The position numbers and the translations under genes are program-made. Below are positions 1-50,743 of a stretch of DNA of 50,743 bases, in pieces (position 1 is the stretch's first letter; each line of letters opens with the position of its first letter). Where the stretch lies: the IMG/VR virus record IMGVR_UViG_3300025308_000004, positions 1 through 50,743 of that record. One strand, given 5' to 3'. Origin of the DNA: a virus. Below the pieces are notes generated by a model, which did not search any database, was not told the origin of the DNA, and saw only the letters and a program-made list of their open reading frames with translations.

Positions 1-436
1 ACAACCTGCCGCTGGTCACCGCGCTGCCTGATTTGCCAGCAGCGACTGATGTGCGCTTCTACAACCTGCCGCTGGTCACCGCGCTGCCTGATTTGCCCGC
101 CGCGACTTATGTGTACTTTGACAACCTGCCGCTGGTCACCGCGCTGCCTGATTTGCCAGCAGCGACTGATGTGCGCTTCTACAACCTGCCGCTGGTCACC
201 GCGCTGCCTGATTTGCCCGCCGCGACTTATGTGCGATTCTACAACCTGCCGCTGGTCTCCGCGCTGCCTGATTTGCCCGCCGCGACTTATGTGCGCTTCT
301 ACAACCTGCCGCTGGTCTCCGCGCTGCCTGATTTGCCCGCCGCGACTGATGTGCACTTCTACAACCTGCCGCTGGTCTCCGCGCTGCCTGATTTGCCCGC
401 CGCGACTTATGTGTACTTTGACAACCTGCCGCTGGT
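1..436 (+). repeat. 60-bp tandem repeat, about 7.3 copies
   Basis: Direct repeats begin at 1, 61, 121, 181, 241, 301, 361 and 421 with very few differences. The Leu-Pro-Ala-Ala stretch alternates between two synonymous spellings (ccagca and cccgcc), so units 1-2 and 3-4 look like a duplicated dimer. The unit length is a multiple of three, so copy-number changes keep the frame. Copy number is uncertain because the assembly breaks inside the array. Confidence 0.95.
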
Positions 437-446
437 GAAAAAGTAA
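1..446 (+). CDS. 20-residue-repeat protein, C-terminal part
   Basis: Reading frame from base 3 to TAA at 444-446; it is the continuation of the gene starting at 50582, cut by the window ends. It encodes seven full copies plus a truncated eighth copy of a 20-residue unit built on NLPLVTALPDLPAATDV. Units vary mainly at D/Y, R/H/Y, F/D and T/S positions. The regular Leu/Pro spacing resembles leucine-rich-repeat solenoids; that is inference. No signal peptide is encoded in the N-terminal part. It opens the early plus-strand arm. Function unknown; binding of a host or phage partner is the obvious guess for a solenoid. Confidence 0.8.
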   Translation, partial: NLPLVTALPDLPAATDVRFYNLPLVTALPDLPAATYVYFDNLPLVTALPDLPAATDVRFYNLPLVTALPDLPAATYVRFYNLPLVSALPDLPAATYVRFYNLPLVSALPDLPAATDVHFYNLPLVSALPDLPAATYVYFDNLPLVKK

Positions 447-581
447 CCAAACACGCCGCGAACCGCTGGGCGTTAAACAGAGGCTGAGTTAAACAGGGGA
501 AACGACTACGTGCGCGGATACCGGGGACTCAGGATGCGAGCTGCGGCTTTAACAGCAGCCTAATCAACTAAGGGGGATGTG

Positions 582-854
582 ATGAAACGAACAATTGAAC
601 AATGGACAAATTGCAATCCGAAGGAAATGGCCTTCCACCAAAGCGAAGCTGCGATTATGTATGCGATTGAGGACGCTAAGTCTGACATACTTGAATTGCA
701 TCGAGAAAATATGCGGCTGCGCAACATTGCAAGAGCTATTGCATATCCACAACGCGGAACCCCAGAAGAATCATATGGCATTATTGATTTTGCCAAAATT
801 CTTCAATCGGCTTACACGGCAGATCAGCTTTGGGTAGAACAAACTGATCGTTAG
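582..854 (+). CDS. hypothetical early protein, 90 aa
   Basis: ATG at 582 is preceded by the purine-rich AGGGGG at 571-576; a GTG at 579 is an alternative start. The protein is mostly helical, with an Asp/Glu/Arg-rich middle (residues 25-45) that could form a short coiled coil. No family recognised. It is the first gene after the repeat protein in the plus-strand early operon; 447-581 between them contains no gene, only a small GCTGC/GCAGC inverted repeat near 540-560. Confidence 0.65.
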   Translation: MKRTIEQWTNCNPKEMAFHQSEAAIMYAIEDAKSDILELHRENMRLRNIARAIAYPQRGTPEESYGIIDFAKILQSAYTADQLWVEQTDR

Positions 855-881
855 TCTCAAACAAACACCAAAAAGGCGGAC

Positions 882-1088
882 ATGGACGAAATCAAATCAC
901 TCTGCGCAGGCAATCAGGAGATGGGCCTGCCGCAATTTCTGGCGCAAGCAAATCCGATGATGGATGCGGTTGATGGTGCGATGGCGCACATGTTCGGCAA
1001 GCCGCAAACAGAGGAAGAGCGCCGATCTGATCTCGAAGCAAAAGAGGATGAATTCATCGCTCGCAAACAAATGGAGGCCGAAAAATGA
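882..1088 (+). CDS. hypothetical early protein, 68 aa
   Basis: Acidic small protein with a charged helical C-terminal half (EEERRSDLEAKEDEF). Preceded by AAAGGCGG, and its stop overlaps the next start as ATGA at 1085-1088, so it is translationally coupled. No recognisable domain. Confidence 0.65.
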   Translation: MDEIKSLCAGNQEMGLPQFLAQANPMMDAVDGAMAHMFGKPQTEEERRSDLEAKEDEFIARKQMEAEK

Positions 1089-1297
1089 ACGATAAACTCT
1101 ACTCCGAATACGGAAATGCAGGCCACAAGTTCCCGCGATCTGTAAAAGAAGCATACGGGCGCGATGAGGCGATAATCGTTCATACAGAAATCGATGACGA
1201 CGAGGATGATGATATATCAAATTTCTACCTCAACTTCTCCTTGGCTGTGTACACCATGGCGGCGGTTGTTATTATGGCGTTGTGGTGGAGGCCATAA
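1085..1297 (+). CDS. small C-terminally anchored membrane protein, 70 aa
   Basis: ATGA overlap with the upstream gene. An acidic cytoplasm-like N-terminal half with DDDEDDD near residues 38-44 is followed by one hydrophobic segment (about residues 51-67, LAVYTMAAVVIMALW) ending in WRP. This looks like a tail-anchored inner-membrane protein. Function unknown. Confidence 0.6.
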   Translation: MNDKLYSEYGNAGHKFPRSVKEAYGRDEAIIVHTEIDDDEDDDISNFYLNFSLAVYTMAAVVIMALWWRP

Positions 1298-1653
1298 TGG
1301 CAATGAATAAAGCAGAAAAGGAAGCAATGGAGTCGGCATTAACCGCTGCGGCCCTACGAACAACAAGCGACGTTTTCCCTGACGTAATTCCGCCAGACAA
1401 TACTAGCAACAGGCTATCTACCGGATTTATTACAGTAGGTTCTATGAGTGATTCGGCTAGGGTTGATACAGCTTGTTCTTCATCAATAGGTCACGGAATT
1501 GGTCGCACAGATAAAACTACTTCGCAAGGAAGTAGGCGCTTATATTCTTCGCGAATCCTTGCGCTTCGTGCGCTTCGTAGGGAAGTCGAAAATGATTGCG
1601 CAAACAGACTGCGCAGGATTGACCGCATGATTGAAGGGGAAATAAAGCCATGA
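1297..1653 (+). CDS. hypothetical early protein, 118 aa
   Basis: ATG at 1297 overlaps the previous TAA (TAATG), which decides against the upstream in-frame GTG. Ser/Thr-rich centre and a basic Arg-rich C-terminal third (ALRALRREVEND, RLRRIDRM) suggest nucleic-acid or protein contacts, but no family is recognised. Stop overlaps the next gene (ATGA at 1650-1653). Confidence 0.6.
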   Translation: MAMNKAEKEAMESALTAAALRTTSDVFPDVIPPDNTSNRLSTGFITVGSMSDSARVDTACSSSIGHGIGRTDKTTSQGSRRLYSSRILALRALRREVENDCANRLRRIDRMIEGEIKP

Positions 1654-1784
1654 AGCCGCAGCGCATGGGCAAGGTGGGCGAAGGCCGCCTGTCGGCAATC
1701 GAGGATGCGGCGGGGCCGCGCTACACCGCGCTGGTGCTGATCGTGCTGATGCTGGCTTATGGGATTGTTGGAACGCTGGAGTAA
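1650..1784 (+). CDS. tiny membrane protein, 44 aa
   Basis: Short reading frame coupled by an ATGA overlap to the previous gene. Encodes a basic N-terminus (KPQRMGKVGEGR) and one transmembrane helix near the C-terminus (ALVLIVLMLAYGIVGTL). Last gene before a 509-bp stretch with no convincing gene. Confidence 0.6.
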   Translation: MKPQRMGKVGEGRLSAIEDAAGPRYTALVLIVLMLAYGIVGTLE

Positions 1785-2293
1785 AAAAAGGAGTTGCGCA
1801 AATTGTTGAATGGCTTTATTGTTTCACCAGCAGCAATTGGATTTGGAACATCCAATGCAGCGGTAAATGATAGGAAAAGCATAAGGCCCGATTTAGTCGC
1901 GGCTCTGTGTCAACCAAGGCAAAAGTCTTTTCCTATCGAATTCCGCCTTGTTAGACGTTCCAACAGAGTCGCAACTAAACGGGCTTTTTCTATTGCTGCC
2001 GTACTCCAGACGTACCAAGCGCGAAAGTCGGCGGCGTGGAGAACAGACGAACGAAAGCATTTCAGCATAGGCATGGCCTGTTGTGACGCGAGCCAACGCG
2101 CACAGAAGGCGACAGCAAACGGGGTTATATATGCGGATACTGGTTCGCATAGAAGGGCAGTAGCAGATTCTGATTAATCTGATGTTGCAGTAGAGTGAAA
2201 TGTAGGAACAGGCTAAAGAACTGGTAAGGCGTGAGAGGGATAACCCCAACACATGCATTAGGCATTGTATCGCCCAAAATAAAGGAGATTGAA
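1785..2293 (+). other. 509-bp non-coding stretch
   Basis: No convincing protein gene on either strand. A TTG-started open frame at 1794-2177 and a minus frame at 1893-2258 lack ribosome-binding sites and normal composition and run through the long hairpin at 1886-1984. The rest (1991-2293) shows no clear promoter or repeat; the ribosome-binding site for the next gene (AAAGGAG) lies at its end. Confidence 0.6.
1886..1990 (+). ncRNA. candidate structured RNA with terminator-like end
   Basis: Two complementary arms (1886-1908 and 1963-1984) form a long stem with few mismatches. Inside it GTCAACCAAGGC (1909-1920) pairs with GCCTTGTTAGAC (1945-1956). The stem ends in GGGC followed by TTTTT at 1985-1989, as in an intrinsic terminator. 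A competing pairing also exists: TAGGAAAAG (1871-1879) is fully complementary to CTTTTCCTA (1927-1935), which sits in the apical loop. It could be a small regulatory RNA, an attenuator, or an unusually long terminator for the upstream operon. Confidence 0.55.
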
Positions 2294-2473
2294 ATGCGTT
2301 TTATCAAAATGATGGCATCTACATTTTTTGCTTGTGCGGGTGTTGCAGTTGGAGGATACATGGCTGGCAACACAGCAACTGAAATTATTGTCAAATGTTT
2401 CTTTCTGTCGATTGGCATGTTTTACATGTACTTTCTTTGCACTAAAGGAATTTTGAAACCGAAAGGAGATTGA
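2294..2473 (+). CDS. small two-helix membrane protein, 59 aa
   Basis: Start chosen at 2294 because AAAGGAGATTGAA precedes it; the same 5' sequence precedes the next gene. Two hydrophobic segments (about residues 6-25 with FFACAGVAVGGYMAG, and 31-50 with FFLSIGMFYMYFLC) and a basic tail. Unknown function; small phage membrane proteins often interfere with host envelope processes, but nothing here shows it. Confidence 0.6.
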   Translation: MRFIKMMASTFFACAGVAVGGYMAGNTATEIIVKCFFLSIGMFYMYFLCTKGILKPKGD

Positions 2474-2474
2474 A

Positions 2475-3017
2475 ATGAACGCCAAACAACTATACCTCGA
2501 AGACGGCAAGCCTGCCGGCGTGTACTGGTGCGAGAAGTGCAAGCGCGTACACAGCACCGAGAATCAGGCGAACGAGTGCTGCCAGCCGTGGGTATGCAAG
2601 AGTTGCGGCGAGGCCTGCGCGGAGTTCCGCACAATCTGCGATGCATGTATTGATAAGCGCGAGGCAGAAAAAGAGCGCGATTTGTTCGACAAGGCCGAAA
2701 AACTAACGTCATGGGGAGGACCGATATTCTACTTCGATAAATACTACTGCGATGTAGATACTTTCCTAGATGATCTTCCGCCAGAATTTTTACCTGAATA
2801 CGTATGGGCGACTAATCCTGTTCAGTTCGTGCATCTGAATGCCGACTCGATAACAGAATCCGTGCTGGATGATGCCTACGAAGATTTCGACCTTCAAGAT
2901 TTGCGCGGGATGGTTGAATTGCAAAAGGCCGTCACCGCATTCAACGAAGCCAACGCGCACCATGTAGCATATTACCCAGACTACACTCTGGCCGTGTTAA
3001 TCGTCGAAGAGGATTAA
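2475..3017 (+). CDS. zinc-ribbon protein, 180 aa
   Basis: Starts one base after the previous stop with a strong AAAGGAG. The first 60 residues carry cysteine pairs CEKC (19-22), CC (35-36), CKSC (41-44), C48 and CDAC (55-58), the pattern of two small zinc ribbons. An acidic, aromatic C-terminal region follows. This type of cysteine-rich protein is common in phage early operons next to recombination genes; role unknown. Confidence 0.7.
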   Translation: MNAKQLYLEDGKPAGVYWCEKCKRVHSTENQANECCQPWVCKSCGEACAEFRTICDACIDKREAEKERDLFDKAEKLTSWGGPIFYFDKYYCDVDTFLDDLPPEFLPEYVWATNPVQFVHLNADSITESVLDDAYEDFDLQDLRGMVELQKAVTAFNEANAHHVAYYPDYTLAVLIVEED

Positions 3018-3018
3018 A

Positions 3019-3177
3019 ATGAACTGGCTGACCAACATCGACCGCATGGCTGACAACGCACAACGCGCACGCTGCCACATCGCCGGGCTGGTATCGCACC
3101 ACATCCGCAGCATGGCGCAACTCAGGCGTGATCGGGCGGCGGAGAAATTGAGTAAACAACAAGGGGAAAGAAAATGA
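3019..3177 (+). CDS. small basic protein, 52 aa
   Basis: Short frame between the zinc-ribbon gene and bet, coupled to bet by an ATGA overlap (3174-3177). Rich in Arg, His and Lys with the charged tail RRDRAAEKLSKQQGERK. Reading frame is tight on both sides, which supports it despite its size. No family recognised. Confidence 0.6.
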   Translation: MNWLTNIDRMADNAQRARCHIAGLVSHHIRSMAQLRRDRAAEKLSKQQGERK

Positions 3178-4046
3178 GCAAGCAAGAAAACAGTATGCAG
3201 CTTATCCGCAAGGAATCGGCGCTGCCAGCGATGACAATGAACGAGGATGAACTTATCAACATCCTGCGCAACAGCCTGTATCCAGGAGCGCAGACGGATT
3301 CAATCAAGATGGTTCTAGGGTATTGCCAAGCTGCCGGCCTAGACCCAATGCAGAAGCCCGTCCACATCGTTCCAATCTACGACGGCAAGCTGAAAGTGAT
3401 GCGCGACGTGGTGATGCCCGGCATCGGCCTGTACCGCACCCAGATGTCTCGCACCGGGCAATGCGCTGGAGTGACCGAGCCAGAGTTCGGAGAAGACAGA
3501 ACCGAAAAGCTTGGCGGGTTTGAGATTACCTATCCGGTATCTTGCAAGGTGATCGTCAAGCGCATATTACCGAACGGCGCTATCGCAGAATACGCGGCGA
3601 CCGAGCGATGGAAAGAAAACTACGCGATGAAAGGCGGCGCGGAAAAGAGCATCGCTCCAAACGCCATGTGGACAAAGCGCCCGTATGCCCAGCTTGCTAA
3701 GTGTGCAGAGGCACAGGCACTGCGCAAGGCATTCCCAGAACTTGGTTCAGCACCGACCGCCGACGAAATGGAAGGCAAGGAATTCGACACCCCGATGGTC
3801 GATACATGTTCTCGCGAAACGAAGCCAGAGCGACCTACCATAACCATCGAAGTATTGCTTGATAAGCACACAATCGACGTAATCAACGCGGATGGCGTAG
3901 TCACCAAGTTCAGCACCAAGAGCAAGGTACAGAACGGCGACGGCACGGCGCAGGGCGTAATCGACTTCCTTTCGGCGAAGTACATTTTGCCGACTGAGGT
4001 GATCGAGGAAATCCAATCTTGGGAACAGAAAGGCGGTGCGCAATGA
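3174..4046 (+). CDS. bet: Bet/RecT-family single-strand annealing protein
   Basis: 290 aa, close to lambda Bet and its relatives. Diagnostic stretches include CQAAGLDPMQKPVHIVPIYD near residues 51-70, VVMPGIGLYRTQ near 78-89, and WTKRPYAQLAKCAEAQALR followed by KAFPELG. RecT/Bet proteins bind single-stranded DNA left by a 5'-3' exonuclease and anneal it to complementary strands. The partner exonuclease is the next gene, overlapping by ATGA. A C-terminal 90-residue region is unrelated to the core and may bind other proteins. Confidence 0.93.
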   Translation: MSKQENSMQLIRKESALPAMTMNEDELINILRNSLYPGAQTDSIKMVLGYCQAAGLDPMQKPVHIVPIYDGKLKVMRDVVMPGIGLYRTQMSRTGQCAGVTEPEFGEDRTEKLGGFEITYPVSCKVIVKRILPNGAIAEYAATERWKENYAMKGGAEKSIAPNAMWTKRPYAQLAKCAEAQALRKAFPELGSAPTADEMEGKEFDTPMVDTCSRETKPERPTITIEVLLDKHTIDVINADGVVTKFSTKSKVQNGDGTAQGVIDFLSAKYILPTEVIEEIQSWEQKGGAQ

Positions 4047-5713
4047 GAATCATCAGTGGATTGGTGCAGGGCAGCGATGAATGGATAAAGCTTCGCGCCG
4101 GATACTTCACGGCATCGGAAGCGCCGGCAATGCTGGGCCTGTCTAAATATAAGGCGAGGGCCGCTCTGGTGCGCGAGAAGGCAACCGGTATCGTGCCTGA
4201 AGTCGATTCCGCCACGCAGCGCCGTTTTGACGATGGGCATGCGGCCGAAGAGAAAATGCGCGCATGGGCCGAGAATTACATCTGTGACGACCTATATCCG
4301 GTGGTCGGCGTGTATACGATCAGCGGCCTGCCGCTGCTGAGCAGCTTCGACGGCCTGACGATGGACGGGAAAACAGCTTGGGAAAACAAGCTCTGGAATG
4401 AGGGATTCGCTGAACAGGTTCGCAACGGAATCGTCCCTGATACCCATTGGCCGCAACTCGAACAGCAATTGCTTATTTCCGGTGCAGACTATGTTCTGTT
4501 CACAGTCGGCGACGGCGAGAACGCTGAACCTCTGGAGTATCGAGGCTTGCCCGAGCGGCGCGAACGCTTGCTGGCCGGGTGGGCGCAGTTCGCTGCCGAT
4601 GTTCTGGAGTACCAGCGCAAGCTGGCCGCTGGCGAGATCGAACAGCCGAAGGAAGCGCCCAAGGCCGAGACAATCAAGGCGCTGCCGTCCGTGTTTGTTC
4701 AGGCGACCGGCATGGTGACTGCATCCAATCTGTCCGAGTTCAAGGAAGCGGCCACGACGTTCATCGCCGGGATCAAGACTGAGCTTGTTTGCGATCAGGA
4801 CTTCGCCGACGCCGAATCTACAGTTAAATTCTGCAAGGATGCCGAATCGAACTTGGAAGCCACCAAGGCCAGCGTACTCGCGCAGATGTCCACCGTTGAC
4901 GAAGTTGTGCGTACGCTTGACCACATCGCCGCTCAGCTTCGCGACAAGCGGCTGATGCTGGATAAGTTGGTGAAGTCGGAAAAGGAAACGCGCAAGCTGG
5001 CAATCGTCACCAAGGCCGGGAACGATTTCGCTGCGCATGTCGAATCGCTCGAAGCTGAAACAAAACCGATCCGGCTTGTTCTTGTGCGGCCTGATTTCGC
5101 CGGCGCGATCAAGGGAATGAAAAAGCTGTCGGCCATGCAAGAGGCGGTCGATACAGCGCTGCGTGATGGAAAATTTTCCGCCGACCAATCGGCAAAAGAC
5201 GTGCGCGAAAAGCTCGCATGGTGCAAAGAGTTATCGGTTGGTTACGGCTTCCTATTCTCCGACCTGTCGCAGCTCATTGCCAATAACGGCATGGAGGCAT
5301 TCCAAGCGATTGTTACCGGTCGAATCGACAAGCACAAGGTGGATGAAGCCGCGAAGGCTGAAGAGCAGCGGGCAGCAATACAGGCCGAGGAAGAGCGCAA
5401 AGCCACCGCCAAGGCGCAAGCGGAAGCCGAGGCTATCATTGCCGCAGAACGGGCAAAGCAGGCGGAGGAACAAGCCAAGGCGCGTGCCGAAGCCGTAGCG
5501 ATGGCGAACCGTGAGCAGCAAGCAGCGCAAGAGCGCACAGAGAACAACCCCAAGAGCGAAGCCGTCACGCATGACGGGGCGCGGCCTTCTGTTGTGCCGC
5601 AGCGCCCGACCGACAAAGAGATCATCGCCGCACTTGCCGAGACGTTCAACGTACCACGCGAAACGGTAGTTGATTGGCTGATGAATATCAGCTTCGCCTC
5701 AGTAGAACAATAA
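4043..5713 (+). CDS. YqaJ-type exonuclease with long C-terminal extension
   Basis: ATG at 4043 overlaps the bet stop (ATGA) and is chosen over an upstream in-frame start. Residues 1-200 match the YqaJ/lambda-exonuclease fold: QGSDEWIKLRAGYFTASEA near 9-27, SFDGLT, and a metal-binding core at AWENKL. This enzyme resects double-stranded DNA for Bet. The remaining about 350 residues are alpha-helical with an Ala/Glu/Lys coiled coil (about 430-500) and a helical end IIAALAETFNVPRETVVDWL that looks like a small helix-turn-helix. Typical phage exonucleases are 200-330 aa, so this 556-aa protein is a fusion. Confidence 0.85.
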   Translation: MRIISGLVQGSDEWIKLRAGYFTASEAPAMLGLSKYKARAALVREKATGIVPEVDSATQRRFDDGHAAEEKMRAWAENYICDDLYPVVGVYTISGLPLLSSFDGLTMDGKTAWENKLWNEGFAEQVRNGIVPDTHWPQLEQQLLISGADYVLFTVGDGENAEPLEYRGLPERRERLLAGWAQFAADVLEYQRKLAAGEIEQPKEAPKAETIKALPSVFVQATGMVTASNLSEFKEAATTFIAGIKTELVCDQDFADAESTVKFCKDAESNLEATKASVLAQMSTVDEVVRTLDHIAAQLRDKRLMLDKLVKSEKETRKLAIVTKAGNDFAAHVESLEAETKPIRLVLVRPDFAGAIKGMKKLSAMQEAVDTALRDGKFSADQSAKDVREKLAWCKELSVGYGFLFSDLSQLIANNGMEAFQAIVTGRIDKHKVDEAAKAEEQRAAIQAEEERKATAKAQAEAEAIIAAERAKQAEEQAKARAEAVAMANREQQAAQERTENNPKSEAVTHDGARPSVVPQRPTDKEIIAALAETFNVPRETVVDWLMNISFASVEQ

Positions 5714-5741
5714 CCGCATCACATTCGCATAAGGAAAAACT

Positions 5742-6335
5742 ATGACTAACATCATCAAATCAGTTCGAGATTTTACGCAGGCAATTGGCTGTACTACTGA
5801 CAGCTTCAACGTGCGCCAGACTGCTTTATACACAGGACTGCAAACTGAGGAATTTTGCGAGAAGATTCAATCTTTGCTTGATGGGTTTGAAGTTAACTCT
5901 GAAACCTGTACTTCGACCATGCGCTTAATGCACTTGCGCGATGTTTTGTGCGATATACAGCACGGCATGAAGTCTGGTGAGTTTGATAATGCATTCAAAA
6001 CTGTAGACCGCGCAGCCATGCTAGATGCCGACGTTGATCTAGCTTGGGTAACTATCGGCTCCATGATTTCCCAAGGCGCAGACGTTGAAGGCGCATGTGG
6101 TGAAGTATCTCGGGCGAATATGAGCAAGCTGGTACGATGCCAATGTACAGACAATTGGCCTTTAAACTTCGATGGTGCGCAAGACAGGAATTGCCCAGCA
6201 TGCAACGGACTAGGCCTTGTCGCAATCAAGGATAATAACGGCAAGGTGAAGAAGCCGGAAGGCTGGATTCCGCCGAACATCGAGCCGTTCATCGCCGACC
6301 GAATGGCAGAGACAACAGATAGCGACAAGTATTAA
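5742..6335 (+). CDS. MazG/PRA-PH-like NTP pyrophosphohydrolase with zinc ribbon
   Basis: 197 aa. RQTALYTGLQTEEFCEKI (about 25-42) supplies the EExxE-type metal site, DADVDLAWVTIGS (about 95-107) the second acidic motif, and GEVSRANMSKL (about 120-130) the E..N.SK motif of all-alpha NTP pyrophosphatases. The tail GKVKKPEGWIPPNI also fits phage members. Between the last motif and the tail lies a ribbon with CQC (134-136) and CPAC (152-155), which ordinary MazG-like proteins lack. These enzymes hydrolyse nucleoside triphosphates; phages use them to adjust nucleotide pools or alarmone signalling. Confidence 0.72.
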   Translation: MTNIIKSVRDFTQAIGCTTDSFNVRQTALYTGLQTEEFCEKIQSLLDGFEVNSETCTSTMRLMHLRDVLCDIQHGMKSGEFDNAFKTVDRAAMLDADVDLAWVTIGSMISQGADVEGACGEVSRANMSKLVRCQCTDNWPLNFDGAQDRNCPACNGLGLVAIKDNNGKVKKPEGWIPPNIEPFIADRMAETTDSDKY

Positions 6336-6337
6336 CA

Positions 6338-6583
6338 ATGAGCCTCGCCGACGACCTTGCGCAAGCGTCCGGATTCAACCCAGCAGAGTTCTATCGGCCA
6401 ACCATTGCGAAAGTTGACCGTACGATTTGCACAAAATGTTGTAAGCATCCTCGCGCATATGGGCAAAGCCTCTGCAAATCATGCAACGCTGCTCGGGCAA
6501 AAGAATACTGGCATCGCAGAAAAATACCAGGAATGGTTCGCAAATACACGAAGAAAAAAGGTGAAGATAATGCCACTCTTTGA
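6338..6583 (+). CDS. small zinc-binding basic protein, 81 aa
   Basis: Begins three bases after the previous stop. CTKC (31-34) and CKSC (46-49) make a four-cysteine site followed by NAARAKEYWHRRK and a Lys-rich tail, as in small nucleic-acid-binding zinc fingers. Part of the tightly packed early operon; its end overlaps the next gene by 14 bp. Confidence 0.65.
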   Translation: MSLADDLAQASGFNPAEFYRPTIAKVDRTICTKCCKHPRAYGQSLCKSCNAARAKEYWHRRKIPGMVRKYTKKKGEDNATL

Positions 6584-6719
6584 GTGCTTCACCAAAGGAA
6601 TACAATTGATCGAAGCCGACAACGCAGACGAAGCACGCAAGTTGTTTGCCGAACTTGTTTTGTCTGAGCCGACATCAGGCCATATCGCAGCAATTGAAAC
6701 CGAAGGAGACGAAGAATGA
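6570..6719 (+). CDS. small acidic protein, 49 aa
   Basis: ATG at 6570 in a different frame from its neighbours, with GGTGAAGAT just upstream. Acidic, helical protein (ADEARKLFAELV). Its stop overlaps the next ATG (ATGA at 6716-6719), which supports it as a real coupled gene. No family recognised. Confidence 0.55.
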   Translation: MPLFECFTKGIQLIEADNADEARKLFAELVLSEPTSGHIAAIETEGDEE

Positions 6720-6922
6720 ACGTACGCGAAATAGTGATAACGCACCTCAAGTCAGGCGGATTTGACGGGCTGTGCTGCGATGGATGCGACTGCGGGCTGG
6801 ATGACCTGATGGCGTGCGAATGCTTTGTTGATGTAATTGAGTGCGTACCAGCAAATCTTTGCGCTGGTGGCGTGTACAGACCAGCTGAAACACATCCAAA
6901 CGAAGAGGAAACGCATCTATGA
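6716..6922 (+). CDS. cysteine-rich early protein, 68 aa
   Basis: ATGA overlaps on both sides. The N-terminal half MNVREIVITHLKSGGFDGLC and the cluster CCDGCDCGLDDLMACEC are characteristic of a small protein family seen in the early regions of many proteobacterial phages. The cysteines likely bind a metal. Function unknown. Confidence 0.7.
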   Translation: MNVREIVITHLKSGGFDGLCCDGCDCGLDDLMACECFVDVIECVPANLCAGGVYRPAETHPNEEETHL

Positions 6923-7104
6923 CCGACTACATCGAAGCCATGCTGGAAGCCAAACGACTCCTGAAAGTTGCAGAGGATTCCGCCATGAAGAAAGACTACG
7001 ACGGGGCATACAAGGCTATCAAGCTGATGGATACCCAGCAGCATCGGATGCTAAATTGGTTCTGGAAAGAAATGGCAGATGCCGAGCCTGTCAACACGAA
7101 ATAA
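6919..7104 (+). CDS. hypothetical protein, 61 aa
   Basis: ATGA overlap with the previous gene. Short helical protein (EAMLEAKRLLKVAEDSAMKKDYDGAYKAI) that reads like one helix-loop-helix repeat of TPR type. No family recognised. Confidence 0.6.
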   Translation: MTDYIEAMLEAKRLLKVAEDSAMKKDYDGAYKAIKLMDTQQHRMLNWFWKEMADAEPVNTK

Positions 7105-7119
7105 CTAATGGAGAAAATT

Positions 7120-7308
7120 ATGGACGTAAGCAGGCAGGAAGAAATTATCGCAACACTCTGGATTATTGCTGCGGTAAATGCATTCGGCAACGGATTCACA
7201 GAATGGGGATTTGCCTTCGCAATCAAAGGTGCGCTAGATACAGCGATGTCGCTTTATTTTGCGGTAAAAGAAATTATCGAAGAGCACAAATTCGGCCAGA
7301 ATAAATAA
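7120..7308 (+). CDS. hypothetical protein, 62 aa
   Basis: ATG at 7120 is preferred because GGAG lies at 7110-7113, seven bases before it; an in-frame ATG at 7108 is the alternative. Contains a weakly hydrophobic stretch (IIATLWIIAAVNAFGNGF) and an amphipathic second helix, so it may associate with membranes. Unknown function. Confidence 0.5.
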   Translation: MDVSRQEEIIATLWIIAAVNAFGNGFTEWGFAFAIKGALDTAMSLYFAVKEIIEEHKFGQNK

Positions 7309-7416
7309 AGCGCATACACCTAAAGTGTTACGTGGTACCCACCCGAACGGGTTATAGCATGGCCGGTAAAACGCTGGCATGATTCGTACATCACCAACAA
7401 CATCGGAGACTAACAA

Positions 7417-7604
7417 ATGAAAACTGCCGCAATCTATGTAGTTCAATCTTAACGGCTGGTGCATTCCTGTTTGCTGTTATCTATGGAGTACGCCTATTCT
7501 CGAATGCAACTACGCCGCTTACTCTGCACACTCCGAAGCATGGGGTAACGTGCGCTGCTATGGTTACCAGTGACGGTGCAGCCATTAGCTGCTGGAAGGA
7601 TTAA
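7417..7604 (+). pseudogene. frameshifted small membrane protein
   Basis: ATG at 7417 after CGGAG opens an 11-codon frame that stops at 7450-7452. Moving to the next frame from 7449 gives LTAGAFLFAVIYGVRLF and then a hydrophilic tail TPKHGVTCAAMVTSDGAAISCWKD ending TAA at 7602-7604, without any start of its own. Together they make a plausible single-helix protein of about 62 residues with two tail cysteines. One base appears to be missing near 7447-7449: a real mutation or a sequencing error. 7309-7416 upstream holds no gene. Confidence 0.5.
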
Positions 7605-7607
7605 CAA

Positions 7608-8036
7608 ATGAGTGAAATTAAAACACGCGCCGATATTCTTATCGAAGCCGGAAACAGTATTAAGATGCAGGATGCAATGGGCATTGATCCTGTTGTAAAA
7701 ATATATGGCGAAGAATGGCCTATAAGAGACTGCGACTTCAATATCCACGATATACAAGAGTCAACTTACGAATTTCCTCTCGCGGTTGTCGAAGGCAAGC
7801 CGGTGTTTACTGGCGATGAGCTGTACAATTCGGACGGATACGGCTCGTGCATTGTAGATTCGACTTGGGATCATAAAAGCAAATATTGGAGTAATCACTC
7901 ATGGAATCCGCCAAAGCCAGCGACCGTGATGGTGGAGATTCTGCGAGAGGATGCTGATGTTTTAGCTAATTTTTACGCCAAAGACATGACCGGAAAATTT
8001 GGAAGAATATTGGAGGCATGCCGCAAAGCTCTGTAG
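7608..8036 (+). CDS. hypothetical early protein, 142 aa
   Basis: Starts three bases after the preceding broken gene. Mixed alpha/beta composition with many aromatic residues (YGEEWPIRDCDF, WDHKSKYWSNHSWNPPK). No domain recognised. In the early operon. Confidence 0.65.
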   Translation: MSEIKTRADILIEAGNSIKMQDAMGIDPVVKIYGEEWPIRDCDFNIHDIQESTYEFPLAVVEGKPVFTGDELYNSDGYGSCIVDSTWDHKSKYWSNHSWNPPKPATVMVEILREDADVLANFYAKDMTGKFGRILEACRKAL

Positions 8037-8044
8037 TCCGACAA

Positions 8045-8254
8045 ATGACCAACATATCTATCACAGACCATGCAATCCTAATGTGCCAGCTCGCAGAGTA
8101 CCAGGACGATCTCGACGCATCGGTTGACAATGCCACGATCGAATACCTACACGCTCAAGAGATAGCGCGAAACAAACTTGAAACTCTGCGGCAGGCTATA
8201 GACAAGCGCAATGTGATGACGGCTGCGCGGAAAATAGTGGGGAATCGTGAATGA
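8045..8254 (+). CDS. hypothetical helical protein, 69 aa
   Basis: ATG at 8045 follows the previous stop by 8 bases; an in-frame ATG at 8018 has GGAGG only one base away, which is too close. The protein is alpha-helical (QLAEYQDDLDASVDNATIEYL; EIARNKLETLRQAID). Its stop overlaps the next start (ATGA at 8251). Confidence 0.55.
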   Translation: MTNISITDHAILMCQLAEYQDDLDASVDNATIEYLHAQEIARNKLETLRQAIDKRNVMTAARKIVGNRE

Positions 8255-8544
8255 ACATTCTACGCAGAATGATGCTGCATCCGCTGCGCAGTCGCCACAA
8301 CCCGTTGACCCGGATTGCCCTTGGATTCACCCTGTTTGCGCTCGCTATGGGTGTGGGAGGTGTGATGTTGGAATTGCACGAGCGCGGGGAAAGGCTCGGA
8401 GAGCTGAGCATGAGCAGCGCAGCGGACAGGAAGATGATCGCTGAGCTCGGGAAGTTCGTCGAGGGGGAGGTGAAGCTGGTTGAGGTTACGGGGAAGTATG
8501 CCGTTGTGCGCTCGGTGGGTAGAATGACTTATGAGGTGAAATGA
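8251..8544 (+). CDS. single-pass membrane protein with coiled coil, 97 aa
   Basis: ATGA overlap fixes the frame; a competing frame at 8247-8444 is a shadow. Basic N-terminus (RRMMLHPLRSRHNP), one transmembrane helix (about 22-41, IALGFTLFALAMGVGGVML), then a helical periplasmic or cytoplasmic tail. This topology is shared by spanin-like and anchor proteins, but its early-operon position argues against a lysis role. Confidence 0.55.
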   Translation: MNILRRMMLHPLRSRHNPLTRIALGFTLFALAMGVGGVMLELHERGERLGELSMSSAADRKMIAELGKFVEGEVKLVEVTGKYAVVRSVGRMTYEVK

Positions 8545-8822
8545 TGAATATTATTTGTAGAACGATTCGTCGTTTGCGCGGTCTTGCCATTCCGAGTGAG
8601 GTAGTCTGTCGTCCGAAACGAATGAGGCTGAAAATCTTTCTTCGCGGAGACGCTATCCCGATTTCAAGATTGCAAATCGGAGAACACAGCATACAGGTCG
8701 CACGTGACTTTATTGCTGCCGTAAATTCTGGCACTCGTGAATGGTGGAAGGCGGAAAACGAACAGATACACTTAGCAGATGTGGTGTATATCTCGTTTGT
8801 TGAAGAAACTGTGACTGAGTGA
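8541..8822 (+). CDS. hypothetical protein, 93 aa
   Basis: ATGA overlap with the previous gene. Basic first third (CRTIRRLRGLAIPSEVVCRPKRMR) then a beta-rich domain. No family recognised. Confidence 0.55.
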   Translation: MMNIICRTIRRLRGLAIPSEVVCRPKRMRLKIFLRGDAIPISRLQIGEHSIQVARDFIAAVNSGTREWWKAENEQIHLADVVYISFVEETVTE

Positions 8823-8857
8823 ATGGCGCACCGACCGGTTGCGGAAGCAATACTTAA

Positions 8858-9250
8858 ATGAGAATGAAGATGGCTACTTACAAAACACCGAAAGAGGCGC
8901 TGGAGGCTTGTCTGGAGATATGGGAATGCATAGTGAACAATCCTGACATTATGGACAAGGAAGAAGCCTACAAGGAATTAGGGATTCCGGTTGACAGGGA
9001 TCTGTACCACTGCCCGGCTTGCGAGTATACAAGGGAGGGCGGGCGCCGGAATTGTGACAATTGCCCTATCTGGGCGGAGGATGTAACTGGCTATGGAATT
9101 CCTTGCGAGAGAGGCCACAGCCCTTACTACGCATGGGTGTATCCAAGTGGGGCGTGGACGAAAGATGAGGCCGCTGCGGGTATGGTGGAGCTGATTCGAC
9201 TGAGACTGAAAGAACTTACGATAAAGGGCCATGAAGATGGCTATCGATAA
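8858..9250 (+). CDS. cysteine-rich zinc-binding protein, about 130 aa
   Basis: Several in-frame starts (8858, 8864, 8870). A central metal site is evident: CPAC (52-55), C66, CDNCPIW and C83, with a His nearby. Aromatic residues YYAWVYPSGAW follow. Immediately upstream (8823-8861) a 12-codon frame ending VAEAILK is a remnant resembling the end of the next gene. Confidence 0.6.
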   Translation: MRMKMATYKTPKEALEACLEIWECIVNNPDIMDKEEAYKELGIPVDRDLYHCPACEYTREGGRRNCDNCPIWAEDVTGYGIPCERGHSPYYAWVYPSGAWTKDEAAAGMVELIRLRLKELTIKGHEDGYR

Positions 9251-9491
9251 AAGTTTAGTGAAGCGACTGGTGACTCAGTGCGGCGCGGATGAAGTTGGCG
9301 CTCCAGACAGATGCGTGACGGTAACGCTGAGCGGGCACTATGTTTTCGCGCCTGACGATTTGCAATCATTCGCCAACGCCATCGCAGCGCACCAGCGGGA
9401 GCAGAGCGCAAGTGTATTTACAGGTGAGCCGTCCAAGATGTGGATGGATCGGGATGTTGCTGAAGCGATACTTAAAGGTGGATGGAAATGA
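9231..9491 (+). CDS. hypothetical protein, 86 aa
   Basis: Overlaps the previous gene by 20 bp. Contains VTVTLSGHYVFAPDDLQSFANAIAAHQRE, a beta-hairpin and helix pattern common in small phage early proteins, and ends DVAEAILKGGWK, of which a decayed copy lies at 8841-8858. No function assigned. Confidence 0.55.
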   Translation: MKMAIDKSLVKRLVTQCGADEVGAPDRCVTVTLSGHYVFAPDDLQSFANAIAAHQREQSASVFTGEPSKMWMDRDVAEAILKGGWK

Positions 9492-10372
9492 ATGACTGCA
9501 ACCAATGCCCGCAGGATGCGAAGTGCGAATCCTGCTCGCTGATTGTGAACGTTGAAGGGCCGGTACCGGGGCGCTACAGGACTGCGCAGGAAAAGTTTGA
9601 GGCGTGGTACGTTGAAGAAGTGTCCGGCTGCAACGGCGAGTGGGTAGCAAAGGATGAAACGACAGCGAAATATATGGAGCGCGAGACTAGAGGTGCTTAT
9701 GATGCATGGCAAGCCTGCGCCGAGCGGAAAGACAAGGAGATTGCGGAACTGCGCGAGAAGCTGGTGAAACAGCAGGCCATAACACAGCAGATCATTTCCA
9801 CAATCACTGGAGCTTCGCCTATGGTCACAGCAAAACTTCAAGAACTTGCGCAGCAAGACGGCACAAAAGAACTCGAATCAATCAGAGCGGCGGAGCGGCA
9901 AGCTGGCCGAGACGAGGTGAAGGCTGAACGATTGAATGCCCTAGAAGAATATCATCGCGGCTATATGCTTGGCGAGAAGAATGGCAAGCAAGCCGGACGC
10001 GCAGAGCTTGAGCAGGAGGTCGCAGAACTCAAAGCCGAGATAGAGCGCCTGCGAGACTGCCTGCTTTCCGAGCGTAACATTATCGGACAACACGCTGAAA
10101 TTATTGACAGGCTGCAAGCGCACAATGCGATGCTGGTGGAGTTCGCTTCGCAAATGGCGCGACAGAAAATAGACAAATATTTTGCGCAACTTGCCGAGCA
10201 AGCACTAAACGCCACCTCCAAATCCATCCAGCAATGGCTCGACAAGCGCGATGCGGAGGTGAGGATGAATACGCTACTGGAAGCGGGCGAGGGATGGTGT
10301 ACGCTCAACAATCACTCTGCGCACACAATCAGGGCAGCGCTACGCCGCATGGCTGAAGAGGTGAAACGATGA
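9488..10372 (+). CDS. coiled-coil protein with N-terminal cysteine motif, 294 aa
   Basis: ATG at 9488 overlaps the previous stop (ATGA). CNQC and CESC near residues 3-16 could bind zinc. YRTAQEKFEAWYVEE and TRGAYDAWQACAER are motifs of phage early proteins of this type. Residues about 75-205 are a long Glu/Lys/Arg coiled coil. Role unknown. Confidence 0.6.
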   Translation: MNDCNQCPQDAKCESCSLIVNVEGPVPGRYRTAQEKFEAWYVEEVSGCNGEWVAKDETTAKYMERETRGAYDAWQACAERKDKEIAELREKLVKQQAITQQIISTITGASPMVTAKLQELAQQDGTKELESIRAAERQAGRDEVKAERLNALEEYHRGYMLGEKNGKQAGRAELEQEVAELKAEIERLRDCLLSERNIIGQHAEIIDRLQAHNAMLVEFASQMARQKIDKYFAQLAEQALNATSKSIQQWLDKRDAEVRMNTLLEAGEGWCTLNNHSAHTIRAALRRMAEEVKR

Positions 10373-10575
10373 CCAGAATGTGCAAAAACATAACCTGCCC
10401 GTCGCACAAAGAGTGCTACAGATTCAACCGAGAGCCGCATCCGTTAAGACAGGATTACGTAGCTTTCGCGCCAGCAGACGGAGAGATAGCCTGTGACATG
10501 TTCTTGCGTTTCGAGTTACAGCAGGCGATACAAGACACACAAGGTAACGTACTCAAGCCCAAGCCGAACTTATAG
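10369..10575 (+). CDS. small cysteine-containing protein, 68 aa
   Basis: ATGA overlap with the upstream gene; last gene of the plus-strand operon. C5, C10, C16 and C41 in the pattern CKNITCPSHKECYRF resemble a metal-binding phage protein family. Its stop overlaps the 3' end of the endolysin gene on the other strand, so the two operons converge here with no room for a separate terminator. Confidence 0.6.
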   Translation: MTRMCKNITCPSHKECYRFNREPHPLRQDYVAFAPADGEIACDMFLRFELQQAIQDTQGNVLKPKPNL

Positions 10576-11016
10576 CACGAGCGTGCCGACATATCGCAGC
10601 CGTTCAGCCTCGCGGCGCAGGGTGAGTCCGCGCAGGACCCGTCCTCCGGATTTGTTCCACAGTAGGAATGAGTCCGCTGCGCCGGGGTAATCGAGGCGGG
10701 ATGTCTTGCGGCTGACGCTGGAGGCTGCGAACGCGCCGATGCCGATGTTGTAGGACAGCGAGGTGCAGCCGATCAGTCTGCCAGGTGGTTCTCGGTGCAG
10801 TTGCGGGCAGCGCTTGAGCGTGGCCAGCATGAACTGCCCTACCCTTGCGCGCAGGATGCGATCGGCCTGTTCCTGCGTCCACACGTCGCCCTCCTTTACG
10901 CCGCGCGTCTCTCCCCAGCCGATGGTCCAGATTCCGGCCGGGCACTTGTAGGCGGTGAGGCGGCAGCCCTCGAACCGTTTTACCAGCTCGATGATCTGCT
11001 CCAGCGTCTCGATCAC
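10570..11016 (-). CDS. GH24 lysozyme-type endolysin
   Basis: 148 aa. GTG start overlaps the holin stop (GTGA). The T4-lysozyme active site is seen as FEGCRLTAYKCPAGIWTIGWG: Glu16, then position 25, then Thr31 with the canonical E-8-x-5-T spacing. Position 25 is Cys where T4 lysozyme has Asp20; the Cys variant occurs in some phage GH24 enzymes. It cleaves the peptidoglycan glycan strand. No signal or SAR helix is present, so export depends on a holin. Lies at the 3' end of the late operon. Confidence 0.88.
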   Translation of the reverse strand: MIETLEQIIELVKRFEGCRLTAYKCPAGIWTIGWGETRGVKEGDVWTQEQADRILRARVGQFMLATLKRCPQLHREPPGRLIGCTSLSYNIGIGAFAASSVSRKTSRLDYPGAADSFLLWNKSGGRVLRGLTLRREAERLRYVGTLVL

Positions 11017-11489
11017 GATGCGCGCTTGTCGAACACGCGACCGACGAACCAGAACGCCAGAATACCGGCGAGGATGTCGCGGTCACTGGCGTCGTAGATT
11101 TTCAGGATCGCTTCCCATCCGCTGATGTCGGACTGGAGTGCCAACACAAACATAGCAACTTTGGCCAACCCGTACAGAATCAGGAAATAATAGGTCGTCA
11201 GGGGCCGCACCAAGAAATTTAATGCATCCACGGCCTTGATGCCGGTCTTCTGCATTTGCCCTTCCAGCGCCGACTTCTGCGCATCGAGCAGCTTCAGGAC
11301 CTGATCGATATCACCCTGCGTGGTGATCTCATCCATGCGCGCCGCGGCGCGGGTCTTTTCGAGTTGGAATTGCTTTTCGAGCATCGCCAACTCGTGTGCG
11401 TTGTCTGTCTTTTTGTTCCATAACCCGATCAGCTCTGGCAGCGAGCGCATGATTCCGCCGCCGAGCAGCGATAATAAAGTGGTCAGCAT
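11013..11489 (-). CDS. holin-like protein with coiled coil, 158 aa
   Basis: Start with AGGAG upstream. Amphipathic N-terminus, a charged helical middle (about 25-80), and two or three hydrophobic segments: TTYYFLILYGLAKVAMFVLAL (about 100-120) and a weaker ILAGILAFWFVGRVF near the end. Proteins of this shape are annotated as 3TM-type holins. Adjacent to the endolysin, which supports a role in membrane permeabilisation. Confidence 0.7.
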   Translation of the reverse strand: MLTTLLSLLGGGIMRSLPELIGLWNKKTDNAHELAMLEKQFQLEKTRAAARMDEITTQGDIDQVLKLLDAQKSALEGQMQKTGIKAVDALNFLVRPLTTYYFLILYGLAKVAMFVLALQSDISGWEAILKIYDASDRDILAGILAFWFVGRVFDKRAS

Positions 11490-11503
11490 GATTTTCTCCT
11501 ATC

Positions 11504-11530
11504 AAAAATAACCCACCCGGCGACGCCGGG
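11504..11530 (-). terminator. possible weak terminator between holin-type genes
   Basis: CCCGGCGACGCCGGG (11516-11530) is a near-perfect inverted repeat; on the minus strand it is followed after 7 bases by TTTTT (11508-11504). The spacing is longer than ideal, so it may attenuate rather than end transcription into the holin-endolysin pair. Confidence 0.3.
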
Positions 11531-11578
11531 CAGTAACAGCAGCGGCGCGTGATGCAAAGTATGGTTAGAGTTGAGTCA

Positions 11579-11830
11579 TTAGTGTGCCTTTACCCACGCC
11601 CACAGGGCTACTACGCTTACAGCGATAGGGGTCAACCATATGATGAAAGTTCGGAATCCCTTTGCCGCTTTGAATATCTCCACTAGCTCTGCGGTGTTCT
11701 TTGCAGTTTCAGTGGACACCCTAACATTTTCTGCCAGCGCGCGCTCAAATTTAGAGTGCTCCTTTAGGTGCGTGTTCACGACCTTCTCCACAGAATCAAT
11801 GCGCTCATGCGCTCTACGATCTTCCATCAC
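11579..11830 (-). CDS. coiled-coil protein with C-terminal TM helix, possible second holin
   Basis: 83 aa; GTG start overlapping the upstream stop (GTGA at 11830-11827), ATG at 11827 alternative. Residues 1-55 are a charged coiled coil (ERIDSVEKVVNTHLKEH), then one transmembrane helix (about 58-79, TFIIWLTPIAVSVVALWAWV). Resembles phage proteins annotated as holins or haemolysin XhlA-like. Neighbourhood supports a lysis role. Confidence 0.55.
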   Translation of the reverse strand: MMEDRRAHERIDSVEKVVNTHLKEHSKFERALAENVRVSTETAKNTAELVEIFKAAKGFRTFIIWLTPIAVSVVALWAWVKAH

Positions 11831-12540
11831 AGCACCCTAATAACGTAAAAACCAGGGACATAATCAAGCCACGACTTGATCGCATATTTTCCGCCAATCA
11901 TATTTAACACATCCCGAATAGTCCATAGACATTTGCAGGGTATTGTGCCTCTAGGTTCTCCAACCAGACTATTGAGCATTCCAACCATATCAGCAGTTGC
12001 CGGAACACCTGTGTCTATGGCGATATGTGAGCCGCGAATTGCAAACGTGAGTGTAGATGTCTCAAACATTCCTGAACGCCTGCGGAAAGACCACACAGTA
12101 GAGTTTATGCAGACACATACGGACGGGACTGGAGCGCCAAACAATCCTTTTACCAAGTCAGGAATAGTATATGGCCGCTTAAGTAGAAGCGTTACGTTGC
12201 TCTGTGATATAGGGCTGTTTGGAATGTTGTATTTCCTTCGCACAAGGAACAGCAACCACACGACGAACATCAGCGCGAGTGGAACGGATAGATCAATGCG
12301 AGTGTCGCTGTACGACCACACCATAAACTTTGCTAAATCAGCCCATGCGCTAATAGCCCATAACACTAGCGCAGACCTTATTGATAAAGATGATGATCTG
12401 CACAAAAGGCTAACACCTGATACTAGCAATGCCGTGGTTAGGCACGACATACCTATCAGGAAAGTCCACTGGTCAGATACGAATGGAAGTGCCGCCCATT
12501 GAATCGCATAAAGCGAAAGAGCGGCCCATATCAGGTTCAT
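11827..12540 (-). CDS. multi-pass membrane protein, 237 aa
   Basis: Four hydrophobic segments in the first 115 residues (LIWAALSLYAIQWAAL; FLIGMSCLTTALLVSGVSLL; ALVLWAISAWADLAKF; LSVPLALMFVVWLLFLV) followed by a soluble domain of about 120 residues. ATGA-type overlap with the tiny gene upstream. No family recognised; it lies between the protease and holin-like genes. Confidence 0.6.
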   Translation of the reverse strand: MNLIWAALSLYAIQWAALPFVSDQWTFLIGMSCLTTALLVSGVSLLCRSSSLSIRSALVLWAISAWADLAKFMVWSYSDTRIDLSVPLALMFVVWLLFLVRRKYNIPNSPISQSNVTLLLKRPYTIPDLVKGLFGAPVPSVCVCINSTVWSFRRRSGMFETSTLTFAIRGSHIAIDTGVPATADMVGMLNSLVGEPRGTIPCKCLWTIRDVLNMIGGKYAIKSWLDYVPGFYVIRVL

Positions 12541-12623
12541 TTACCTCGCCTCTTTGGAGTGTCGTTATCACGATACGGATTTCGGCTCGGCTTGTTACCT
12601 TTTGGGAGTGGAGATATTTTCAT
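12537..12623 (-). CDS. 28-aa basic peptide
   Basis: ATG overlaps the stop of the protease gene (ATGA at 12623-12620) and its TGA overlaps the start of the next membrane-protein gene. AAAGGAACGTAAA precedes it. Product is Lys/Arg/Pro-rich. The double overlap argues that it is translated, if only to couple its neighbours. Confidence 0.5.
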   Translation of the reverse strand: MKISPLPKGNKPSRNPYRDNDTPKRRGK

Positions 12624-13714
12624 TTTACGTTCCTTTCAATAAATTCAACGCTGTTCAAAAATCCATCGACTATTTCAGGCATAGCGAGTCCGCATCCAGC
12701 CCAATACGCCAATCCGTCCTGGTCTGGCTCACGGCCCAGAATGTCCCGATACAAACTCTCTACTGTAGTGTGAGTGTTCAAAAACTCCGCACTCATCGCT
12801 ATGTTTCGGCGCAGCTCAAGAACGGTCATTCCGGCGATCATGCACATCCGCCAGTAGTCCAGCCCGGACGGGTCTGGTTCGCGGTGCAGCATCTCGCGAT
12901 AGGCTTGCGTCACGGGGTCAAACACCAGGTTCTCGCCGACCGTCTCGTAACCGGCGAAGCCCTTGACTACCCACAGGTCTATCACGTTGTTCATCGCTAC
13001 ACGTGCTGGGCAGCGGAAGTATCCACGGTCACACCACTCCACGCCCCAGCTATTCTCGATGATGAGGTCGTCGCCGTCGTAGCCTACGATCAGCATCTCA
13101 TGCCCGCCTATTGATGGATTTGTGATGGGATGCACGAAGCTGTAAGTTTCATCCGGCTTGAGCGTGATAAGCCGCTGGCCGACAAACATGCCGATCAGCA
13201 CAGGGTAGCCCTGCGCGATGGCGTACTTGATTTGCCCGATAGGGTTCATGTCGCGGAACGTGCGCGGCTCTGTGACCATGATGCGGGCATACTCGCCCAG
13301 CTTCTTCAAGCTCGCTTCCATGTACGCGGAATCATCTGGCTTGGTGTTCCACAAGGCCGGAACGTAGGGCCATGTTGATTCAAAACATAGCCCTTGATTT
13401 CGCGCGGAACGTAACGACTCGCGGGCGATTGAACCGATGTCGTCAGTGGCGAACTGTCCGCCGATGTTGTGGCGGCTGTTGTAGTAGTTGAACAGTCTGG
13501 ACAGGTCGCCCGGTACGCCGTTGGCTTGCAGGAACATCTCGCAGGCGGACACCGTGGCGTTGGCCGTGCATGAGCCGATGTTCAGTTGGTTCTCGATTGT
13601 GCCGGCGTACTCGCGCAGATCGCGGCGAGGCGGAACGGTTGCGGTAGCGTCCCACTCGAAGACGTGATCGCGGGGGTCGAGTGGGTCTGGGGCGAGTGTC
13701 GTGGTGTAGTTCAT
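12620..13714 (-). CDS. papain-like (C1) cysteine protease with DUF4214-like tail
   Basis: 364 aa; ATG at 13714 overlaps the previous stop (ATGA), which rules out the longer frame to 13816. Papain-family catalytic residues are visible: Gln43 and Cys49 in NQLNIGSCTANA, His205 in IGGHEMLIVGYDGD, Asn221 in IENSWGVEW. Residues about 265-364 contain two FREP/GREPD-type motifs (LHREPDPSGLDYW, LGREPDQDGLAYW) typical of DUF4214. No signal peptide. Its place between tail-fibre chaperone and lysis genes suggests a virion-associated or host-lysis accessory role; the substrate is unknown. Confidence 0.83.
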   Translation of the reverse strand: MNYTTTLAPDPLDPRDHVFEWDATATVPPRRDLREYAGTIENQLNIGSCTANATVSACEMFLQANGVPGDLSRLFNYYNSRHNIGGQFATDDIGSIARESLRSARNQGLCFESTWPYVPALWNTKPDDSAYMEASLKKLGEYARIMVTEPRTFRDMNPIGQIKYAIAQGYPVLIGMFVGQRLITLKPDETYSFVHPITNPSIGGHEMLIVGYDGDDLIIENSWGVEWCDRGYFRCPARVAMNNVIDLWVVKGFAGYETVGENLVFDPVTQAYREMLHREPDPSGLDYWRMCMIAGMTVLELRRNIAMSAEFLNTHTTVESLYRDILGREPDQDGLAYWAGCGLAMPEIVDGFLNSVEFIERNVK

Positions 13715-14091
13715 GGCAGCGCCCATAGCCTTGAAATCTCCAGCCCCGATAGCGTCATCGCCTCTTTGATTTCGGCCAGAGTTACTTCTACCCGTGAGTT
13801 GTCGGCAAGTGTCCACGGTGTCGATGCGATGTTACTTTCCGTTCCCACCACATAAGCAGAAGTCATATTCTGCAACGCTGCCAAATTTCCATCGAACACC
13901 TTTCCGGTTGAGGTGGTCACGGTGATGGCATCGACTGCTGCGGCTCTGGCTTGCTTCGCGGCTTTGCGAGTAGCTGCAGCCTCCCTCTCCGGGGCTCCTG
14001 CTAAGTACGCCGCCTCGCGTGCGTCCCACTCCGCCTCTTCTTCCGGTGTGAATGGGATATTGCCTTCTGCTGTTGCGCGGTATCGTGTCAT
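13711..14091 (-). CDS. DUF4376-type protein, probable tail-fibre assembly chaperone
   Basis: 126 aa. C-terminal half AAVDAITVTTSTGKVFDGN... followed by TWTLADNSRVEVTLAEIKEAM... matches the DUF4376 pattern found in tail-fibre assembly proteins. The gene directly follows the tail-fibre gene with a three-base gap, as chaperones usually do. Confidence 0.75.
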   Translation of the reverse strand: MTRYRATAEGNIPFTPEEEAEWDAREAAYLAGAPEREAAATRKAAKQARAAAVDAITVTTSTGKVFDGNLAALQNMTSAYVVGTESNIASTPWTLADNSRVEVTLAEIKEAMTLSGLEISRLWALP

Positions 14092-14094
14092 GGT

Positions 14095-16236
14095 CTATGC
14101 CTTTGCTATGCCGTAGAGTTTGAAAGTGCCTGTTATATTTCCGGTGCTTGCTAGGAATCTTACTCCGCTTAACACGCCCGTGTTGGCGAAAACCCCGGGT
14201 CCATTTATGTTACTGAACGCCCCGCCTGAGAACCCATAAAAGAATCCAATCTTTTCATTCGTAGTCGAATTAACAGAGAACACTTGCAGACGAATTGCAC
14301 ATGCTCCGGACGCGCTTGTTGCGAGCGTATTGTCAACAACGATAGCCGCAACATTGTTTCCGTTTGTACCTGAATAGGTATTCGCTGACGTTGATTGGTG
14401 CGCCATGTGATAAAAATAGGCACTTGTCTGGTACGTTCCGCCAACTTTATAAAGACATTGCAGCGTGGCAGCACCAGATGCGAATATGTCTGTACCGATA
14501 ATCAGGTAGTCGTCATACGTCGCCCCAAACCCCGTCTCTACATCCACCGTTGCTGCCGCGCTGGCGGTCACGGTGGACAGGTAGATTAGCGCACCAGACG
14601 ATCCTGCGACTACCGGAGTCCCGTCCGCCTTCCTCGGATGCACTGTAAAGACGGTCGTACTCTTCGCCCGAATCTCTACGTTATCGCCAATTGTTGCGGT
14701 GTAATTCGCATTACCGTCTACCTCGAATACCGCACCGTCGGTGAACACGTGCGCCGCGTTCATGTACAGCCAAATACTCGCACCGGCCTGAGGCGCTGCC
14801 GCCATGTCTGTAAATGTCACCGCACCGCCCGTCAGCGTGACGTAGTTGCCGCCCAGCCAAGGGTTCATCGTCGTGGCGTGCGCGGCCACCGAGGCGTTGG
14901 CTTCGATGATGGATTTGCCGGACATGGTTTGCGTGCCGGAAAGCGTGTTGTCCGCATTCCGCCGCGCCAGTTGCGAGGTCGTCGCGTCATCGTCCACCGT
15001 CAGCGTCTTGGGAGTCGTGCCAGCCGTGCCAGTCCATCCAACAGCCTGCGCCGTGAGTCCAAGCCCGTCCGTTCCGTCCGTTCCCGCCGCACCTGTCGCA
15101 CCTGTCGCGCCACGTGCACCAACCCTACCAGCAATCGTCCAGTCTGCCTTTGCAGATGCCGTTCCGATCACGGTCGGAGTGAAGGTCAGCGTTGTTCCAA
15201 CGTAACTCGTCACCGGGCCGTACATGGTGACGGTCGGATCGCTGTCAGATACCATCTCGACATACGTTCCAGCGTCAAAGCTCTTCCCAGCCTGAGTAGT
15301 TACGATCTTTTCGGCCAAAGATGGGGTGAGGTTAGTAGTCGAGGTTCCAGTTAGCGCCGTTGCAGCAGCCAATGCCACGGCTTCGCTTGCTGCCGCGTTG
15401 CTCTCAGACGTTGCGGCGTTACCGGCGGAGGTTGCTGCATTGCCTGCCTGCGCGGTAGCTGTTGCTGCATCTGTACCGGTCGAAACTACGTCTGCCGCCG
15501 TTGCAATAACATCTAGCGCGGTCTGGGCAGCATCCGCAGCAGTTGCAATTACGTCTAATCCAGTTTGCACACGATCTGCCGCAGTCGCCACTGCGTCTAG
15601 TCCGGTCTGCACAACATCAGCAGCAGTAGAAACTACATCCGCAGCGGTCGAAATTACGTCAAGTCCGGTCTGTACCCGGTCGGCAGCGGTCGCCACGGCA
15701 TCCGCAGCGACATTCGCAGCCACTGTTTGATAAGCCACGCCAACTTCTAGGATAGACCAGTTGGAAACCGTCTGCGCCGGGGTATTGACAAGGGCGCGAA
15801 CAGCAGTCCCTACTGCTACACCATTTAGCGGGCCTGCCGTTGCGGCAACATCAATAATCCACAAATCGCCAGTTAATATCGCACCAGCTACACCCGAACC
15901 CCCGCCGGTCGGATATGTATTTACCGATGCGTCGAAATTTCCTTTGTCCGCCCAGATAAACACATTCGGAGCATTCACATTATCAACCGGCCATCCGGTA
16001 ACTTGGGTATCGTCAGATTGCAGAACGTTTACTTTGATGTACCCAGTAACCCAGATATTTGCCTCGCCTTTTGAGTCGAGAATAATCGGGTTAGTGTTGG
16101 CAACATTGCCAGTGCTTGTCGTGAATGTGCTTACCGGGGTAGTTGTTCCGGCGACGTAGGTGTAAACCTTCCCTCCGTCAGCAGGAGTGCCGTCGTTGTT
16201 CCAGAATCGATGCCTGAATTGAACTAATGATGCCAT
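14095..16236 (-). CDS. tail fibre/tailspike with P22-type head-binding region
   Basis: 713 aa. The N-terminus FRHRFWNNDGTPADGGKVYTYVAGTTTPVSTF...PIILDSKGEANIWV resembles particle-binding regions of P22-like tail proteins. A collagen-like patch GARGATGATGAAGTDGTDG (about 375-393) and an Ala/Asp/Val heptad-like stretch with repeated TAADVVSTAADVVQTGLD units (about 185-270) form a long rod. The C-terminal 200 residues are beta-rich and probably bind the receptor. No endosialidase or lyase motif recognised. Confidence 0.82.
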   Translation of the reverse strand: MASLVQFRHRFWNNDGTPADGGKVYTYVAGTTTPVSTFTTSTGNVANTNPIILDSKGEANIWVTGYIKVNVLQSDDTQVTGWPVDNVNAPNVFIWADKGNFDASVNTYPTGGGSGVAGAILTGDLWIIDVAATAGPLNGVAVGTAVRALVNTPAQTVSNWSILEVGVAYQTVAANVAADAVATAADRVQTGLDVISTAADVVSTAADVVQTGLDAVATAADRVQTGLDVIATAADAAQTALDVIATAADVVSTGTDAATATAQAGNAATSAGNAATSESNAAASEAVALAAATALTGTSTTNLTPSLAEKIVTTQAGKSFDAGTYVEMVSDSDPTVTMYGPVTSYVGTTLTFTPTVIGTASAKADWTIAGRVGARGATGATGAAGTDGTDGLGLTAQAVGWTGTAGTTPKTLTVDDDATTSQLARRNADNTLSGTQTMSGKSIIEANASVAAHATTMNPWLGGNYVTLTGGAVTFTDMAAAPQAGASIWLYMNAAHVFTDGAVFEVDGNANYTATIGDNVEIRAKSTTVFTVHPRKADGTPVVAGSSGALIYLSTVTASAAATVDVETGFGATYDDYLIIGTDIFASGAATLQCLYKVGGTYQTSAYFYHMAHQSTSANTYSGTNGNNVAAIVVDNTLATSASGACAIRLQVFSVNSTTNEKIGFFYGFSGGAFSNINGPGVFANTGVLSGVRFLASTGNITGTFKLYGIAKA
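15460..15700 (-). repeat. degenerate repeat inside the tail-fibre rod
   Basis: The region encodes about twelve related 7- to 14-residue blocks of the form TAADxVQTGLDVI. The nucleotide copies are diverged, which suggests an old expansion with purifying selection on the coiled-coil pattern. Confidence 0.7.
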
Positions 16237-16292
16237 GCTGTTCTCACTTTCTTTATCGCTAATAAGTTTAGCAGGTTATGCGTATTCTTTCA

Positions 16293-17042
16293 TTATGTTG
16301 CATCTTCAATCCAGCCAAACCATGAACCGACTACGGTTGTTGCTTTGTCTGTAACGAATGACATTGCTACGGTTGAACCTTCGTCAAAAACAAGCGGTGG
16401 ACTAAAAGTAAGTCCGCCAGAACCATCTTGAAACCCAGCAGCACCTATGGGAAAAAATATACTGTCCGCCGTGTAATCGTGTCCGTCAAAGTGGCAACTT
16501 GCCATATAAATCTTTGTACCTGCTGCTGCCGCGCCACTGATTGACCCAGCATACATACTAGTAACCATCAGCCGCTTACCGGCTGGAACCATGCGCACAC
16601 TAGACGAGCAGCGCACACCCCCCGCTACAATCTGCGAGTAAACTTGCCCTCCGTTCGATGCTGTTATTATTCCCGCCGCAGCTTTTCCTGATCCGTAAGT
16701 CCGCATGTGCATGCATTCAACGAATCGGATGTTTGTCGCCACAGAAAGAACAGGGGTCAGTCCATTTGTCGTAATTGTCTCAATTTGCCGAGCAAGGTTT
16801 GCGTCGAGATAGTGTAGGTCAAACGTGCGAATTCCTGTTCCGGCAGCAGCGTCATTTGCGGATGTGCTGACTACGGATATTTGTATTCCGGCCGCTGGCG
16901 GAAGCGCATATACCCCATCCGGCCAAAGAATGTTTGTTTCTGCTCCTACCGTAACTCGTTCTCCATATGCTCCATACGGCTCTGCGCCGGTAATGTGCCC
17001 ACGCGCAACAGCAAGTTCATAATCACCAGGTACAAAACTCAT
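16293..17042 (-). CDS. virion structural protein, 249 aa
   Basis: ATG at 17042 overlaps the upstream stop (ATGA) and has GGGGA before it, so the longer frame to 17072 is not used. Beta-rich, Gly/Ala/Thr-rich protein ending in TVVGSWFGWIEDAT. Located between the ejection and fibre genes; likely a tail or fibre-adaptor component. Family not recognised. Confidence 0.6.
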   Translation of the reverse strand: MSFVPGDYELAVARGHITGAEPYGAYGERVTVGAETNILWPDGVYALPPAAGIQISVVSTSANDAAAGTGIRTFDLHYLDANLARQIETITTNGLTPVLSVATNIRFVECMHMRTYGSGKAAAGIITASNGGQVYSQIVAGGVRCSSSVRMVPAGKRLMVTSMYAGSISGAAAAGTKIYMASCHFDGHDYTADSIFFPIGAAGFQDGSGGLTFSPPLVFDEGSTVAMSFVTDKATTVVGSWFGWIEDAT

Positions 17043-17464
17043 ACGATTCCCCAAGTTGTAGATGTCAAGCATTTGAAGGTGATCGACTCTCCCCTGCTTG
17101 TCATGGTCAAAGATGTTTCAGTCGCGCTAGTTATTGCTGGGAATGTATCCGCCCCAGCGCAAGCAACAATACAAGTTCCGGCCGTGGAAAATATCACAGT
17201 CCAGATTTTCCCAATCCGTTCGGTCGAGGCAGCAGGAAGAGTTATCGTTAACCCGTCGGTACCTACTACAACAGTTCCGTGAGTGTCATCTAATGCGGTA
17301 CTGACAGAAACGCTCGTTACGGTGTGTTCTCTATCGAATTCAGAGATGACTACATTCGCACCAGCGCGCAGATTCTCGAACCATTTAAGCCACTGCCACG
17401 GCGCAACCGCACTCCCGTTTGATACGGGATAGTTTTCGCCTTTGGGAGATGGTGAGATTAGCAT
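17039..17464 (-). CDS. tail-associated beta-sandwich protein, 141 aa
   Basis: Start overlaps the stop of the tiny gene upstream (TAATG). After a WQWLKWFENLR segment comes a beta-rich domain (TLPAASTERIGKIWTVIF...) seen in small phage fibre-adaptor or neck proteins. Function inferred from position only. Confidence 0.55.
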   Translation of the reverse strand: MLISPSPKGENYPVSNGSAVAPWQWLKWFENLRAGANVVISEFDREHTVTSVSVSTALDDTHGTVVVGTDGLTITLPAASTERIGKIWTVIFSTAGTCIVACAGADTFPAITSATETSLTMTSRGESITFKCLTSTTWGIV

Positions 17465-17598
17465 TATCTTTTCTTGAGCAAAAATTCACTTACCGACGAT
17501 GGCAAAGTGCGCTTAATAATTATCAATAGCATCTTGTAACTAGCAAGAAATACTGCCATCACAATAGGCTTTAATACCATAGAGATTAAGGCTGTCAT
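17464..17598 (-). CDS. tiny membrane protein, 44 aa
   Basis: Fits exactly between its neighbours with an ATGA overlap upstream (17598-17595) and TAATG downstream. One transmembrane helix (PIVMAVFLASYKMLLIIIK) with a Lys/Arg-rich tail. Might be a minor virion or membrane-insertion peptide. Confidence 0.5.
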   Translation of the reverse strand: MTALISMVLKPIVMAVFLASYKMLLIIIKRTLPSSVSEFLLKKR

Positions 17599-19565
17599 TG
17601 CGCTAAATATGGGGCCGTATATCCAGCAGGAGCGAGCAAAGCCCTTGCTGGCGTTTGGAATCGTTCTAGTTCTCCTGGCAATAACTCAGCTAGGGTATTC
17701 GGAACGTTAGCCTGCACCGCCTTTTCTACATTCGACCTTTGCGCGCCGCGCTGTACTGCGCCACGAATTATGTTTGCGCCAGCTTGTGCGAATGGAATCT
17801 TCGAACCTAATATTCCCATAAGTGCATTCTGTACCGGAACTCCGCTATTCGAAGTGCTTACAGCGGACTTTGCAGGAGGCGCATTCATAAACGAACCTAC
17901 TCTGCTCAACTGCTTCAACTCTGCGATTTCTTGAGGCGTATAGAACGCTTTTAAGCGCTCTCCAAGAGAGTCAAGCCCTTTAGCGAATCCGGCGGGTCTA
18001 AATGCCGCATCCTCTGCCGTATTGATGCCATACGCGGCCCTGCGCAGATATTCTCCTATTTGCGCCTTAGCTTGTCTGTATGCTTCTTTATCAACTGAAT
18101 TAAGCACTTTCGCCATGGACTGAACAGACTCAGGTCGCGCTGCTACGATATGGCGTAATACGAATTTATCAGCATCTAAATCGCCATGAGCTGCATCCTT
18201 TAGTGCAGGCAACATATCGTGCATCTTAAATCGCTGTGCAGCAGCTTTAACCGCTGGCGCAAATGCGCCACCTGATGCGTCTGTTTCAGTTACCGTTGTT
18301 TTTACTGCATTGCGCAACTGAGCAAGCGCAGCATTAACAGCTGGGTCGTTACTTTGATTTGCATTGATTACCTTCAATAGCCTGTCAGCCTCTTCAACAG
18401 TGAATAGCTTATTCTGTTTCCCTGTTATAAGACCCAAATCTTCGAAGTTATTGCGAACACCGCTTGGTATTTTGTCTCCAAAATCTCGAAGGACTGTTGC
18501 ATAATCTTGCGCTAATCCTTGCAGCGGAAGTTCCAAATCTTTTCCGGCCGATTGTCTAGCTTGCTGATAAAGACTAGACACCTGTTTACTCATAGCTGTG
18601 TCTGCTGCCTCTAATGCGCCGCCAATCTGCGCGCCAGCCTGATACCTTTCGCCTGCTCCTGTAGCGAATTTACCGATGTTTGCGCGAAGTGCGTTTTCTT
18701 GCTCTGTCATTAGTGCAGATATAGGCTCCCCTACTCCTGCTACACCGCGCAGATTCTGTTCTGTTGCGTATTGTATAGGGTCTCTGGTAATCTGCCCTAG
18801 CGTCGGCTTAATTCCTGCGCTTTCAAATTCTCTAGCCCTCATTGCAGCTTTAACGTCAAGGTTCTTCCCTTGTTCCAACGATGCAGAAACTTGATTTCGT
18901 AATTGCTGCGCATAATCACTCGGCAAGTCTGCAATTGACTGACCAGAATCTCTTAGAGTGGAATTAATCGCCTCATCAATTTGTTCTGGAGTGGTTGCAA
19001 CTCCACGCGAACCAAATTTGTTAGCCAGATATGTTCCAGCTGCGCTTGCTATCTTTTGACCAATTGCGCCAAGCCCTGCGCCTAGTACGCCTTGAAATGC
19101 GCGCTCAGGAATACCAGAAGCCCTATCTTCCCCGACAGGTTGAAGAGCCATATATCCACCACCAACTGCGGCAGCTTGTTTAGCCGTTGAAGGTGCTATT
19201 AGTGCCTTTGCTCCTGTTAGCCCTGCCCGAACCATACCAGCGCCGCCTAATGCTAAAGGAGCTATATTCCCAGCAATCGTAGCCGCTATAGGGGCTTGCT
19301 CTTCCATTTGCTGCCATGACTGAAGATTTGATCGTTCGTCAGGAGAAAGCCCGGCGATAAGTTCTTTCGCGCCGTAATATGTTTTCACCATTGGCGCGGC
19401 AAAACCTACCAAGCTTCTGTCAATAGTGTCAGCAGTATCCATCTGACTTCCAGGAGTAGCTTGAATTGACTGAATTTTCGGCTTTTGCGATTCAGCCAAG
19501 TAAGCATCTGGGTCGAATGTCACAGATTGTGATGTTGCAAGATATTCGTCAGGATCAAAGGCCAT
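17595..19565 (-). CDS. putative DNA-ejection protein, gp16 position
   Basis: 656 aa, Ala/Gln-rich, largely helical with hydrophobic patches (APIAATIAGNIAPLALGGAGMV near 95-116; GVLGAGLGAIGQ). Starts with two copies of a FDPDEYLA/SQ motif. Third of three consecutive large proteins between the gp10-like gene and the fibre, the position of P22 gp7-gp20-gp16 ejection proteins, which leave the capsid and form a conduit. Assigned by synteny and composition; no lysozyme motif seen. Confidence 0.6.
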   Translation of the reverse strand: MAFDPDEYLATSQSVTFDPDAYLAESQKPKIQSIQATPGSQMDTADTIDRSLVGFAAPMVKTYYGAKELIAGLSPDERSNLQSWQQMEEQAPIAATIAGNIAPLALGGAGMVRAGLTGAKALIAPSTAKQAAAVGGGYMALQPVGEDRASGIPERAFQGVLGAGLGAIGQKIASAAGTYLANKFGSRGVATTPEQIDEAINSTLRDSGQSIADLPSDYAQQLRNQVSASLEQGKNLDVKAAMRAREFESAGIKPTLGQITRDPIQYATEQNLRGVAGVGEPISALMTEQENALRANIGKFATGAGERYQAGAQIGGALEAADTAMSKQVSSLYQQARQSAGKDLELPLQGLAQDYATVLRDFGDKIPSGVRNNFEDLGLITGKQNKLFTVEEADRLLKVINANQSNDPAVNAALAQLRNAVKTTVTETDASGGAFAPAVKAAAQRFKMHDMLPALKDAAHGDLDADKFVLRHIVAARPESVQSMAKVLNSVDKEAYRQAKAQIGEYLRRAAYGINTAEDAAFRPAGFAKGLDSLGERLKAFYTPQEIAELKQLSRVGSFMNAPPAKSAVSTSNSGVPVQNALMGILGSKIPFAQAGANIIRGAVQRGAQRSNVEKAVQANVPNTLAELLPGELERFQTPARALLAPAGYTAPYLAQ

Positions 19566-19567
19566 GA

Positions 19568-20752
19568 TTACATCCCATGCAAAGAAAGTATTTTTGCTGC
19601 ACGCGGATCATTCGGATTTGCTCTTGCCCATGCAATAGCCTCGGCATCGCGTCCGGCAGGTTGTTTAGGTTTTGCTATTTCTCTCTGCGTATTGATATAG
19701 TCCTGACCTTCTGTTCCTGCCAATTTACCAAGTCCGGCTATAGCACGTTCCCTGTTTTGTGCTTTCTGTGCTATTACTTCTTCACTATCTCCGGGCTGAG
19801 GGAAATATTGCTGAGTAGCATTCTCGAATTCATCCTGACCGATGACAGCACCAGACTCTAATCGCAGCACAGCGTTAACAAAATCACGCTGCGCTTGTGC
19901 AAGCTTCTGCTCTTGCGAGCCTGACATCATATTTGCCACTCGGCCAGCAATAGGAACGCTCTGCCAGTATTGCAATGTCTTTGCGCCGCCTGCCATCTCA
20001 GGGCTTATACCTCCAATAATGTCACTAGCCGCTGCTGCGCGACTGCCGAACAATGCAGATTTACCTTGAAACTCCGTTAATGGTTTATCTGCCTTAGGTA
20101 GAGACGATGCAGGTACTTTCCCATAAGCCTGAGATGCAGGGACATAAATAGGTTGACCATTAGGCCCTACAACTTGCACAGGTGTTTCAGGTGCGCGAGG
20201 CCTAATCTGCTGCGGAGTCTCAGTAGCTTTCAGAACTGCATTAGCAAGCGCACGTTTTCCTTCCGGAGAATCTAACGGAATACCGCTCGCAATAAGCAAC
20301 CTCTCAATCTCTGTTTTTTGTTCTGGCTTTACCGGAGTCGTCCATCCTTCAACCTGCTGGAGAACCAACTTCCCTGACTTATCACGCAGCACTGCCTGCC
20401 CGGTAGTTTCATCGAATGCGATCTTTTCGGGGGCTTGGTCTTGCTGATACTTTTGCGCAGCAATGGCGAATTCTGGGCTTACTGCGGCCCGCTTCTGGTG
20501 ATAAAGTTCGATAGGACTCTTGCCAGTCGCCGCAGCCTCTTCGTTCGCCTGTTTCCATAGTTGCATGCCTAGCTCTTTTTCTTGCTCGGCCTGCTGCAAC
20601 TGTTTCAGCTTCATTTCCTGCTCTTGCTGCCCGATCTGGATATTCCGTCGAGCTGCGCGCTTTTCTTCCTGAAAGGCAGGGTCGAAAACTTGTCCGAGCT
20701 GCTGCCCGAAATTTGTATTGAGTCTATTCACGATTCCAGTATCAATCGGCAT
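19568..20752 (-). CDS. putative DNA-ejection protein, gp20 position
   Basis: 394 aa. N-terminal coiled coil rich in Gln/Glu/Lys (QEEKRAARRNIQIGQQEQEM; about 25-75), a Pro/Gln-rich middle and a helical C-terminus ending IAWARANPNDPRAAKILSLHGM. Spaced two bases from each neighbour. Function inferred from the P22-like order. Confidence 0.6.
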   Translation of the reverse strand: MPIDTGIVNRLNTNFGQQLGQVFDPAFQEEKRAARRNIQIGQQEQEMKLKQLQQAEQEKELGMQLWKQANEEAAATGKSPIELYHQKRAAVSPEFAIAAQKYQQDQAPEKIAFDETTGQAVLRDKSGKLVLQQVEGWTTPVKPEQKTEIERLLIASGIPLDSPEGKRALANAVLKATETPQQIRPRAPETPVQVVGPNGQPIYVPASQAYGKVPASSLPKADKPLTEFQGKSALFGSRAAAASDIIGGISPEMAGGAKTLQYWQSVPIAGRVANMMSGSQEQKLAQAQRDFVNAVLRLESGAVIGQDEFENATQQYFPQPGDSEEVIAQKAQNRERAIAGLGKLAGTEGQDYINTQREIAKPKQPAGRDAEAIAWARANPNDPRAAKILSLHGM

Positions 20753-20754
20753 GA

Positions 20755-22656
20755 TTAAGCCCTCGTTTGTTGAGGTGGATTAAACAAATTTGCAAGCGCA
20801 TTACCGGCCCCGAGTATACCGCTTTGCCATGCATTCGCAGAACCAACCGTTCCAGCTGCCTGAGCGTTTCCGATGCCGGTCGTTAGATTCCCGAAATTCG
20901 CGGCATAGTTGGCCCCTTGGTTTGCCATCCCGGATGCGGCAGATTGTCCCGTCTCAGATAAAGAGCCAAGCTGGTTTAGTCGATTGCCATATTCGTTTGT
21001 AGCAAAGTTCTGGCCGTATTCATTAAGCGCCTTTCCTGTAGCTCCGCTGAACAATCCGCCTTTTGCAGCAGCGGAGCGATCGATCGTCTTTTGTCCCTCT
21101 CCGAGCCTGAACTGATATCCGGGGGAATCCATGAGCGCTTGCAGTTGATTTGTAGACGATCCGGTAGTCCCTCCGGGCAATCCCATTAGGTCGAGTTGCG
21201 CGCCTAACGCATTCCTTCCAGCCGTCATCCATGGTTGCTGATTGGCTTGTCCAGTGTCGAACTGCCGACGAAGTTCGGCAAGAGAATTCGCGCCAGATTG
21301 CGCTTGCTGATCTGCGGCATATTGGGCCGCTGCTGCCGCTTCAGACCCGCCATACAGCGATGCCGCCCCAGAAAGCAGGGAGCCGAGCGTATTCGGTGTT
21401 AGCCAACTTCCCCAATCGAAAGACGAATTAGGAGTTACTACTGGAGGAGTTGTCCCGCTTGGTAACGTGGTTCCTGTCGGTGTCGGCGTGCCGGTCGGCG
21501 TAGGAGTCCCGGGCGGAGTTGTTACGTTTGGAGTCGTTACTCCGTTCGGTATGGTGGGTACGTTCGGAAGTGTAAATGGAGTAAGTCCGCCACCTACTGT
21601 GGCTGTAGTTCCCACTACGTTGCCAGTTATAGGATCAAACATCGGCATTGAACCATTAATTAGCGTAGAACCGGCCGCATTTGCTGTCCCAACCCAGTTT
21701 GCCAAATCGCCACCAGCATGAAGTGCCATATCAGTTATTGCACTAGTTCCGCCTAAACCGGCATTTATTGCGGTCTGTGTTAGCCCGGTTCCTGTTCCGC
21801 CTGCGATACCACCGAGTCCCCCTGTTGCTGTAGGCAAGCCAGTCACAGGGTCAAGCAGTGTAAATGGCTGCGTTGCTGCCGAGCCCGCGCCAGCGGGTGA
21901 ATTAATTCCCGTGCCGGCAGTATAAACAAGTGCCGCATCAACCAGCATCGGCGCAATCTCGCGCATGAAAGCCTCGCCGAACGAGGTTCGTCCATACTTT
22001 GCTGTTAAGTCGGCATGAATCTGTGCTGTTGCTGGGTCAGATTGAATCTGCCGTTCCATTGCATCTAGAGCCGCTTGCCCGCCAGCTTGGTTGAATCGCT
22101 GCGCACCGATCTGCGCACCGAGTCGGCTAGTATCATTCTCGGCAGCAGATTTCTTTGCAGCAAGGTCGGCAAAATCGGTAAATAGTTTTTGCGTTTCAAT
22201 CGGTAACTGAGCAAGCGCGGCAGCTTGATCGCCACCCCCTGCACCAGACGCATAAGTTCGCTGTTTCTGGGATTGAATCTGGTCTGGGGTCATCGCCAAG
22301 TTAGACAGGGTATTTGCCGCCGGAGACGTAGCCGAAGCTTGCCCAACCAAGCGCCCATCTTGATATATGTTGCCTGTATTGGGGTCTACAAAATGGCCCA
22401 TTGGAATAAGCGATCCACCAGCCAATCCAGACAGGGTATTTGTTGCAGGAGATGATGACGAAGTAACAGTAGGAGCGACTGCGGTATTAGTAACCGCTTG
22501 ACGCGCAGCCAGTTCAGGTGCAGCCGCCTGCTGGAACATGGCAATTTCTGACGGGTCAATCTCTGCCCCGAACATCTGCGTCCAAGCGTCAATTACTGCC
22601 TGACTTTCAGGGGCGCGGCCTAGATACGTTTGATACAATTCTGCTACTGTTGGCAT
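20755..22656 (-). CDS. putative ejection/internal virion protein, gp7 position
   Basis: 633 aa. N-terminus LYQTYLGRAPESQAVIDAW is DUF4214-like, the same module found in the C1 protease tail. A Gly/Pro/Thr spacer with TPTGTPTPTGTTLP (about 390-405) follows. The C-terminal 200 residues (SPGYQFRLGEGQKTIDRSA, GLFSGATGKALNEYGQNFA) match a family widespread in podoviral and siphoviral ejection/tail genes. Confidence 0.68.
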   Translation of the reverse strand: MPTVAELYQTYLGRAPESQAVIDAWTQMFGAEIDPSEIAMFQQAAAPELAARQAVTNTAVAPTVTSSSSPATNTLSGLAGGSLIPMGHFVDPNTGNIYQDGRLVGQASATSPAANTLSNLAMTPDQIQSQKQRTYASGAGGGDQAAALAQLPIETQKLFTDFADLAAKKSAAENDTSRLGAQIGAQRFNQAGGQAALDAMERQIQSDPATAQIHADLTAKYGRTSFGEAFMREIAPMLVDAALVYTAGTGINSPAGAGSAATQPFTLLDPVTGLPTATGGLGGIAGGTGTGLTQTAINAGLGGTSAITDMALHAGGDLANWVGTANAAGSTLINGSMPMFDPITGNVVGTTATVGGGLTPFTLPNVPTIPNGVTTPNVTTPPGTPTPTGTPTPTGTTLPSGTTPPVVTPNSSFDWGSWLTPNTLGSLLSGAASLYGGSEAAAAAQYAADQQAQSGANSLAELRRQFDTGQANQQPWMTAGRNALGAQLDLMGLPGGTTGSSTNQLQALMDSPGYQFRLGEGQKTIDRSAAAKGGLFSGATGKALNEYGQNFATNEYGNRLNQLGSLSETGQSAASGMANQGANYAANFGNLTTGIGNAQAAGTVGSANAWQSGILGAGNALANLFNPPQQTRA

Positions 22657-22668
22657 GTCTAAACTCCT

Positions 22669-24078
22669 TTATTCTACGTCAACGCCTGTAAGCACTATCT
22701 TTACAGGATCAGTTCCAGACAATTCCCATATTCTTCCGCAAGTATCAGAGTTTTTATTCATCCCCAATCTGCGCCATTCGCAATGAATCCCGTAATTGCC
22801 AATCTGACCAAGTGACCGCCATACTTCATTGCTCCACGTTTTCCCTCGATCATCCGACCATCTAAGCATCACCTGCGGATCGGAACCTTGCCCAGACGAA
22901 AGGCCGACCCCCATCTCTCCGTTAAGGGTTAATCTTGAGTATCGTCTGTATGCTTTGCTTGTCTTATCCTGCCATGATCTGAGCCACTTTCTAGGCTCAG
23001 TTCCGTTCGAATACTTGTCCAGAGACATCGAATAAATCCGACCCTCTGAGTAGTCGCAAACTAGATGCTTTCCGGCAAAGAAAGCGTATTCCTGCGCCTC
23101 CCATCTTGTGTATTCACCATCAACAAAATTCGATGCCTGATGCCACAAGTTAGTTACGAAGTTGTAAACCCACGTTTGCTGCCCTGTCGGGAAGGTTATG
23201 ACGTAAAAATAATTTCCTTCCATCTGGAAAGTGAATGCAATCGCATCAGAAATATCCGTCATTTTCTGAATGTGATAATTTACCTCGTGCGTCGATATTG
23301 GCTCTGCCGTGTATCCGTTTAGTCGGTAAACGATCCCGCTTCCTGATTCGTCTTTTCCCAGCCAGCACACTACACCGCGAACCTTCGCGATTGAATATGT
23401 AGCCGCACAGCCAACATCGAACGTCCCTGACTGATTCCTTGCAAGCGGGAAAGTCGCATTACCAGAGTTGTAAAATACCTCTCCGGAGGTCTCCCCGAAT
23501 ACGATCAATTCGCGATGCGTAACAATCGTTCCGACGTTGAAATCCGGGTCTCCTTCTGCGCTAGAGAATTCCAGCGCATCCCACGTTGAACCCGCATAAA
23601 GACCGGAGATATAGAATTTCTGTGTCAGCGGGTCGTAGCAGATAAAATATCCATCCAGAAACGAAACCGTTTTAGTCCCATTCGGGAAAGCAGGAGCTGC
23701 TATCTGAACCAGCGCATTCGTCGCAAACGTGAAAATCCATCCATCAGTTCCGTTCACGATAATCAGTTCAAAACCGTTATCCGTCATCCTCGATACGGTT
23801 GCTGATGTAATCGATCCTCGGCTAGTCAGACTCAAAATACCTAACGTGTTGATAACCTCGTAAAGAACAGCCCCCACGACAGTGAAGCATCGCCCATTTG
23901 CAGCGGTGTAAATACCTGATGCTATCTGAGCCGGGAACAGTTCTGGTGTAAGCCCAACCCAGCCATAAAATGCGCTTACCCCGCCTTGCGATTTCATCAG
24001 GAATAGATTTATCAGGCGATTGGCCGCTACTGCGCTCGATCTGCCTGAATCACTACCGCCGAGGAATGGAGATTTCAC
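22669..24078 (-). CDS. P22 gp10-like tail hub / DNA-stabilisation protein
   Basis: 469 aa; GTG start with AAGGG upstream. N-terminal NRLINLFLMKSQGG...FYGWVGLTPE and repeated beta-propeller-like blades (FLDGYFICYDPLTQKFYISGL, VHREL-type segments, TWVYNFVTNLWHQAS) match the packaged-DNA stabilisation family. In P22 gp10 closes the portal after packaging together with gp4. Confidence 0.85.
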   Translation of the reverse strand: MKSPFLGGSDSGRSSAVAANRLINLFLMKSQGGVSAFYGWVGLTPELFPAQIASGIYTAANGRCFTVVGAVLYEVINTLGILSLTSRGSITSATVSRMTDNGFELIIVNGTDGWIFTFATNALVQIAAPAFPNGTKTVSFLDGYFICYDPLTQKFYISGLYAGSTWDALEFSSAEGDPDFNVGTIVTHRELIVFGETSGEVFYNSGNATFPLARNQSGTFDVGCAATYSIAKVRGVVCWLGKDESGSGIVYRLNGYTAEPISTHEVNYHIQKMTDISDAIAFTFQMEGNYFYVITFPTGQQTWVYNFVTNLWHQASNFVDGEYTRWEAQEYAFFAGKHLVCDYSEGRIYSMSLDKYSNGTEPRKWLRSWQDKTSKAYRRYSRLTLNGEMGVGLSSGQGSDPQVMLRWSDDRGKTWSNEVWRSLGQIGNYGIHCEWRRLGMNKNSDTCGRIWELSGTDPVKIVLTGVDVE

Positions 24079-24090
24079 TTCGCGCCCTTA

Positions 24091-24582
24091 TTAGCGAGCG
24101 CGTCTGGCGCGCAGTGTGCCAAATACGCCAACAGTGCCGGCGGAAAAAACATCACCAGCGACAAGATGAATAGTTGCATTCGCGGCGAGACTCACACGCA
24201 CCGGGCCGACGATGGTTACGTAGTTTCCGGTTACGGTAGTTCCGAATGTCGCATTCTGCGTAACCGACGAATCAGCCGATACCCCAGACCCGCCAGCTTG
24301 TGCCGGGAAAGTGTCGGCAGTCGGAGAAATCGCTGCGCCGTAAGCCGTTGCAGTTGTTCCAGTCAGCACGCGATTGATTACACCGGACACTTCCCAGTCG
24401 CCGGGAGTCAATGCCAATGTGGTAACGTCAACCGGGGTCGCGGTCGTTTCAGCTACCGCATCACCGATTGCGACGGTAGAGGTCTTTACCTCACCGATGA
24501 TGCCTGCGGCGGCGTTGTCATTGGTCGTTGTTCCTTCAACAAGGTTGGATGCAACTTGTGGAAATACATTTGGGAATGCCAT
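24091..24582 (-). CDS. minor virion protein, 163 aa
   Basis: Thr/Ala/Val-rich beta-sandwich with the terminal motif AGTVGVFGTLRARRAR, a pattern seen in small phage capsid- or neck-associated proteins. The C-terminal TVGVFGTL motif is shared with the 234-aa protein at 25859-26563. Role inferred from location. Confidence 0.6.
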   Translation of the reverse strand: MAFPNVFPQVASNLVEGTTTNDNAAAGIIGEVKTSTVAIGDAVAETTATPVDVTTLALTPGDWEVSGVINRVLTGTTATAYGAAISPTADTFPAQAGGSGVSADSSVTQNATFGTTVTGNYVTIVGPVRVSLAANATIHLVAGDVFSAGTVGVFGTLRARRAR

Positions 24583-24584
24583 GA

Positions 24585-24863
24585 TTAGCTCACCAAGTAA
24601 ATGTCGTTAGCGGCTCCCGTGAGCCGGATATGGGATATTGGTGCGTTGACTACCAGAATCTGCATCGTCGCAGATTGAACATCTACAGCAGGAGTAAAGT
24701 ATTCAACTCCGTTATCAGTGGACAGTTCAATCAACCGACCGGCATCACTAGATTTCAGTGTGATACTTCCTGGAATCTGCATGTCTTTTGGAACAGGGAT
24801 TACCAGCGGATCAGTTGATACAAGTGCCGATTTGATTACCGGCATGGTTTGGTTTTGTGCCAT
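24585..24863 (-). CDS. minor virion protein, 92 aa
   Basis: Good ribosome-binding site (GAAAGGAAGC). Short beta-rich protein with GSITLKSSDAGRLIELSTDNGVEYF. Two-base spacing to the next gene. Unknown precise function. Confidence 0.55.
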   Translation of the reverse strand: MAQNQTMPVIKSALVSTDPLVIPVPKDMQIPGSITLKSSDAGRLIELSTDNGVEYFTPAVDVQSATMQILVVNAPISHIRLTGAANDIYLVS

Positions 24864-24878
24864 CGTGCTTCCTTTCGT

Positions 24879-25805
24879 TTAGACGGTGTAAGCGTTATTT
24901 CGGTAGCCCCCAACTCCGGTCGGCATGCCTAGGACTCCAACCTTGAGATTGGCGCGTTTCCACGTTCTAAGGGAGTTATTCGCTTTAACTCTGATCCTGC
25001 TATATTCAGGTTCTTGTACGCCGAAAATATCCATCAACTCCGCAGCGAGACAATCTACTAGAACCTTTTGCATCCCCATCGGTAAAGTAAGAGTGCTTGT
25101 AAGTGTCATAGAAGCAAACCCATTAACCGGAGTTTCCCTAACCAACAAATGCAATTCCGCTCCATTAGATGCAGGCCACAAATACAGAGTCCCGATATTT
25201 GTATTCGATTGGAGATAAAAACACTTCGATGGATATCCTTCTGTCGTCTTCACCGATTGTCCGCTGTATTCTTCAAAAGATGGAGCGAACCCAATCAGGA
25301 AGTCAGTGCCTCCAAACCTACAGAACGAACCTTCTTCGATGCGTTGCGGCATAGGAGCTGTGATCTGCGCGCCTGCAAGGATAGTTCCTGTAGCCGGCGT
25401 AGTAAGCCCAGCAGTGGACTCAAAAGTAAACGCCGTATCAGAGGTAACGGTTATTGTTTGCAGCCCGTTGTAACCTGACTCAACAGCTCCAGAAATAACT
25501 ATCTTGCTTCCTGTTGAGAACCCATGCGAAGTGGTGAACGTAACAGTTACCGTCGTCCCTGTTTGCGTCATAGTCAAAACAGCGTGACTAGAACCAATCG
25601 TTACGAATTGATCTCCGACTGATGGAGTATAGACGTACTCTCTAAGCCCTACGGTATCTTGTGGGCTTAGTTGGAAGTAATCCAGAAGGTTAATAAACGC
25701 AGTAAGCCCTGCATTCATGTCTTCTGAGGGCGGAGATGTGCCGCCGGAGTCAATGCTCAGAGTCTGCTGTAACGCTTGGATGATGATTGATTGCGCGGTT
25801 GCCAT
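24879..25805 (-). CDS. P22 gp4-like tail accessory factor with inserted beta domain
   Basis: 308 aa; ATG at 25805 with AAGGAGG upstream is preferred to the TTG at 25811. Residues 1-55 (ATAQSIIIQALQQTL...DMNAGLTAFINLLDYFQLSP) match gp4-type head-completion proteins. Residues about 70-145 (VTVTFTTSHGFSTGSKIVISG...) are a beta module often seen in tail proteins and absent from P22 gp4. The C-terminal helical end (RIRVKANNSLRTWKRANL) is family-like. Binds the portal ring. Confidence 0.75.
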   Translation of the reverse strand: MATAQSIIIQALQQTLSIDSGGTSPPSEDMNAGLTAFINLLDYFQLSPQDTVGLREYVYTPSVGDQFVTIGSSHAVLTMTQTGTTVTVTFTTSHGFSTGSKIVISGAVESGYNGLQTITVTSDTAFTFESTAGLTTPATGTILAGAQITAPMPQRIEEGSFCRFGGTDFLIGFAPSFEEYSGQSVKTTEGYPSKCFYLQSNTNIGTLYLWPASNGAELHLLVRETPVNGFASMTLTSTLTLPMGMQKVLVDCLAAELMDIFGVQEPEYSRIRVKANNSLRTWKRANLKVGVLGMPTGVGGYRNNAYTV

Positions 25806-25858
25806 TAGCAAGCCTCCTTAATGCTGCGCCCTTGTTAGAAGGCGCAGGTTAAACAGGC

Positions 25859-26563
25859 TTACTTGTATAGTTGGACTATACAACCCACCGCAGTAGTGAA
25901 AGTGCTAGGCGGCGTCAGCGCAGGCAACGTGCCAAACACGCCGACAGTTGCCGAAGTACAATTGCTTGCACCGTTAGCAGCCAACAAGTGACGCAGTGTC
26001 GCAGTAGTACCATTCGACTGTACGCCGATAAAGTAACGGCCCGGAGCAAGCAAGACAGGCGCGGTGAAGGCGATATTCTGGAACGCAGACGCACCAGCGG
26101 ACAGAGTGCCAGCCAGAGCCGAGTTGGCAATCAGCGCACCATCTGAGCCATACAGCGCAACGATCAGATTGTCAGTGCCGACAGTCGTACCATTCAGCAC
26201 ACCGGCACCAGTCCAAGTCTGCCAGAACGGGACATAGATTTCTGTCAGGTTGATCGTGCCAGCTACAGGAGCCGTGCCGTTGGTTTCAAAGCCGGTAAGT
26301 GCGACAGCACCCATCGAGATACATGGCAGGGTAGTCGGGCCTTGGTTGTAGGTATGCGCACCTTGACCAGTGGTTTTGGCAATAGCTTCATTGCCGCCCA
26401 TTGTGACAACTTGCAACGCGCCGCCAGGGAGTGCGGTTTCGGTAGTGGTCGGGCCGGCAGTTGCCACGCCAGCACTAACCAGCGATGTTTCGGTTGCATC
26501 AGGCAGAATAATTTTTGCGCCTGTAGCAAAGTTTCCGTACGGGGAATTGAGGGTAACGCTCAT
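25859..26563 (-). CDS. virion structural protein, 234 aa
   Basis: Directly downstream of the coat gene. Gly/Ala/Thr-rich beta protein with PGRYFIGVQSNGTTATLRHL and the SATVGVFGTLPAL motif near the end. A decoration or head-fibre protein is plausible from position; not demonstrated. Confidence 0.6.
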   Translation of the reverse strand: MSVTLNSPYGNFATGAKIILPDATETSLVSAGVATAGPTTTETALPGGALQVVTMGGNEAIAKTTGQGAHTYNQGPTTLPCISMGAVALTGFETNGTAPVAGTINLTEIYVPFWQTWTGAGVLNGTTVGTDNLIVALYGSDGALIANSALAGTLSAGASAFQNIAFTAPVLLAPGRYFIGVQSNGTTATLRHLLAANGASNCTSATVGVFGTLPALTPPSTFTTAVGCIVQLYK

Positions 26564-26618
26564 GATATATTTCCTTTCGAGTGAGTTTCACCCGCCGATT
26601 AGACGGGGTATTTATTGC

Positions 26619-27839
26619 TTAGACGTTGTGAATCCGGACCCCTAGTTCCGGATACATCGCCGCGTATCCGTACAGCACATCGAGGCGGGTAAATGGCACG
26701 TCGTTCATGAAGTCGTAAGCGGTCGTAACCTTCACGCTGAAACCGTCTGCCGTTTCCTGCGCAACGTCCAGCACGCCCTTGTTACCGTAAGGCATGGCGA
26801 ACGGTACGCACGCCAAGCTGATTGCTTCCTTGTGGAAAGCATAGCTCGCGCCATAGGCAGTAGAGGCCGCACCCTGAATAACGAACGGCTGGCCGGTAGT
26901 CGGCGAGCCTGTCACGTTCTGGAATGCGCCTGACGTTACCAGTGCTGGGCTGATCGGAAGGCTGGTAGAACCCTGTGCAACGTCCGCAGTGATGATAACG
27001 CTCATCAGCTGGCCGGTAGACTGGCGGGATTGCGGGTTGACCGAATACACACCCGGCAACGTGATGATTGTTCCCTTGGTGATCGTGCCAGCGCCGGTCG
27101 CTGCTACTGTCAATGTTGCGCCGGTCTGGCCCGCGCCGTTGATGTTGGATGCAGTACCTGCGCCGTTGGTATGACCGACAGCGTTCTGATCCATCGCTAC
27201 GATGTATCCCAGCGAGTCAACCATCATGCCGCGACCGTACTGCTTATCCAACTTTTCTTGATTGTTGAACAAACCAGCAAGACCGGAAACAGATGCGCCG
27301 TTCATCGTCGGATTCAGGATGATCGCACGCCGTCCGTCACGAGGAGCGGCGGCGTAATCGAGTTTCGTCCCGGAATCGGTAAAGATGTTCATCGCGCCGA
27401 TTGAAGTCGTCGGGATAGCGCCGGCAGCATTAACGACCTGATGGAACGAATCGTGCGCCAACTGCAAGCCACGGCGATCCATTTCGTTAACCACCGTCAT
27501 AGTGGCAGCATATACCGACTCTTCGAAGGATTTCTTGGAGATCGACAGGCTGCGCTGCGCGATGGTGAACGACAGGTCAGCGCCGCCCTGATTCACGGTC
27601 AGCGGGACGGTCGAATGGATGGTTGCTTGTGGATTTGCAGCAGCACCGTCACGATACACATAGCGCGGCGGTTTGCGCTTGTTGAAGGTCGTGCCGGGAG
27701 CGTAGCCTTGCGCAAAGGTGGACTTAAATTCATCCTCCAGCGAGCGGTCTACGTTGGCAGCGAAAGAGCACATGTTCTTAAGAACCATGAGCGCCTCTTT
27801 CGCTACCATCGAGTTTGTTGCCAAGATGTTGTTAGACAT
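26619..27839 (-). CDS. major capsid protein, P22 coat family
   Basis: 406 aa. N-terminus NNILATNSMVAKEALMVLKN and the segment FNKRKPPRYVYRDG are typical of the P22 gp5-like coat family (HK97 fold with an extra insertion domain). The internal Ala/Gly/Thr-rich region (about 215-300) may be the insertion domain. The family forms the T=7 icosahedral shell around a scaffold, encoded just upstream. Confidence 0.9.
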   Translation of the reverse strand: MSNNILATNSMVAKEALMVLKNMCSFAANVDRSLEDEFKSTFAQGYAPGTTFNKRKPPRYVYRDGAAANPQATIHSTVPLTVNQGGADLSFTIAQRSLSISKKSFEESVYAATMTVVNEMDRRGLQLAHDSFHQVVNAAGAIPTTSIGAMNIFTDSGTKLDYAAAPRDGRRAIILNPTMNGASVSGLAGLFNNQEKLDKQYGRGMMVDSLGYIVAMDQNAVGHTNGAGTASNINGAGQTGATLTVAATGAGTITKGTIITLPGVYSVNPQSRQSTGQLMSVIITADVAQGSTSLPISPALVTSGAFQNVTGSPTTGQPFVIQGAASTAYGASYAFHKEAISLACVPFAMPYGNKGVLDVAQETADGFSVKVTTAYDFMNDVPFTRLDVLYGYAAMYPELGVRIHNV

Positions 27840-27864
27840 GCTTTATTTCCTTTCTTGATATTGA

Positions 27865-28743
27865 TTAACGGTACGCCCAGAGCGGTTTATCCTTGAGCCT
27901 TGCTTTCTCGTATTCAGAGGCATTGGCTGTTTCAAGATTTACGCTACCCGGTACGCGGCCCTTGCCGACTAACTCGGCTGGCTTCGGTGCTTGCGACACC
28001 TTTGGTATTGGTGCGGGGGATGTCAGCTTCTTTTCCAGACGTTCAATCGCCTTAATCTGCTGCACGATTGTCATGCCTGCGATTGCGGCGGATTCGTCAG
28101 TATGCGTTCCGAGGTAGTAGGCAATGTCCTCGCTGATTTCGCTGTCGCCAATAGCATCACGCATAGCGACGGTTACTTGCAGCTTCGGATTCGTCCTTAC
28201 AACTTCATCGAAATCGTCATACTTTTCGTCTCCCTTACTCAGTTTTTCAGCGATGGTCGCTTCATGGCTGGCCTGAGCCGTTTGCTGTTTGCGTTGCTGC
28301 GATTGCTCTTGCAAGCTTTGCAGTTTTGCATTCAACTTAGCTTCAACCTTCCAATCGGTTACGGCCTCGATGTAATCTTCGTAAGTCTGGAAATTCTCTG
28401 GCTTCGGCTCACCGCTTGCTTCCTGAACGGGTTGGGCGACTTGTGGTTGTGGTTGAGCTTGCTGCTTACGCAGATACTCATTTTCAACTTCAAGCCGTGC
28501 TTGTCGTTCAAGTTTGCGATGTTCTTTGGCTAATCGTTTCTGCAAAATATCGTCCAGCTCAGATTGAGTGAACGTCTTCTCTACAGGTTTCGATTCCGGC
28601 GATTTTTCGTCCGCTGTTGATGCCGTGTCATCAGCTGGAGACGCTGCGCTTTCTGGTGTTTCTGCGGGGGCAGCTTCCGCGTTTACAACTTCCTCGCTAG
28701 GAGTATGGTCAACTACAGGCGAATCATTGACTTGTTCAGTCAT
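27865..28743 (-). CDS. scaffolding protein
   Basis: 292 aa; ATG at 28743 with AAGGAGC seven bases before is chosen over the frame to 28770. Acidic Ala/Glu/Ser-rich N-terminus, long Gln/Lys coiled coil (about 70-190) and basic C-terminal region ending LKDKPLWAYR. This composition and the place just before the coat gene define phage scaffolds, which direct procapsid assembly and then exit. Confidence 0.82.
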   Translation of the reverse strand: MTEQVNDSPVVDHTPSEEVVNAEAAPAETPESAASPADDTASTADEKSPESKPVEKTFTQSELDDILQKRLAKEHRKLERQARLEVENEYLRKQQAQPQPQVAQPVQEASGEPKPENFQTYEDYIEAVTDWKVEAKLNAKLQSLQEQSQQRKQQTAQASHEATIAEKLSKGDEKYDDFDEVVRTNPKLQVTVAMRDAIGDSEISEDIAYYLGTHTDESAAIAGMTIVQQIKAIERLEKKLTSPAPIPKVSQAPKPAELVGKGRVPGSVNLETANASEYEKARLKDKPLWAYR

Positions 28744-28922
28744 GGTAAAGCTCCTTCGGCCTTTCGGCACTGTGGGAATGCGACATCATCACGACGTTGC
28801 GTTCTAACCCGTACAAGCGGTACGGTGCGCGTACACTACTACTACAGAAACCCTATGTCAACAACAATGTGAATGCTTACTTACAGTGATGTTAGTGAGT
28901 GCTAGCGCACATTATAAAATAG
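28744..28922 (-). promoter_or_regulatory. spacer with possible promoter before the scaffold gene
   Basis: The only sizeable gap inside the virion operon. On the minus strand it contains TTGACA (28861-28856) followed 17 bases later by TAGTGT, a weak promoter candidate that could boost scaffold and coat expression. TATAAT (28918-28913) has no matching -35. CCTTAATT and AATTAAGG form an inverted repeat in the last codons of the upstream gene (about 28935-28955). Confidence 0.3.
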
Positions 28923-30941
28923 CTATTTCAAGCCCTTAATTATATCAATTAAGGTATTTACATCTCCGCCATATCTGAATTCATAGTCCGCGCCTTCATA
29001 TGAAGAAGGCAAATCATGATCTGACATTCGCACCTTGTCACCATTTGGCAACGTGGCGTACTTTGATTTGCTTTGCGTGGAGCTTGCAAAATTGACATCG
29101 CCGAATTCGTCGATTAGATTCTTGGCAACTTTCTTTGCCTCGCCAGTCCATGTATTCGGGATGGATGCGTATTTCTGTTGTCCGTCCATCGCGCCAGTGC
29201 TTTTTTGCACTCGCGACATTGCCATATTCATCAGCTCTTGCGGATCATCTCCGATTGCACTAAATGGCTTCCCGCCTCCGAACATTGGGCTGTAGTCGGC
29301 TTGGAACTTTCCGCCCGGAAGCGTGCGCATCGTAAGATCGTTAGTTACGGCCACAACGGCAGGGTTTGGCCGTCTTTCGACTCCGCTAATTTCAGGGAAT
29401 GCACCGCCCAGTTCTTTAGGAGGATTGTATTTTCCAAATTTGACCGGAACACTCATAGCCGTGCCGTCGCCACCCTTGCGCACGATCAAGCTATTCAACG
29501 GAACCCCTGTGGCCTTCTCGAAATACTCCGGTTCGTATGGATACTGCGCCAGTCTTTGTTCTGGTGTTAGGTTCATGCGGGATTGAGTTAGGCGAGATTC
29601 GGCTTCTCCGGCTAGGCGTTGGTATGCTTCATGCGGGTCTGTTTTCTCGATGATATAGTTTTTTGCATATTGCAAGTCTTTATCCGGTCTATTCTCGAAG
29701 TTTTTAGCTATTGCAATATGATTTTGTGTCACCCATCGCGGGGGATTTTTCATTAACTCATCAACAGATTTACCATTATCTTTTGCCATTTTCAGTATCT
29801 GCTCTGCATGCGCCATATCATCGTATGAATGCAAACCTTCCAATGACGAAGAAGATGATTTAAACATCTCAGGACTCCCGCCCCTAGCAAACCCCTCGCG
29901 CTGCTGGATGGCGTGCTGGAGTTCGTGTAGAACGGTTGACTTAACCGAACTGTCTGCACTGGGCCATAATGCACCGGCCTTCATTTCGTCACGCGCTTTT
30001 CTGGCGTCAATCATTGCCGATCTTGTGTCTTGTACGGCAATGTCTCGCGGGATTCCTTCCGCTGTTGATTCGTCGATCAAGTCTCGCCAATAAAGCCCAT
30101 ACGGTTCTTCTTTTTTGAAAAACCTACCCGCAGTTTCTGCCTCGTTCGCAAATCGTGCATCACGATCAAGCCCAAGCTGCATATATTCACCAAGTCCTAT
30201 ATCTGATCTAGGAGCGTGGTATTCGCCCCTTGTAAACCCGATATTCTTGTTATTGACTATATCCATGCCTGGAATTGATGGGTATGCGTCATATAGCCCA
30301 TCATGGGCCATTGCATCGCCAAGTTTTGCCTGAGTGGCACTTAAATCTGCCTCATACGGACGATTCCATTTTGTCGGAACAAATCTCGCGGAATCATCCG
30401 GTATCTCAAACCTCGGCATCTTGTCCGGCGTGTCCAGCGCCCAGCCGGTTTGTGCCCAAATATCCGCATCCGGCACACCCTGCGCGGCGAGCTGCTTTGC
30501 TTCGTCCAGCTTCGCCATATCCGCCGTCTTCGCGTTTACCCCGGCGAATATCCCGCGCTCTTTGCGCATCAGGTTAGCCAGTGCATTCAGTTTCGCCCCT
30601 TGGCTTGCCTTCGATGCGATTGCCGTTCCACCTAGCGCCGCTGCAAGCGGTGCAGCGAACATCTTCGCGCCCATTGCCAGCTTGGAGGGTATGCCCGTGC
30701 CGATGAAGTCAGTTGCATTGATTGGGATGCCGCCAATTTCAGCAATGTCCAGCCCACCAGCCAGCGGCTTCTCGCCATAGGCTACATCTGGAGACATACG
30801 CCCCATGCCGACATTAATCGCCGTGTCAATATCTTCCTGACTAGGCGGATTAAGCGCGGATTCATAGGCGCGCAATCGCTCATCCGCGCTCATGCGGTGC
30901 GACATTTCCCTTGCTAGCTTTGCTCGCCTATCTTCCGCCAT
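28923..30941 (-). CDS. large protein with HExxH zincin motif (LPD-type)
   Basis: 672 aa. VLHELQHAIQQREGFARGG with HELQH at residues 339-343 is the zinc-metallopeptidase-like motif of large polyvalent-protein-associated (LPD) domains found in phage virion-carried proteins. The N-terminal 120 residues are Ala-rich with a hydrophobic patch. It sits between portal and scaffold genes, where P22 has nothing; some phages put head-injected effectors here. Whether it is an active protease is unknown: a third metal ligand was not identified by eye. Confidence 0.68.
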   Translation of the reverse strand: MAEDRRAKLAREMSHRMSADERLRAYESALNPPSQEDIDTAINVGMGRMSPDVAYGEKPLAGGLDIAEIGGIPINATDFIGTGIPSKLAMGAKMFAAPLAAALGGTAIASKASQGAKLNALANLMRKERGIFAGVNAKTADMAKLDEAKQLAAQGVPDADIWAQTGWALDTPDKMPRFEIPDDSARFVPTKWNRPYEADLSATQAKLGDAMAHDGLYDAYPSIPGMDIVNNKNIGFTRGEYHAPRSDIGLGEYMQLGLDRDARFANEAETAGRFFKKEEPYGLYWRDLIDESTAEGIPRDIAVQDTRSAMIDARKARDEMKAGALWPSADSSVKSTVLHELQHAIQQREGFARGGSPEMFKSSSSSLEGLHSYDDMAHAEQILKMAKDNGKSVDELMKNPPRWVTQNHIAIAKNFENRPDKDLQYAKNYIIEKTDPHEAYQRLAGEAESRLTQSRMNLTPEQRLAQYPYEPEYFEKATGVPLNSLIVRKGGDGTAMSVPVKFGKYNPPKELGGAFPEISGVERRPNPAVVAVTNDLTMRTLPGGKFQADYSPMFGGGKPFSAIGDDPQELMNMAMSRVQKSTGAMDGQQKYASIPNTWTGEAKKVAKNLIDEFGDVNFASSTQSKSKYATLPNGDKVRMSDHDLPSSYEGADYEFRYGGDVNTLIDIIKGLK

Positions 30942-30943
30942 AA

Positions 30944-31894
30944 CTATGCAGCTTGCCGAATGTAGCTGATTACCACTGTCCCGTTCAGAACTCCATCTGC
31001 ATCAGTATTCGCGCCCCAGCCGTCGGCCATATTGACATATATGGTATGCGCGCCGCCAGTTGTGATTTCAAGTGGGACATTTGCAGTAGGCGCAGTGCCT
31101 TTCACCGTAGCAGTACCATTCGTATCAGCAGCCACTTGACCGGTGATAATGTCCTCGAATGTAGCCGTTCCACTCAAAACAGCAACTGCGCCGGAAGCAA
31201 TCACAGTTCCGAGGCCGATTTCAGGCGTATCATTTGTGATGGTAACGCCACTTAGACCGACAGACATATATGCATCGCGGATAAGGCACGCGCCAGCAGG
31301 CAACGTGAAAATCAGCGCACCTACGCCCAAATTCTCACTCACTCCAACAGTTAGCGGTAAATTGGTAATCGTCAGCACGGCGGTTACATTAACGCCGTCT
31401 CCGTAATGTACTGCCGTTACTCCGGCCTCTGCCGTCCCGTTCGATATCGTACTTTTGACGATGGTAAACGTGCCAGAATTAGGAGTTGTTGCGCCAATAG
31501 CGCCAGGTGCTGCAAAAGTCGCTCCACCAATAGCCGAAGCGTTCAGGTTTGTGACTTGTGTAGTTGAAGCAATTACCATAGGAGGCGTGCCAGTTGTTAC
31601 CGTGGACGTGATTTGTCCAGAAGCACCCAGTGTAGTAACACTTGCAGCCGCTGGCGTAGTTGCGCCCAATGTGCCGTTAAACGCATTTGCTCCGGTCATT
31701 GTCTTTGCCCCGGTGATGGTTTGCGTTGTGTTGGTAGTTACTTGGTTTGCATCGCTACCCAACAGACTTTCAGTACCTGCATCGTCTTTGTAGTAAAGCT
31801 GTTTGTCCGATTTCGCATACAGCGCCACGTTGCCGCCTTGCGGGGTTGGTTGTGCGGCTACTTCAGGAATCAAAAACGTAGAATCATGTGCCAT
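30944..31894 (-). CDS. virion structural protein, 316 aa
   Basis: AAAGGAGAAAC before ATG. N-terminus STFLIPEVAAQPTPQGGNVALYAKSDKQLYYKDDAGTE (two halves of a fibre/tail adaptor-like motif) is widespread in phage structural proteins. The rest is a beta-rich Thr/Gly/Ala repeat-like region. Probably a head or neck fibre; the exact role is not clear. Confidence 0.6.
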   Translation of the reverse strand: MAHDSTFLIPEVAAQPTPQGGNVALYAKSDKQLYYKDDAGTESLLGSDANQVTTNTTQTITGAKTMTGANAFNGTLGATTPAAASVTTLGASGQITSTVTTGTPPMVIASTTQVTNLNASAIGGATFAAPGAIGATTPNSGTFTIVKSTISNGTAEAGVTAVHYGDGVNVTAVLTITNLPLTVGVSENLGVGALIFTLPAGACLIRDAYMSVGLSGVTITNDTPEIGLGTVIASGAVAVLSGTATFEDIITGQVAADTNGTATVKGTAPTANVPLEITTGGAHTIYVNMADGWGANTDADGVLNGTVVISYIRQAA

Positions 31895-31906
31895 TTTGTT
31901 TCTCCT

Positions 31907-34267
31907 TTATTCTTCAGTTGAGTTGCTTGCTTCGCCTTCGCCAATCATGGTATTGGCCTCGATCATCATTCCATGCGCGTGTTCCATCATCGCCGGAGCT
32001 GTGCGGATATGCTCTTGCTGCACCTCTGAGCGGCTTTGCATCTCTGCTATTGCCATCTTTGTCTCCGCGTCAAGCCTAGCTTTCCATCGCTCTGTTTCAG
32101 CCTGCAATTCTGCCTTGTATTGCTCAAAAGCTAGTTTCTGCGTTTCGTCATGTTCTTCACTTGCTACCGACTCTTGCATGCTTTGCTGCGCCATAGCGAC
32201 TCTGGCTTCGTACTCCATTTTCGCTCGTTCAGTCTCTGCCTTGAATCTGTCAATCTGGAGTTTCGCTTGGTCAATCTGCAATCTAGCCTGCGCTACTTGA
32301 GCTTCTGCCTGTGCCTTTTGCGCTTCCAATGCTGCGCGCTGTTGCTCTGTCTGGCTCTTCTGCAATTCACCCTGCATTTGCTGGATAACCTGATCCTGTT
32401 GCTGGATGTGCTGCTGCGCTTGTTGGATTGCCTGCTGAACTTGCGGCGGAATCTGCGGCTGTCCTTTTTCGTCTTTCATTCCGGGTGGTAGCGATTTCTC
32501 AAAACGCTTTGCAAACTGATCTGCAAGCGGGAAGTCCAGCGAGCGGAATACCAAGTCGCCGGCCAGTTGCATAACTTGCGGATTACGTGCAGCGATCTCG
32601 GTCACGTTTGCAGCTGTTTCCTGCCGCTGCGTCATGTAGCTAGGGCCGGTGTCGATAGTTACGTCATAGCGCCCGATAGTCGGGTTGAATATGCGTGTTA
32701 CATCCTCTTCAGTCAGCCCGTCTACTTCCTGATGGGCCACTTGTGCAGATGGGTCTAGCACCGCGCTGCTTTCCTTCCCGTCAATCCCTAATACTCGCAT
32801 CACCCGCTTGGTATCCATCACCCTTCCGCCGGTTATCAGGTCAACCAGAATCTGAGCCTCATACTTCAAAGCACGGGCGAAATTATCCGGGAAGTGGAAC
32901 GTAGCGACCTCAGATTGCGATTTAAGCCGCTGAATACCGATTCCGCTGGAAGCCTCGGACTTGATCCCCATTGATGCGTTATGCTGGCCTGACGCACCGC
33001 GCATTTGCTCGGTAGCAACTTGCAGCATCTGGATTTGAGCGGTCGCAAGCTGCGTGCCTTGCTGGCGTTGCGGTTGCGGTATCTGGTTTCCAGCTTCATC
33101 AACGTGGTTATAAGGAAGATACGAACGGTTCTCGATATTGGCAGAGTCCCATATATCCTCATGGCCTTCAATCGCCGCTGCCGGGGCCATGTACGGGATT
33201 TTGTTCTGCAATGCGATAGATTCAATCGCGGCGGAAAATGTGTAGTTCACCATCCGCGCAGAGTCTTTAATTGGGCGAACTAACCCGAATCTAACCAACT
33301 CGCCGTCTACTATTAGCTCTTTCCCTACCACCGTCACGATAGGCAGCATAGAACCCGGCCAATCGGTCACATCTACCGGCTCAGACTCCCCGCCGATCAG
33401 CTTGCAAATTTTCCACTCTCTGCGCTTGGTCGGGCGAGTTTCAAGTAACTTTGCGGCAACCATTTCATCCAGTTGCGCCAATATCTCCGGCGGGATTTTG
33501 CTCTTAAGTTCCGCGTCCCCTGTAGGTAGCTGATATAGGATGTCATCTACATATTCGCAATAGTAATAGTCGGCGATTCTCACCGATTCCTTTTTAACCC
33601 ATCCATGCGGGTCTTCGTCCCATGATGCAATGTCCACATCTGGATATTTTCGCTCCACGAATTCCCGCGATACATCCTCAAACACAAAACACCAATCCGC
33701 ATCAGAACGGTCGATATTCTTTGTGAATGGGTCAATGTAGACCATTGCCGGGTCGGGTATCTGGGTGATCTTGATGATCTGGTTGAAACTCTTGTCTGAT
33801 TCGTAGCAGGTACTAACCGCCCAATAACCCTCACCACCGACGATAGCATGCTCTGCGGCCAAATCATGCGCGTCGTCGGCGCTGCTGTAGTTATGGATAT
33901 TGCGAATCAGACCTTCCAGAATCTCGGCGGTCTTTTTGTCCGAATGATCGTCAACAGGGCGCACTTTTGCGGCGGGTCGGTTTTGCCTAATTGAGTTGAT
34001 TACCTGGTTGCAATGTTGTGCCACCAAATTTATCGTGAGGCACGGCTTGCGGTCTATCTCGGCGCGATTACGCCTGATACCCTCATCCCATTGCCAGCCG
34101 TTTTCCGAGTCTCCGAGGTAAAACTTCGTATCCTCTTGAGCGGATGCGCGCAGTTTCGAATATGCGTCCTTCGCGAGTTCGTACCGCTTTTTCGCCTCGG
34201 TCACGATGTCCGTGCGGTCTTCGGCTTTCGACTCTTTAGGCTCTTCTGCCTCGTTCTCATAATCCAT
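31907..34267 (-). CDS. portal protein, P22 family
   Basis: 786 aa (P22 gp1 is 725). ATG at 34267 with AGAGGTG upstream is preferred to the GTG at 34273. KKRYELAKDAYSKLRASAQEDTKFYLGDSENGWQWD (in part) and NQVINSIRQNRPAAKVRPVD are portal-family signatures. The C-terminal 170 residues are a Gln-rich coiled coil (about 590-760) that corresponds to the P22 barrel. Forms the dodecameric DNA channel. Confidence 0.9.
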   Translation of the reverse strand: MDYENEAEEPKESKAEDRTDIVTEAKKRYELAKDAYSKLRASAQEDTKFYLGDSENGWQWDEGIRRNRAEIDRKPCLTINLVAQHCNQVINSIRQNRPAAKVRPVDDHSDKKTAEILEGLIRNIHNYSSADDAHDLAAEHAIVGGEGYWAVSTCYESDKSFNQIIKITQIPDPAMVYIDPFTKNIDRSDADWCFVFEDVSREFVERKYPDVDIASWDEDPHGWVKKESVRIADYYYCEYVDDILYQLPTGDAELKSKIPPEILAQLDEMVAAKLLETRPTKRREWKICKLIGGESEPVDVTDWPGSMLPIVTVVGKELIVDGELVRFGLVRPIKDSARMVNYTFSAAIESIALQNKIPYMAPAAAIEGHEDIWDSANIENRSYLPYNHVDEAGNQIPQPQRQQGTQLATAQIQMLQVATEQMRGASGQHNASMGIKSEASSGIGIQRLKSQSEVATFHFPDNFARALKYEAQILVDLITGGRVMDTKRVMRVLGIDGKESSAVLDPSAQVAHQEVDGLTEEDVTRIFNPTIGRYDVTIDTGPSYMTQRQETAANVTEIAARNPQVMQLAGDLVFRSLDFPLADQFAKRFEKSLPPGMKDEKGQPQIPPQVQQAIQQAQQHIQQQDQVIQQMQGELQKSQTEQQRAALEAQKAQAEAQVAQARLQIDQAKLQIDRFKAETERAKMEYEARVAMAQQSMQESVASEEHDETQKLAFEQYKAELQAETERWKARLDAETKMAIAEMQSRSEVQQEHIRTAPAMMEHAHGMMIEANTMIGEGEASNSTEE

Positions 34268-34459
34268 AATCACCTCTTGCCATCATCTCGACGGGGGGAA
34301 TGTTCGGCTATCGTGGTTATTTACTTCGCTGCCGATTGCGAAGATGTGGAGGACAGCAAAGCGCAAACAGTTTTTACGAATCGAAACGCTTTGCTGATTA
34401 TCTTCGCCGGCTTGACCACGCGCAACCACCGAACCAGATAATTATGAGTTACATTCGAT
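34268..34459. other. 192-bp spacer upstream of portal
   Basis: No confident gene. A plus-strand frame through 34300-34441 gives IVVIYFAADCEDVEDSK-like peptide but has no ribosome-binding site and opposes the operon. The stretch has no obvious promoter or terminator. Confidence 0.4.
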
Positions 34460-34780
34460 TCAACCTTGCGGAGTTACTTTTCTAGCCATAATCATTTTAG
34501 GCTCTTGCTGGATAAGCTCGAATCCAAACTTCTGATACCACGCCGCGAGCTTTTCATCATCCGGCAACAATATCATAACTTTACCACACTTGTCGGCCTC
34601 TTCGCATACCTGTTTCAGCAGCTTGGTTGCCATGCCTTTGCCGCGCATTCCTGGCTCAGTGTGCAAGCTGTGAACCTCGCGGATCGTGACGCGCATTTCT
34701 ACGGGCAATGCTGTTGTGTAGCCAACTTTGCAGGTTGCGCCTTCGTGGGTGCGCTTTCCTAGCATATTTAGATTGGTCAC
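34460..34780 (-). CDS. GNAT-type acetyltransferase
   Basis: 106 aa. HTEPGMRGKGMATKLLKQVC (about 40-59) is the acetyl-CoA-binding R/Q-x-x-G-x-G/A motif and YQKFGFEL (about 86-93) the C-terminal GNAT strand. Found in packaging-gene clusters of several podoviruses; the acceptor substrate is unknown. ATGA overlap with the 88-aa gene. Confidence 0.75.
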   Translation of the reverse strand: MTNLNMLGKRTHEGATCKVGYTTALPVEMRVTIREVHSLHTEPGMRGKGMATKLLKQVCEEADKCGKVMILLPDDEKLAAWYQKFGFELIQQEPKMIMARKVTPQG

Positions 34781-35043
34781 TTCGCCCTCTTCGTGTACTT
34801 GCGCTTAGTCGCCGGCTTTGCTGGCTTCGTCGCCGCTGGCGGCACAATATCCGGCTGGTGCTCTGGATTTAACTCATCAAACGAAACATTTGCACCGCTT
34901 CGGTGATATTCAGCCAGCATAATCCCGCTTGTCTCGCTGGACTCTTGCGCGATTGGCTGCTGCTCTTCAATCTCCGAACCATACCCGCACATCATCGCCC
35001 CGATGCCGAACTGCTCTGGCCCTACTCCGAATCGTCCGCTCAT
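34777..35043 (-). CDS. hypothetical protein with basic tail, 88 aa
   Basis: ATGA overlaps at both ends. N-terminus FGVGPEQFGIGAMMCGYGS is Gly-rich; the end PAATKPAKPATKRKYTKRAK is a Lys-rich unstructured tail likely to contact nucleic acid. Located between TerL and portal genes. Confidence 0.55.
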   Translation of the reverse strand: MSGRFGVGPEQFGIGAMMCGYGSEIEEQQPIAQESSETSGIMLAEYHRSGANVSFDELNPEHQPDIVPPAATKPAKPATKRKYTKRAK

Positions 35044-35399
35044 TTTGCATCCCTTTTAATTCTAGTCAACTTGAAAGAACATCCCGCAAAAAATGATTGT
35101 CCCCACTCGTCAAACCAGAAACAATTAGAGATGTCGCCCTCTCTCGGGTCTCCATTCATGTACCTTTTAATTCCTAGCCACGACCTCATTGTAATGAATT
35201 TACTAACTCCATTTACCGTCGCCTCGGCTCTAAATTCGCCTTCTTTAATTATTTCAAACTCATACCCTGTAAGTCTTTCGTCTCCTGATGCAAAAACGGC
35301 GCACCTTACCTGTCCGATTTTCAGCTTTAATTTGCCAGTTTTGTGAACCGCACTCTTGCGGAACTTTATGTATTCATCCATCGTCGCTAATTCATCCAT
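35040..35399 (-). CDS. hypothetical protein, 119 aa
   Basis: Overlaps the terL 3' end by 13 bp. Beta-rich basic protein (GKLKLKIGQVRCAVFASGDERLTGYEFEIIKEGEF). No family recognised; part of the packaging operon. Confidence 0.55.
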   Translation of the reverse strand: MDELATMDEYIKFRKSAVHKTGKLKLKIGQVRCAVFASGDERLTGYEFEIIKEGEFRAEATVNGVSKFITMRSWLGIKRYMNGDPREGDISNCFWFDEWGQSFFAGCSFKLTRIKRDAK

Positions 35400-37009
35400 C
35401 CCAGCCCCCCAGAGTTTCCACCTGTTAATATGCGCTTCGTCTTGGCTTCTGTTTTGGCCTTCACCAGCGGCCCAGAATCTGCGTATGCAATCATAACCGA
35501 ATCGGCTAGGTTTGGGGATTTAGTGTTGTCCGGCGCTTTGTCGATGATAATTTTGCCCGCCGTATTGATCGAGTATGTCGGCTGCGACAGTTCGGCAGTT
35601 AGTTTGTTCAGACTCTCAAGTTTGCTTGAAATTGAAATGATGTTGTCCGGGTCTTCCGGCATCACGCCTTCGACCACCGCTCGATAGGTATTCTGGAACC
35701 TGATACGCAACGCCCACCATGCCTGTGCCTTGGCATTGGCAAAGAAATCTTTATTTTTGCGCCCCTTGACCATCATGGCATCGGGCTTCAATACCGCACC
35801 AGAGCCACGGAATGCCGATACCTCTAGCTGCGCTTGCTTGTTCTCGTCCCTGCGCGCATTGATTATCCTGGCATCGCCCCTCACTCCGGCCCCTAAACCG
35901 TCAGCATCGTAGGAAAATGCTAAATACCCGCCATCGTCGCACAGCATAAAAGCCTTCTCGACTGTTCCGAATATGTCCGACCCTACGCCCTTCCAGCTTT
36001 CTACGGTCTCAAGCAATACGCCATGACGACCAGCAAAGGCATTCGCATCCTTGCCCTCATCAGCTACGTCTAACGCGCCTTTACGCACCCCTGACGGGAC
36101 TATATCCAGCTTTTCGTCGGCATCAATGGCAGCCTGCACCCACTCGGACGGAATCAGCACGCCCTCAACCGATGCGGAGTAGTCGATATCGATCTCTTGG
36201 GCCAGTGTTATCGGGTCTAGCTCGTTCTTTTTCTTCTGATACCACGCCCCATCCTTGCGAGGATCATCGCGCCAGTGCATCGTGAAGACGGATATTTTCC
36301 CGCCGAACCGCTTGATAGCGAACGGGTTAGCCATGCCGTTTGCGCTGGATATGTCGATACGGCAGTTGGTTGTAGCTGACAGGGAAGCGTCCACAAGCTG
36401 CGGCCTCTCGATATGCGCGGCTTCGTCAACGAAGTAAAAGCTGGTGCGGTCGCCGCGACCAATGTTGTCGCCAGCCTCGCCGGTCATCGCCGATCCAGTT
36501 CCGTTAAACGAAATCCTCATGTGCGCGTCCGACCATGATCCGGTAAACTCGTTCGGCAATAATCGCAGAAACTCGCGAGCCTTCCAGAATAGGCTTTTCG
36601 GGTCTCCGATCTTGTCCACGTAGTCTTCCTTGCGCGAACCAAACCCGGCGACGATGCCATCATTGAACATGCACACCGTTGCGGCAGTACACACAGCAAG
36701 CCACGACAATCCCATGTCGCGGGATTTATCCGTTAGCCCAGGCTCCCGATTCTTCCACCTGGCAACGAACCAATCCACCCACTCAACTTGCTTATCGAAC
36801 AAGATAAACGGGATTACCGAAGGCTGTCCGATCTCAGGGCCGCGTGGGTCAACGGTGCAAGCCCAATCCGTGAGAAACTGGGCGATGTTGTCTCGGTAGT
36901 ACAGTTTCAGGGCAGGGACTAACTGCGGGTTAGCACGCATGCGCTTTAACCGTTCGGAGCGATCAACGTAAACGGCGGTGTAGTCTGGATTGCGATAGTC
37001 TAGGGACAT
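35387..37009 (-). CDS. terL: terminase large subunit
   Basis: 540 aa. ATPase: Walker A-type KSRDMGLS (95-102) and Walker B FYFVDEAAH (191-199). Nuclease domain: ALDVADEGKD (312-321) and FSYDADGLG supply acidic metal ligands. It packages DNA into the procapsid and makes the packaging cuts; P22-like relatives use headful cutting, consistent with the circularly permuted assembly. The start overlaps the preceding DUF551-like gene by 47 bp. Confidence 0.93.
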   Translation of the reverse strand: MSLDYRNPDYTAVYVDRSERLKRMRANPQLVPALKLYYRDNIAQFLTDWACTVDPRGPEIGQPSVIPFILFDKQVEWVDWFVARWKNREPGLTDKSRDMGLSWLAVCTAATVCMFNDGIVAGFGSRKEDYVDKIGDPKSLFWKAREFLRLLPNEFTGSWSDAHMRISFNGTGSAMTGEAGDNIGRGDRTSFYFVDEAAHIERPQLVDASLSATTNCRIDISSANGMANPFAIKRFGGKISVFTMHWRDDPRKDGAWYQKKKNELDPITLAQEIDIDYSASVEGVLIPSEWVQAAIDADEKLDIVPSGVRKGALDVADEGKDANAFAGRHGVLLETVESWKGVGSDIFGTVEKAFMLCDDGGYLAFSYDADGLGAGVRGDARIINARRDENKQAQLEVSAFRGSGAVLKPDAMMVKGRKNKDFFANAKAQAWWALRIRFQNTYRAVVEGVMPEDPDNIISISSKLESLNKLTAELSQPTYSINTAGKIIIDKAPDNTKSPNLADSVMIAYADSGPLVKAKTEAKTKRILTGGNSGGLGWMN

Positions 37010-37187
37010 CTAATAATGGCGTCCAAAATTTTAGGTATTTTATAGGCGTTCCGGTAACAGATTCACAAAACTCATTGTAAAAACCACTCCAAAAAATTAC
37101 TACCTGACCTTTAAGGCGCTGTTTCTGAGCATATCCAATAAATACCGAACCATCGCGCGGCGCTGACCTTATTGGACGCCACATCAT
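36963..37187 (-). CDS. DUF551-like protein, 74 aa
   Basis: MWRPIRSAPRDGSVFIGYAQ near the start and FWTPLLDVP near residues 53-61 fit the W-x-P-I-x-x-A-P-x-D-G pattern of DUF551. Inserted between TerS and TerL, overlapping TerS by ATGA and TerL by 47 bp. Function of the family is unknown. Confidence 0.7.
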   Translation of the reverse strand: MMWRPIRSAPRDGSVFIGYAQKQRLKGQVVIFWSGFYNEFCESVTGTPIKYLKFWTPLLDVPRLSQSRLHRRLR

Positions 37188-37660
37188 TTCCCCCTCATCA
37201 GGTCGGCATAAGCCCTTGCTGCGTCCTGCTGGGTCATCGCGGCGGTGATCTCTTGCTGGACTGGCGGCAAGTCATCAGCACCGCCGATAGCCAGCTTATC
37301 GCCGTACTTGCGCGGAGACATGCGCGCCAGCATCCACTTGATATTATCCGCCTTGAGCCTCAACCCAGCGACTTCAACAGCTGTTTCAGCCATAACAGCT
37401 TGATCGCTTACCGTTCCAAGCGACTCAAAATAGGCATCCGATCTTTCATCCCTCGCGCGCGCGTACTTTACGGCACGGTCTTTGTCAGCATTTATCCAGT
37501 CCGTAACCGTCATGTTCTTCATGCCATTTTCAAGGCACCAAGCATGCAGACTCTTGCCTTGTGCAATCTCATCGCAAATAGCGTCTATGCCGATTTCGGT
37601 TAGGCGCTGTGATGGCGTTAAAGGCTTTGCTGCTTTAGTGATTTTGCTAGGCCGTCCCAT
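37184..37660 (-). CDS. terS: terminase small subunit
   Basis: 158 aa. GKSLHAWCLENGMKNMTVTDWIN (helix-turn-helix, about 36-57) and YARARDERSDAYFESL...WMLARMSPRKYGDK match the Sf6/P22-type small terminase. It recognises the pac site and regulates the ATPase. Usual position one gene ahead of terL. Confidence 0.88.
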   Translation of the reverse strand: MGRPSKITKAAKPLTPSQRLTEIGIDAICDEIAQGKSLHAWCLENGMKNMTVTDWINADKDRAVKYARARDERSDAYFESLGTVSDQAVMAETAVEVAGLRLKADNIKWMLARMSPRKYGDKLAIGGADDLPPVQQEITAAMTQQDAARAYADLMRGK

Positions 37661-37711
37661 TTGCCTTCACTTCCCTGATGTAGATATTATCGATTCCGTC
37701 GTAGTTGGACA

Positions 37712-37894
37712 TTATTGTCTGAACCTCTTGCGCTGCTCCCAGTCATCCAGGCATTCAGGCTGGCAGAAAACCCCGTGTGTCTCTTCCCCACAATTCCAAC
37801 AGTATCCGGTTGCCTTTAGCTCTGGCTTTCGGTGCTTTAGCGCGATTTCGCGGTCTTTCTCTTCGCGCTCTGTAGCTTGGTCGTCTAAAGACAA
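37712..37894 (-). CDS. small zinc-finger protein, 60 aa
   Basis: CWNCGEE...FCQPECLDDWEQRKR is a compact C-x2-C...C-x3-C site seen in small phage and TraR-like proteins. Lies between the XRE regulator and TerS with a short spacer. Role unknown. Confidence 0.65.
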   Translation of the reverse strand: MSLDDQATEREEKDREIALKHRKPELKATGYCWNCGEETHGVFCQPECLDDWEQRKRFRQ

Positions 37895-37902
37895 AATATC
37901 AC

Positions 37903-38148
37903 CTATTCAGTTGTTTTCTCTATTGTATAGAGGTTTTGCGGTGCGCAGGCGATGATAGTCCGTATCCCCACCCATGTGCAATAGCTTGGGCGGGTATCCC
38001 CAGACTCCCACCGTTGCCAACTGCGCAGGTTTGTTTTGCATAGCTTGGCACAAGCATCCTGCGTGAGTCCTGCCGCCACGCGCAGAGCGATGATTTTCTC
38101 TGGCGTTGCTGCGGTTTTGGCGGATCGGTTTGGGTGGTTGTTGCTCAT
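37903..38148 (-). CDS. XRE-family helix-turn-helix regulator, 81 aa
   Basis: IIALRVAAGLTQDACAKLCKTNLRSWQRWESGDTRPSYCTW (about 19-59) is a Cro/CI-type helix-turn-helix with the typical T-Q...A..W..WE pattern. It is co-transcribed from the promoter at 38580-38607, whose palindrome it might bind. No C-terminal peptidase, so it is not a lambda-CI-type repressor. Confidence 0.75.
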   Translation of the reverse strand: MSNNHPNRSAKTAATPEKIIALRVAAGLTQDACAKLCKTNLRSWQRWESGDTRPSYCTWVGIRTIIACAPQNLYTIEKTTE

Positions 38149-38357
38149 TTGATACCCATCTGTTCGCGATATGCCGCCTCTGAGGCGTACTGTTTCGCCA
38201 CCAGAGCATCCAGGTCAATTCCGTGACGATCCGCCATTTCGTGCGCAACCTCGCATGCTAGATCATGTTCGGATGGCGTTATTTCGTGGTCGCTAGGCTC
38301 GTCCGTGCGATAGTCGGTATATCCTGCGATATGTGAGGCTGTTTTCATATTCAGCAT
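38145..38357 (-). CDS. hypothetical protein, 70 aa
   Basis: ATGA overlap with the XRE gene. Acidic/His-rich (SDHEITPSEHDLACEVAHEMADRHGIDLDALV). No family recognised. Confidence 0.55.
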   Translation of the reverse strand: MLNMKTASHIAGYTDYRTDEPSDHEITPSEHDLACEVAHEMADRHGIDLDALVAKQYASEAAYREQMGIK

Positions 38358-38515
38358 GATGCGTCTCCAATCATGAACATTTCAGCAGTTTCAGCATCGA
38401 AACCGGAAGCAACAGCCAAACGAATAAATTCCTCATCAATTTGGTCGCACGATTTAGCCAGAATAAATGATTTCGGGATTGAATCCAAAATTGCATTGAG
38501 TTTTGCGTTTTTCAT
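38351..38515 (-). CDS. hypothetical protein, 54 aa
   Basis: ATAGGAG lies six bases before the ATG at 38515; a first ATG at 38521 abuts the Shine-Dalgarno and is less likely. Encodes a small helical protein (LNAILDSIPKSFILAKSCDQ). First gene after the 38.6-kb promoter, overlapping the 70-aa gene start by 7 bp. Confidence 0.6.
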   Translation of the reverse strand: MKNAKLNAILDSIPKSFILAKSCDQIDEEFIRLAVASGFDAETAEMFMIGDASC

Positions 38516-38579
38516 TTTCATCTCCTATGCCCCGATTCCATGAGGCGCTGGCCGTTTCCGTGTTTGGATTCGATGGCTC

Positions 38580-38607
38580 ATTATACCGACATTACGCCGT
38601 AATGCAA
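38580..38607 (-). promoter_or_regulatory. promoter with embedded operator palindrome
   Basis: Minus-strand -35 TTGCAT (38607-38602) and perfect -10 TATAAT (38585-38580) with a 16-bp spacer. ATTACGCCGTAAT (38591-38603), a perfect 13-bp palindrome around one central base, occupies the spacer and would block polymerase when bound. It should drive the XRE gene and possibly the packaging genes downstream. Confidence 0.7.
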
Positions 38608-38765
38608 GAACTTTCGCAACTATTTTTTGCGCCCCTTTTGCGCCTTCTACGCACAAGCCCTGCACCTTGCCTGCCTAGCCCTGTTCTGTAGCCTGAAAAT
38701 AACCTCTGCGGGCGCGGAACAGCCTAGATTCTGGCATTTGCGCTTTGACTCTGGTGGGGTTGGTG
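38608..38765. other. intergenic region upstream of the 38.6-kb promoter
   Basis: No gene seen; GC-rich with no inverted repeat strong enough to call a terminator. Open frames here on the plus strand lack start signals. Confidence 0.4.
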
Positions 38766-38960
38766 TCATTTCGGCTCAATCCTATATTCGCACTCAAAAA
38801 CGACAATCTCTGGCGGACTCATCATCCAAACGCGCATCGGGTCTGGCGGAGGTGATGTTCTGCGCAGGCAATCATCGCAGCCCTCGCGCCAATACCATAC
38901 GCCATCCTCTTCGCTTCCGACTCCGGGGCATCGGGCTACGTCATTCGGAAGATTTGCCAT
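38766..38960 (-). CDS. small conserved phage protein, 64 aa
   Basis: Start at 38960 inside the ninG end. ARCPGVGSEEDGVWYWREGCDDCLRRTSPP has four cysteines in a pattern seen in small nin-region proteins of many phages; the end PPEIVVFECEYRIEPK is also typical. Function unknown. Confidence 0.65.
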   Translation of the reverse strand: MANLPNDVARCPGVGSEEDGVWYWREGCDDCLRRTSPPPDPMRVWMMSPPEIVVFECEYRIEPK

Positions 38961-39351
38961 AATACTCAATCGCCTCCTCTGCAAGAATCCTAACCTCGGT
39001 CGCGCCCAGCGTTCTTTTGGCAGATTCACGCAGGCTATCAACAAAATCGCGGCCATACAGATCGATCATTTTCAGCGTGTATTCTCTGATATGAAACTCT
39101 TTTCGGAACGTGTTGCACCCGCAACAGGCCGGTTTCAAGTTCTCTTCAAGCCATCGCGATGCCTTTTTCCCGCGCTCGATATAGTGCGCGCAATGTGCGT
39201 CTTTCCAGTGCAATCCGGTATCGCATGATATGCAGGTCACATATCCGGCGTGGTCTGCGTATTTCTGCCTGATGTATAGGCTCGCCAGTCGGTCTGCCTT
39301 TTCGATCAGCGTAGACAGTTTTACGCGCTTTGATTTGGTCTTTTGTTTCAC
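38941..39351 (-). CDS. ninG: NinG/Rap recombination protein
   Basis: 136 aa; GTG start overlapping the upstream stop (GTGA). CISCDTGLHWKDAHCAHYI and PACCGCNTFRKEFHI carry the NinG zinc-binding His/Cys residues. In lambda, NinG (Rap) is a structure-specific nuclease acting on recombination junctions alongside the Red system, here represented by Bet and the YqaJ exonuclease. Confidence 0.88.
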   Translation of the reverse strand: MKQKTKSKRVKLSTLIEKADRLASLYIRQKYADHAGYVTCISCDTGLHWKDAHCAHYIERGKKASRWLEENLKPACCGCNTFRKEFHIREYTLKMIDLYGRDFVDSLRESAKRTLGATEVRILAEEAIEYYGKSSE

Positions 39352-39548
39352 TCTATTTCCTTCGCCATGAATCTATCAGAATACACACATACAGTCACGC
39401 CAGAAACATACCGCGCGCGCTCAACTGGAGTTTTTGCGGCTCTGCATGATCTATATCCTTGGCGTGCCATTTCCTTTTCTACCTTCGAATCGCCAATGTA
39501 TGCGTTGAGGCAGTTTCGGCAGATTTTATCCTGTGAGCTTGCGGTCAT
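39348..39548 (-). CDS. small cysteine protein, 66 aa
   Basis: CRNCLNAYIG and CRAAKTPVERARYVSG give a possible zinc site; ends with a basic/acidic tail. Coupled to ninG. It has no clear ribosome-binding site, consistent with a start very near a promoter (TATAGT at 39572-39567). Confidence 0.55.
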   Translation of the reverse strand: MTASSQDKICRNCLNAYIGDSKVEKEMARQGYRSCRAAKTPVERARYVSGVTVCVYSDRFMAKEIE

Positions 39549-39582
39549 TTTTATGTGTAAAACTCGACTATAGCCAGATTAG

Positions 39583-39598
39583 GCACCTGCGCAGGTGC
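39583..39598. promoter_or_regulatory. 16-bp perfect palindrome
   Basis: GCACCTGCGCAGGTGC. It overlaps the position of a -35 for the minus-strand -10-like TATAGT (39572-39567), so it could be an operator. It also lies where the left arm of an attC would be for the first cassette boundary (GTTAGGA at 39608), but no R'' box is present to its left. Confidence 0.45.
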
Positions 39599-39621
39599 AT
39601 ATCACACGTTAGGAGACTTAT

Positions 39622-39945
39622 ATGGACGATATGAAGGTTCTCGAAAAGGATGGCGTAATCGACCATGACGCAATAGAAACAATAGTTCGCGTACAGGTGT
39701 TAGAAGCCATCGTTTCGTTGCAGTCCAACGCGTTGGTGGCGGCCCTATCTCTTTTTGAAGACGCAGAGCGAACTCGGCAGCTGAAGGGAATGGAAGATCG
39801 GCTAAAAGAGATTGAGGCTGATTACAAGACGATTTACATGACATCGCTATCTCCAATGGATTCTGATTATTCGGCAGAGTTGATTCAAGAAGTTCTCTCT
39901 GGTTATTTTGCTCAAATGCGTCGATCACTTGGCATCCACTCCTAA
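39622..39945 (+). CDS. cassette gene, hypothetical helical protein, 107 aa
   Basis: Starts 14 bases after the cassette boundary; the boundary GTTAGGAG itself supplies the GGAG Shine-Dalgarno, and the stop TAA lies in the R'' box of attC A. Both features are typical for integron cassettes. The protein is helical (VQVLEAIVSLQSNALVAALSLFEDAERTRQLKGM). Function unknown. An opposing frame of similar length is a shadow. Confidence 0.75.
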   Translation: MDDMKVLEKDGVIDHDAIETIVRVQVLEAIVSLQSNALVAALSLFEDAERTRQLKGMEDRLKEIEADYKTIYMTSLSPMDSDYSAELIQEVLSGYFAQMRRSLGIHS

Positions 39946-39999
39946 CCTTACGTTCAACCCGGACCCCGCGAAGCGGGGCCGGTTACTTCCACGTTATGC
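39940..39999 (+). repeat. attC site A
   Basis: R'' TCCTAAC, spacer, L'' GTTCAACCCGG, stem CCCCGC/GCGGGG, L' CCGGTTAC, spacer, R' GTTATGC. The left arm has unpaired C and A bases relative to the right, the extrahelical signature that sets left-to-right orientation. Confidence 0.85.
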
Positions 40000-40003
40000 G
40001 TCT

Positions 40004-40240
40004 TCATGCCGCGCGCCCCTGCATGAATTCCTGAATGGTGCTCGGCTCCATGTATTCCAACGCGTGTGTCGGGTGGTACAGCCCTGACCTGCGACGGCCC
40101 GCTATGCGGATGCGCAAATACTTCCCCTTTGACCCCGTGATTGTTCCTGGAATGCCGACACCATCGTCCAGCATCACCCTCACATCACCGCCGCGCTTTG
40201 CTGGCACGCCATAGGTCTTGCGTATATATTCCATGCTCAT
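40004..40240 (-). CDS. cassette-2 gene, hypothetical basic protein, 78 aa
   Basis: ACGGAG before ATG. GDVRVMLDDGVGIPGTITGSKG...LRIRIAGRRRSGLYHPTHALEY suggests a small beta-barrel. Antisense to its attC but co-directional with the phage operon; ends five bases before attC A. Between it and attC B (40241-40386) is a 146-bp stretch with CACTCCAAG/CTTGGAGTG arms (40276-40284, 40317-40325) and no gene. Confidence 0.65.
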   Translation of the reverse strand: MSMEYIRKTYGVPAKRGGDVRVMLDDGVGIPGTITGSKGKYLRIRIAGRRRSGLYHPTHALEYMEPSTIQEFMQGRAA

Positions 40241-40386
40241 TATTGTTTCTCCGTATCACCGGCCGCCGAACCCGACACTCCAAGCGCCCTCCGGCATCTG
40301 CACTCTATTCGCCTGTCTTGGAGTGCAGCATCCGCACTGCCCTGCTATTTGAGGGTGAGGCTACCAATTTCTCCACCACTGCCATT

Positions 40387-40436
40387 GTTCAACCAATGCC
40401 TAAAGCCGCGCAAGGCACCTTAGCTACACGTTAGAA
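40387..40436 (+). repeat. attC site B (less canonical)
   Basis: R'' GTTCAAC, arms CCTAAAGCC and GGCACCTTAG, R' GTTAGAA. Arms pair imperfectly; one extra C on the left agrees with the orientation of the others. Weakest of the five in this cluster. Confidence 0.6.
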
Positions 40437-40604
40437 CGCATCGTATCGCGTCATGTACAGCACGCCATTATACAGATACCAGACCGCAGTTATTTGGCCG
40501 TGTCGCTCAGTGATCTTCTTTCCGAACAACCGAAGTTTCAGCATGAACCAGAAACTTGGATCGAATGTGCTCTTGCACGGAAACTGGAAATATTGTTCGT
40601 TCAT
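40431..40604 (-). CDS. cassette-3 gene, hypothetical protein, 57 aa
   Basis: GGAGGAAGAA precedes ATG at 40604. Aromatic and basic (FWFMLKLRLFGKKITERHGQ; AVWYLYNGVLYMTRYDAF). Its TAA (40433-40431) lies in the R' box of attC B, read from the other strand. Unknown function. Confidence 0.6.
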   Translation of the reverse strand: MNEQYFQFPCKSTFDPSFWFMLKLRLFGKKITERHGQITAVWYLYNGVLYMTRYDAF

Positions 40605-40623
40605 TTCTTCCTCCACAAATGCG

Positions 40624-40683
40624 CCCTAACCATACGGTCAAGGCGGACTCCGCTACTCTCCGCCGCTTACCTTTTCGTTAGCC
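40624..40683 (+). repeat. attC site C
   Basis: R'' CCCTAAC, 5-nt spacer, L'' GGTCAAGGCGG, L' CCGCCGCTTACC, 5-nt spacer, R' GTTAGCC. GGT-C-AAG against GGTAAG gives the extrahelical C on the left arm. Confidence 0.85.
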
Positions 40684-40973
40684 GGCAACACTCCGAGCGC
40701 CTGCGCTTGCTCAACCGTCACCAACATTTGAGGGGGGCTTCGGCTGTGCAACGCCACAAGTCTGTCCACGTAGGGCTTCGCCGCCTTGGCGTAGCTCTCT
40801 TGCAGCATCGCCAAGGTTTCTCGCAGGTAGCGTTCCTCAGATGCGTCCGCGCAATCGCGGAAGGCATAGCGGCGCTCGCACGGCGTCGGCGGGCTGTCGT
40901 CCGGGTGGCAGGTGCATTGCCGGCTAACAGTTACGTCAACCGGACCTTGCGCCGGAATCAGCGTTTCACTCAT
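40653..40973 (-). CDS. cassette-4 gene, cysteine-rich phage-type protein, 106 aa
   Basis: AGGAGGTAAATC before ATG. N-terminal CTCHPDDSPPTPCERRYAFRDC resembles a motif in small phage proteins. The start codon and ribosome-binding site lie in the loop of attC D, and the last about ten codons (ANEKVSGGE) come from attC C, so the gene spans two recombination sites. Antisense to attC. Confidence 0.68.
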   Translation of the reverse strand: MSETLIPAQGPVDVTVSRQCTCHPDDSPPTPCERRYAFRDCADASEERYLRETLAMLQESYAKAAKPYVDRLVALHSRSPPQMLVTVEQAQALGVLPANEKVSGGE

Positions 40974-41020
40974 GATTTACCTCCTGTGCCGGCGCAAGGC
41001 CGGTTACGTCAGCGTTGGGC
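40922..41020 (+). repeat. attC site D (long)
   Basis: R'' GGCTAAC, L'' CGTCAACCGG, L' CCGGTTACG, R' GTTGGGC. The inner stem CCTTGCGCCGG/CCGGCGCAAGG is perfect; the left arm has extra C and A. The 42-nt loop (about 40954-40990) carries the end of one gene and the start of the next. Confidence 0.88.
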
Positions 41021-41271
41021 GTCAGGGCATCGCGAGCAAATTGATTCCGCTGCGCTCCTGTCATGTATTCGCTATCCTCTGTTTCGCACAATTGCACCAG
41101 GACGGCTTCGCGCAGCCGGTATATTTCTTCTCTCGCATCTTTCAGTAACACCACACCATCGCGCTGCAACATGTGCGGCGATAGTTGGCGAAGATGCGCT
41201 TCGATTCTTTCGAGCACGCCCAACCCTACGGTCGAGCCGGACTCCTCACTACGCTTCGCTTCGTTCGTCAC
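40966..41271 (-). CDS. cassette-5 gene, hypothetical helical protein, 101 aa
   Basis: GTG start with GGAGGTGAGC upstream, both inside attC E; stop inside the attC D loop, overlapping the next start by 8 bp. Helical segment LERIEAHLRQLSPHMLQRDGVVLLKDAREEIYRLRE is typical of small phage accessory proteins. Antisense to attC. Confidence 0.62.
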   Translation of the reverse strand: MTNEAKRSEESGSTVGLGVLERIEAHLRQLSPHMLQRDGVVLLKDAREEIYRLREAVLVQLCETEDSEYMTGAQRNQFARDALTPNADVTGLAPAQEVNHE

Positions 41272-41292
41272 CGCTCACCTCCATCGTTCGGC
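41218..41292 (+). repeat. attC site E
   Basis: R'' GCCCAAC, 5-nt spacer, L'' GGTCGAGC, L' GCTCACC, R' GTTCGGC. GGT-C-GAGC against GGTGAGC places the extrahelical C on the left. Last site of cluster 1. Confidence 0.8.
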
Positions 41293-41294
41293 AC

Positions 41295-41323
41295 GTGTTC
41301 CCCACTCGCGTGGGGATGAACCG
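41295..41323 (+). CRISPR. solitary type I-E-like CRISPR repeat
   Basis: 29 bp starting GTGTTCCCC, with the 6-bp hairpin CCCCAC/GTGGGG around TCGC, ending GGGGATGAACCG. Length, stem and 3' handle match known type I-E repeats. There is no second copy at the 61-bp spacing or elsewhere in the window, no spacer array and no cas genes. It starts two bases after attC E and lies 6 bp from the stop of the next minus-strand gene. A plus-strand transcript would mimic a crRNA repeat. Confidence 0.85.
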
Positions 41324-41329
41324 TTTTGC

Positions 41330-41860
41330 TTATAGTTGTATACTTTCTTTCAGCCAATCCGAATATGGTATGCGGATATTCTGGTGAAATTTATCGGCAG
41401 CATCTTCGTTATTGTCCAATTCTGCGCGGCTTTCAATGTCGCAAAATACTAGGATGGCATGGCGGCAGAATTCCTGCCAGTTCGCCACCGTGATTCCGAT
41501 TTCCATATCGCCATGCCCCAGCCCGTTCCCGCCTAATTCTCGGTCGTAGATTGGCCTGATCCATTGGTAAAACGATAAATCATTGCACCACATGCCGGCC
41601 AGCTTCGCCAGCGCGCCGCCTTTGGCTGAATGCTCGACTTTCTGCGCGACTGGCTCTATCGGCTGGTCATCGTCTCCCACTTCGATCAGCACCGCCATAA
41701 AGCGTTGCCCTGCCGTGTTCCCCTTCTTCGCGGTCATGCCCTTGAATGGCTCAAGCGCAGCCGAATCAGGTAGCCAGAAGGTAATCTTCGCCCCTGCCGT
41801 GTGGCTCTCCTGCCAGCCGGCCAGCATGATTTCACCCTGAAAACTCGGTTTTATACTCAC
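41330..41860 (-). CDS. conserved phage protein of the replication region, 176 aa
   Basis: GTG at 41860 overlaps the previous TGA (GTGA), with TGGAGG upstream. SIKPSFQGEIMLAGWQESHTAGAKITFWL...KGNTAGQRFMAVLIEVGDD and LAKLAGMWCNDLSFYQW are motifs of a phage family I recognise only as hypothetical. Function unknown; could be a DNA-modification-linked or recombination accessory factor given neighbours. Confidence 0.65.
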   Translation of the reverse strand: MSIKPSFQGEIMLAGWQESHTAGAKITFWLPDSAALEPFKGMTAKKGNTAGQRFMAVLIEVGDDDQPIEPVAQKVEHSAKGGALAKLAGMWCNDLSFYQWIRPIYDRELGGNGLGHGDMEIGITVANWQEFCRHAILVFCDIESRAELDNNEDAADKFHQNIRIPYSDWLKESIQL

Positions 41861-42066
41861 TGCAATTTCCTCCACCAAGCCCGAAACGCCGCAGGGTCGT
41901 AATATGCTTTCCCCCTGTGCCTTAATTTCGGCTCTGGCGCACCGTGAGCAGCCAATCGTCCGCGAAGCTGCGCCATCGTTACACCAAACTCTGCGGCGAA
42001 CTCTAGCGCGGTTCTGAGCGGCTTGTTGCCGCGCTCTCGGGGTGCGTTGTAGTGGGATAAATTCAT
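41857..42066 (-). CDS. helix-turn-helix-like protein, 69 aa
   Basis: LRTALEFAAEFGVTMAQLRGRLAAHGAPEPKLRHRGKAYYDPAAFRAWW: a two-helix DNA-binding unit followed by a wing-like strand, reminiscent of excisionase/MerR-type small regulators. Overlaps both neighbours (GTGA, ATGA). Confidence 0.6.
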   Translation of the reverse strand: MNLSHYNAPRERGNKPLRTALEFAAEFGVTMAQLRGRLAAHGAPEPKLRHRGKAYYDPAAFRAWWRKLQ

Positions 42067-42338
42067 TGTGCCGCTCCTGGTTGTATTTCCTTCGCTTCCT
42101 CTATCAGCCTAACCTGCTCCCGCAATCGCTCGATATCACGGTCAATATCGGTAGTGTTCTTTCCGCCTGCTATGTATAGCTCGCGTATCCAGATTAGGTT
42201 AGTTAGCATTCTGGACTTTAGGCAGGCTGGTTTGTTTTGCACAGCTTCCTCAATTAGTGCCGCGTTTAGCACATTAACTTGCGCGGCTTCAAGCTTCAAC
42301 AGGTGATGCAGTCGGCTAAAAAATACTGCACCAAGCAT
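42063..42338 (-). CDS. hypothetical helical protein, 91 aa
   Basis: Helices around LLKLEAAQVNVLNAALIEEAVQN and a coiled-coil end (IDRDIERLREQVRLIEEAKE). Start less certain: no strong Shine-Dalgarno before 42338. Lies directly after the methyltransferase. Confidence 0.5.
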   Translation of the reverse strand: MLGAVFFSRLHHLLKLEAAQVNVLNAALIEEAVQNKPACLKSRMLTNLIWIRELYIAGGKNTTDIDRDIERLREQVRLIEEAKEIQPGAAQ

Positions 42339-42349
42339 GTGTAATACTG

Positions 42350-43954
42350 TTATTCGAGCATGGATAAAATATCGGTCTGCCGGTAAGAGCGCGAGCCTTT
42401 ATGCGAGCCAAACAATGATCCTTGACTTAGTTCTCGTTCAATCCTCGCGCTTGCTGCCTTGAAAAAATCTTTCTTGATCTCAAAACCATAGGCTTCACGC
42501 TCAGACCTGATGGCAGCGATTATTGTTGATGCGCTACCAGCGCACGGGTCGATAATAACATCGCCTGGATCGGTGAATATTGAAATCAATCGCTCGATCA
42601 ATCGAACAGGTTTTTGAGTGTTGTGCGATACGCCAATTTCAGTGTCAAACGCAGGAATGCCATCAATTGTCAGATTGTAAACTCGCGTTTTTTGATGGAT
42701 AATTTTTACGCTTCCAACCTTTTGCAGTAAGAACTTTTCTTGTTTCAATGCTTTTTTGACAGAAGCATTTTTTGCATAGCTTCCCGTTAATCCAGCCTCT
42801 TGAAAAGTACCAATGTTCTTTTGTTGCTGGCTTGAACTCGCCACAGACTGAACACGGCTTTTCCCATTCTCCATCGACAAGTCTGCAACCAGAGTGCAGC
42901 CGCTTATGTTCAAGGGGCGTGACAAGTTGCAAATTGGAAATATTGTTGTTTGTTTTGTCGAAATCCTTGTGATGAACCTGCATACCGAGCGGTAATTTAC
43001 CATTATGCCGCTCCCAAACAAGGCAATGTTCGAGGCGAAGCTTTCCTTCTTCGTCTTTTTCAAATCGCAAATATCCCTTGGGGGTTTTTTTGTATTCTTT
43101 TCGCATGTAATCTCCGTTTTGTGTAATTGCTTAGGCTTCTGCGTATTATACACAGAAACGTTACTCAATACAAAATCGGATGTCTTTATTTGATCGGCAT
43201 TTACCCAAAATATGCCACCACCTCTTTTTATTAAAAACGGATGGTTCCATGTTGCTACGGTTTTATACTCGCCGCATTTTATTTCAACTAGTTTTTCGGC
43301 GTCATGCTGCGTGATGTGTGAGACAGTTCCGTATCTATTTGAATCTCCAACTTTTACGTCTTCGATTTTTACCCATAAGCCATTAAAAAATACCATTTCT
43401 CCTGCTGGAAGGCACGGATGGATCTTCTCGCTGTTGGTATCGTTCTCCCATGGTATTGCATTAAAAATCATCTTCCCGTGATTGTTGAATTTTGGGAGCT
43501 TGTCGCGGTACAGAATCAGCCCGTATTCGCAGTTTCCGACGACACGCATATTTGCCTTGAGCACCTGCGCGCTTGAATTCTTTACGAACACAAGATTGAT
43601 GTAATTATTCAGGCCATGCTTCTTCGCCTCTTCGATCAACTGGAATTGCTGATCGAACGCACAGAACACAATCATGCATGGAGCCTTGCCTGTTTCTTTT
43701 GGCTCAGGTATCAGCATCTTCGAGCAAAAATGCAAAAATTCTGGTATGCGAAAATCTTTATCGGTGTCGAAGAATTCTTTGTTTGCCAATGCGCTTTCGC
43801 CGTTTTTTATGTCGCCGCCCTCATACCACTCAACCGACGAACCGTAGGCTTTTTTCCCAACGTTATACGGAATGTCCGCAATAATGAGCTGCGCCTTTTT
43901 AATGGCGTAACGCTTCGAGTTTTGGAAGTGATCGTTAAAAAGTTCGTGCTTCAT
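42350..43954 (-). CDS. DNA methyltransferase (N4/N6 class) interrupted by an intein
   Basis: 534-aa frame, GGGATAAC before ATG. Mature protein would be residues 1-180 plus 446-534 (269 aa). Motif IV is DIPY (27-30; usual DPPY, so one change), motif I DPCAGSAST (469-477), order IV before I as in the beta class. Residues 181-445 split the HPTQKP motif after HP and look like an intein. It could protect phage DNA or modify the host. Spliced function depends on the intein working. Confidence 0.85.
   Translation of the reverse strand: MKHELFNDHFQNSKRYAIKKAQLIIADIPYNVGKKAYGSSVEWYEGGDIKNGESALANKEFFDTDKDFRIPEFLHFCSKMLIPEPKETGKAPCMIVFCAFDQQFQLIEEAKKHGLNNYINLVFVKNSSAQVLKANMRVVGNCEYGLILYRDKLPKFNNHGKMIFNAIPWENDTNSEKIHPCLPAGEMVFFNGLWVKIEDVKVGDSNRYGTVSHITQHDAEKLVEIKCGEYKTVATWNHPFLIKRGGGIFWVNADQIKTSDFVLSNVSVYNTQKPKQLHKTEITCEKNTKKPPRDICDLKKTKKESFASNIALFGSGIMVNYRSVCRFITRISTKQTTIFPICNLSRPLNISGCTLVADLSMENGKSRVQSVASSSQQQKNIGTFQEAGLTGSYAKNASVKKALKQEKFLLQKVGSVKIIHQKTRVYNLTIDGIPAFDTEIGVSHNTQKPVRLIERLISIFTDPGDVIIDPCAGSASTIIAAIRSEREAYGFEIKKDFFKAASARIERELSQGSLFGSHKGSRSYRQTDILSMLE
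42620..43414 (-). other. intein within the methyltransferase
   Basis: 265 residues from Cys181 to Asn445, with Thr446 as the +1 residue. N-terminal splicing block CLPAGEMVFFNGLWVKIEDV (block A), TVATWNHPF (block B, T-x-x-H), C-terminal blocks VYNLTIDG (F) and GVSHN before T (G, penultimate His-Asn). The middle 145 residues have no homing-endonuclease motif in this frame; they overlap an HNH gene in another frame. Confidence 0.85.
42663..43106 (-). CDS. HNH homing endonuclease nested out of frame in the intein
   Basis: 147 aa, own ATG with ACGGAG five bases upstream. RLEHCLVWERHNGKLPLGMQ and VHHKDFDKTNNNISNLQLVTPLEHKRLH are the HNH_3 core (about 25-72), followed by a four-cysteine ribbon (CSVC, CKKC). 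Reading frame differs from the intein (offset 2), and the stop lies within intein block F. Typically cleaves an intein-less allele to spread its host element. Confidence 0.85.
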   Translation of the reverse strand: MRKEYKKTPKGYLRFEKDEEGKLRLEHCLVWERHNGKLPLGMQVHHKDFDKTNNNISNLQLVTPLEHKRLHSGCRLVDGEWEKPCSVCGEFKPATKEHWYFSRGWINGKLCKKCFCQKSIETRKVLTAKGWKRKNYPSKNASLQSDN

Positions 43955-44009
43955 GTTATCCCCTACTATCGTTCCGACACTCTACACTAAGCAACAATTT
44001 TATGCTGAT

Positions 44010-44180
44010 TTATTTTGCAGATTTCTTAATAAACATATCCGCCGCAGATAGCGCCTTGCGCAGCACCTCAATCGGCAAATCAATATCGGCTTCCTTGTGC
44101 GGTACACCGTTCCAAATCAGCACCCGTCCGCCGACAAGTTGGATGGTTACGTCCTCAACTTCGAATGTTATGCTGCCCAT
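44010..44180 (-). CDS. hypothetical protein, 56 aa
   Basis: GGAGGAAATA before ATG, TAATG overlap with the HD-domain gene. Beta-rich first half (SITFEVEDVTIQLVGGRVLIW) and helical second half. Not in any family I recognise. Placed between the HD hydrolase and the methyltransferase. Confidence 0.6.
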   Translation of the reverse strand: MGSITFEVEDVTIQLVGGRVLIWNGVPHKEADIDLPIEVLRKALSAADMFIKKSAK

Positions 44181-44635
44181 TATTTCCTCCGTTGCGCTAC
44201 TGATTCCAGCTCATTGTAAAAAGCGCGATACTTTGCTGTGCGCTCGAAGTCTTTAATCCCTGGATCTTTGATACGCCTAATATCGCTGTTGTGTCGAAGG
44301 TCTGCCATCTTTACGATAACTGCGTCAGGGTTTGCCTTCACCGCTGATTTATATTCTTCGTAGCTCTGGCCGCGATGCTTTGTCATCGCCATAATCCCTG
44401 AAATAACTCGTTCACTAAATCCGAGTTCGCGCAAATGCTGTGCTGTGACATCGGTATCTTCAAACAAATCATGCCCGATTGCTATCTGACCGAGTTCGTC
44501 ATCGCTATCTCTTGGCAAATAGTGTAGCACCTTCATGCAATGAAGGATGTACGGACGGCCAGATTTATCCAGAATGTTTTTAAATTTATCGGCTGCAATC
44601 GCAATCATCATCGCGAGCTGTTTACTTTGTTCCAT
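44180..44635 (-). CDS. SpoT/MESH1-like HD hydrolase
   Basis: 151 aa. HD-domain motifs: RPYILHCMKVLHYL (His32), IAIGHDLFEDTD (His54-Asp55, Glu59-Asp60) and VKMADLRHNSD (Asp112). The ED after HD and the MADLRHN motif are those of RelA/SpoT-family (p)ppGpp hydrolases, here without a synthetase domain, so a small alarmone hydrolase is the best guess. A phage version could keep host ribosome synthesis on during infection. Preceded by a 55-aa gene with which it overlaps by 14 bp. Confidence 0.75.
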   Translation of the reverse strand: MEQSKQLAMMIAIAADKFKNILDKSGRPYILHCMKVLHYLPRDSDDELGQIAIGHDLFEDTDVTAQHLRELGFSERVISGIMAMTKHRGQSYEEYKSAVKANPDAVIVKMADLRHNSDIRRIKDPGIKDFERTAKYRAFYNELESVAQRRK

Positions 44636-44789
44636 TTTTCATTCTCCGTTGCGCTGCGATGATGTCCTTTACCCTTGATTCAGATAGGCCGTAGATCAAT
44701 GCGATGCTTTTCTGGCGCATTTCGTCCTCGGTGAATAGGCGGTGTATTTCGGCGTTTCTGGCGGCGTAGGATTGGCGTATGGTTTTCAT
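44622..44789 (-). CDS. small helix-turn-helix protein, 55 aa
   Basis: ATGA overlap with the loader gene. EDEMRQKSIALIYGLSESRVKDIIAAQRRM is a sigma-like helix-turn-helix. Basic tail. Probably DNA-binding; target unknown. Confidence 0.6.
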   Translation of the reverse strand: MKTIRQSYAARNAEIHRLFTEDEMRQKSIALIYGLSESRVKDIIAAQRRMKNGTK

Positions 44790-45604
44790 TCTGCCGAACC
44801 CCTGTAGCTATCCCAATTAAACGGCACACAAGCCCCACCATCCTCTCGCAATCGGTCGAACACGCGCTCGCCTAGAAAAACTTTTACCTCGCTTGGCGAT
44901 AGGTTAGAAAGCAGTAAAGTCGGCAACCTGTTTTCGTATCGCTCGTTCAAAACGTCGAACATCGCATTACGCTCAAAATCGCTACCGAACTGCACCCCGA
45001 TCTCGTCGATAATCAGCAAATCAGGCGACGAAAACAGCGACACAACATCGCTTTCAGATTCGTCTGAATCTTTGCGCCATGCGTCCTTGATTCTGCGCAT
45101 CATGCGTTGCACAGTGGTAAACAGCACGATCCCGCCGCGATTCATTACCGACAAGCCGATTCCTACTGACAAGTGCGTTTTCCCAGTACCCGGCTTTCCG
45201 CAAAATATCGCGCTTCGCCCGGTCTTTGAAACTTCGCTGAACTTTTCCGCGTACTCAGTCGCGAAAGCATGCGCGCTTTTCTGGCCTTCGTTCTTTGCTT
45301 CGAATTTTTCCAGTGTGCGATCAGTGAATCGAACAGGAATACCGGATTCACCAAGCCTTCGTTCCCATTGCCGCTGCTTTTCGGCGGCATCTCTGTCCCG
45401 CTCTGCGCGATCAGCATTTTCCATTTCAATCGCAGTGCATGCAGGGCATTTCGTCCACACTGAACCGAACACGTTTCGGCTATCAAACTCCCCATGCGTT
45501 TCGCAGGTTGCTTTGCGTGGTATCGGGTCGATCATCATCAACTTCAATTTACCCAACGATACCGGCTCTTCGTCTTCAATTTCAAAACTGTTTGCGTTGT
45601 TCAT
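44786..45604 (-). CDS. DnaC/IstB-type helicase loader
   Basis: 272 aa. Walker A GKPGTGKTH (136-144), Walker B LLIIDEIG (196-203), and an N-terminal Cys/His cluster (C34, H37, C53, C56) that likely binds zinc. AAA+ protein that loads the host replicative helicase at the phage origin. Directly follows the replication protein gene. Confidence 0.88.
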   Translation of the reverse strand: MNNANSFEIEDEEPVSLGKLKLMMIDPIPRKATCETHGEFDSRNVFGSVWTKCPACTAIEMENADRAERDRDAAEKQRQWERRLGESGIPVRFTDRTLEKFEAKNEGQKSAHAFATEYAEKFSEVSKTGRSAIFCGKPGTGKTHLSVGIGLSVMNRGGIVLFTTVQRMMRRIKDAWRKDSDESESDVVSLFSSPDLLIIDEIGVQFGSDFERNAMFDVLNERYENRLPTLLLSNLSPSEVKVFLGERVFDRLREDGGACVPFNWDSYRGSAE

Positions 45605-46269
45605 AGCTTGGTAACTCCTTCGCCGTAGTCGCGATCATTAAAGTTTTCTGGTGATGCAGTTCGTTTTTGTCCAGCTGTCTTCGGCTCAAACAATCCCTGC
45701 CATCCATTTGACGCAGAATCAGCAAGCGACTGCGCGTATGGTAAACCTGCATCCTTCCACTTTCGCAGCTTATCGACTTGTGCCTGCATTTGCTCAGGAA
45801 GCATCTTTTTTCCCTTTCTGGTTTTTATCCACAATTCCCAATGACTACGATCAACCCAGTCCGGCAAGGCGAAAGCCGCGCTAGGTTTCTTCTGCTTCTT
45901 CTCTGTCTCTGTCTCTGTCTCTGTCTCTTCTCTTCTCTTCTCTGGTGCGTCATCTTGGCAACAAATTGACGCCACCTTGACGCCATCTTGCGGAGCATCT
46001 ATAAATCCATGTTCTATAAACAAGTTTAAATCTGGCTCAGTATCAAGATGGCAAAGTTTTTGAATGGCGCGAGGTGACGCCGGGATGACGCCATTGTGGT
46101 CAGCAGCAAGCAACCAGATGGCGACAAGTTGACCGCGCTGTGAGTCAGTCAGCGTTACCCACCCTATGTGGCGCATGCACTCGCGATGGATTTTTATCCA
46201 CGGCGGCTGTCCACGATCTTTCCGGTAGGATTGCCACTTGTCCCAGTTGTGAATGGTAAGGTTACTCAT
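45601..46269 (-). CDS. phage replication protein (O/DnaT-like)
   Basis: 222 aa; ATG at 46269 sits just downstream of the rha stop and is preferred over the frame to 46389. N-terminal winged-helix-like part (HRECMRHIGWVTLTDSQRGQLVAIWLLAADHNG), a low-complexity linker of alternating Glu/Thr (about residues 123-134), and a C-terminal domain (LPDWVDRSHWELWIKTRKGKKM...) typical of initiator proteins paired with a DnaC loader. Likely binds the phage origin; no iteron cluster was noticed inside the gene. Confidence 0.7.
   Translation of the reverse strand: MSNLTIHNWDKWQSYRKDRGQPPWIKIHRECMRHIGWVTLTDSQRGQLVAIWLLAADHNGVIPASPRAIQKLCHLDTEPDLNLFIEHGFIDAPQDGVKVASICCQDDAPEKRREETETETETEKKQKKPSAAFALPDWVDRSHWELWIKTRKGKKMLPEQMQAQVDKLRKWKDAGLPYAQSLADSASNGWQGLFEPKTAGQKRTASPENFNDRDYGEGVTKL
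45901..45943 (-). repeat. simple-sequence repeat in the replication gene
   Basis: Four copies of CTCTGT followed by three of TTCTC on the plus strand, encoding the Glu/Thr linker. Hexamer changes keep the frame; changes in the TTCTC run would shift it. Confidence 0.85.
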
Positions 46270-46270
46270 C

Positions 46271-46957
46271 TTACATGTCCTTCCCGTACCGCTTTGCCAG
46301 CCAGACAATACCCTCCGGCTCAACCTTCGTCTGAACGAATGCATGGCCGTTTGATTCGCCAGTGTGCAGGGTGAATAAGCCGCGATCAATGTAGTCTTGA
46401 AACGCCACCCAGTTACCGCCGCGCTTGAAAATCACCTTGTCGGCGGATAGTTCCGCGATGAACTCTTGCGGCTTGCGTTGCAGGATTTTTGCTACATCGG
46501 ATAGGCACTTGCTGGAACGAGCCTCAACGTAACGCTCTACGAAGGCAACGGCGGGCTTTTGTTGCTCTATCTGGGCTTGCTGTGCTTCGATGATTTCGGC
46601 TTGCTCTGCGGCTAGTCTAAGCGCGCCGGATAGCGTGGTAGGAATAGCGAACTGTTGCTGGGCTTCCAGTTCTTGCCATCGGTCGATTATTTTTGCGCGC
46701 TGGGCGATTGAGTAACCAGAGGTAAGAATCAAGGCTTCACGCTTCGGGAGGTCAACATGGCTAACCAATCCATTGCCCATGTTGTTCCATACGCGAATGC
46801 CTTTAAAATCAGGACTATCCAATTTTGGATACCCGTCTGGATAAAGTTCATCCAGCATCTTGCGAATATCTCGCAAAACATGTCCGTGTTCTTTGTCTGT
46901 TATTTCCGCAATGTCCTTGCTGGACATGGTTTGCTGGTTGCTGTGTATATGTAGCAT
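46271..46957 (-). CDS. Rha-ANT antirepressor/regulatory protein
   Basis: 228 aa; ATG at 46957 (a TTG at 46969 is in frame). N-terminal Rha domain ([52 protein letters not shown], about 10-100) and C-terminal KilAC/ANT domain ([27 protein letters not shown]...[11 protein letters not shown]). Such proteins inactivate repressors or alter host factors. Upstream structured RNA suggests post-transcriptional control as in P1 and N15. Confidence 0.85.
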
Positions 46958-46978
46958 TTTGCGATCCAATGCAAAAAA

Positions 46979-47052
46979 GCCTTGAGGGAATCTCCAACCA
47001 GCTAGCTGGCTTTGGTCGCGTGGAGAGTATCCACCGGAGATTCCTTCAAGGC
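46979..47052 (-). promoter_or_regulatory. long hairpin with T-run in the rha leader
   Basis: Arms 46979-46995 and 47036-47052 match at 16 of 17 positions (GCCTTGA...AATCTCC). On the minus strand the stem is followed by TTTTTT (46978-46973), ending 17 bases before the rha ATG: a terminator or attenuator. The 40-nt loop contains CCAGCTAGCTGG (46998-47009), a perfect 12-bp palindrome. Confidence 0.7.
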
Positions 47053-47130
47053 TTACTCAAGCGTCCGACCAAGGACGACGCCGAAAGTTCAGCGCAAAAG
47101 GATTATAGCGATAGCTGCGACATTTGCAAC

Positions 47131-47159
47131 AAAAAAAAGACCTGCCACTAGGACAGGTC
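47131..47159 (-). terminator. Rho-independent terminator
   Basis: GACCTG/CAGGTC arms (47154-47159 and 47139-47144) with a 9-nt loop, then eight T on the minus strand (47138-47131). Ends the transcript of the structured RNA region upstream of rha. Confidence 0.82.
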
Positions 47160-47394
47160 AAAGCCTCGGGGGAGGAGTGTAGGCTGCTGGAATAGTGGCG
47201 CGGTAGGCAAATGCCGTTCGACGTACCTTCCACTTATAGCCAGCTTGGCTTGCTGTTTTAGGCCGGGAGCCACCCCTAATACGCCTGCTATTATTCCAAC
47301 AAGGAAGGGATTGCACAACTCGCCCGCTGCAACGGCTTATAAGTACTAAGCGCAGCAATCCCTATCTTGTTAGCCCTGATTGCTCAGGGGTGTT
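47160..47394 (-). ncRNA. candidate C4-like antisense RNA upstream of antirepressor
   Basis: About 235 nt between a -10 TATAAT (47406-47401) and a terminator (47159-47131), with several stems: CCCTGA/TCAGGG, GGGATTGC/GCAATCCC (47307-47314 with 47355-47362) and GGAATA/TATTCC. Two overlapping open frames (47158-47358, 47148-47318) lack start signals. In P1/P7, C4 RNA lies in the same transcript just before ant. AGCTGGCT (in the RNA) is complementary to AGCCAGCT in the rha leader hairpin loop. The name rests on position and structure, not on a match to Rfam. Confidence 0.5.
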
Positions 47395-47400
47395 TTATGG

Positions 47401-47406
47401 ATTATA
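47401..47406 (-). promoter_or_regulatory. -10 element of the structured-RNA promoter
   Basis: TATAAT on the minus strand. No good -35 is found 16-18 bases upstream; the stub attC at 47420-47437 occupies that place, so cassette insertion may have replaced the original -35. Confidence 0.5.
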
Positions 47407-47419
47407 AGACAGATTTGGG

Positions 47420-47437
47420 GTCTAACTTACGTTAGAT
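47420..47437 (+). repeat. truncated attC stub at the left edge of cluster 2
   Basis: GTCTAAC and GTTAGAT (consensus R'' and R' boxes) separated by only four bases, without L boxes or stem. Could be a deletion product or the insertion point of the cluster. Confidence 0.6.
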
Positions 47438-47775
47438 TTTTCAACCAAGGAGGTTTTATGAGTGATTCCAATATCAAAACAATCCACGGCCTTGTTCTCG
47501 TTCAGGGCGCTTTGCTTCAAGCTATGGCGTGGAAAGAAACGAGAAAATCTGATCTTCTTTACGAATTCTCTCAGCAGTACATACCACTTATTCAAGGTCT
47601 CAATAAGAACAAAGAGCCAGATAAAGAACTTATAGCAGCGGTCGAATTGGCGTATAAATCTATATCCGCACAACTCCCCAAAAACCACAGATCGAGCATT
47701 TCTTAAATAACACCATGCCGCAGCTCTATCTGCCGCCGCTTGGTTTCTTAAAAACTGTTCTCTCGTATAAGTCAT
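47422..47775 (-). CDS. possible antisense gene starting MTYTREQFLRNQ
   Basis: Minus-strand frame of 117 aa whose first 24 residues (MTYTREQFLRNQAAADRAAA...) lie outside the plus-strand gene and match the second cassette's minus frame with mostly synonymous base differences, the sign of selection on this frame. The rest overlaps the plus-strand gene and may not be meaningful. Ribosome-binding site GAAGGGG. Confidence 0.3.
   Translation of the reverse strand: MTYTREQFLRNQAAADRAAAWCYLRNARSVVFGELCGYRFIRQFDRCYKFFIWLFVLIETLNKWYVLLREFVKKIRFSRFFPRHSLKQSALNENKAVDCFDIGITHKTSLVEKSNVS
47458..47706 (+). CDS. cassette gene, paralogue 1, 82 aa
   Basis: AAGGAGG before ATG, 27 bases after the boundary GTTAGAT. 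SNIKTIHGLVLVQGALLQA, EFSQQYIPLIQGLNK and KEPDKELIAAVELAYKSISAQL are shared with the next cassette's gene at 48091. Helical; function unknown. Duplicated cassettes with diverged paralogues are common in integrons. Confidence 0.72.
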   Translation: MSDSNIKTIHGLVLVQGALLQAMAWKETRKSDLLYEFSQQYIPLIQGLNKNKEPDKELIAAVELAYKSISAQLPKNHRSSIS

Positions 47776-47804
47776 GGCGTTCACCCCTTCAAAAGGAAAA
47801 TAAA

Positions 47805-48005
47805 ATGAAAAAATATATCGTAGTAATTGCGCTCTTGTTGTCTTCTACTTCTGCATTCGCTGCTTCCGCCTTCTGGACGGGTCGCCAAGAACAAGTACAA
47901 ACCGTAACTTATCAATGGGCATGGAACTGTCAGTACAACTACAACGGCCAAATATTCTGGCGCATATTCAAAATGTCTTGCCCGTCTAGTGTCGAGGTTG
48001 AATAA
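47805..48005 (+). CDS. cassette gene, small secreted protein, 66 aa
   Basis: AAAAGGAAAA before ATG. Signal peptide KKYIVVIALLLSSTSAFAASA, predicted cleavage after AFA (residue about 19), then a 45-residue mature peptide FWTGRQEQVQTVTYQWAWNCQYNY...SCPSSVEVE with two cysteines that could form a disulfide. Periplasmic or exported. The stop precedes the R'' box of attC G. Role unknown. Confidence 0.72.
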   Translation: MKKYIVVIALLLSSTSAFAASAFWTGRQEQVQTVTYQWAWNCQYNYNGQIFWRIFKMSCPSSVEVE

Positions 48006-48007
48006 AA

Positions 48008-48070
48008 ATCTAACCCGCCGTTCAACCCGGACTCCGCAAGAGCGCGGAGCCGGTTAACTCTACGTTAGAT
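48008..48070 (+). repeat. attC site G
   Basis: R'' ATCTAAC, CCGCC, L'' GTTCAACCCGG, stem CTCCGC/GCGGAG, L' CCGGTTAAC, TCTAC, R' GTTAGAT. Extra C, C and A in the left arm. Near-consensus. Confidence 0.92.
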
Positions 48071-48405
48071 TTTTCAACCAAGGAGGTATCATGGAATCCA
48101 GCATCAAAACAATCCACGGTCTTGTTCTCGTTCAGGGTGCATTGCTTCAAGCTATTGCTTGGTCTAAAGCGAAAAATACTGAAATTGCTTTTGAGTTTTC
48201 GCAACAGTACATGCCAATTATTCAGGGTCTCAATAAGGAAAAAGAGCCAGATAAAGAACTTATATCCGCTGTGGAAAGGGCGCACAAAACCATCTCCGCA
48301 CAACTTCCTAAAAGATAAATATCTTGTGTCTCTCACATAACACCAAGATGAGGCCTTTTCTGCTGCTGCTTGATTTCTTAAAAACTGTTCGCGTGTGTAT
48401 GTCAT
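48022..48405 (-). CDS. possible antisense gene, paralogue of the one at 47422
   Basis: Minus frame starting MTYTREQFLRNQAAAEKASS; AAAGGAC upstream. First 24 codons differ from the paralogue mostly at third positions. Overlaps the plus-strand gene at 48091-48318 downstream. Confidence 0.3.
   Translation of the reverse strand: MTYTREQFLRNQAAAEKASSWCYVRDTRYLSFRKLCGDGFVRPFHSGYKFFIWLFFLIETLNNWHVLLRKLKSNFSIFRFRPSNSLKQCTLNENKTVDCFDAGFHDTSLVEKSNVELTGSALLRSPG
48091..48318 (+). CDS. cassette gene, paralogue 2, 75 aa
   Basis: AAGGAGG before ATG, same 5' sequence as the first paralogue. About 65% identical to it over 70 residues by eye, with conservative changes; ends earlier (LPKR). The two cassettes share the minus-strand MTYTREQF region downstream. 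Function unknown. Confidence 0.72.
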   Translation: MESSIKTIHGLVLVQGALLQAIAWSKAKNTEIAFEFSQQYMPIIQGLNKEKEPDKELISAVERAHKTISAQLPKR

Positions 48406-48426
48406 AGTGTTTAGTCCTTTCAAAAA

Positions 48427-48489
48427 ATCTAACCTGCCGTTCAACCAGACCGCCCAACAGCGGGGCGGCTGGTTAACTCTACGTTAGGC
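48427..48489 (+). repeat. attC site H
   Basis: R'' ATCTAAC, CTGCC, L'' GTTCAACCAG, stem CCGCC/GGCGG, L' CTGGTTAAC, TCTAC, R' GTTAGGC. Extra C and A on the left arm. Very close to consensus. Confidence 0.93.
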
Positions 48490-48825
48490 ACATGCGCGCC
48501 CGGTCTCTAATGCTTCGGCATGACCTCTGTATGTCGCAGCCGTGGCTTCGTAGTGACTTTGCAAATTACGCAGTGCCTGTGCAAGCGTCCTTCCGTTTGC
48601 AGTGTGCAGCCACACTGCGCGCTTACCGAACCCGGCGCTTTTTGCCTCGTACCGGTCAAAATCGTTTTGTTCCCGCCTTACAATTTGTAAAGTCGAAAGG
48701 CGATTAAACCCGCTCGATTGAATCCCCGTCGCGGACAGGTAATCTGGATTACTAGATTTATGGAGTGTCCAGTTATAGCCTGGCATTATTTTTTCAATCT
48801 CTGCTCTAAATTCTGTTGCCTTCAT
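48484..48825 (-). CDS. cassette gene, hypothetical protein, 113 aa
   Basis: GAGAGGTAGGCC before ATG. Its TAA comes from the GTTAGGC box of attC H. KATEFRAEIEKIMPGYNWTLHKSS and the helix RTLAQALRNLQSHYEATAATYRGHAEAL are notable; no family recognised. Antisense to attC. Confidence 0.62.
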   Translation of the reverse strand: MKATEFRAEIEKIMPGYNWTLHKSSNPDYLSATGIQSSGFNRLSTLQIVRREQNDFDRYEAKSAGFGKRAVWLHTANGRTLAQALRNLQSHYEATAATYRGHAEALETGRACA

Positions 48826-48855
48826 GGCCTACCTCTCTGTTATTTAGTAAATACA

Positions 48856-48921
48856 GCCTAACCCAACGGTGAAGAGGGATTGAACGATAAGGCCGTTCAA
48901 CCCCTTACCTCTACGTTGGGC
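48856..48921 (+). repeat. attC site I
   Basis: R'' GCCTAAC, CCAAC, L'' GGTGAAGAGGG, stem TTGAACG/CGTTCAA, L' CCCTTACC, TCTAC, R' GTTGGGC. Extrahelical base is G rather than C. Confidence 0.88.
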
Positions 48922-49475
48922 ACCCACCCCGGAATGTTCAGGCGTACCAGAGTGCGCTTGCAATCCTTCGCCACTGGCACGGCTTCGTGCAAGAAGGTGA
49001 GCGTATGCCCCGCCCATACCTTGCTTGGTTCAATGTCAGTGCAAAGCATCCCGCTCACGTCAATGTGCGCGCAGTCCCCTCCGCTTCTTGGCGCATCGTC
49101 GTACTCTCCGAGGTATGCATAGCTTGCCATCACGTCCGTCGCCAATATCAGCGCCTCTGGCTCGTAGGCTTCGCCTATTACATGCCTGCCGCCTCTGTGT
49201 CCGCCGCCGTGTGCGTGTAGCGCCTTATTCCAATATCCGTCCACATGCACGCCGCCCCTGCGGTGCGATGCGCCAGCCTTTACTTCAGCCTGATCTATCA
49301 TCAAGAAAATCGAACCGGGCGCATCTATCCCATCAAGCATTTGGTCAATCGTTCCCTGCCACCGCTCAAGGTCGTTTGGCAATCCGCCGCTCTTCGTAAA
49401 TTCGCGCATGTAAACGCGCTCGCCGAGGAATTGCGGAAATTTAACTGCCCCGCGCTGTTGTACGTTGCTTTGCAT
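48897..49475 (-). CDS. cassette gene, possible 2OG-Fe(II) oxygenase-like protein, 192 aa
   Basis: ATG at 49475 after AAAAGGAGAATCAA; the longer frame to 49577 would start inside attC J. GGVHVDGYW (His77, Asp79) and LHEAVPVAKDCKRTLVRLN (His163, Arg178) suggest a facial triad plus the basic residue binding 2-oxoglutarate. The last residues (NVEVRG) come from attC I. Oxygenase assignment is by motif spacing only. Antisense to attC. Confidence 0.5.
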   Translation of the reverse strand: MQSNVQQRGAVKFPQFLGERVYMREFTKSGGLPNDLERWQGTIDQMLDGIDAPGSIFLMIDQAEVKAGASHRRGGVHVDGYWNKALHAHGGGHRGGRHVIGEAYEPEALILATDVMASYAYLGEYDDAPRSGGDCAHIDVSGMLCTDIEPSKVWAGHTLTFLHEAVPVAKDCKRTLVRLNIPGWVPNVEVRG

Positions 49476-49501
49476 TTGATTCTCCTTTTCAAAGTTTGGT
49501 T

Positions 49502-49564
49502 GCCCAACCCATCGGTGAAGCGGAGCCGCCAAAAGCGGCGTCCCGCTTACCTCAAGCGTTAGAT
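49502..49564 (+). repeat. attC site J
   Basis: R'' GCCCAAC, CCATC, L'' GGTGAAGCGG, stem GCCGCC/GCGGCG, L' CCGCTTACC, R' GTTAGAT. Right end of cluster 2. Confidence 0.9.
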
Positions 49565-49857
49565 GACTCGCGCTCAAGCCGTGCCCGCGCTTCCCATGCT
49601 AGCCCGTCGTCAGTCAAGCTTGCCGCCATCGCTGCGCAACATTCAGAGCACCAGCGGTAGCTCATCAGTTCCCCGTCAAACACCGCCGCCAGCAGTCGCA
49701 CGCGCTCGCCTGGCACAATCTCTTGCCGACACATGCCACAGGTTCCGCCCTTGCGCGCCGTGCCGATCTTGTCCTTCAGTACCTTGTCGCTTGGGCTGCC
49801 AAAGTCGCCCTCGAATGGGTTGGTTTTCAGGCACTCGGCTTCGTCAAACGTCGTCAT
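49552..49857 (-). CDS. zinc-binding protein at the cassette edge, 101 aa
   Basis: Two cysteine pairs CGMC (40-43) and CSECC (70-74) around a beta sheet (EIVPGERVRLLAAVF). ATGA overlap with the next upstream gene. The last codons (ESSNA, stop) lie within attC J, so the cluster was inserted at, or captured with, this gene. Confidence 0.62.
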   Translation of the reverse strand: MTTFDEAECLKTNPFEGDFGSPSDKVLKDKIGTARKGGTCGMCRQEIVPGERVRLLAAVFDGELMSYRWCSECCAAMAASLTDDGLAWEARARLERESSNA

Positions 49858-50060
49858 CTAACCCTCCATTCTTTCGGGATTGGAATCCGCGCAGCCTTCA
49901 TGCGCCTGATGATGTTAGCCGATTGCTTATCTGTAAGCTCTTCCGGCAGATACCAGATTGCATTGTCTGCGCGCTCGCCAGCCCATCCCAATTTTTTAGC
50001 AGCTTGGCGCAATGATACTCCGTCAGCCGTTAGGTGTTTAATCAAGTCTGCTTTTTTCAT
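49854..50060 (-). CDS. small helix-turn-helix regulator, 68 aa, leaderless
   Basis: ADGVSLRQAAKKLGWAGERADNAIWYL looks like a helix-turn-helix; basic tail RRMKAARIPIPKEWRVR. Its ATG lies seven bases from a perfect -10 (50072-50067), so the mRNA probably begins at the start codon, like lambda cI from PRM. First gene of the long minus-strand arm; a candidate early regulator. Confidence 0.65.
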   Translation of the reverse strand: MKKADLIKHLTADGVSLRQAAKKLGWAGERADNAIWYLPEELTDKQSANIIRRMKAARIPIPKEWRVR

Positions 50061-50363
50061 TGGCTTATTATAAGCAAAGAATAAGTGCCTTGCAATTTAT
50101 TTTTAACCAGCACGAAAAAAGTGCTTGCATTATTCAAAATTGCTGGCACAATTGGAACCACTCCAGCAGCAATGCGAAGAGTGAAACGAACCGGAGCGCA
50201 AACGCAGTGCAGACTACCGCACCTTATCTACAGATCATCGTAGATCGGACAAACGTAAACCCTTAAGCGCAGACGTTACGAGATACACATTGCCGAAACC
50301 AAATCAACGGTGGAGAGCTGAATAGAATCTCTGTTCGCAGGGGATTGAATGTAGTGGATAGCA
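50061..50363. promoter_or_regulatory. divergent control region between the two arms
   Basis: 303 bp without a gene. Minus promoter at 50067-50095; AGCAC/GTGCT inverted repeat at 50109-50125; a plus-strand promoter candidate TTGCAT (50125-50130) - 16 bp - CACAAT (50147-50152); and ATCTAC/GTAGAT inverted repeat at 50226-50245. The layout (operator between two opposed -35 boxes) resembles lambda OR. Confidence 0.6.
50067..50095 (-). promoter_or_regulatory. strong minus-strand promoter
   Basis: -35 TTGCAA (50095-50090), 17-bp spacer, -10 TATAAT (50072-50067) on the minus strand. Expected start site is at the ATG of the 68-aa gene. Drives the minus-strand arm. Confidence 0.8.
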
Positions 50364-50468
50364 GTGGATGTTGCAATCGGCGTTGCCAAGATTCTGTTTG
50401 CTGGCGCTATTGGCGGAATCAGCGCAATGGTATTCGTAATTCCAGGTATCGCATTTTTGAAAAGCTGA
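50364..50468 (+). CDS. tiny membrane protein, 34 aa
   Basis: GTG start, weak ribosome-binding site. One hydrophobic helix (VAKILFAGAIGGISAMVFVI) and a short tail LKS. First reading frame of the plus-strand arm; too short for certainty. Confidence 0.4.
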   Translation: MDVAIGVAKILFAGAIGGISAMVFVIPGIAFLKS

Positions 50469-50581
50469 CGATTGAGTAATACGGATGGCGGCCACCCGAA
50501 CCAAACCGCCCGACCAAAGGATGTTCGACAGATTCCTTTCCAGCCTTGGACGGCACTTATTAACCAAATTGGAGATAGCAA

Positions 50582-50743
50582 ATGATACTGATAGACGGAG
50601 TTTGTTTCAAAACAATCGAAAGCGCAGCAAGTGCGCTTGTCGTGGCAAAGAAAGTTGAAATCTACAACCTGCCGCTGGTCACCGCGCTGCCTGATTTGCC
50701 AGCAGCGACTGATGTGCGCTTCTACAACATGCCGCTGGTCACC
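50582..50743 (+). CDS. 20-residue-repeat protein, N-terminal part
   Basis: ATG at 50582 with GGAG seven bases before. Encodes a 24-residue non-repeat start (MILIDGVCFKTIESAASALV...) and then the repeat units. Runs off the window end on a codon boundary and continues, after superposing 50664 onto base 1, to the stop at 446. True length depends on repeat copy number. Confidence 0.8.
   Translation, partial: MILIDGVCFKTIESAASALVVAKKVEIYNLPLVTALPDLPAATDVRFYNMPLVT

Follow-up and report, generated by a model that had tools for sequence, protein, structure and literature searches.

Two probable integron-type cassette arrays with mostly inverted genes in a tailed phage lacking an integron integrase

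Integrons have so far been studied as bacterial devices. CALINs have already been reported in virulent and uncharacterised phages, and IntI1 recombined five of six tested phage attC sites (Qi et al. 2023, PMC9892861). These phage CALINs are attC clusters in phage genomes from which an integrase is absent, and in this they resemble the locus described here. Sedentary chromosomal integrons of Beta- and Gammaproteobacteria, such as those of Gallionella and Methylobacter, share with it the attC type, cassettes of a few hundred bp and the pairing of each R'' box with the R' box of its own cassette.

The stretch of DNA analysed here, called the window, is the whole 50,743-nt virus record IMGVR_UViG_3300025308_000004. 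We consider it probable that its two attC clusters are resident integron-type cassette arrays of a tailed phage without an integron integrase, drawing mainly on a phage-adapted cassette pool. The terminase large subunit is 64.6% identical to that of Burkholderia phage Magia, and the window encodes portal, capsid and DNA-ejection proteins, NinG, a KilAC/Rha regulator as well as RecT and a RecE-like exonuclease (3174-5713). Two related records, G001 (G1; DnaC-like ATPase 91% identical to that of the window) and G002 (G2; terminase 93% identical), have backbone regions in common with it. No isolated phage with the DNA of the window or its attC sites was found by megablast and short blastn. The record starts (1-446) and ends (50581-50743) within a single gene built of 60-nt (20-aa) repeats, and therefore it may be circular and broken within this gene. 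At the corresponding position, G001 terminates in another repeat gene, of the SQHASSG type. The intergenic region upstream of the terminal repeat gene (50470-50572) is 93-96% identical in the three phages, a conservation exceeding that of most genes.

attC sites and cassettes of the window

The window was scanned, with filters off, using a covariance model (R1) that had been trained on 36 attC sites from bacterial arrays and resistance plasmids and on no viral sequence. The scan yielded eight attC sites with E values between 1e-13 and 1e-5, every one of them on the plus strand, at 39940, 40624, 40922 and 41218 in cluster 1 and at 48008, 48427, 48856 and 49502 in cluster 2 (48008-49564; E 1e-13 to 6e-9). 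The best score outside the attC sites was 12.9 bits (E 0.5), which is noise level, and nine attC-free stretches of control phages including the nearest isolated relatives (about 230-242 kb, some of them overlapping) gave no match at E<=1. An independent motif scanner found six sites scoring at least 14, compared with 0.3 expected in dinucleotide shuffles. Because the motif scan exceeds the shuffles and the control phages are free of R1 matches, a chance origin of the attC cluster is excluded, and the initial annotation was right to regard four of its five sites as true attC sites and not as chance repeats. Both R1 and the motif scan revealed RYYYAAC and GTTRRRY boxes, the arrangement R''-L''-loop-L'-R' and an extrahelical base in L''. 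With four R1-supported attC sites in each cluster and no IntI, the two clusters are CALINs. A search of Rfam gave no usable match. R1 missed the attC sites of P12002L reported by Qi et al. and gave only weak matches in TJE1, and thus it is biased towards one attC type.

Folded as ssDNA, the bottom strands of six of the eight sites (39940, 40922, 48008, 48427, 48856 and 49502) form attC hairpins that are better than those of shuffled sequences (z -2.5 to -6.1). The sites 40624 (z -0.7) and 41218 (z +1.0) fold no better than shuffles, although R and L boxes are paired in the best structure of each. The initial annotation had proposed five attC sites in cluster 1. Four of them are matched by R1, and two of these (39940 and 40922) also beat the shuffles. 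The fifth, at 40387, has no R1 match and folds like its shuffles (z +0.6). Its R' box at 40430 is nevertheless plausible as the edge of a cassette, since it agrees with the next R'' box (GCGCCCTAAC) at eight of ten bases. The features of cluster 1 are as follows.

39348..39548, minus strand: 66-aa gene, left border of cluster 1; homologues border the arrays of both relatives
39560..39614, plus strand: left boundary, degenerate attC-like site ending in the R' box GTTAGGA (39608-39614)
39622..39945, plus strand: cassette 1 ORF, 107 aa, sense to attC (ORF list; RBS GGAG)
39940..39999, plus strand: attC 1 (R1 44.7 bits, E 4e-9; fold z -2.5)
40004..40240, minus strand: cassette 2 ORF, 78 aa, antisense to attC (phrog_2730, PHROG E 1e-12)
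40386..40436, plus strand: site 2, degenerate at best; R' at 40430 appears usable
40431..40616, minus strand: cassette 3 ORF, 61 aa, antisense (ORF list)
40624..40683, plus strand: attC 3 (R1 43.6 bits, E 8e-9)
40653..40973, minus strand: cassette 4 ORF, 106 aa, antisense (sequence, ORF list)
40922..41020, plus strand: attC 4, 99 nt with a long loop (R1 31.5 bits, E 9e-6; fold z -4.6)
40966..41271, minus strand: cassette 5 ORF, up to 101 aa (start codon uncertain), antisense (ORF list)
41218..41292, plus strand: attC 5, right end of cluster 1 (R1 50.8 bits, E 1e-10)

Cassette 1 ends in CTCCTAAC, the exact complement of its start GTTAGGAG, and its ORF has no Pfam or PHROG match. The cassette 3 ORF, likewise without a PHROG match, has its stop codon within the R' box (GTTA read as TAAC). 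The RBS AGGAGG and the ATG of the cassette 4 ORF lie inside the loop of attC 4, where the start of this ORF overlaps the stop of the cassette 5 ORF (ATGAGTGA), and the R'' box of attC 4 matches the R' box of its own cassette over 12 nt. Immediately beyond the final R' box of cluster 1 lies, at 41295-41323, one exact copy of a type I-E-like CRISPR repeat (GTGTTCCCCACTCGCGTGGGGATGAACCG). No second copy was found in the window or the fetched viral loci, and the repeat is absent from 369 gammaproteobacterial genomes (the class of a Methylobacter MAG). This solitary repeat unit could be an RNA anti-CRISPR. Cluster 2 comprises the following features.

47433..47439, plus strand: left R' box (GTTAGAT) of cluster 2 (sequence)
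47458..47706, plus strand: cassette 6 ORF, 82 aa, sense (paralogous to that of cassette 7)
48008..48070, plus strand: attC 6 (R1 62.4 bits, E 1e-13)
48091..48318, plus strand: cassette 7 ORF, 75 aa, sense (start-site call)
48427..48489, plus strand: attC 7 (R1 44.1 bits, E 6e-9)
48484..48825, minus strand: cassette 8 ORF, 113 aa, antisense (R' box contains its stop codon)
48856..48921, plus strand: attC 8 (R1 44.1 bits, E 6e-9; fold z -6.1)
48897..49475, minus strand: cassette 9 ORF, 192 aa, antisense (phrog_8970, PHROG E 1e-50)
49502..49564, plus strand: attC 9 (R1 50 bits, E 2e-10)
49552..49857, minus strand: cassette 10 ORF, 101 aa, antisense (phrog_19515, PHROG E 7e-19)
49854..49863, plus strand: remainder of the R'' box (GTCATCTAAC) from a last attC that is truncated; 10 nt complement the R' box at 49558

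At the left R' box of this cluster (47433..47439), GTTAGATTTTT complements AAAAATCTAAC at the end of cassette 6. The adjacent sense cassettes 6 and 7 are paralogous (47457-47756 versus 48087-48386, 77% DNA identity over 300 nt). In cassette 9, a sense start-site call at 49005-49220 was rejected since the PHROG-supported 192-aa antisense gene contradicts it. To the left of the cluster, the intergenic stretch 47125-47395 contains stems whose arms vary yet stay paired in one or both relatives, and a terminator-like hairpin follows these stems. The stretch is a candidate structured RNA: in a comparison of three sequences only, 18 pairs carry changes on both sides, and the net covariation term is not favourable.

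Gene orientation, cargo and turnover in related phages

Gene orientation was called from start sites (Shine-Dalgarno sequence plus ATG). A collection scan for one attC sequence type showed that the cassette genes of 31 bacterial loci of that type are all sense (51 sense, none antisense), whereas terminase-bearing phage records, a subset chosen to limit IMG/VR records that may be bacterial fragments, contain 38 antisense and 5 sense genes, a confident call being missing for about a third of the viral cassettes (38:5 versus 0:51, Fisher p 3e-21, with cassettes that are not fully independent). Moreover, and independently of the start calls, when the longest ORF of each cassette is taken in each direction, the antisense ORFs match 37 PHROG families in total and the sense ORFs none. 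It is by these PHROG matches and the start-site calls that orientation is resolved, unlike by a naive count of longest ORFs, which gives 38 sense versus 35 antisense in the TerL-bearing records. In the window, seven of the ten cassettes are antisense and three are sense, and in the two relatives and other array-bearing phages most cassette genes also run against their attC site, many of them belonging to phage protein families. Thus, the typical bacterial layout, a gene co-oriented with its attC site, is not what these phages display. As flipping an array leaves the orientation of a gene to its own attC site unchanged, the inverted cassettes must have been built differently.

The start codon of inverted cassettes lies a median of 31 nt outside R'' or, as in cassette 4 of the window, inside the attC loop. 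In 29 of 59 antisense viral cassettes, the stop codon is a TAA read from the R' box. The array and the flanking phage genes run the same way in the window, in G1 and in one array of G2; over all viral loci, a crude test of co-direction gave 19 versus 11 (p 0.2). Three cassette genes of other phage loci (L094:9055-9282, L100:937-1224 and L024:8523-8795) seem to start upstream of the attC arm, which would then be translated in them (SGLNDGLGG or SELSVGL motifs near the N terminus).

The antisense products of the window in phage families belong to phrog_2730, phrog_8970 and phrog_19515. The cassette 2 ORF (phrog_2730) is matched by 79 phage records in tblastn and the cassette 9 ORF (phrog_8970) has homologues in 45 phage records, and two of the antisense products were traced to phages of, for instance, Serratia, Rhizobium, Pseudomonas and Mycobacterium. 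The arrays of other phages encode DNA methyltransferases, a Mom-like modification protein, PAPS reductase and RNA ligase, and the Thoeris inhibitor Tad3 is encoded by an antisense cassette of another phage (L076:12600-13037; PF25185, E 4e-39). Almost no similarity was found between the cargo and the fetched bacterial arrays.

The three phages carry an array at the same locus, beside the homologous 66-aa gene (L024:9169-9369 in G1 and L028:13132-13362 in G2), where the DNA of the window and G1 is 80% identical over 39357-39613. However, their cassettes differ, and G002 carries a further array elsewhere. The array of the window therefore looks like a resident, phage-adapted one. Alternatively, the phage might have acquired part of a bacterial integron array in a single capture and carry it as a passenger, an incidental CALIN. 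The attC sites closely resemble bacterial ones, for instance those of Gallionella and Methylobacter, and this is how known phage CALINs have been interpreted (PMC9892861). Different content at one locus of three related phages, mostly inverted genes from many phage families and a cargo unlike that of the fetched bacterial arrays make a single capture unlikely. Nor do the inverted genes, their phage families and the varying content of the shared locus support the ordinary host-integron cassettes that the initial annotation implied.

Cassette boundaries and the recombinase

In integron arrays, a cassette begins with TTRRRY, and this 5' end supplies the R' box of the attC site before it. Real cassette units should therefore show a match of R'' to the R' box at the far end of the same cassette rather than to the R' box of the same hairpin. 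Across 18 cassettes of the window and the two relatives, R'' agrees with the own-cassette R' at a mean of 6.78 of 7 bases, compared with 5.06 of 7 for the own-hairpin R', and 2000 random R''/R' pairings gave a mean of 5.26 and a maximum of 5.94. Pairing is perfect within the own cassette in 15 of the 18 cases and within the own hairpin in none. The complementarity often extends over 8-12 nt, for example between TTGCCGGCTAAC and GTTAGCCGGCAA, and bacterial arrays behave likewise (6.50 own-cassette versus 5.55 own-hairpin). The units thus have the make-up of gene cassettes, with an R' core at one end, their own attC site at the other and an R'' box complementary to their own R'. This cassette-wise pairing is the signature of units inserted by an integrase-type crossover at G^TT, and together with the R1 matches it bears out the earlier view that attC sites bound cassettes in an integrase-free phage. 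Moreover, the homology between the window and G001 breaks inside the R' box at 39608, and unrelated phages hold related cassettes whose homology begins at R'.

These boundaries also bear on whether homologous recombination by the phage itself shuffles cassettes between attC repeats, with no integron integrase now involved. The phage does encode RecT and a RecE-like exonuclease, and attC repeats offer short homologies. However, an integrase crossover predicts the pairing of R'' with its own R' and the homology breaks at G^TT, and the arms of neighbouring attC sites differ so widely that little homology is left; this route is distinctly unlikely. It is very unlikely that the hairpins only resemble attC sites and serve the phage in regulation, as terminators or translation leaders. 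Start codons and RBSs beside or inside the hairpins and stops in the R' box would suit such elements, but in a fixed hairpin R'' and R' would be expected to remain complementary to each other, whereas perfect pairing is seen in none of 18 hairpins as opposed to 15 of 18 cassettes, and the asymmetry of the extrahelical base and the covariance scores match true attC sites. A chimeric assembly or bacterial contamination can be dismissed as extremely improbable: the three close records are all metagenomic and not closed, but array and phage gene synteny recur in these separate records and the complete published phage MW202573 has the same layout.

No tyrosine recombinase (PF00589, TIGR02249) was found in the window, G001 or G002, nor in any array record with a phrog_2-type terminase, and those re-tested contained no IntI. 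The intI gene of a complete integron is missing from the window and both relatives. The initial annotation had stated that no integrase is encoded, which holds for tyrosine recombinases. Among 14 bacterial genomes that share this attC type, 11 have a full IntI. The likeliest recombinase, and our best inference, is therefore an integron integrase supplied in trans by the host, as had been suggested earlier. For the major capsid protein, two distant matches only (best 38%) were found in 201 genomes of the order of the Methylobacter MAG mentioned above.

Proposed explanation and comparison with known systems

In the resident arrays that we favour, each unit would be bounded on the left by an R' box (G^TTRRRY) and end on the right in an attC site of its own, and units would be inserted or exchanged by a crossover at G^TT. 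The footprint of this crossover is visible in the boxes, and it would most likely be made by an integron integrase of the host, supplied in trans and using the attC bottom strand in its folded form. The pool would be mainly phage-adapted in that genes point against their own attC site, start beside or inside it and often end on the TAA from the R' box of the left boundary. Inversion would bring the cassette genes of the window into the direction of the adjoining phage genes. By analogy with the cargo of other phages' arrays, the array may be a plug-in site at which small accessory and counter-defence genes are swapped between phages.

We also lean slightly towards a broader reading, in which phages keep their own, largely separate pool of inverted cassettes that hops between unrelated phages via host integrases and delivers counter-defence genes. 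If this is true, the two pools would be held separate by the inversion, as both a bacterial cassette in a phage array and a phage cassette entering an attI site would land antisense to the promoter. Integrases would then serve viruses as well as their hosts, and phage accessory genes would gain a site-specific route of exchange. Phage attC arrays would also be a place to look for new counter-defence genes, as those of other phages already hold methyltransferases, a Mom-like protein and Tad3. Any phage collection can be screened for the inversion, which makes a simple signature.

While phage CALINs are known, the inverted phage cassette pool is, within the open-access literature searched, a new point: no earlier description of inverted phage cassettes was found there. 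The cassettes of TJE1 and PH101 are described as co-oriented in the way most typical of bacteria, whereas those of the window are mostly inverted, and inversion, cassette-wise R''/R' pairing and turnover at the same locus among related phages are not described in the accessible text (Qi et al. 2023, PMC9892861). Sedentary chromosomal integrons usually have IntI (11 of 14) and sense genes (51:0), in contrast to the window with its absent IntI and mostly antisense genes. A counterpart with the same layout is phage MW202573 from Manatee Spring, which is complete and published and is reported to have multiple ORFs between adjacent attC sites (Qi et al. 2023, PMC9892861). It is a different phage with different cassettes and a portal and coat annotated as P22-like, but its four attC sites lie on one strand and, in an annotation made by others, the CDSs there lie on the other strand.
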